Origin: a virus
Length of the DNA: 21,344 nt
Reading direction: 5' to 3' (one strand)
IMG/VR virus record: IMGVR_UViG_3300008120_007368
Coordinates: 1-21,344 of that record
In this document: positions 1 to 21,344 of the stretch, one piece after another
How the letters are laid out: the number at the start of each line of letters is the position of its first letter
Numbering within the stretch: position 1 is the first letter of the stretch
The notes under the pieces: generated by a model
What the model saw: the letters and a program-made list of their open reading frames with translations, nothing else
Database searches by the model: none
What the model was told of the DNA's origin: nothing
Translations under genes and position numbers: made by a program

Positions 1-246
1 GGTCTCAGTGAGATCGAACTGTGACATGATAAAATCCTGCATACGCTTTAAGATCTTAATGAATGATCCGTATGCAGACCTGTCACCCAACTTGTCCATG
101 ATGTTGGACACATCGAACACTCTTCCCTCCCAGAAATCTATTTCGCTAGATTCCCAGCCAATCTCTTTATCTATCTTGTCATAAAATGACAGGCAGAATT
201 CGATCTCTTCTGGAGTAAGGAAGTTATCTTGATAAACTACATTCAT
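1..246 (-). CDS. N-terminal part of a probable 2-oxoglutarate/Fe(II) oxygenase (cut by window edge)
   Basis: The frame is open from an ATG at 246 to the left edge, so about 82 N-terminal residues are visible and the catalytic part lies outside. It begins MNVVYQDNFLTPEEIEFCLS, which resembles the opening of prolyl-hydroxylase-like 2OG oxygenases (an 'xDNFLxxEE' segment followed by a helix). The HxD and distal His ligands cannot be seen, so the family call rests on this opening and on two better-supported oxygenase-like genes in the same window. The start overlaps the stop of the upstream gene by four bases (ATGA), which supports the start and suggests translational coupling. It could instead be an unrelated helical phage protein. 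Confidence 0.5.
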   Translation of the reverse strand, partial: MNVVYQDNFLTPEEIEFCLSFYDKIDKEIGWESSEIDFWEGRVFDVSNIMDKLGDRSAYGSFIKILKRMQDFIMSQFDLTET

Positions 247-485
247 ATTTCAATCTCATCCAATTTAAGTGTACTTTCATCATACACATAAACAGATGCT
301 TTTTTATCTTCAATGGGTGAAGTAAGTCTACGAATATAACGACGAGACTTTCTCAATGCCCCCTTCTTTGACAGAGCATTAAATGTACGATATGGCACAT
401 CATCTGATTCCTGCATTACATCTGCATACCAAATCCACGCCCATACGCCGTACCAACGGCCTGTTACTATGGCGAACTTTCTCAT
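243..485 (-). CDS. hypothetical protein, 80 aa
   Basis: This small basic protein has an aromatic N-terminal segment (GRWYGVWAWIWYAD) and then a Lys/Arg-rich middle (KKGALRKSRRYIRRL). I do not recognise a family. It overlaps both neighbours by four bases (ATGA junctions at 482-485 and 243-246), so it sits inside a translationally coupled run. The aromatic stretch is too short and too polar to be a clear membrane segment. Confidence 0.75.
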   Translation of the reverse strand: MRKFAIVTGRWYGVWAWIWYADVMQESDDVPYRTFNALSKKGALRKSRRYIRRLTSPIEDKKASVYVYDESTLKLDEIEI

Positions 486-679
486 GCGGCTTTCCTGTTC
501 TTCTTTTTCGGCTCATTCGCGGGTATATTTTTCAGGTATTCCTGCACTATATGAGACTTATTATGATGTTCTATGCATCCATTACACCACTTATCTACAC
601 CAAACTTTTTACTGCTTACTCCCCACTTTATGAGGCATGAGTACTCAGAATGCTTAGGGCTGGTGCATGGACTTTTCAC
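482..679 (-). CDS. small Cys/His-rich protein, 65 aa
   Basis: A GTG start at 679 gives a 65-residue protein with four cysteines and several histidines (C5, C15, then CNGCIEHH). The pattern suggests one small zinc-binding fold, but I do not recognise the family. The C-terminus is very basic (PKKKNRKAA). The ribosome binding site is weak and purine-rich (AGAGAAAGAG). The stop overlaps the next start by four bases. It lies 15 bases after the sortase-like fragment. Confidence 0.65.
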   Translation of the reverse strand: MKSPCTSPKHSEYSCLIKWGVSSKKFGVDKWCNGCIEHHNKSHIVQEYLKNIPANEPKKKNRKAA

Positions 680-694
680 TAATTTCTCTTTCTC

Positions 695-1024
695 TCATGA
701 AGAAGTTTTATATTTATTAGTATACCCTAGAGTATTTGATATAGCCAAGGGTTTTGCTATTACTATAACATTTTTCTTATATGAGAGTTTTTCAAAATCA
801 TATCCGCCGCCGCATGTGATCATAACTAATTTTGGCGCTCCATCGTCATCAAAAATTAGATCAGACTTTTTAAATAATTTTGACTTTTTGATCAAAAAAA
901 TGTCCGATATGGAATATTTTATTGTATAATTGTTATTAGAAACGAACACTTCATCCCCCATTTGAAGCGTTTCTAGTTTATAGAAAGCCCCTGGCTCTGG
1001 ACCCACTCCATCGCGGTGACTCAC
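695..1024 (-). CDS. sortase catalytic-core fragment (class E/F-like), N-terminus missing
   Basis: Sortases are membrane-anchored cysteine transpeptidases that attach proteins to peptidoglycan or pili. From the GTG at 1024 the protein starts MSHRDG, where His3 matches the catalytic His. FYKLETLQMGDEV then matches the usual 'FxxLxxLxxGDxV' segment, and ITCGGGYD (Cys71) matches the catalytic TCGG motif. The position that usually carries Arg near NVIVIA reads YKKN, so the third catalytic residue may be lost. A complete sortase has about 60 more residues before the His. The frame continues upstream (AAPGSNGGSTILVSH) and then reaches the TAG that ends the 1073-1642 gene in the same frame. It is therefore a decayed sortase, a truncated product, or the 3' part of a readthrough fusion. 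Confidence 0.6.
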   Translation of the reverse strand: MSHRDGVGPEPGAFYKLETLQMGDEVFVSNNNYTIKYSISDIFLIKKSKLFKKSDLIFDDDGAPKLVMITCGGGYDFEKLSYKKNVIVIAKPLAISNTLGYTNKYKTSS

Positions 1025-1072
1025 GAGGATTGTAGACCCCCCATTAGAGCCAGGGGCCGCTCTATATTTATA

Positions 1073-1642
1073 CTATTTTAAAGCAGGAACTTTCACCGCC
1101 ATGCCCCCGCCGCCTGCTGGAATATCCGTTGGAGTTGGATTAGGCTCCGTTGGCGTTGGTGTTGGCTCAGTCGGATTTGGCGTAGGCTCCGTTGGTGTTG
1201 GAGTCGGTGTTGGTTCCGTTGGTGTTGGCGTTGGAGTTGGTTCCGTTGGAGTCGGTGTTGGTGTTGGCTCCGTTGGAGTGGGACTAGGTGTTGGCTCTGG
1301 AATAACAACCTTACAGTCATTCTTCCAAATCATTTGACCTGTATCGTCCCAGTTTAACCCCAAAAATTCTGATTCTCCAAATGTGAACGGAGGAATAATA
1401 TCCTTTTCGTGATCTCCGTGTCCATTCAAATATTTCTTATCATTAGGATTCTCAATACTTGATGCATCTATTTCTATATTTACATATGGATTTTTATCTG
1501 AAGCGGTGGCGTGGCATATTCTAACCTTGCCGCCACCCGCATTTGCATTGCTATTAAACATGAAAAGTATCGCTCCTACAGTAATAGTAAATATTGCTGC
1601 AATAACGATCCAAATTATTAAGTTTCTGGTATTTTCTGGCAC
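1073..1642 (-). CDS. membrane-anchored surface protein with ICHAT/GHGDH domain and Pro-Thr-rich stalk
   Basis: The GTG start at 1642 has a good AAGGAG site 8 bases upstream. Residues 8-28 form one hydrophobic membrane segment. Residues 39-110 carry RICHATASDKNPYV, later YLNGHGDHEKDIIPPF, a pattern found in actinobacterial cell-surface proteins of unknown function. Residues 114-172 are a stalk of PTPTEPTP-type repeats, and the C-terminus is a Gly-rich patch followed by VKVPALK. The likely topology is N-terminus inside and stalk outside. The stop is TAG, and the same frame continues into the sortase-like core. VKVPAL resembles the first strand of class F sortases, so the two pieces may once have been one sortase. 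Promoter, leader stem-loop and upstream terminator suggest a separate transcription unit. Confidence 0.75.
   Translation of the reverse strand: MPENTRNLIIWIVIAAIFTITVGAILFMFNSNANAGGGKVRICHATASDKNPYVNIEIDASSIENPNDKKYLNGHGDHEKDIIPPFTFGESEFLGLNWDDTGQMIWKNDCKVVIPEPTPSPTPTEPTPTPTPTEPTPTPTPTEPTPTPTPTEPTPNPTEPTPTPTEPNPTPTDIPAGGGGMAVKVPALK
1127..1303 (-). repeat. tandem repeat encoding Pro-Thr-Glu stalk
   Basis: The DNA consists of near-identical 6-12 base units such as GTTGGTGTTGGC and GTTGGAGTC on the plus strand. They encode PTPTEPTP and PTPTPTEPTP repeats in the surface protein. Such tracts readily change length by slippage, so the copy number probably varies between isolates. The regular GTTGG units also create long open frames in other phases that are not genes. 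Confidence 0.85.
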
Positions 1643-1685
1643 CCCTAAATCTCCTTATATTTTATTTGTATAGGAATGGGGTGCC
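1638..1685 (-). promoter_or_regulatory. leader stem-loop enclosing the start codon of the surface-protein gene
   Basis: In the mRNA sense, GGCACCCC (1685-1678) is perfectly complementary to GGGGTGCC (1645-1638), with a 32-base loop between. The second arm contains the GTG start codon (1642-1640), and the loop carries the AAGGAG ribosome binding site (1656-1651). The first arm begins about 10 bases after the promoter -10 box, so it would lie at the very 5' end of the transcript. The arrangement could limit initiation, for example by temperature or by a bound protein. The pairing is seen in the sequence; the function is inferred. Confidence 0.55.
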
Positions 1686-1694
1686 TATATATTA

Positions 1695-1703
1695 ATTATA
1701 ACA
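1695..1703 (-). promoter_or_regulatory. extended -10 promoter element
   Basis: The minus strand reads TGT-TATAAT, a perfect extended -10 box, about 53 bases before the GTG at 1642. No good -35 is evident at 17 bases, as is common for extended -10 promoters. It lies between the terminator at 1776-1810 and the surface-protein gene, so it likely starts a new transcript. Confidence 0.6.
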
Positions 1704-1752
1704 TAGAAATCCACATAATCTTCGTAAATAGGACAATCGTCTAATCATTTAT

Positions 1753-1785
1753 TGGTCAAAAAATAATTGACTGGTCAAAAATAAC
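1753..1785. repeat. two tandem copies of TGGTCAAAAA(A)TAA
   Basis: The plus strand carries TGGTCAAAAAATAATTGAC followed at once by TGGTCAAAAATAAC, a 19-base period. The pair lies 50-90 bases upstream of the extended -10 box, where an activator or operator site could be, and next to the terminator's T-rich tail. Low-complexity AT sequence could also explain it. Confidence 0.4.
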
Positions 1786-1810
1786 TAAACCCGTATGCTA
1801 TGCATACGGG
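1776..1810 (-). terminator. rho-independent terminator after the 1815-2174 gene
   Basis: The minus strand has a perfect 9-bp stem (GCCCGTATG-type arms, plus-strand CCCGTATGC/GCATACGGG at 1790-1810) with a 3-base loop. It is followed by TTTAGTTATTTTT. It begins 5 bases after the stop of the coiled-coil protein gene and ends the long operon to its right. Confidence 0.85.
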
Positions 1811-1814
1811 CTAG

Positions 1815-2174
1815 TTATATTATATCTATACTAAATATTGTTATAAATCCTACGATCAGACCAATGGCCCCTACTAAATACCCCCAACTGGCAGATATTC
1901 CTTTGCCACGACCTTCTGACAGGCTTACCCTAGATTCTAGGCGGTCTACCCGATCTATCAGATCCTTGTACTCTGTTCTATTTACTAAAAGTTTTTGCTG
2001 ATCAGTCAGAACTAACCTAAATTCATTAACAGACGCTAATCTTTCATTTAAAGAACGTTCTGCCCGATCTACCTGACGCTCGTTAGATTCAAACCTTTGA
2101 CCAAATGCTTTATACATATCATCTAAACGAGTGTTTAAATAATCATACATGCTTACATTATTTTCATTAAGCAT
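1815..2174 (-). CDS. coiled-coil protein with C-terminal membrane anchor, 119 aa
   Basis: The start has an almost ideal ribosome binding site (GGGGAGGTGA) 6 bases before the ATG at 2174. Residues 1-90 are highly charged and helical with heptad spacing (LDDMYKAFGQRFESNE; later DLIDRVDRLESRVSLSE). Residues 97-117 form one hydrophobic helix (WGYLVGAIGLIVGFITIF). This tail-anchored design is seen in phage lysis accessory or holin-like proteins, but no motif settles the function. It is the last gene of its operon, directly before a strong terminator. Confidence 0.8.
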   Translation of the reverse strand: MLNENNVSMYDYLNTRLDDMYKAFGQRFESNERQVDRAERSLNERLASVNEFRLVLTDQQKLLVNRTEYKDLIDRVDRLESRVSLSEGRGKGISASWGYLVGAIGLIVGFITIFSIDII

Positions 2175-2221
2175 AACTTCACCTCCCCTTTCAGTATAAC
2201 ATCAGAGGATTAATCTTAGAT

Positions 2222-2395
2222 CTAGCGGTACTTACTGCGTAGTGGAGGCTTGATTCCTGCCTTTACACAAGCAGCGTAGGCGATTCCATACTTCTTTTCT
2301 GACCCCTCGCCGCCCTTGCCACCAGTCTGCTTTTTAATGTCCTTGCTAGCAGACTCTAGATCGCGGAGGAGATCACTAATTTCATCTTGCGTCAT
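2222..2395 (-). CDS. small basic protein, 57 aa
   Basis: The ATG at 2395 lies inside the 3' end of the upstream gene, a 14-base overlap, and the stop is TAG. The protein has an acidic, helical N-terminus (MTQDEISDLLRDLESA), a glycine/lysine hinge (KKQTGGKGGEGSEKKYG) and the segment IAYAACVKAGIKPP. I do not recognise a characterised family. The coding potential is supported by close packing between genes of the same strand. Confidence 0.7.
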   Translation of the reverse strand: MTQDEISDLLRDLESASKDIKKQTGGKGGEGSEKKYGIAYAACVKAGIKPPLRSKYR

Positions 2396-2576
2396 TTACT
2401 TCACCTTCTGCTAGTTGATTAAAATAACCGATAAACTTATTAATAATAAATGCTGTATCATCAATTGCTGTCTGAACACTCTTAGGATTATCTACTGCTG
2501 AGAATCCTGGATTCTTGTAGTCAAAGAAGTCCTTTGCTACGAGACTTACAATATCTTCTAAATCATTTAGTTTCAT
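2382..2576 (-). CDS. hypothetical protein, 64 aa
   Basis: This is a small acidic, mostly helical protein beginning MKLNDLEDIVSLVAKDFFDY. I see no recognisable motif. Its start overlaps the upstream stop by four bases and it overlaps the next gene by 14 bases, so it belongs to the coupled run. Confidence 0.75.
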   Translation of the reverse strand: MKLNDLEDIVSLVAKDFFDYKNPGFSAVDNPKSVQTAIDDTAFIINKFIGYFNQLAEGEVNDAR

Positions 2577-2773
2577 AGTCTTCCCTTATATTCCTGTATT
2601 AGTACTTGTAAAACTCTACAGTCGTCATGGTCATAGGAGTCACAGTTGTTTCCATTCTCCCGCGCCCAATCACATAGCATGTCTTCCATCTGACGGATGA
2701 CATTACGATAGACATATTTCTCTGCTGAAATTGCATCGACCTGTTCCTTGCACTGCCAGCAGTTGATATACAT
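2573..2773 (-). CDS. small cysteine-containing protein, 66 aa
   Basis: The N-terminus has a CWQC pair (residues 5-8), with further cysteines at CD, NNCDSYDHDDC. The spacing could bind a metal but matches no family I know. It abuts the upstream gene by one base (stop/start TAATG-type junction at 2773) and overlaps the next by four. Confidence 0.75.
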   Translation of the reverse strand: MYINCWQCKEQVDAISAEKYVYRNVIRQMEDMLCDWARENGNNCDSYDHDDCRVLQVLIQEYKGRL

Positions 2774-2958
2774 TACTTTAGATCATCTCCGTAAATTCTA
2801 ATCCATTCCTGATAGGCGTCTACTGCCACCTGTGCATCAAGGAGAGAGATCTCCAGCCATGCTTTACCGTCATCTGACTCAAGCCACTCCTTATCGCTAT
2901 GGCCTTTCTTAAACCATACTTTCATAAGTGCATTGGCTACATACTGTTCTGGAGTCAC
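2773..2958 (-). CDS. hypothetical protein, 61 aa
   Basis: This is a short acidic protein rich in Trp and Ala (MTPEQYVANALMKVWFKKGH). It is probably helical. No domain is recognised. It has a four-base overlap with the upstream gene and a one-base overlap with the next. Confidence 0.75.
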   Translation of the reverse strand: MTPEQYVANALMKVWFKKGHSDKEWLESDDGKAWLEISLLDAQVAVDAYQEWIRIYGDDLK

Positions 2959-3506
2959 GGCTCTTTTACTCCCTGCAATTCTCTACCCGCCTTGATTCGT
3001 ACCATATTGGCGAGGGTATTTGAAACTACTTCTAGGACACAAGAGACATTTACATACATGTCCTCTGGATGCCAGCGGTGCTTAGAACCATAGGTGTCAT
3101 CAAAGGCTATCTTAAGAATGTCAAAGAACTCATCGGATGTTACATAGTATGGTGTCCAGGGGCGCTCAGGAGTTTCACTAATTGTAGATTCATTAATAGT
3201 ATTTGATGCTGTCACCTTAATGTTTTCCTTATCGTTAAGTGGCTTATTAGTCCATGTACTAGATGTATATGTTACTGTCGGGCTATTCTTTGCAAATCTG
3301 ACCATAGTTAGTTCCTCTTTCGCTACCCAGCCGCGATCATATCCATACCAAGGGTAGTCAAACTTCATGAGGTACTCCCTAAGTGGGCTGCTTTTACCTA
3401 AGTCACGGGTATCTCTACCTGGAACATGATCAATAATAACTCCACGGTAGACAAATCCAGTAGTGGAGTCAGTAAAATCTACAACATCTCCTACACTAAA
3501 ATTCAC
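2955..3506 (-). CDS. hypothetical protein with N-terminal KOW/SH3-like barrel, 183 aa
   Basis: A GTG start at 3506 overlaps the stop of the glycosylase gene (GTGA). Residues 1-30 (NFSVGDVVDFTDSTTGFVYRG) look like a small SH3/KOW-type strand set. Residues 75-115 are a Thr/Ser/Asn-rich linker. The C-terminal third (from PWTPYYVTSDEFFDILKIAF) is helical. No catalytic motif is visible. Such N-terminal barrels often mediate nucleic acid or protein binding, but that is only a guess here. Confidence 0.75.
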   Translation of the reverse strand: MNFSVGDVVDFTDSTTGFVYRGVIIDHVPGRDTRDLGKSSPLREYLMKFDYPWYGYDRGWVAKEELTMVRFAKNSPTVTYTSSTWTNKPLNDKENIKVTASNTINESTISETPERPWTPYYVTSDEFFDILKIAFDDTYGSKHRWHPEDMYVNVSCVLEVVSNTLANMVRIKAGRELQGVKEP

Positions 3507-3991
3507 AGTTCCTCATTCCATATAAGTTTATGCGTGGGCCAATGATAGGTACACCTATCACAGCACACATGGTTGCGGTAGAACTGATACTCAGCAATAT
3601 ATTGTGGGTACAATTCTGGTGCCTTTTCATATAGTCTACCACGATGAGTAATTACTACGCTAGTAATTGTACTCTCATCCTGCATCCATTTTGGCAGGGA
3701 ATAGGTCTGATAATTGTTATGCATCATGCGCTCAATCTCTGCCCAGTTATTCTCCCACTTATACCCGCGATTTTCCATTTCGGTTCTAATCGCAAAAAGG
3801 TACGAGTAAAGCGCTGCATGGTGCCCTTTAAACATACGAACAGCAGGGTGGTTTACCCAGGCGTTACTTTTATTCTCGCCAACAAGAATCGTCATGATCT
3901 GCCTACCTTCAAGCAACTGCTTGACAAGGCGCTTCTGATCTAGTACAGAAGCAGATTCAGAGAAGTTACGCTCTGGGAGAAACACCTGCAT
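3503..3991 (-). CDS. pyrimidine-dimer DNA glycosylase (MSMEG_6728-like, Pyr_excise family)
   Basis: Enzymes of this family (T4 endonuclease V relatives, PF03013) flip out UV-induced pyrimidine dimers and cut the DNA with an AP-lyase step. The protein begins MQVFLPERNFSESASVLDQK and continues RLVKQLLEGRQIMTIL. It has the hallmark WVNHPAVRMFKGHHAALYSY at residues 45-64, and the length of 162 fits. A C-terminal CCDRC segment may bind zinc. It is the main repair enzyme in the window and probably protects phage DNA from sunlight. It overlaps the next gene by four bases and abuts the upstream one. Confidence 0.85.
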   Translation of the reverse strand: MQVFLPERNFSESASVLDQKRLVKQLLEGRQIMTILVGENKSNAWVNHPAVRMFKGHHAALYSYLFAIRTEMENRGYKWENNWAEIERMMHNNYQTYSLPKWMQDESTITSVVITHRGRLYEKAPELYPQYIAEYQFYRNHVCCDRCTYHWPTHKLIWNEEL

Positions 3992-4215
3992 TACTTGATA
4001 TCCTTCATTTTCTGCTCAAAGTAGTCGTCAATTGCGTCCATGTTATCCTCCAATACGAATACGTCCATGTTCTCTAGTGTATAGAACCACACGGCTGTTT
4101 GCAAGCAATATGACGGAATTTTTCCCAAGCATTTCTCTTTGCCCTGGTCATCTCTATGGTTAATATAATAATGATTGTTATAGGGAATTAAAGTAATTGA
4201 AGACATATCATACAT
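3991..4215 (-). CDS. hypothetical protein, 74 aa
   Basis: The predicted fold is mixed strands then a helix (MYDMSSITLIPYNNHYYINH, ending DDYFEQKMKDIK). No family is recognised. The ATG at 4215 overlaps the end of the small HDPLC protein by eight bases (ATG then TGA two bases later). An internal Met at residue 4 is an alternative start. Confidence 0.7.
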   Translation of the reverse strand: MYDMSSITLIPYNNHYYINHRDDQGKEKCLGKIPSYCLQTAVWFYTLENMDVFVLEDNMDAIDDYFEQKMKDIK

Positions 4216-4351
4216 TCCTTACGGCTTCTATTAAATCACATTGGCACTTTACTTCAGATTCAGGAATAATAATCCCACTACTGCATTCATGATCCTTATT
4301 GCATTGTATTGTCGATGGCTTATAAGGACATAGTGGGTCATGCTCGCTCAT
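4208..4351 (-). CDS. small HDPLC-type cysteine-rich protein, 47 aa
   Basis: The ATG at 4351 opens a 47-residue frame beginning MSEHDPLCPYK and ending with KCQCDLIEAVRNV. The HDPLC opening, a mid-protein cysteine pair and a CxC before a helix match the layout of the next upstream gene (MVIHDPLC, later CCECPIISKTRED). The two are therefore tandem paralogues, this one shorter. Four or more cysteines suggest zinc or Fe-S binding. It overlaps both neighbours by 8-14 bases. Confidence 0.7.
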   Translation of the reverse strand: MSEHDPLCPYKPSTIQCNKDHECSSGIIIPESEVKCQCDLIEAVRNV

Positions 4352-4592
4352 TTAATTCCTTCTTAGATAGTCTCAACTTTGTTCCATCAAGTACAGCAAT
4401 GACTATAGTATCCCAGTCAAGTCTCGTGCTAGGGAATTTTCCCTTTTTTACACGAACTCTTTCTACCGCCTGCCGCCGCTCATCTTCTCTCGTTTTACTA
4501 ATAATAGGACACTCACAACATAACTCATCGGTATAAGGTCCACAGATATCACATCCAGAAACTACAGAACACAGCGGGTCGTGGATCACCAT
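4338..4592 (-). CDS. HDPLC-type cysteine-rich protein, 84 aa
   Basis: The protein opens MVIHDPLCSVVSGCDICGPY and continues with CCECPIISKTREDERRQAVE, giving a cluster of about seven cysteines before a charged helix. A C-terminal extension (FPSTRLDWDTIVIAVLDG) is absent from the shorter paralogue next to it. Proteins of this layout recur in actinobacteriophages without known function. Metal binding is likely from the cysteine spacing. Confidence 0.75.
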   Translation of the reverse strand: MVIHDPLCSVVSGCDICGPYTDELCCECPIISKTREDERRQAVERVRVKKGKFPSTRLDWDTIVIAVLDGTKLRLSKKELNERA

Positions 4593-4747
4593 GGATTTGC
4601 CCTTCTAAAAGTGATTAAAGTCCTGTTAAACCAGATATCAAGGGTTTTATCCCTGTTACCCCACAACAATGTTCCGTACTGTGGGTCATCGTTGTACCCT
4701 CTAATTATAACGTGTAGTGGACCGATATACCAGTCTTTTCTATTCAT
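4586..4747 (-). CDS. small hypothetical protein, 53 aa
   Basis: The ATG at 4747 and TGA at 4588-4586 enclose 53 codons. They begin MNRKDWYIGPLHVIIRGYND and end TFRRANPW. The protein is aromatic and basic, probably strand-rich. It overlaps the upstream stop by eight bases, and its own stop lies two bases past the ATG of the next gene. This is the packing used across the operon and the main support for the gene. Confidence 0.7.
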   Translation of the reverse strand: MNRKDWYIGPLHVIIRGYNDDPQYGTLLWGNRDKTLDIWFNRTLITFRRANPW

Positions 4748-5078
4748 TTTCATCACACTCACATGCTATACACTTATTATCTTTTGCACCTATCAAATAG
4801 CAACCACGCTCGTCTGCACGATTACATGGACATGATGGGATATGCTCTATTTCTTTCCTAAGTCTTAGGTCTACCTCAAAGGGAATGTTATGCCCTGCGT
4901 CACGATGTTCTTCAATATGATCTAGCATCTTCTGCCTATCATATCCTGCCACGAAAGTATCAGGGAATGGATCATTTTCTCCTGTTACTGGCATCAGGGC
5001 ACATGCCATACATACAATACCAAAATTAGCATGATCAAATATGTAGGCATCGGCTGTGCCGAATCTGCAATAACTCAT
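4740..5078 (-). CDS. cysteine-rich putative zinc-binding protein, 112 aa
   Basis: The protein starts MSYCRFGTADAYIFDHANFG and has CMAC (residues 23-26), a helical DHIEEHRDAGHN segment, CPCNRADERGC and a terminal CIACECDENE. At least nine cysteines in three groups suggest two metal sites. I know similar 'MSYCRF' proteins only as uncharacterised phage genes. It joins the upstream gene at a one-base stop/start overlap. Confidence 0.75.
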   Translation of the reverse strand: MSYCRFGTADAYIFDHANFGIVCMACALMPVTGENDPFPDTFVAGYDRQKMLDHIEEHRDAGHNIPFEVDLRLRKEIEHIPSCPCNRADERGCYLIGAKDNKCIACECDENE

Positions 5079-5530
5079 CAGAAGACTACTTCCTTATGCT
5101 TAGGCTTACAGATATGACACCATTCAAAATCATATACATAGAAATCATCTGGATCAGTATGAATAAACCAGTGTGGGCAGATTCTAGTAATTACGAATAC
5201 TGACCTAACCATTTCCAATCCTTGTTGCCAACCCCTCATCTCATGATCAGTTCTCTTGTGCAGGGCGCATTGTTGACCCGCGCAGGTACTAGAATGATGT
5301 GCGGCTAGGATAATATCAGTATGCTCTAGATGTGCTGATTCTGGTACAAATGGCTTATCGGTAGATACATACAGTGGAATAAAGTCTTCCATAGCGCCGC
5401 CAGCCCTCATATACTCATTTCCACCGTCTACAAAAATTGCCCCACATTCACATTCAACAAAATCGTTGCGGTGGGTGGACTGAATTACATCACCACACTT
5501 GGCGCACTTAGCGGCATTACGAATGATCAT
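5078..5530 (-). CDS. protein with N-terminal zinc ribbon, 150 aa
   Basis: Residues 1-45 form a compact zinc ribbon (C9xxC12 in CAKCGDVI and C27xC29 in ECECG) followed by the RAGG segment that recurs in phage proteins. The rest is a separate domain with CAGQQCALHKRTDHEMRGWQ and a C-terminal HICKPKHKE. It is likely a nucleic-acid or protein adaptor, but the function is unknown. It overlaps the HAD gene by four bases. Confidence 0.75.
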   Translation of the reverse strand: MIIRNAAKCAKCGDVIQSTHRNDFVECECGAIFVDGGNEYMRAGGAMEDFIPLYVSTDKPFVPESAHLEHTDIILAAHHSSTCAGQQCALHKRTDHEMRGWQQGLEMVRSVFVITRICPHWFIHTDPDDFYVYDFEWCHICKPKHKEVVF

Positions 5531-5865
5531 TTATCTTCCCATCCAGGAACGACGGTAGTAGGAATACCTTCCTCCGCCCAAAGTTTAATAATACTAGGAT
5601 TATCATCCCATGCATGAATAACATTATAAGCCTTACGAATAGTGTCAAGCATGTCTTTCTTCACTTCGTAATCTTTCCTGTTGTCCTCGTCACCGCGCAT
5701 CATTAGCATGTCGCTAGGAACATCATGCATGGCTAGCCACCAGGCAGTATGGTTTCTCTGCTTAACCACCCTGCGCTTGGTAGCATCATATTTATTTAGA
5801 TGATGACGAATAGACGACACATCTGCTAGTGTGCCGTCCATGTCGAATATGACTGCGGTTTTCAT
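5527..5865 (-). CDS. HAD-superfamily phosphatase (polynucleotide 3'-phosphatase-like)
   Basis: HAD phosphatases use two aspartates in DxDGT. Here FDMDGTLAD is at residues 7-15 (nucleophile D8, acid/base D10). A later lysine region (VKKDMLDTI) and WDDNPSIIKLW (residues 86-96) match the loop-4 acidic motif of the T4 Pnkp phosphatase domain. At 112 residues it is short, but it keeps the expected motif order. A role in trimming 3' phosphates on damaged DNA or tRNA would fit a phage with tRNAs, but there is no kinase domain. It overlaps both neighbours by four bases. Confidence 0.75.
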   Translation of the reverse strand: MKTAVIFDMDGTLADVSSIRHHLNKYDATKRRVVKQRNHTAWWLAMHDVPSDMLMMRGDEDNRKDYEVKKDMLDTIRKAYNVIHAWDDNPSIIKLWAEEGIPTTVVPGWEDK

Positions 5866-6053
5866 AGAGTTTCCTCATAGTCTGGGTGGTCAATGGGGGT
5901 TGCAATAGTAAGAAGTGTACCACAATTGGCACACTCAGCGTCAAGTAAATAGCCTGCGATATTATATTCTTCGTCTAGATGAAGGCATACCTTTAGAAGC
6001 CAACTTCCACACGCGGGACATTCAGGAGTTGGAAGACCCCTAACATCGAACAT
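5862..6053 (-). CDS. double CxxC zinc ribbon protein, 63 aa
   Basis: Two CxxC knuckles, CPAC (residues 12-15) and CANC (41-44), frame a short beta region as in rubredoxin-like zinc ribbons. Such tiny ribbons usually bind nucleic acid or a protein partner; none is indicated here. It lies one base after the Ntn peptidase gene and overlaps the HAD gene by four bases. Confidence 0.75.
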   Translation of the reverse strand: MFDVRGLPTPECPACGSWLLKVCLHLDEEYNIAGYLLDAECANCGTLLTIATPIDHPDYEETL

Positions 6054-6054
6054 A

Positions 6055-6597
6055 TTACTTCCCTAAGATAGTAAACGGACCCTTTACGGTTTGAGAAAAT
6101 TTCTCTGCTGCTTGCAATGCAGTTCTTATTCTAGCATGAGGAGATCTAATTCGTCCAGTAGAATATAAAGATCCCATGGCAAATGATGCTCCTGACCCTA
6201 TGGCATTAAAGTCATTAGAATCTTCTCCCATATGCCAATCATTACAGAATTCAAACAGTCTACCGCCCACGCCAATCAATAATTCTGAGGAGTCTTCTTC
6301 GGTTGTTGGGTCTATCTTAGATGATTCAGCACATTCTCTTAGGGCATCTATAAAAATAGTATTAAGAAATTTATCAAATTTATCTAGATTTTTAAAATCT
6401 GGCTTGGGTGGGATAAAGATATGCTCAATAACTTTACCAAACCTAAAACTTCCAGCATAACCAATTAGATAATCGTCTTTAATAAATACCTTAGGTTCTT
6501 TTCTAGTGGATATAAGTTGGTTATTTTCATCTGCTGCCGCAGAATCCCCGCCCATGTATACCATTCCGTTATACGCTATGGCTGCAATACATGTCAT
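6055..6597 (-). CDS. Ntn-hydrolase, HslV/proteasome-beta-like peptidase, 180 aa
   Basis: This resembles the peptidase subunit of HslUV and proteasomes, which form self-compartmentalised proteolytic rings. After removal of Met1, Thr1 is the N-terminal nucleophile (MTCIAAI). GGDSAAAD gives the Asp17 equivalent, KVFIKDDYLIGYAGS the Lys33 region and AGS strand, and IGSGASFAMGSL the late 'GSG' motif. The length is close to HslV (about 174). No HslU ATPase is seen in the window, so it may work with a host unfoldase or as a stand-alone peptidase. The ribosome binding site is AGGTGAT. A role in virion-protein maturation is possible but unproven. Confidence 0.85.
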   Translation of the reverse strand: MTCIAAIAYNGMVYMGGDSAAADENNQLISTRKEPKVFIKDDYLIGYAGSFRFGKVIEHIFIPPKPDFKNLDKFDKFLNTIFIDALRECAESSKIDPTTEEDSSELLIGVGGRLFEFCNDWHMGEDSNDFNAIGSGASFAMGSLYSTGRIRSPHARIRTALQAAEKFSQTVKGPFTILGK

Positions 6598-6611
6598 GCT
6601 ATCACCTAAAT

Positions 6612-6902
6612 CTATTTATCTAGTTGGCCTTTAAGATTAATTAGATGTTCAAGCATTTCGTAGTACTTACCTTTCCATTCATCTAATTGATCTTCTAATT
6701 GTTTTATTTCATTCTTTCTATTTTCTAACTCTTCTTTTAAGACTTTAAGTTCTTCTAACTCAGTCATTCTTAATTGAATGTCTTTCTCAAAGTCATGCTT
6801 TACCTTACCCAGCCTATAGTCAAATATCTTTGCGGCTGATCCTGTAAATAGGGCTGCAAAGATTCCTACTAGTGCTATTAGAACTTCAGTTGGGATGTTC
6901 GT
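6612..6902 (-). CDS. membrane coiled-coil (holin-like) protein with apparent ACG start
   Basis: The frame opens after a TAG at 6935 and ends at TAG 6614-6612, but no ATG, GTG or TTG occurs before the hydrophobic segment. GAGGAG-TGGAGTAAG stands 9 bases before an ACG at 6902, and starting there gives NIPTEVLIALVGIFAALFTG, a normal membrane helix. About 60 residues of charged coiled coil follow (DIQLRMTELEELKVLKEE). CTG at 6923 is another possible start but lacks a ribosome site. One membrane helix plus coiled coil suggests a holin or lysis-accessory role, without proof. The start may be true ACG initiation or a mutated ATG. Confidence 0.65.
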   Translation of the reverse strand, partial: TNIPTEVLIALVGIFAALFTGSAAKIFDYRLGKVKHDFEKDIQLRMTELEELKVLKEELENRKNEIKQLEDQLDEWKGKYYEMLEHLINLKGQLDK

Positions 6903-6924
6903 CTTACTCCACTCCTCAGACAGA

Positions 6925-7209
6925 CTATATATCTATTTTATCATTGGAGTTCTTGTGAGCATACTTAGAACATATATATTTGGACATTTCTATAGTTTCT
7001 AGGCCAAGCCATCTATAGAAATCATCTATATCATTAACATTATTTAGTAACTTCTTTAACTTACTTGATAGTCTTTTGCATACGGTAAAGTCTTTATCAG
7101 TAGCGTTCCCCGCCTTTATGTTGGCAGTGATGATGTTTATTTGATTTATTACATCCTGACATTTGCTGTTAGGAGATAAGTTCACTTGCTGCGATTTCTT
7201 TACCGACAT
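6925..7209 (-). CDS. hypothetical helical protein, 94 aa
   Basis: A basic, helix-rich protein (MSVKKSQQVNLSPNSKCQDV; CKRLSSKLKKLLNNVNDIDDF). No domain is recognised. It overlaps the upstream zinc-knuckle gene by 41 bases, so its true start may be further in, but no internal Met is close. Confidence 0.65.
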   Translation of the reverse strand: MSVKKSQQVNLSPNSKCQDVINQINIITANIKAGNATDKDFTVCKRLSSKLKKLLNNVNDIDDFYRWLGLETIEMSKYICSKYAHKNSNDKIDI

Positions 7210-7399
7210 ATCTATGACGAATCACATACTCCCTTACTGTTTCTGGGCCGAACTTTCTACCCGCAAGAATAATGATCCATCGTGGCTCATACTTAGATTC
7301 TATACACTTTTTGCAAAGAAGCAAATTCATGCCGCTTAAAAGGGAGGACTTCTTCGGGGTCAATTCACTTTTAGGCTGACCACATGAATAACATACCAT
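7169..7399 (-). CDS. small zinc-knuckle protein, 76 aa
   Basis: CYSC (residues 3-6) and CKKC (29-32) form one treble-clef or knuckle-like metal site. A basic tail follows (IILAGRKFGPETVREYVIRH). Proteins of this layout are frequent in phages of actinobacteria but uncharacterised. The start overlaps the stop of the upstream gene by one base. Confidence 0.75.
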   Translation of the reverse strand: MVCYSCGQPKSELTPKKSSLLSGMNLLLCKKCIESKYEPRWIIILAGRKFGPETVREYVIRHRYVGKEIAASELIS

Positions 7400-7596
7400 T
7401 AAATTTCTTCTTCCTCTATTCCGATTGCAATGTCTTCTAAAAATATAATGTCTTCATTAAGTAATGTCACTTTAAATTCTATACCGTCTTTATTATATTT
7501 TACCAGACTTGTAAATGCTCCTAGGTTTTCTGTTACCCCGTAGCATTTCTCATCTGGTATATAAACAATAAAGTTGTGTATAGATCTCTTAGACAT
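7399..7596 (-). CDS. hypothetical protein, 65 aa
   Basis: A small strand-rich protein (MSKRSIHNFIVYIPDEKCYG) with an acidic C-terminus (IGIEEEEI). No family is recognised. It overlaps the upstream gene by eight bases and the next by one. Confidence 0.75.
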   Translation of the reverse strand: MSKRSIHNFIVYIPDEKCYGVTENLGAFTSLVKYNKDGIEFKVTLLNEDIIFLEDIAIGIEEEEI

Positions 7597-7834
7597 ATTT
7601 TATGCCCTCTATCTCGCATCTAACGCCAAAGTTCTGAATCATAGTCCTTACTTGAAGCAAGTACTCCATGACTTGCATACGCTTAGACTCTGAGAACTCC
7701 ATGATATTATCCTCATGGACTGTCAATGCGATATAATTAGGCCTCTTTCTGATATCTAATTTGATACCAGTAAAGGGAGGCTTAACCTCTCGTATAGCCT
7801 TAGCCATCTCTTTTGTGTAGAATACTTGATCCAT
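7589..7834 (-). CDS. hypothetical protein, 81 aa
   Basis: The layout is helix (FYTKEMAKAIREVKPPF), strands (GIKLDIRKRPNYIALTVHED) and a C-terminal helix with SKRMQVMEYLLQVRTMIQNFG. No recognised domain. It overlaps the WhiB gene by 35 bases, from an ATG inside that gene. Confidence 0.75.
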   Translation of the reverse strand: MDQVFYTKEMAKAIREVKPPFTGIKLDIRKRPNYIALTVHEDNIMEFSESKRMQVMEYLLQVRTMIQNFGVRCEIEGIKYV

Positions 7835-8135
7835 GTATTGACTTCAGCCTCTTCCAAATTTCTGGTGTCTTATGAGAATTATACTCTTTATCAACTCTAC
7901 CTAGGTCTAGGTAAACTCCTCCCCAGACCCCGCGCTCTTTATTATTTACACCTTCATTATAGCATTGTTTGGCTACTGGACAGTGTAGACACATCTCATC
8001 AACTTGTGCTGCTAGATGCTTATCTGTTTCATAATCATCATAAAACATATTGATATCTGCATTAATACATGCAGCAAGTTGGTACCACTTTAGATTATCT
8101 GCGTCTAGTCCAAGTTCATCAATTATATTCGACAT
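7800..8135 (-). CDS. WhiB-family iron-sulfur transcription factor
   Basis: WhiB proteins hold a [4Fe-4S] cluster and bind the principal sigma factor to alter promoter choice. They occur only in actinobacteria and their phages. The four ligands are C23, C49, C52 and C58 (AACINAD; MCLHCPVAKQC), followed by the diagnostic GVWGG turn at residues 69-73. Length 111 is typical. The C-terminal basic region (TPEIWKRLKSIHG) may touch DNA. Phage WhiB proteins can act as dominant-negative regulators of host WhiB proteins. This is the strongest evidence for an actinobacterial host. Confidence 0.93.
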   Translation of the reverse strand: MSNIIDELGLDADNLKWYQLAACINADINMFYDDYETDKHLAAQVDEMCLHCPVAKQCYNEGVNNKERGVWGGVYLDLGRVDKEYNSHKTPEIWKRLKSIHGSSILHKRDG

Positions 8136-8355
8136 TTGAAGGAACCTTTACCTTCCAAGTTCCGTCATTCTGTACGGGGAATCGGAAAGAAATGCCCCAC
8201 TGACCGTTCTTAAAAGAACCGTCTTTTGATGTGTATCCTGAAGGGTTAGGAACCCAACGAACAACATCCCATCCATCCCAGGAATACCCACGATGGGAAT
8301 TACTCTCAATAAAGCCGTGAGCCTTATTGTAATCTAGTGTAAGAGTTTTCATCAT
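8119..8355 (-). CDS. hypothetical protein, 78 aa
   Basis: A Trp/Gly-rich protein (RGYSWDGWDVVRWVPNPSGY) that is probably all strand. No family is recognised. It starts inside the 3' end of the small coiled-coil gene (32-base overlap) and overlaps WhiB by 17 bases. The second Met is an equally good start. Confidence 0.7.
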   Translation of the reverse strand: MMKTLTLDYNKAHGFIESNSHRGYSWDGWDVVRWVPNPSGYTSKDGSFKNGQWGISFRFPVQNDGTWKVKVPSNVEYN

Positions 8356-8473
8356 TTGCTTTCTGTAGAATCATTGATTTTTTATATGCGTCTTGCTCAA
8401 GAACTATTCGTATTCTTGCAAGTTCTTCTCTAATACCATCTAGTATTGCTGTAATATTATCTAGATCGCTCAT
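8324..8473 (-). CDS. small helical protein, 49 aa
   Basis: The ATG at 8473 overlaps the deaminase stop in an ATGA junction, and the TAA is at 8326-8324. The sequence begins MSDLDNITAILDGIREELAR and continues as one amphipathic helix with heptads (IRIVLEQDAYKKS), so it is probably a short coiled coil. No function can be assigned. Confidence 0.65.
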   Translation of the reverse strand: MSDLDNITAILDGIREELARIRIVLEQDAYKKSMILQKANDENSYTRLQ

Positions 8474-8845
8474 GTATAAACTACCTTTCGAATACCCGCG
8501 TCGTTAATTGCCTTGTGGCATCTATCGCAAGGGCGCGACAACCTATCCTGCCCCCGCTTATTTACTCTTGCCACATAAAGCGTAGCGCCCTTTGGGTTTC
8601 TCACCTTACGCAAAGCGTCAATCTCTGCGTGTACAGAACAGTGTGTCTTGATATGTTCTGATGAAACAACGGTGGGGTGATTTCGCTTCTTATTAATTCC
8701 AACACTAATCACACTACCGCCTCTAACAATTACTGCGCCGTGCTTCATTCGACATTCAGAAGACTGGGCCACGTTTAGCGCTAGGTCCAAGTACTTCTGG
8801 TCACGCCGCGATAGCCGAGAAAAGATCTCCTTTTGGCATCATCAT
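8470..8845 (-). CDS. cytidine/deoxycytidylate deaminase, 5' end in a shifted frame
   Basis: The zinc site is complete: HAE at residues 54-56 (CSVHAEIDAL) and PCDRC (88-91) in the main frame, where E56 is the proton shuttle. The main frame has only a TTG at 8790 with no ribosome site, yet in-frame coding continues upstream (SRLSRRDQKY). An ATG series at 8845-8837 overlaps the upstream stop (TGATG), has AAAGGG before it and encodes MPKGDLF before meeting TGA. Removing one T in the TTTT at 8820-8823 joins both frames. The enzyme likely makes dUMP for dTMP or controls nucleotide pools. The extent given spans both frames; the minimum frame is 8470-8790. Confidence 0.8.
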
Positions 8846-9234
8846 CACCCTTTCACAATCTCCGTAGGAATTTCCATTGCACTACTTATATTAGCAAGGG
8901 AAGTGGTTTTCTTGCAAGAATCCCTGACAAAAAATATCGCCTTATCAATATTAAGGCTAGCAAGATCATACATCTGCACGGCAGAACTATCTGAAATTTT
9001 CTTAGGCCTAAACAACTGCTCATCGATAGAGTAGCCCTTCTGCTTAAGTAGTCTCTCTACCTTACCAATATATTCAGTAACCATATTTTCCGCTGGGGTA
9101 GATGCCGTATGAACAAAAGTAATCTTTTTATCGTTGGGATTTGTCGATACCCACTTGTCTAGTATTACTGTCATCTTACGCATTATTTCATTATAGTCTA
9201 CCCAGTTACGGCTACCGCCGACAAGGATTCTCAT
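8845..9234 (-). CDS. DUF2493 (SLOG/YspA-like) protein, 129 aa
   Basis: The opening MRILVGGSRNWVDYNEIMRK is the Rossmann-like first strand and GSR loop of DUF2493, a SLOG-superfamily nucleotide-binding family. HTASTPAENMVTEYIG replaces the usual 'GGAxGAD' motif, and a late strand reads KAIFFVRD. SLOG proteins bind nucleotides or NAD-derived signals, often in phage or defence settings, but the ligand here is unknown. It has a GGAG ribosome site and shares a TGATG stop/start with the deaminase. Confidence 0.75.
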   Translation of the reverse strand: MRILVGGSRNWVDYNEIMRKMTVILDKWVSTNPNDKKITFVHTASTPAENMVTEYIGKVERLLKQKGYSIDEQLFRPKKISDSSAVQMYDLASLNIDKAIFFVRDSCKKTTSLANISSAMEIPTEIVKG

Positions 9235-9251
9235 TACATTTCTCCGATTAA

Positions 9252-9899
9252 TTACTCAGCAGGGGCTTCTTCAGAAACCTCTGGCGCTACAGTTTCTTCT
9301 ACTGGAGCATCTACAACTGGCTCTTCTTCTGAGGCTGGCTCTTCAGGCACAACTTCTTCAACAACTGCTTCCTCAATTACTTCTTCTACAGTTTCTTCTT
9401 CAACTGTATTATCTTCAATTGCTGGTGCTGGTTCTTCAACAACTGCTGGAGTCTCAGCAACTACCTCTTCAACAATTGGCTCATCTAGTGGCGCGTCATT
9501 TTCTTCTGTAAGATCTACCAGTGCAGGCTCATCTGCTGGGAAGAAAACTCCAGACCATATTGACTTATTCATTCTGTCATTCATTATAGAATCTCTCTTC
9601 TGTTTAGACCAGGATGCTCCTGCATCCCCGCCCCAAAGATCCCAGGCCACTCTGCCTGGGCTTGGGAAACCTTCTTCTCCTGAACTAAAACCCTTAGCCT
9701 TCTTATCTACTTCATGACGGGAGAAGAAACTATACATTCTCAATACCGTAGAAGCAGACAGAGACTCTTTATTGGCTAGTTGATTCGCTCTAGCCAGACC
9801 TACTCTTGTACCACCGCGCTTGCCCTCTTTCTTCCATTTCAGCGCTCTACGGGCAGCCGAAGCCATACCATCAGTAGGTGCATAAGTTTTTTCAGCCAT
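9252..9899 (-). CDS. conserved phage domain with long acidic Glu/Val/Pro tail, 215 aa
   Basis: Residues 5-118 carry a conserved phage domain (MASAARRALKWKKEGKRGGT, later SFFSRHEVDKKAKGF and GRVAWDLWGGDAGASW). It appears alone or fused to head-maturation proteins in other phages; its function is not settled. Residues 121-215 are low complexity, almost only E, V, P and A, and probably disordered. A TGGTATAAT box ends 5 bases before the ATG and there is no Shine-Dalgarno site, so a leaderless transcript is likely. The acidic tail could act as a DNA mimic or a scaffold; that is inference. Confidence 0.75.
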   Translation of the reverse strand: MAEKTYAPTDGMASAARRALKWKKEGKRGGTRVGLARANQLANKESLSASTVLRMYSFFSRHEVDKKAKGFSSGEEGFPSPGRVAWDLWGGDAGASWSKQKRDSIMNDRMNKSIWSGVFFPADEPALVDLTEENDAPLDEPIVEEVVAETPAVVEEPAPAIEDNTVEEETVEEVIEEAVVEEVVPEEPASEEEPVVDAPVEETVAPEVSEEAPAE

Positions 9900-9904
9900 A
9901 CTTA

Positions 9905-9913
9905 ATTATACCA
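9905..9913 (-). promoter_or_regulatory. extended -10 box, leaderless start for the 9252-9899 gene
   Basis: The minus strand reads TGG-TATAAT with 5 bases to the ATG at 9899 and no ribosome binding site between. Transcription would start at or next to the A of ATG. The same TGNTATAAT-N5-6-ATG layout recurs at 12752 and 16532. Confidence 0.6.
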
Positions 9914-10433
9914 TGCCCATTTTTGTCACATAGTCATACATTACAATGCCGCTAGCCGTACCAACATTAAGACTTCTTACGCTGCCAAGTTGGGGAATGG
10001 AGACTATATCATCAGCCATTCCAAGAGCGAAAGGAGAGATACCTCTTTGCTCTTCTCCAAACATGATGAAGGAATCCTTGCGCCACTCATACTGATTAAG
10101 AGGGATCGCGCCTGGAACATTATCAATTGCCACCCACCTCATCTGTCTGATATCACTATTGTTAAGATAAAGGTCATCAAGTGACGGAGAATGCTTAAGG
10201 TGGTTGTAGTGTTGAGTTCCTACTGCGCCGCGCTTATCCCACTTCTTATTTCCAATGATCCAGCACTCCTTAGCCATAAATGCATTGGCATTTCTAATTC
10301 CAGTAGCCTTGTTAAAATCACCAGATAGATTCTCAAAGGCCACAGCGTAGGAAAGCCTGCGGGTATCAAGGTCGGCCTTTATCTGATCTGTTTCCCACTC
10401 TTTATAGTAGTCAATGACGTTTTTGCCTGTCAT
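9906..10433 (-). CDS. SpoU/TrmH-family RNA 2'-O-methyltransferase, 175 aa
   Basis: SPOUT methyltransferases use a trefoil knot to bind SAM and methylate ribose 2'-OH in tRNA or rRNA. Motif 1 lies in NKATGIRNANAFMAKECWI (residues 41-59), motif 2 in MFGEEQRGIS and motif 3 in PQLGSVRSLNVGTASGIVMY (147-166); the SLNV knot segment is diagnostic. At 175 residues it is a minimal single-domain form. In a phage with many tRNAs, modifying its own tRNAs or host tRNA is a reasonable guess. The start has AGGAG 5 bases upstream. Confidence 0.88.
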   Translation of the reverse strand: MTGKNVIDYYKEWETDQIKADLDTRRLSYAVAFENLSGDFNKATGIRNANAFMAKECWIIGNKKWDKRGAVGTQHYNHLKHSPSLDDLYLNNSDIRQMRWVAIDNVPGAIPLNQYEWRKDSFIMFGEEQRGISPFALGMADDIVSIPQLGSVRSLNVGTASGIVMYDYVTKMGMV

Positions 10434-10441
10434 TATATCTC

Positions 10442-11146
10442 CTAGAGATTAGTATCTTCTATTGTCTTATTTACATTATACCTATTCTTCTTGTGCTTTT
10501 TCCAGAAATTTTTTCTAGAAACAAAGCCGGGTATAACATATCTATGTGGGCCTGGACCTGGAGAATTCACCCCATGCCTCCAGTTTTCGCTCGTAGGGAA
10601 TACTAATATAGAATTTTTTGGAGGTCGCAACTCTATTTTTTGATTAACAAAAAATACTTCTCCGTTGGTATATTCATCATTCAAATAGAAAACTACGGCA
10701 TACTCTAGAGATGGGTCCGTATGATTATCTACATGATCTTTTAACGGCACTCCCTCGTACTGTCTTTGTATTGTGCCGCATCCATTAAATTGAATATCTT
10801 TTCTGAAGTCAAACAACTCTTGGCATCTTTTTTTTAAGATGTTGGCAATTTTGTGATCATTTATTCTTAAATTTTTATCATACCAATTATCTGTTATTTC
10901 ATATAGACCCTGGCTAACTAAACTGTCTATATCATCTGTGCCAAACTTAAGTTGCGCGAGTTTTTTGGCACCAATCATGTACTCCTTGCACCATTCTTCA
11001 TGATTAGCATTGATTGCTAATTCTACTAATTCTTCAGACTCGCTCTCTTTAATAAAATTTTTTATTAAAAATATTCTATAGTCTAACTCTTCTACCTCGT
11101 ATTCAAGGTTTTCTATATAACTCTTAGTTAATATTTTTTCTGACAT
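10442..11146 (-). CDS. 2-oxoglutarate/Fe(II) dioxygenase, prolyl-4-hydroxylase-like, 234 aa
   Basis: This family hydroxylates proline or other residues using Fe(II), O2 and 2-oxoglutarate. The double-stranded beta-helix is clear: YEGVPLKDHVDNHTD holds HxD (H138, D140), then AVVFYLNDEYTNGEVFF, KNSILVFP, and the distal H191 (WRHGV) and R202 (HRYVIPGF) for 2OG binding. Residues 1-60 are a helical, acidic N-terminal extension; the C-terminus is very basic (KKHKKNRYN). Substrate is unknown; phage structural proteins are plausible. It has a GGAG site and overlaps the upstream gene by one base. Confidence 0.85.
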   Translation of the reverse strand: MSEKILTKSYIENLEYEVEELDYRIFLIKNFIKESESEELVELAINANHEEWCKEYMIGAKKLAQLKFGTDDIDSLVSQGLYEITDNWYDKNLRINDHKIANILKKRCQELFDFRKDIQFNGCGTIQRQYEGVPLKDHVDNHTDPSLEYAVVFYLNDEYTNGEVFFVNQKIELRPPKNSILVFPTSENWRHGVNSPGPGPHRYVIPGFVSRKNFWKKHKKNRYNVNKTIEDTNL

Positions 11147-11457
11147 TACTCAAACTCCTCAGGAATTATTACTCCATTTTCAATTAGGTAGTCCCTGCCC
11201 TGCTCAGTTATCTTAAATTTTGGAGTTAGATTTGTGTCGTATTCTATAGTGATAAATCCTAATGCATAAAGATTCATAAGTTCAGCATTCATTTCCTCCA
11301 TCATTGCATCATACAATTCTGGGAATATATGCTTCATCCTTTCAAAGTCGAACACGAATGTTCTTTCCCCATCTTCATTCATGCCCACCCATACAAGAAC
11401 TTTTTCTTCTTCAAGGTAACTCATGAAATGCTCTACCTCTTCATCACTAAATTCCAT
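11146..11457 (-). CDS. hypothetical protein with C-terminal winged-helix-like segment, 103 aa
   Basis: The N-terminus is acidic and helical (FSDEEVEHFMSYLEEEKVLV). The C-terminal half (LMNLYALGFITIEYDTN, KFKITEQGRDYLIENG) looks like the last helix and wing of a winged-helix domain, but the rest of the fold is not clear. The ATG at 11457 is one base after the discriminator of tRNA-Thr, and no ribosome site is present, so its mRNA may be produced by tRNA processing. Confidence 0.7.
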   Translation of the reverse strand: MEFSDEEVEHFMSYLEEEKVLVWVGMNEDGERTFVFDFERMKHIFPELYDAMMEEMNAELMNLYALGFITIEYDTNLTPKFKITEQGRDYLIENGVIIPEEFE

Positions 11458-11458
11458 G

Positions 11459-11531
11459 AGCCACAGATCGGATTCGAACCGATGACTTTTCGCTTACAAG
11501 GCGAATACTCTACCAACTGAGTTACTGTGGC
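11459..11531 (-). tRNA. tRNA-Thr(UGU)
   Basis: The cloverleaf has acceptor GCCACAG/CTGTGGC, a D-arm, anticodon loop CTTGTAA (anticodon TGT) on a TTCGC/GCGAA stem and a T-arm with TTCGAAT. CCA is not encoded. It reads ACA codons. The next gene's ATG begins one base after its 3' end. Confidence 0.95.
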
Positions 11532-11584
11532 GACCGTAGACTGTTGCCGCAATTTTATTTGCGTCTACGATATAAGTGTATCAT

Positions 11585-12081
11585 TTACTGTTTTACAGGT
11601 GTACATTTCTTAGGGAACAAGGACCATCCTGTATTGAATGGATAAATTACCCATGAGTAGGTTAGTCCAGATCCCCATAAAGAATAATACATTCCTGCAT
11701 TTTCATACCAGGAGTCATTCTTAAATGAATAACCATACTTTGCCAAGTACCCAGGGCTCCAGTAAAATATCTGCTAGATTCATCTAATGATTCATGCTTA
11801 GATTCGCGCCAGGTAATTGCCCAGGCCCCTCTTAACATTCCAGGTCTATTAAAACCTGCCTTGAACAGTATCTTTGCCTGCTTATCATTACAATTAGAGG
11901 GCAGTGTCCAATTTCTATCTGTTATTGCCCTTCTTTCTTGTGTGTCAGCGGTGGCAAAGTTTCCTGTACCTTCCGCCAAAGGCGTAGACTTAGCATACGC
12001 CAGGTTTGGAGAGATTAGTACTGTAGATAATACTACTGCTATTGATACTAATCCAGCACCAAATCGGTTTATTGTCGTCAT
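11585..12081 (-). CDS. secreted lysozyme/transglycosylase-like protein, frame broken
   Basis: The ATG at 12081 has a strong AAGGAGGTC site and a sigma70-type promoter upstream. Residues 1-30 form a signal peptide (AVVLSTVLISPNLAYA, then cleavage). The lysozyme-like core shows GMLRGAWAITWRESKHESLD, where Glu in WRES fits the catalytic acid, and a following TGALGTWQ. The frame then runs into out-of-frame sequence and stops at 11662. The -1 frame gives a sensible continuation (KYGYSFKNDSWYENAGMYYS, then LWGSGLTYSWVIYPF) to a TAA at 11587. One base is missing or a -1 shift occurs between 11773 and 11662, best near 11725-11770. The intact product would be about 165 residues and is probably involved in cell-wall degradation. 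Confidence 0.7.
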
Positions 12082-12113
12082 ATTGACCTCCTTGTGGCGG
12101 CAACATGAATTCT

Positions 12114-12142
12114 ATTATACAGAAATTTTATGCGACGTTCAA
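12114..12142 (-). promoter_or_regulatory. sigma70-type promoter for the lysozyme-like gene
   Basis: TTGAAC (12142-12137) and TATAAT (12119-12114) are separated by exactly 17 bases on the minus strand. The -35 lies inside the end of the preceding 39-residue gene. The start of the lysozyme-like gene is 33 bases downstream with its own ribosome site. Confidence 0.75.
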
Positions 12143-12247
12143 GGATTCGGGGTAATTTACTATTTCTATCATGTTATCGTATATGACAATGTGTGGTTTA
12201 AAGTAGTAGTCTTCACCATTTTTTACCAGGCAGTAGAAGGTGAACAT
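12128..12247 (-). CDS. small hypothetical protein, 39 aa
   Basis: A 39-codon frame begins MFTFYCLVKNGEDYYFKPHI and ends NYPESLNVA. Its ATG at 12247 shares one base with the stop of the upstream gene (TAATG), the same coupling seen elsewhere. It is probably strand-rich; no family is recognised. The -35 of the lysozyme promoter is within its last codons. Confidence 0.6.
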   Translation of the reverse strand: MFTFYCLVKNGEDYYFKPHIVIYDNMIEIVNYPESLNVA

Positions 12248-12372
12248 TATTTCTTGCCGCCCTTGCGTCTTAATGGAGACTTGCCAATCTTAATCTTTCC
12301 GTCAGAGTGGTCGGGATTTTTTATTCCCCCGCCTCCGCCACGAATTGTTTCGGTTGTAATAACATTAAACAT
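12247..12372 (-). CDS. small basic Gly-rich protein, 41 aa
   Basis: A 41-codon frame begins MFNVITTETIRGGGGGIKNP and ends GKSPLRRKGGKK. Its net charge is strongly positive. It overlaps the upstream stop by eight bases and shares one base with the next gene. No known family; the composition suggests a nucleic-acid-binding peptide. Confidence 0.6.
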   Translation of the reverse strand: MFNVITTETIRGGGGGIKNPDHSDGKIKIGKSPLRRKGGKK

Positions 12373-12745
12373 TTTTAAAGAAAGATCCGCCCCAGAATTT
12401 ATCTGACATTAACATATCGTCATCATCATTCATATCATCATCTTCATCATCTATACCTGAAGTATTTACATATCCATCTGGAATTGCTGCTAATCGACAC
12501 TTTCCATTTTCTTCAACTTCATAAGATAGTATCTTGCATCCAAGGGCTCCTCCATCTTTCTCAAAGTGCATAGAGCAGTTTCCACACCTCACCCCGATGC
12601 TTGCGTCTTCATTTTCTCCTGCTGGTTCATATCCAACCCAAATACTTGAAGTACCTTTATCAAATGGGCCGTATGTCTCTGCTATAGAGACTAGTGCATC
12701 ATGGTATGCTTTTTCTTCTGTAGTTAATTCATCATAAAGTTCCAT
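12365..12745 (-). CDS. four-cysteine (possibly Fe-S) protein with acidic tail, 126 aa
   Basis: Cysteines at 54, 57, 70 and 83 (VRCGNCSMHFEKDGGALGCK, then GKCRLAAIPDG) form a metal-site pattern. It resembles small cysteine-rich domains often found near phage head genes, sometimes compared with high-potential iron-sulfur proteins. Residues 98-113 are almost all Asp/Glu, an acidic linker before WGGSFF. No ribosome site is present; a TGATATAAT box ends 6 bases before the ATG, so it is a leaderless candidate. It is placed 18 bases after tRNA-Tyr. Confidence 0.75.
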   Translation of the reverse strand: MELYDELTTEEKAYHDALVSIAETYGPFDKGTSSIWVGYEPAGENEDASIGVRCGNCSMHFEKDGGALGCKILSYEVEENGKCRLAAIPDGYVNTSGIDDEDDDMNDDDDMLMSDKFWGGSFFKNV

Positions 12746-12751
12746 AATACT

Positions 12752-12760
12752 ATTATATCA
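12752..12760 (-). promoter_or_regulatory. extended -10 box, leaderless start for the 12365-12745 gene
   Basis: The minus strand reads TGA-TATAAT, then 6 bases, then ATG at 12745. It lies directly after the tRNA-Tyr 3' end. No Shine-Dalgarno sequence fits between the box and the ATG. Confidence 0.6.
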
Positions 12761-12763
12761 TTG

Positions 12764-12843
12764 TGCCAGATGTTGGAATCGAACCAACCATGCCTGAGGC
12801 GACGGTTTTACAGACCGCTTCCCCACCTTGGGGACTATCTGGC
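12764..12843 (-). tRNA. tRNA-Tyr(GUA)
   Basis: This is an 80-base type II tRNA with the long variable arm usual for bacterial tRNA-Tyr. Acceptor GCCAGAT/ATCTGGC is perfect, the anticodon loop is CTGTAAA (GTA) on GCGGT/ACCGT, and the T-arm has TTCGATT. Positions 8-9 read AG rather than the usual UA. No CCA is encoded. It follows tRNA-Asn with one base between. Confidence 0.92.
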
Positions 12844-12844
12844 T

Positions 12845-12919
12845 TGGCTGGCGTGGAAGGACTCGAACCTTCAACCTTTCGATTAACAGTCGAATACTCT
12901 GCCATTGAGTTACACGCCA
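12845..12919 (-). tRNA. tRNA-Asn(GUU)
   Basis: Acceptor TGGCGTG/CACGCCA, D-stem ACTC/GAGT, anticodon loop CTGTTAA (GTT) on TTCGA/TCGAA, and T-arm with TTCGAGT. The discriminator is G and CCA is encoded, the only one of the eight tRNAs here to carry it. Four bases separate it from the stop of the upstream glycosyltransferase gene. Confidence 0.95.
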
Positions 12920-12923
12920 TTCG

Positions 12924-13856
12924 TTATATTATTTTTTCCTTACAGGCTAAATTATATACTACATCATATAGAGCAGACCAGACGTTGTTTGAAGAAAATG
13001 ACTCATCTAGTATATTTTTTACAGAATAATACAACTCATCCTCATCTTTAATGCTTAAACTATCCATTAAATATTTCAAAGTCATGCCAGAATCTAACTT
13101 ATATTTATTAAGACTATCAATTGATTCTGCTCCGCGTGGACCTAAATACTTTCCGGTAACTACATCTAATAAAAATAGAGCATCATATATAGTTTTTTCA
13201 ACATTAAAGTCTATCTTCCAGTCATCTTCTGGCCTTATGCTATATTTAGATAAATGATACATTGGATTATAATTTATTGCAACTAAATTGTATCCTCTAC
13301 TTGCATATCTAATAGATAGAAGTGGTTCTTCTGCGATAAAAAATAATTCTTTATCGAACGGAATGTCCTTAACAATACTCGCGTACCCGAACATAAAGTG
13401 GCAACTAAGTGAATGGTGAATCTCGTAACTATTATCTACAGATATATTTTCTGCCTTAGCAACTAGTCCATCTATTTTTAGTTTCCAGGGTGGCAGTCTG
13501 GCTGTTGTTTGATCTACTGCTAGTTTGCCATCTTCTATTGTTGCCCAATGTAGCGGCTGAGATATTAATGTTTTATTCCCTAAGTCATTAACTATTTGTG
13601 AATACCTATTTATTAATTGATTATCCCAATTATCTGTAAATATTGTATGAGAATCTATTCCCAAAAAGAAGTCCTCGTCTTCAACGAATTCTACTAGACG
13701 GCTTCTTGCAGCGCCCACCCCTATTGGATTTTTAGTTAAGATTTTTTCTATTCTTATAGATTCTGAATTATTTATATCTGAAAAGTTTTCATCGGTACTT
13801 TGCTCAAGTATCGCAAATTTTATTTTATTTACACCGCTAGAATTTTGTATAGCACG
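12924..13856 (-). CDS. GlcNAc-type glycosyltransferase (PF11397-like), N-terminus missing
   Basis: PF11397 enzymes move GlcNAc from UDP-GlcNAc to protein hydroxyls; the Dictyostelium member modifies hydroxyproline on Skp1. Family blocks are clear: VGAARSRLVEF, FFLGIDSHTIFTDNWD (the DSH nucleotide/metal site), CHFMFGYASIVKDIPFDKEL, FIAEEPLLSIRYASRGYNL and a late YHLSKYS. The first possible start is GTG at 13718, but the frame stays open to 13856 with family-like sequence (AIQNSSGVNKIKFAILEQS). No start codon exists there and the usual first strand with SYRD is absent. The open part overlaps the end of the upstream oxygenase gene in the -1 frame, so it is a truncated gene or part of a shifted fusion. 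Confidence 0.78.
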   Translation of the reverse strand, partial: RAIQNSSGVNKIKFAILEQSTDENFSDINNSESIRIEKILTKNPIGVGAARSRLVEFVEDEDFFLGIDSHTIFTDNWDNQLINRYSQIVNDLGNKTLISQPLHWATIEDGKLAVDQTTARLPPWKLKIDGLVAKAENISVDNSYEIHHSLSCHFMFGYASIVKDIPFDKELFFIAEEPLLSIRYASRGYNLVAINYNPMYHLSKYSIRPEDDWKIDFNVEKTIYDALFLLDVVTGKYLGPRGAESIDSLNKYKLDSGMTLKYLMDSLSIKDEDELYYSVKNILDESFSSNNVWSALYDVVYNLACKEKII

Positions 13857-14560
13857 TCATCTGAATAGCATTTATATAATGGTGCTACTTGATGATAAAA
13901 ATTACCAGAGAATAAAAACATGCTTCCTTCTCTATAAGGTACTACTTCTGGTTCTGGGATATCTTTATCTTTATAGAAAGAATTATTTTTTATATCTAAT
14001 TCAAACTGGGTATCTGATTCAAGATGCTTCAGTAATCCGTCTGACCATATACTTAACCCGCTTCCATTTCTTGGCAACTTTAATGAAAGGGTAAAGGATA
14101 AGTTTTCGCTAGTGTCTACTTCTGAATACTTATTCTTTAAAAGATCTTCATGGTAGTTATAGATATGATCTCTATGCCTTTTATTTATGTAGGTGTCTGG
14201 AAAATTCATATCAATTAGCCTAGACTCTACATCCCTGTCCCCCATGATATGGAATCCAGGGTGTGCTAAACAATCTTCTAATTCTGATGGGCCTATATAA
14301 CTATTTAGTTCTTTTAGTATTTTTTCATAAAGATCTGAAAAATTTTCTAAAAGAATTTTGTTGTAATAGTTTTTTATCTTATAGTAGATTTTTTTATCTT
14401 TTCTAGCATCTGCATAAGAAGTAGCACCCATTACATAATAGGGCATATTAATATCACCATCAGTCCAACTTCTCCATTCATGACGTAAATAAAATAGCCT
14501 TGAAAGGTAATCATCAGTTTCTGATGGTGACAGTATTTCAATAAGTTTTGGATCTACCAC
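13829..14560 (-). CDS. 2-oxoglutarate/Fe(II) oxygenase-like protein, 243 aa
   Basis: The C-terminal half has a probable double-stranded beta-helix. HPGFHIMGD precedes RHRDHIYNYHED (candidate HxD ligands H129/D131 or H137/D139), then LSFTLSLKLPRNGSGLSIW, a GSMFLFSGNFYHQVAP strand with distal H223, and a last strand DVLYKILAV. The spacing fits 2OG oxygenases, but no clear 2OG-binding Arg is seen, so it is less certain than the 10442-11146 enzyme. The GTG start is one base after tRNA-Arg, with AGGGG in the tRNA acceptor as a possible weak ribosome site. It directly precedes the GlcNAc-type glycosyltransferase. Confidence 0.7.
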   Translation of the reverse strand: MVDPKLIEILSPSETDDYLSRLFYLRHEWRSWTDGDINMPYYVMGATSYADARKDKKIYYKIKNYYNKILLENFSDLYEKILKELNSYIGPSELEDCLAHPGFHIMGDRDVESRLIDMNFPDTYINKRHRDHIYNYHEDLLKNKYSEVDTSENLSFTLSLKLPRNGSGLSIWSDGLLKHLESDTQFELDIKNNSFYKDKDIPEPEVVPYREGSMFLFSGNFYHQVAPLYKCYSDDVLYKILAV

Positions 14561-14561
14561 G

Positions 14562-14634
14562 CGCCCCTGGCAGGATTCGAACCTGCGACTTACTGATTAG
14601 AAGTCAGTCACTCTATCCTCTGAGTTACAGGGGC
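14562..14634 (-). tRNA. tRNA-Arg(UCU)
   Basis: Acceptor GCCCCTG/CAGGGGC, D-stem, anticodon loop CTTCTAA (TCT) on ACTGA/TCAGT, T-arm with TTCGAAT. It reads AGA. No CCA encoded. Its 5' ten bases are also the last codons and stop of the upstream protein gene, and its 3' end is one base before a GTG start. Confidence 0.95.
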
Positions 14635-15287
14635 AAGATCTGTTGCTCAACTTTATCTAATGCTACACGATTAGAGTACTTTTTGTAAAATATTCTCGTT
14701 TTAAACTCGGCCTTCGCCTGCAATACTACGTTTGGATCTATATCTAGTATTTTATCTTTTTCTAGTTTGACAGTCCAGTTATCTTCATCGAACTGCGGAG
14801 AAATTTTTGCCTCCATATGAACTTCTGAACTTCTACTACCCCAAAACCTGTCAGTTCTTTCAAGGAAGTTCAGCATTTGAGGTTTTAGGTTCCACGCGGA
14901 GATCCCTTCTGTTCCAAATATATTTTTACTATCTACTAGTGCTAGTGCCATTAATATTGTGAACAGAGCCTTGTAATCTTTATGTGTGTATGCACGATAT
15001 ATTGTAGGCAAAGAGTAATGTAAATTAAATAGAGGCGCAGTTCCATCTAACCCAGGCCCCTGTCCTACTACCTCTTTCCTTTGATTACTAAATTTTTTAG
15101 ACTTATATAATTTATCCCATCCATTTTTTGGAAAATCATCAGGATAAAGATACTCTACATAAGGATACACGACGGATATTTCTGCTCCGTTCCCATAAAG
15201 AAATGATTCGTCTTCTCTCTCAGGAGTCCACACAGCGTATGTAAGATGCCCTTTGTATCTTACAATAGAGTATTTTAATTCATTCAT
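14625..15287 (-). CDS. hypothetical protein, 220 aa
   Basis: A mixed alpha/beta protein without cysteine in its recognisable parts (MNELKYSIVRYKGHLTYAVW; TAPLFNLHYSLPTIYRAY; ALFTILMALALVDSKNI). I do not recognise the family. The ATG is two bases after the tRNA-Gly 3' end and has no ribosome site, so it may be read from a processed, leaderless end. Its stop (TAA) lies inside tRNA-Arg, so maturing that tRNA would remove the stop codon from the mRNA. Confidence 0.75.
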   Translation of the reverse strand: MNELKYSIVRYKGHLTYAVWTPEREDESFLYGNGAEISVVYPYVEYLYPDDFPKNGWDKLYKSKKFSNQRKEVVGQGPGLDGTAPLFNLHYSLPTIYRAYTHKDYKALFTILMALALVDSKNIFGTEGISAWNLKPQMLNFLERTDRFWGSRSSEVHMEAKISPQFDEDNWTVKLEKDKILDIDPNVVLQAKAEFKTRIFYKKYSNRVALDKVEQQILPL

Positions 15288-15289
15288 AG

Positions 15290-15360
15290 AGCGGCTGACC
15301 AGAATCGAACTGGCGATAACTGCTTGGAAGGCAGATGTGTTACCTCTACACCACAGCCGC
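15290..15360 (-). tRNA. tRNA-Gly(UCC)
   Basis: Acceptor GCGGCTG/CAGCCGC, anticodon loop CTTCCAA (TCC) on TCTGC/GCAGT (last pair weak), T-arm with TTCGATT. It reads GGA. No CCA encoded. The next gene's ATG is two bases downstream. Confidence 0.94.
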
Positions 15361-15397
15361 GACGAGCAATCAATCTTTCTTTAATTGCTCAATAGCA

Positions 15398-15508
15398 TTA
15401 ATCTAATGCCTCGTTCCACCCAGCGATATATGAACCAATCTGTGCAGATGCTACGTTATTCTTCATTCGCTTTGACTTAAGTTTTTCAATTACTTTGTCG
15501 CGTGTCAA
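15398..15508 (-). CDS. small protein, 36 aa
   Basis: A TTG start at 15508 overlaps the upstream stop (TTGA). The frame reads MTRDKVIEKLKSKRMKNNVA, then QIGSYIAGWNEALD, and ends at TAA 15400. Composition is natural (helix, basic patch, amphipathic end) and the overlap style matches neighbours, but a non-ATG start and small size keep confidence modest. Confidence 0.5.
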   Translation of the reverse strand: MTRDKVIEKLKSKRMKNNVASAQIGSYIAGWNEALD

Positions 15509-15714
15509 CTATAATCCTTTTCAATAAACGTTCCGTCCCAAATAGAGCCGGAATCTTCTGATACATTCTTCTTAGATTCTGATGCATACAATGCACGTTG
15601 CTGCGCTTCTGCTGATGAACGTGTACTGTGACAACCTTCAATTTCACTTGTTCCTTCTTTGACTACTGCATATCCATTGCAGTCACCAAAGTTTCTTACT
15701 ATCTTCCAAGGCAT
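15505..15714 (-). CDS. small phage protein, 69 aa
   Basis: MPWKIVRNFGDCNGYAVVKE is followed by EIEGCHSTRSSAEAQQRALYASE. The 'xCxGxAVVKxGT...GCHxT...AxAQxxALYA' arrangement recurs in phage proteins, sometimes fused to head or protease proteins; two cysteines are conserved in that pattern. The C-terminus is acidic. A GGAGG site 5 bases before the ATG shows standard initiation, unlike genes lying directly after a tRNA. Confidence 0.75.
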   Translation of the reverse strand: MPWKIVRNFGDCNGYAVVKEGTSEIEGCHSTRSSAEAQQRALYASESKKNVSEDSGSIWDGTFIEKDYS

Positions 15715-15726
15715 GGTACCCTCCCG

Positions 15727-15797
15727 CTCCCCGATCTAGATTCGAACTAAAACTAAATGATCCAAAGTCATTTGTGCTACCATTACACCATCAGGGA
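15727..15797 (-). tRNA. tRNA-Gln(UUG)
   Basis: Acceptor TCCCTGA/TCGGGGA with one wobble pair, anticodon loop CTTTGGA (TTG) on AATGA/TCATT, T-arm with TTCGAAT. It reads CAA. No CCA encoded. It lies 4 bases after the stop of the HNH gene. Confidence 0.93.
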
Positions 15798-15801
15798 TTA
15801 C

Positions 15802-16332
15802 TTAATTACCTTCTAATAGTACCAGAAATACTGGTTTTCGGTCAACTATTCCTATAGAACAGGCCCAACACCATTCAGGTGGAGTATGATCACATTGATT
15901 TGCTGGGCGCTTTGCCCAATGGGGCCAATCCTCTGGACCAGCAGCAACTCCGCATACTGGACAGTTTTCCCCTTCAAGAAGCAGACGACCATCATAGCAG
16001 TCTGTGCATAAAGCCTCTAGTATTTCCTGCTTTCTGCGCTTTCTATCCTGATAATTAGCCCTTGGAGGGCGCGGAGGAATCGTTCCATCTTCATTTGGAA
16101 TCCTATCACTTTTCCATGAATTACATTTTTTATGAGCAAGTCTTAAATTAGATATATCTTCTGCTCCTCCCGCTGCGCGGGGAATCCAATGGTCTAGAGT
16201 TACCTCACAACTAGCCTTAAAATCCTTGAAGCATATAGCGCATGTAAATCCATCACGCTCTCTAACAAGTTTTATTTTATCTTTTTTACTAAGCAGAAGA
16301 TTCTGATTTAGCATTGATAAATTCTCTTTCAT
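15802..16332 (-). CDS. HNH endonuclease with C-terminal zinc ribbon, 176 aa
   Basis: HNH nucleases cut DNA with a beta-beta-alpha metal fold. The core is textbook: RDGFTCAICFKDFKASC (C31, C34), the catalytic VTLDHWIPRAAGG (D47, H48), then ISNLRLAHKKCNSWKSDR (N62, H67, C70, N71). After a basic PRPPRANYQDRKRRK linker there is a second zinc module (ALCTDCYDG, ENCPVCG). Its place near the terminase fits an HNH packaging partner, though a free homing enzyme is possible. It overlaps the DUF7455-like gene by 44 bases; Met7 is an alternative start. Confidence 0.88.
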   Translation of the reverse strand: MKENLSMLNQNLLLSKKDKIKLVRERDGFTCAICFKDFKASCEVTLDHWIPRAAGGAEDISNLRLAHKKCNSWKSDRIPNEDGTIPPRPPRANYQDRKRRKQEILEALCTDCYDGRLLLEGENCPVCGVAAGPEDWPHWAKRPANQCDHTPPEWCWACSIGIVDRKPVFLVLLEGN

Positions 16333-16525
16333 CTACAATATCATAGGCATCACGGATAATGCTAACTTCATATTCATCAAAATGGTGACCGCAGAAATAC
16401 AACTCTCCCGTCACGAACTTAGCAATAACCCATGCTTGTGCTGGGCATCTTGGAGCGTCACACGCATCCATTTTGGTAAGAACTCTTTCATTGTCCTGAA
16501 TTTCAGTTTCCATGGAGTCACCCAT
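16289..16525 (-). CDS. DUF7455-like small zinc protein, 78 aa
   Basis: The family pattern is present: MDACDAPRCPAQAWVIAKFV (C22, C27), then ELYFCGHHFDEYE (C45, H47, H48), then DIVDERE. Such proteins occur widely in actinobacteria and their phages without known function; metal binding is clear from the ligands. A TGATATAAT box stands 6 bases before the first ATG (leaderless candidate), while GGGTG lies 5 bases before the internal Met5, so two starts are possible. Confidence 0.8.
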   Translation of the reverse strand: MGDSMETEIQDNERVLTKMDACDAPRCPAQAWVIAKFVTGELYFCGHHFDEYEVSIIRDAYDIVDEREFINAKSESSA

Positions 16526-16531
16526 ACCTTA

Positions 16532-16540
16532 ATTATATCA
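16532..16540 (-). promoter_or_regulatory. extended -10 box, leaderless start for the 16289-16525 gene
   Basis: The minus strand reads TGA-TATAAT then TAAGGT then ATG. Transcription would begin at or next to the start codon of the DUF7455-like gene. The TGA is also the stop codon of the upstream membrane protein gene. Confidence 0.6.
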
Positions 16541-16831
16541 GTTTTTGTTTAAGTAGTCTTTTACATTTTTAAATTGATTACTAATCTTAGAAATTTTTGC
16601 TGTAAGCAATTTATTTTCTGAATTTAATTCTGAGATCTGATTGGTAAGGGCTTTTATTTTTTTATTACACATATCAAGCCCCGCTTCTGCATATGCTACC
16701 GTCATTTCAAGTTCTGATATTTTATTGTTCTTCTGGACTATCTTACTCTTAGTACTTCTAGCATACAAGTAAAATGCTACAGAGCATGATGCAAATGCTA
16801 CTAGCATTACTAAAGATAATATATATGCCAT
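16538..16831 (-). CDS. membrane coiled-coil protein, 97 aa
   Basis: The correct start is the ATG at 16831; the longer frame upstream only translates tRNA-Pro. Residues 3-24 are one hydrophobic helix (ILSLVMLVAFASCSVAFYLY) followed by a long coiled coil (KIVQKNNKISELEMTVAYAE; KIKALTNQISELNSENKLL). This N-terminal anchor plus helix resembles spanin- or holin-associated proteins, but no lysis neighbours confirm it. The ATG is one base after tRNA-Pro and has no ribosome site. Confidence 0.75.
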   Translation of the reverse strand: MAYILSLVMLVAFASCSVAFYLYARSTKSKIVQKNNKISELEMTVAYAEAGLDMCNKKIKALTNQISELNSENKLLTAKISKISNQFKNVKDYLNKN

Positions 16832-16832
16832 G

Positions 16833-16906
16833 TCGGGATAGGAGGATTTGAACCTCCGGCCTTCCGCTCCCAAAGCGGACGCGCTACCAAACTGCGCCAT
16901 ATCCCG
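16833..16906 (-). tRNA. tRNA-Pro(UGG)
   Basis: Acceptor CGGGATA/TATCCCG, anticodon loop TTTGGGA (TGG) on TCCGC/GCGGA, T-arm with TTCAAAT. It reads CCA, the main codon class needed for the Pro-rich stalk protein. CCA end not encoded. One base separates it from the next ATG. Confidence 0.95.
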
Positions 16907-16909
16907 TAA

Positions 16910-17037
16910 GTTACAGACAGCGGCGAACCCATTTGCACGAAAGACGCTAGAAACGAATTCAACGCTTTCAACCGACAGACTCGTTATAACGGGATATATT
17001 TATGTAACTAAACCATCCTAAGTTTGCTGTCTGTAAC
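16910..17037 (-). ncRNA. putative structured RNA between tRNA-Ile and tRNA-Pro
   Basis: A perfect 12-base inverted repeat (GTTACAGACAGC / GCTGTCTGTAAC) encloses 104 bases that hold no gene. It fills nearly the whole gap between two tRNAs (2 bases on one side, 3 on the other). Inside are smaller hairpins, such as CGTTATAACG and GAAAG..CTTTC, giving a possible multi-branch fold. It does not form a tRNA and lacks the ends of tmRNA. It could be a small RNA released by tRNA processing enzymes, a maturation signal, or the remnant of a lost tRNA or element. Confidence 0.4.
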
Positions 17038-17039
17038 CG

Positions 17040-17113
17040 TAGGGCGGGTGGGACTTGAACCCACGACCTTTACCTTATAAGAGTACTGCGCTCACCGACT
17101 GCGCCACCGCCCC
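17040..17113 (-). tRNA. tRNA-Ile(UAU)
   Basis: Acceptor GGGGCGG/CCGCCCT (first pair G-U), D-arm, anticodon loop CTTATAA (TAT), T-stem GTGGG/CCCAC with TTCAAGT. The anticodon stem is weak (a G-U and one mismatch). UAU reads AUA directly, unlike the usual bacterial tRNA-Ile with lysidine-modified CAU. No CCA encoded. Confidence 0.88.
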
Positions 17114-17128
17114 GTAAGAACTACTATA

Positions 17129-18919
17129 TTAAATTATTTCCATGCTGTCAATAGCATTTTGTAGAGCGGGTGGAATGATGAGATCTGGGTTTCTCTTCCT
17201 ACCCATTCTTAATTGTATCTCTTCTTCGCTATCTTGTTCAAGCATTCCATACGAATAGATTTCGATTTCTTGTAACGCATCTCTTCTAGAGCGAGCAATC
17301 GCATTATAAACCGCGCCACATACGGCATCAGCCAAGTCCTTGCTGCCCTTCCTAGGGTGGTCAACCTTATCACCTCTAATTCTCAATTGCAATAATTCAT
17401 CAATAAGTAATTTAAGTTCTGGACCATAGACTCTTTCTTCCGTGACGAGGAGGGCCATATCTTCGTAATGCTTCTTAGCGACTGAAAGAAGTTCTGTATT
17501 AATCCCATAATGCTTTAGTTGCTGCATCATATCATGTGAATTCCATCGGTCGAATGTAACTACACCTAAGTTAAACCCGCGCTCGCGCAATTCAATAATA
17601 TAATCTTTTACCTCAGATAAATCCACGCTGCTTGTAGATGTTGGCTGCCAATATCTTACTGCGTCTACGATTACCCTAGGTGCCGCCTCAGTCATTGTGC
17701 CAGCGATCTTCATCTGTACATAACCCTCAACATGAGCCATAGCAACAGCACAATTGTCGTGCTTTTGTGCTAAGTCAACATGGACAAAATACTGACGGCC
17801 TTCCTCTGGCTTAAACCAATCAGCGAACCTACCTCCAGAATCTACAGCAAACTTGGGATTGCTAAATGCTTTTTCTATCTTCTCCCTAGACTTGAAAAAT
17901 GCATCCGTTGCCTCTGGAGGCATACAGGCAAATCTCATCAATGAATCTAGTGGGTCATCATAAAAAGCAATAGTAAAATCTTGAATTTTTCTTGTTGGGT
18001 TAAACTCCCAGGTGGGTCTTTTTAGGGCAAAGATGTGAGGGAGGGCATACGAAATGATATGGTCTTCTTCCCACTCTATTTTAAATTCATTTCCATCATG
18101 ACCATCTGGTAGGTCTGGGTCTATTTTAAATGTATGTGATTTTGTAACAGTTTCTTTTTCTGCCACCGCGTCACTATATTTTTGTTGGATAAAATCATTC
18201 TTAAATCTGGGGAATGAAAGCATAATTACCTTCCCAAAGTCTGGGAAGCGAGAGTTGACAGATGCGCGATACATCTTATAGATTGCAGATGAGGTTTTTG
18301 GGCTTTGCCTACCAGTAGTATTCTCCATTTCGAATCCAGAGATCTCATCTAGAATAGCAAGCATTACGTTATACCCCTCCCAGGACTCTGACTCTGAGTG
18401 TCCTGAGTGTACGGTTATTTCTTTATCAAATTCAATACTGTTAGCCTTGGGTATGTACCTCCCCTGGAACCAAGGCGACTTTTCAACGATGCGCTTGATC
18501 CCCTTAAAGAATACCCTATTCGCCTGAACAGCGTTAATGGCAATATTGATAATATCAATGCTATCTCCTGGTGGCTTTCCATAATATTTGGCTGGGTCCT
18601 TTAAGCATAGCAGTAGGTGGACTACATAGGCACATCCAATAGTAGAAATAAAATCCTTACCGCCGCCCTTTCCAATCTGTAGGATCACTTCCTTACAGGT
18701 TTGGGACCATCTCTTATTTCCTTCTTCTTCTCCAAGCCACTTCTGCAAGGTTTCCTTTTTATATATTTGTGTCATAGCACGAATAGATTGATACTGATAC
18801 TCAGACAATGGTGGCAAGTCCAAATAACTTTTATCTGTGACGAATACCTCCACAGACGCGGGGACCTCTTCAAACAGGTCCCCGTCTAGGGCATCCATAA
18901 AGTCACTAAAATCAATCAA
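17129..18919 (-). CDS. terL: terminase large subunit, 596 aa
   Basis: TerL is the ATP-driven DNA packaging motor and genome-cutting nuclease. The ATPase half has a Walker A-like loop, ILQIGKGGGKDFIS (79-92), and Walker B VMLAILDEISGF (186-196). The RNase H-like nuclease half shows acidic sites at FVHVDLAQKHDN (D382), VVTFDRWNS (D457) and SKDLADAVCG (D528/D531). The length is typical. The chosen TTG start overlaps the small subunit stop by eight bases; ATG at residue 8 is an alternative. It overlaps no tRNA; tRNA-Ile follows 15 bases after its stop. Confidence 0.95.
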   Translation of the reverse strand: MIDFSDFMDALDGDLFEEVPASVEVFVTDKSYLDLPPLSEYQYQSIRAMTQIYKKETLQKWLGEEEGNKRWSQTCKEVILQIGKGGGKDFISTIGCAYVVHLLLCLKDPAKYYGKPPGDSIDIINIAINAVQANRVFFKGIKRIVEKSPWFQGRYIPKANSIEFDKEITVHSGHSESESWEGYNVMLAILDEISGFEMENTTGRQSPKTSSAIYKMYRASVNSRFPDFGKVIMLSFPRFKNDFIQQKYSDAVAEKETVTKSHTFKIDPDLPDGHDGNEFKIEWEEDHIISYALPHIFALKRPTWEFNPTRKIQDFTIAFYDDPLDSLMRFACMPPEATDAFFKSREKIEKAFSNPKFAVDSGGRFADWFKPEEGRQYFVHVDLAQKHDNCAVAMAHVEGYVQMKIAGTMTEAAPRVIVDAVRYWQPTSTSSVDLSEVKDYIIELRERGFNLGVVTFDRWNSHDMMQQLKHYGINTELLSVAKKHYEDMALLVTEERVYGPELKLLIDELLQLRIRGDKVDHPRKGSKDLADAVCGAVYNAIARSRRDALQEIEIYSYGMLEQDSEEEIQLRMGRKRNPDLIIPPALQNAIDSMEII

Positions 18920-19427
18920 TTGGTTCTACCTTGCCCGTAACTTCTGACAACCTTTTGGCAACTTCTATCTTACAATGATTACAGTCCGATGTGACTTCCT
19001 TAAGAATATTCATAAGAATTTCTTGCTTTCTTTCTGTCTCCAGAAGTTGTGCAGACATTTCATTATTCTCTAGAAGGCCTGCCTTTTGAAGCATGTCAAT
19101 TCTTTTCTGCTCTACATCAGCAATCATTTTTAAAGCAGAGGCCTTGGTATTGTATTGTTGATTGGCATCTGCTTGATCTACTGTTTCCCAGGCACGTTGG
19201 ATAATCATAGAATAATGTTGATCAGCACCAGCGAGTGCTTCTTTAGCACGCTCTCTGATTCTACTATCTCCAGATACAAGTTCTCTCCATGTATCTATGT
19301 GTTCCAATACCTGAGATCTTTTTATTCCTAAGAACTTTGATATGTCGGTAGGATTCTTTCCCTTTAATAATTCTTCTACGACAAGATTCATTTGGTCAAA
19401 AGAACTAGTAAGTTCAATCTCTGACAA
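18912..19427 (-). CDS. terS: terminase small subunit-like protein, 171 aa
   Basis: The N-terminal helix-turn-helix (NLVVEELLKGKNPTDISKFL, then GIKRSQVLEHIDTW) fits small terminase DNA-recognition domains. ERAKEALAGADQHYSMIIQR and the following long helices match the oligomerisation region. The C-terminal part has CNHCKIEVAKRL, a possible zinc site. Being directly upstream of TerL supports the role of recognising phage DNA for packaging. The start is TTG at 19427 after an AAGGAAGAAG site, overlapping the upstream gene by 14 bases. Confidence 0.8.
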   Translation of the reverse strand: MSEIELTSSFDQMNLVVEELLKGKNPTDISKFLGIKRSQVLEHIDTWRELVSGDSRIRERAKEALAGADQHYSMIIQRAWETVDQADANQQYNTKASALKMIADVEQKRIDMLQKAGLLENNEMSAQLLETERKQEILMNILKEVTSDCNHCKIEVAKRLSEVTGKVEPID

Positions 19428-19713
19428 GTTGCTTCTTCCTTCTACTCTTCTTTGCTCTTACTACGCTCTTGAGTCTATCGACATAGAATGATCTATACTC
19501 TCCAGTTGCAGGATTGGTACAATCTATCCAAGTAACGTCCTTCTCTGAGTTATGCGCCATGAGAATAAAAACAAATTCTCCACGCATTCCCTTAAAGGTA
19601 ATTTTATCTCCAGGCTTAATTACATCTTTAAGAAATTCTAATTCATAATAAACATGGATATTTTCATTCATGTTATATGGAATATATTCTTTATTTGTTT
19701 TTTTCTTTGGCAT
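19414..19713 (-). CDS. small basic conserved phage protein, 99 aa
   Basis: The start is ATG at 19713 with AGGAG 6 bases upstream. The longer frame to 19824 only overlaps the FmdB-like gene and is rejected. The protein begins MPKKKTNKEYIPYNM, then YYELEFLKDVIKPGDKITFK, a beta-barrel-like region around a WIDC segment, and a basic end RAKKSRRKKQLVRD. It recurs next to terminase genes in similar phages, suggesting a packaging or head role that is unproven. Confidence 0.8.
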   Translation of the reverse strand: MPKKKTNKEYIPYNMNENIHVYYELEFLKDVIKPGDKITFKGMRGEFVFILMAHNSEKDVTWIDCTNPATGEYRSFYVDRLKSVVRAKKSRRKKQLVRD

Positions 19714-19720
19714 GTCACTC

Positions 19721-19894
19721 CTATAGGGAATATCCACCGTTTCTGGTGGGGCTCCAAACCATTCCTGGCCTATCGATAGATCTAAGTAGTCTGTTACCAC
19801 AATCCTGGCACATCTGATCATCACGCGATGAAATATTACATATTAGTTCAGAATCAATATCACAATTTAAACATGTATATGTATAAATAGGCAT
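19721..19894 (-). CDS. FmdB-like zinc ribbon protein, 57 aa
   Basis: MPIYTYTCLNCDIDSELICN and MCQDCGNRLLRSIDRPGMVW show the MPxYxYxCxxC...CxxC(G) pattern of FmdB-type zinc ribbons (PF09723). In the host family they are often called regulatory, though evidence is thin. It has a GGAG site 5 bases before the ATG at 19894. It was hidden by a longer out-of-frame ORF. Confidence 0.82.
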   Translation of the reverse strand: MPIYTYTCLNCDIDSELICNISSRDDQMCQDCGNRLLRSIDRPGMVWSPTRNGGYSL

Positions 19895-19895
19895 A

Positions 19896-20225
19896 CTATC
19901 TCCAGTTATTCCTTAGTGCTACCTTTAATAATACCAGATAACCTATTAAGTCGTCAATGTCATTATCTCCAGGGAATTCCCCGCCGCGTGCAAATCTAGA
20001 TAATTTGTCGTCAATTCTTACTTTTATCTGCTCTACGTTATCTGATCCAGAAAATATTCTTACTGGTTCAAGTGCGCTGTTGCCGTATGATTTATTTTTT
20101 TCTATTAACATGCTTGATATATTATTGCATACATCAAGTATCTCTCTATGTGCATTAGTTATTGGACTAAAATCAGCATCAGGATTAGTAGTTCTTAATG
20201 TATCTGATGGGTCAATGTGCTGCAT
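19896..20225 (-). CDS. DUF1599/Nmad1-like nucleotide-related protein, 109 aa
   Basis: EKNKSYGNSALEPVRIF followed by QIKVRIDDKLSRFARGGEF and NDIDDLIGYLVLLKVAL matches the 'K..YGNSA...RIDDKL...E..DD(L/I)I.YL' pattern of DUF1599 proteins (Nmad1), which occur near nucleotide modification genes and resemble MazG-type pyrophosphohydrolases. Acidic residues E83, D88 and D91-D92 could bind metal. It stands one base from the FmdB gene. No base-modification enzyme is seen in the window, so the role is open. Confidence 0.7.
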   Translation of the reverse strand: MQHIDPSDTLRTTNPDADFSPITNAHREILDVCNNISSMLIEKNKSYGNSALEPVRIFSGSDNVEQIKVRIDDKLSRFARGGEFPGDNDIDDLIGYLVLLKVALRNNWR

Positions 20226-20241
20226 TTTTTTCTGCCTTCTT

Positions 20242-20892
20242 CTATAGACTTCTATAAAGTTCTTTTATCCCACTTACCGTTCCAGCATCTATGTATTCAC
20301 CTTCACATGGGATATGACCTACTGTATATCCTAACCTAATAAAACTATTTAATTGAACTCCTGGATGGGGGAGGGCAGGGTCAATTAGTTTGCCCGATAT
20401 ATTAAATTTTAATGCTCCCCACATTCTATCAAATTCGCATCCAGGAACTTTATCTATTACTTCTATAACATCATTTCCGTTATAGTTTATTTGCCCCACC
20501 CGACCCTTTATATCTTCATTGCAGGGCCATGATGCTAAAGTTATATCATACTCAGATTCAGAAATTGTTTTATAGAAATTTTGATTAGTATGACTTATAA
20601 ATGTATCTGGCATTCCAATTATAATAGATGTTTCTGTACCATCAGTCATTTTAGTAATTGCATCTGACATTGTTGATGGCTCAATAATATTTATTTTTGC
20701 ATCAATATTAAATTTTTCAACAATGGGTAGCCAGGATGATTTTGTAGATATTCTAATTTCATCACACACTTCAGCCATATTCTTAACATGCCACTCCAAT
20801 AAACATATGTCATCACTTATTGGTAAACAAAATTTAGGTATTCCTTTTACTCGGCTTGCAGAGCCAGAGGCAGGAAGAAGTCCTACTATCAT
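20242..20892 (-). CDS. sugar nucleotidyltransferase, 216 aa
   Basis: These enzymes join NTP and sugar-1-phosphate to give an activated nucleotide sugar. The N-terminus IVGLLPASGSASRVKGIPKF is a nucleotidyltransferase fold opening with the 'AxGxxxR..xxPK' signature in modified form. IIIGMPDTFI gives the acidic metal site, WPCNEDIKGRVGQI the middle, and YIDAGTVSGIKELY the late 'D.GT' motif. ATG at 20892 overlaps the upstream stop (ATGA) and is preferred over GTG at 20901. It is coupled to the GT2 gene, so both probably serve one glycosylation pathway. Confidence 0.82.
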   Translation of the reverse strand: MIVGLLPASGSASRVKGIPKFCLPISDDICLLEWHVKNMAEVCDEIRISTKSSWLPIVEKFNIDAKINIIEPSTMSDAITKMTDGTETSIIIGMPDTFISHTNQNFYKTISESEYDITLASWPCNEDIKGRVGQINYNGNDVIEVIDKVPGCEFDRMWGALKFNISGKLIDPALPHPGVQLNSFIRLGYTVGHIPCEGEYIDAGTVSGIKELYRSL

Positions 20893-21344
20893 CTCATCCA
20901 CTCATGCTTTCTTCTTAGATCTATGTCCCAGCCACGACATTCATAATTTTTACTATCTACTTTACTTTTATAATACTTTTCATTTTCTACGAATGTCTCA
21001 TGATTTCTTGTTAATAATTTATTATCACTTTTAATAGTTTGCGATCCATCATTATCATTTACTGGAATATCTGAAGATGTTATTTTAAATCCAGACAACT
21101 CTATCCTGTCTGCAAAATCGTTGTCTTCGAAATATATCGGGTAGAAATACTCATCAAAGAGTCCGACGTTCCTAATAATATTCTCTCCGACTGAGAAAAA
21201 TCCAAACCCAGAATTACTAAGAACTACTTTATCTTCTCCACTTTCCTTATACATTCTTTCAAGGCTGTCTTCCATGTAGATATTATCCGCAGAAGAAAAT
21301 ACCCAAAATTTTTCATGTGGATATAGTTTAATTCCAAGGTTCCA
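20889..21344 (-). CDS. GT2-type glycosyltransferase, C-terminal part (cut by window edge)
   Basis: The frame is open to the right edge and stops at 20889. FWVFSSADNIYMEDSLER holds the DxD-like 'SADN' site, VVLSNSGFGFFSVGENII the acceptor strand, and GLFDEYFYPIYFEDNDFADR the catalytic ED motif with helix. The order is that of GT2 family transferases. The N-terminal nucleotide-binding strand lies beyond the window. It is coupled to the nucleotidyltransferase. Likely targets are phage structural proteins or host-surface glycans; the sequence does not say which. Confidence 0.82.
   Translation of the reverse strand, partial: WNLGIKLYPHEKFWVFSSADNIYMEDSLERMYKESGEDKVVLSNSGFGFFSVGENIIRNVGLFDEYFYPIYFEDNDFADRIELSGFKITSSDIPVNDNDGSQTIKSDNKLLTRNHETFVENEKYYKSKVDSKNYECRGWDIDLRRKHEWMR

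What the first reader, a model, noticed from the sequence alone, without database searches (positions are those of the whole stretch)
10442..14560. Hydroxylase plus GlcNAc-transferase pair resembles the Skp1 hydroxyproline glycosylation pathway
A prolyl-hydroxylase-like enzyme (10442-11146), a second oxygenase-like protein (13829-14560) and a PF11397-like glycosyltransferase directly downstream of it occur in one operon. In Dictyostelium, a prolyl hydroxylase and a PF11397 enzyme (Gnt1) act in series on Skp1. The phage also has a nucleotidyltransferase, a GT2 enzyme, a probable third oxygenase at 1-246, and a protein with long Pro-Thr repeats that could be a target. A phage that hydroxylates and then glycosylates protein would be new to me. 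Family calls are from motifs; the pathway is inference.
Basis: partly seen in the sequence, partly recalled or inferred. Interest (0 to 1): 0.75.

Follow-up and report, generated by a model that had tools for sequence, protein, structure and literature searches.

The report
Phage oxygenase and sugar-transferase gene cassette
Freshwater phages related to this fragment carry, side by side, a gene for an oxygen-inserting enzyme and a gene for a sugar-adding enzyme that probably act one after the other on the same target; in this particular sequence the join between the two genes has lost about 126 bases, most likely through an assembly error.

Summary
The genes are real: 10442-11146 is a PF13640 2OG oxygenase, 13829-14560 a second 2OG oxygenase (OX2), 12927-13856 a PF11397 (GT60-like) glycosyltransferase, 1-246 the start of a third oxygenase. 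In this contig both members of the claimed pair are cut: 126 nt present in syntenic sister phages are missing at 13855, removing OX2's 2OG-binding Arg and the transferase's start and first strand. Two similar blunt losses lie elsewhere; a 99.97%-identical contig retains one of those segments, so an assembly artefact is likely. Sister phages have intact, abutting OX2-GT60 genes in an exchangeable slot; one replaces OX2 with an unrelated 2OG oxygenase, two add a carbamoyltransferase. Elsewhere OX2 relatives sit beside fucosyltransferase-like genes. OX2 is WelO5/SadA-like, not a prolyl hydroxylase, and the P4H-like gene persists in sisters without GT60. So the Skp1-like pairing as drawn is not supported, but hydroxylate-then-glycosylate coupling is plausible. 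Independently, 22 of 57 bacterial GT60 loci have a P4H-like gene nearby, and two gammaproteobacterial proteins fuse the domains. Substrate unknown; protein favoured, untested.

The parts
13829..14560 (-). OX2: 2OG-Fe(II) oxygenase of the phrog_24927 / WelO5-SadA-like type; starts with GTG directly after tRNA-Arg; C-terminus with the 2OG-binding Arg missing in this contig
   Evidence: phrog_24927 E 1.2e-22; alignment with HxD, distal H and DRR(I/V/L)T in relatives; fold of the intact 56-58% identical relative L105; truncation
12927..13856 (-). PF11397 (GT60-like) glycosyltransferase, open reading frame without a start; first available start is GTG at 13718; lacks strand 1 and half of helix A
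   Evidence: PF11397 E 4.5e-17, profile positions 121-271 of 352; frame opens after a stop at 13857-13859; relatives begin about 20 residues earlier; fold of intact L105 relative
13855..13856 (.). site at which 126 nt are missing relative to the syntenic phages L105/L179/L181
   Evidence: 158 nt between conserved codons in relatives, 32 nt here; alignment gap of 126 nt
10442..11146 (-). P4H-like 2OG oxygenase (PF13640), core gene of the lineage; intact
   Evidence: PF13640 E 2.8e-9; 90% identical in L105/L179, 51-69% in other sisters irrespective of GT60
1..246 (-). N-terminus of a third 2OG oxygenase (PF13640 type), cut by the contig end
   Evidence: 82% identical to L179 13321-13893, which matches PF13640 at E 1.5e-14
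14561..14634 (-). tRNA-Arg that bounds the variable slot upstream; OX2 starts at the next base
   Evidence: ARAGORN
12365..12745 (-). conserved gene bounding the variable slot downstream
   Evidence: 53-69% identical in syntenic relatives
20242..20901 (-). sugar-1-phosphate nucleotidyltransferase-like protein (motif only); possible sugar donor supply
   Evidence: N-terminal GLLPASGSASRVKGIPK motif in the ORF; no Pfam or PHROG match; conserved in relatives
20889..21344 (-). C-terminal part of a glycosyltransferase, cut by the contig end
   Evidence: phrog_29879 galactosyl transferase E 2.2e-24, phrog_2456 E 9.7e-6
11737..11738 (.). second site with a blunt loss (118 nt) that breaks the conserved gene 11662-12081
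   Evidence: full-length 204-aa relatives in L102 and L184
5758..5759 (.). third site with a blunt loss (123 nt) in the HAD-like gene 5527-5865; the segment is present in the 99.97% identical contig L182

Best explanation
The slot between tRNA-Arg and gene 12365-12745 holds an exchangeable modification cassette: a 2OG oxygenase followed at once by a GT60-like glycosyltransferase, in some sisters also by a NodU/Nol-type O-carbamoyltransferase. Most likely the oxygenase puts a hydroxyl on an acceptor and the transferase places a sugar from a nucleotide donor on that hydroxyl (further capped with a carbamoyl group where that gene is present). The acceptor is most likely a phage or host protein side chain, but this step is inference. 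In this contig both genes are incomplete because 126 nt are missing at their join; the loss is probably an assembly artefact, so the real phage probably encodes both enzymes complete. Shown: gene identities, the missing 126 nt relative to sisters, recurrent adjacency, replacement of the oxygenase by an unrelated one, presence of carbamoyltransferases. Inferred: order of action, sugar, acceptor, that the loss is an artefact.
For: Intact, abutting OX2-GT60 pairs in L105/L179/L181 (58% identical to the window's) and in L108/L185-188/L196-200 (32-35%), while TerL is 92-94% identical. The stop of OX2 and the likely start of GT60 overlap by one base in L105 and are two bases apart in L108. L194 has OX2-GT60-carbamoyltransferase; L184 has a different 2OG oxygenase (PF13759), two tRNAs, GT60 and carbamoyltransferase in the same slot. 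OX2 relatives in unrelated phages are directly followed by fucosyltransferase-like genes (O-FucT-like in L010, L011, L202, L204, L213; GT11-like in L205, L211). Bacteria: 22 of 57 GT60 loci have a P4H-like gene within 4 genes (20 hits among 202 ORFs within 2 genes, 0 among 332 ORFs further away); two proteins of about 1,200 aa fuse HPAT-like, PF11397 and PF13640 domains. Artefact: a 99.97% identical contig contains one of the three missing segments; a near-identical contig, L099, lacks 122 nt that the window has; no microhomology at either of those two sites.
Against: No biochemical evidence for any substrate. OX2's nearest solved structures act on small molecules or N-substituted amino acids. 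In OX2-bearing cyanophages no GT is adjacent. L102 carries OX2 without GT60. Other phages' PF11397 genes are mostly surrounded by glycan and sugar genes, not oxygenases. The lineage carries many oxygenases (7 and 9 PF13640 genes in two records of about 104 kb), so some adjacency is expected by chance. The bacterial counts are not independent: 14 of the 22 are one SAR86-type arrangement. No identical contig covers the 126-nt site, so a true deletion is not excluded there.
Confidence: 0.5

Rival explanations
1. The cassette modifies a host surface glycan, a lipid carrier or a small molecule: the oxygenase and the transferase act on a carbohydrate or lipid, changing receptors or blocking superinfection.
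For: OX2 folds like WelO5/SadA, which act on small molecules. GT60 structural matches include TarP, a teichoic-acid GlcNAc transferase, beside polypeptide GalNAc transferases. Carbamoyltransferases and methyltransferases at the slot and sugar genes around other phage GT60s are typical of glycan decoration. Rapid exchange of the slot fits surface variation.
Against: No transmembrane or export gene was identified beside the cassette. The PF11397 member characterised in the literature (Gnt1) acts on protein hydroxyproline (prior knowledge; PMC3515798, PMC11570480 for the pathway). Bacterial fusions join PF11397 with a P4H-like domain and an HPAT-like domain.
Confidence: 0.25
2. The two genes are independent auxiliary genes that share an insertion hotspot between tRNA genes; adjacency carries no functional meaning.
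For: The slot is hypervariable: L109/L110 hold only a methyltransferase-like gene and L102 only OX2. These phages are full of oxygenases.
Against: Every GT60 found in this slot is preceded by an oxygenase, once of an unrelated family (L184); OX2 is followed by GTs of several families in unrelated phages; coupled or abutting reading frames.
Confidence: 0.2
3. Skp1-type pathway: the P4H-like enzyme at 10442-11146 hydroxylates proline and the GT60-like enzyme glycosylates it.
For: Both families are present; P4H-like genes do neighbour GT60 in bacteria.
Against: The P4H-like gene is retained by sisters that lack GT60 and is not adjacent to it here. The Pro-Thr protein is not conserved.
Confidence: 0.1
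4. DNA hypermodification: a base is hydroxylated and then glycosylated.
For: Known in phages for other enzyme families (prior knowledge). XacN1 also pairs GT60 with a carbamoyltransferase.
Against: No Tet/JBP match over the cut-off in nine related records; the fold is WelO5/SadA-like.
Confidence: 0.06
5. The pair is a real pseudogene remnant in this phage: a true 126-nt deletion inactivated both genes.
For: The sequence as given lacks 126 nt at the join; no identical contig covers the site.
Against: Three blunt losses of 118-126 nt, all in conserved genes; one is absent from a 99.97% identical contig, and a fourth loss of 122 nt affects the near-identical contig L099. Neither frame has accumulated other stops.
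Confidence: 0.15

Closest known systems
Skp1 prolyl hydroxylation/glycosylation pathway (PhyA and Gnt1) of Dictyostelium and Toxoplasma (PMC3515798, PMC11570480, PMC7864055)
   Same: A 2OG oxygenase plus a PF11397 glycosyltransferase; a P4H-like gene is also in the genome.
   Different: The adjacent oxygenase is WelO5/SadA-like, not a PHD-type prolyl hydroxylase; the P4H-like gene is unlinked; acceptor and sugar unknown; no evidence of a Skp1-like target.
Mimivirus collagen lysyl hydroxylase and glucosyltransferases (PMC9546862, PMC9614988)
   Same: A virus that encodes both hydroxylation and glycosylation of an acceptor.
   Different: Other enzyme families; no collagen-like Gly-X-Y protein seen in the window's ORF list.
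WelO5 halogenase / SadA amino-acid dioxygenase family (PDB 5iqu, 3w20)
   Same: Fold and metal-binding pattern.
   Different: OX2 keeps the Asp of HxD, so it should hydroxylate rather than halogenate; sequence identity about 15%; substrate unknown.
Cyanophage protein family phrog_24927 (P-HM1, P-HM2, MED4-213)
   Same: Homologous to OX2, about 30% identical.
   Different: Not next to a glycosyltransferase in those cyanophages.
XacN1 / RAS14 jumbo-phage GT60-like gene
   Same: PF11397-type transferase; in XacN1 followed by an annotated carbamoyltransferase, as in L184 and L194.
   Different: No adjacent oxygenase was identified there.

Membership tests
2OG-Fe(II) oxygenase, PF13640 (10442-11146) | Profile match over the curated cut-off with HxD...H...R/K | tested here: met
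   38.3 bits vs cut-off 27; HVD...H...R in the sequence
Prolyl 4-hydroxylase activity (10442-11146) | Hydroxylation of prolyl residues | not testable with these tools
   PDB sequence search finds only weak matches to bacterial P4H (E 0.26)
2OG oxygenase fold (OX2, 13829-14560) | Double-stranded beta-helix fold | tested here: met
   On the intact relative L105 (pLDDT 84): WelO5 E 5.4e-10, TM 0.62
2OG oxygenase, active site (OX2) | HxD and distal His | tested here: met
   HRD and FYHQ in the window, conserved across relatives
2OG oxygenase, active site (OX2) | Arg/Lys binding 2-oxoglutarate after the distal His | tested here: not met
   Missing in the window copy; present as DRR(I/V/L)T or similar in the relatives, intact sisters included
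PF11397 / GT60 | Profile match over the curated cut-off | tested here: met
   63 bits vs cut-off 21
PF11397 / GT60 | Complete GT-A domain including N-terminal strand 1 | tested here: not met
   Missing in the window; present in L105, L108, L184, L194
PF11397 / GT60 | UDP-GlcNAc donor and hydroxyproline acceptor | not testable with these tools
   Needs biochemistry
Skp1-type pathway | Prolyl hydroxylase gene linked to or co-inherited with the GT60 gene | tested here: not met
   P4H-like gene present without GT60 in L102, L109, L110
Skp1-type pathway | Skp1 or comparable protein substrate | not tested
   No target identified; the Pro-Thr protein is absent from L179
DNA hypermodification (TET/JBP type) | Tet_JBP domain over the cut-off | tested here: not met
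   0 of 9 related records over the cut-off

The most novel reading that the evidence does not exclude
Phages carry exchangeable cassettes that hydroxylate protein side chains and then glycosylate (and sometimes carbamoylate) them, using GT60-like or fucosyltransferase-like enzymes; and bacterial P4H-like/GT60 pairs and fusions, some with an HPAT-like domain, are a prokaryotic hydroxyproline-glycosylation pathway related to the eukaryotic Skp1 pathway.
Probability: 0.3. Interest if true: 0.85.

Novelty: new variant of a known kind. Interest (0 to 1): 0.6.

Why it matters
If right, it would show phages making their own attachment points for sugars on proteins, a two-step modification known mainly from eukaryotes and giant viruses, and it names intact phage pairs and bacterial fusions in which the idea can be tested directly. 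It also gives a concrete genomic hint that the hydroxylase-GT60 partnership exists widely in bacteria. On the practical side, it shows that this contig should not be used for cloning these two genes: segments of about 120 nt are missing in several places.

Tried and rejected
1) Close relatives of the window's OX2 and GT by single-protein scans of IMG/VR: none; relatives came only through alignments and through TerL and the P4H-like gene. 2) Programmed frameshift or fusion of OX2 and GT: rejected, because sisters have two separate genes and 126 nt more. 3) A resemblance of the OX2 tail CYSDDVLYKI to the GT motif SYRDPEL: dismissed; the spacing does not fit. 4) General association of phage PF11397 genes with PF13640 oxygenases: tested and not found. 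5) The P4H-like gene as partner of GT60: rejected by distribution. 6) Pro-Thr protein as a conserved target: rejected. 7) TET/JBP-type DNA modification: no match over the cut-off. 8) PDB sequence searches with the GT profile gave nothing, with the OX2 profile only weak WelO5 matches.
Full report
What the window is. The window is one whole IMG/VR record of 21,344 bases, with its genes on the minus strand and eight tRNA genes. TerL is closest to Streptomyces phages of about 130 kb (58-62% identity), and a WhiB-like protein is encoded at 7800-8135 (recognised from the sequence), so the host is probably an actinobacterium.

Checking the genes. 10442-11146 matches PF13640 over the cut-off. The ORF 12924-13718 matches PF11397 strongly, but only from profile position 121 of 352. 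13829-14560 has no significant Pfam match but belongs to phrog_24927, with relatives in Prochlorococcus phages and other virus contigs. The 1-246 ORF is the N-terminus of a PF13640 oxygenase, as the 82% identical, full-length protein of L179 shows.

The pair is broken in this contig. The OX2 relatives aligned end in an R(I/V/L)T(L/V/M)Q-type strand with the 2OG-binding Arg about 13 residues after the distal His; the window protein ends before it. The transferase relatives begin about 20 residues further upstream with an IFVSIASYRD-type strand; the window frame opens after a stop codon with RAIQNSSG. In the syntenic phages L105, L179 and L181 the two anchor points are 158 nt apart, in the window 32 nt: 126 nt are missing. 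An alignment of window and relatives shows two further large losses in the window, 118 nt at 11738 (breaking gene 11662-12081, 204 aa in L102 and L184) and 123 nt at 5758 (breaking a HAD-like gene). Contig L182, 99.97% identical to the window in the piece beside that site, contains the 123 nt; the near-identical contig L099 conversely lacks 122 nt that the window has, including most of tRNA-Ile. Neither of these two segments has microhomology at its ends. I conclude that losses of about 120 nt are probably assembly artefacts in these contigs; for the OX2-GT join this is inference, since no identical contig covers it.

What the intact enzymes are. An AlphaFold2 model of the intact L105 OX2 (56-58% identical to the window's; pLDDT 84) matches WelO5 best, the top hit being its G166D variant, then SadA. 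HxD and the distal His are conserved, so hydroxylation is more likely than halogenation. The L105 transferase model (pLDDT 90) is a GT-A fold closest to polypeptide GalNAc-transferases and TarP. Strand 1 (residues 3-11) and half of helix A (16-25) are what the window copy lacks.

The slot. Between tRNA-Arg and the gene at 12365-12745, sister phages with 92-94% identical TerL carry different contents: OX2-GT60 (L105, L179, L181; and, at only 32-35% identity to the window, L108, L185-188, L196-200), OX2-GT60-carbamoyltransferase (L194), a PF13759 oxygenase with GT60 and carbamoyltransferase (L184), OX2 alone (L102/L201), or a methyltransferase-like gene (L109/L110). So the cassette is exchanged while its surroundings are kept. 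In every case with GT60 a 2OG oxygenase precedes it, once from another oxygenase family. The P4H-like gene, by contrast, is present in every sister covering that region whatever the slot holds. I therefore take OX2, not the P4H-like enzyme, as the partner of GT60.

Wider comparisons. OX2 relatives in other phages are directly followed by O-FucT-like genes (L010, L011, L202, L204, L213) or GT11-like genes (L205 and L211 by profile search; L206, L209, L210, L212 and L203 have the same layout), but not in cyanophages. Phage PF11397 genes as a whole are not linked to oxygenases: 4 of 41 distinct records have any PF13640 gene, no locally built oxygenase profile hits within 4 genes, and the neighbours are mostly sugar and glycan genes. 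In bacteria the picture differs: of 57 GT60 loci, 22 have a P4H-like gene within four genes, 14 of them one divergent SAR86-type arrangement; 20 hits fall among 202 ORFs within two genes of GT60, 0 among 332 further away (not corrected for relatedness). Pfam confirms PF13640 in all twelve of these neighbours that were scanned. Two gammaproteobacterial proteins of about 1,200 aa fuse HPAT-like, PF11397 and PF13640 domains.

Interpretation. The best reading is a cassette that hydroxylates and then glycosylates one acceptor. Shown: family and fold assignments, adjacency, replacement, the missing 126 nt. Inferred: serial action, sugar donor, acceptor type. A protein acceptor is favoured because the known PF11397 enzyme Gnt1 acts on hydroxyproline (prior knowledge; pathway in PMC3515798 and PMC11570480) and because of the bacterial fusions; a surface glycan or small molecule is the main rival because of OX2's WelO5/SadA-like fold.

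Known or not. Phage oxygenases resembling the prolyl hydroxylase EGLN3 are already noted as widespread (PMC12774648). Viral hydroxylation plus glycosylation is known for Mimivirus (PMC9546862). My searches of the held open-access library found no description of a phage or bacterial PF11397-oxygenase pairing; subscription papers were not searched. I rate it a new variant of a known kind.

Noticed in passing
window tRNA-Pro 16832-16906, tRNA-Arg 14561-14634, tRNA-Thr 11458-11531 (and tRNA-Gly 15289-15360); also L105, L108, L102, L110, L184, L194: The start codon of the next gene often follows the last base of a tRNA gene with no gap (ATG or GTG at +0, sometimes +1 to +3), in several sister phages and for different genes. 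tRNA 3' processing could create leaderless messages.
   Followed up: partly
window 13855, 11738, 5758; L099 at window 16989-17110: Blunt losses of 118-126 nt in conserved genes or tRNA genes of two near-identical contigs; similar size and, at the two sites checked, no microhomology suggest a recurrent assembly artefact.
   Followed up: yes
L269 379-3978; L278 300-3851 (Gammaproteobacteria MAGs): Single proteins of about 1,200 aa combine HPAT-like (hydroxyproline O-arabinosyltransferase), PF11397 and PF13640 domains, with another GT60 gene nearby.
   Followed up: partly
SAR86-type loci, e.g. L249, L252, L254, L255, L260, L276: Conserved divergent pair of a P4H-like PF13640 gene and a GT60 gene, followed by a 138-aa gene that is MazG-like in L249.
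   Followed up: partly
L190 604-1314 and 3118-9233: A phage contig with six PF13640-type oxygenase genes and a collagen-like Gly-X-Y protein; the oxygenases could act on it.
   Followed up: no
records behind L184 (104,844 bp) and L110 (103,779 bp): 7 and 9 PF13640 oxygenase genes in one phage record each.
   Followed up: no
L002 (XacN1) 7707-11424; L184 3604-6263; L194 1625-4453; L075; L077: GT60-like genes followed directly or after one gene by a Nol/NodU-type carbamoyltransferase in unrelated phages, suggesting a carbamoylated sugar.
   Followed up: partly
window 1073-1642: Membrane-anchor-like N-terminus and long Pro-Thr repeats; absent from L179, so specific to this phage or its close kin.
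   Followed up: partly
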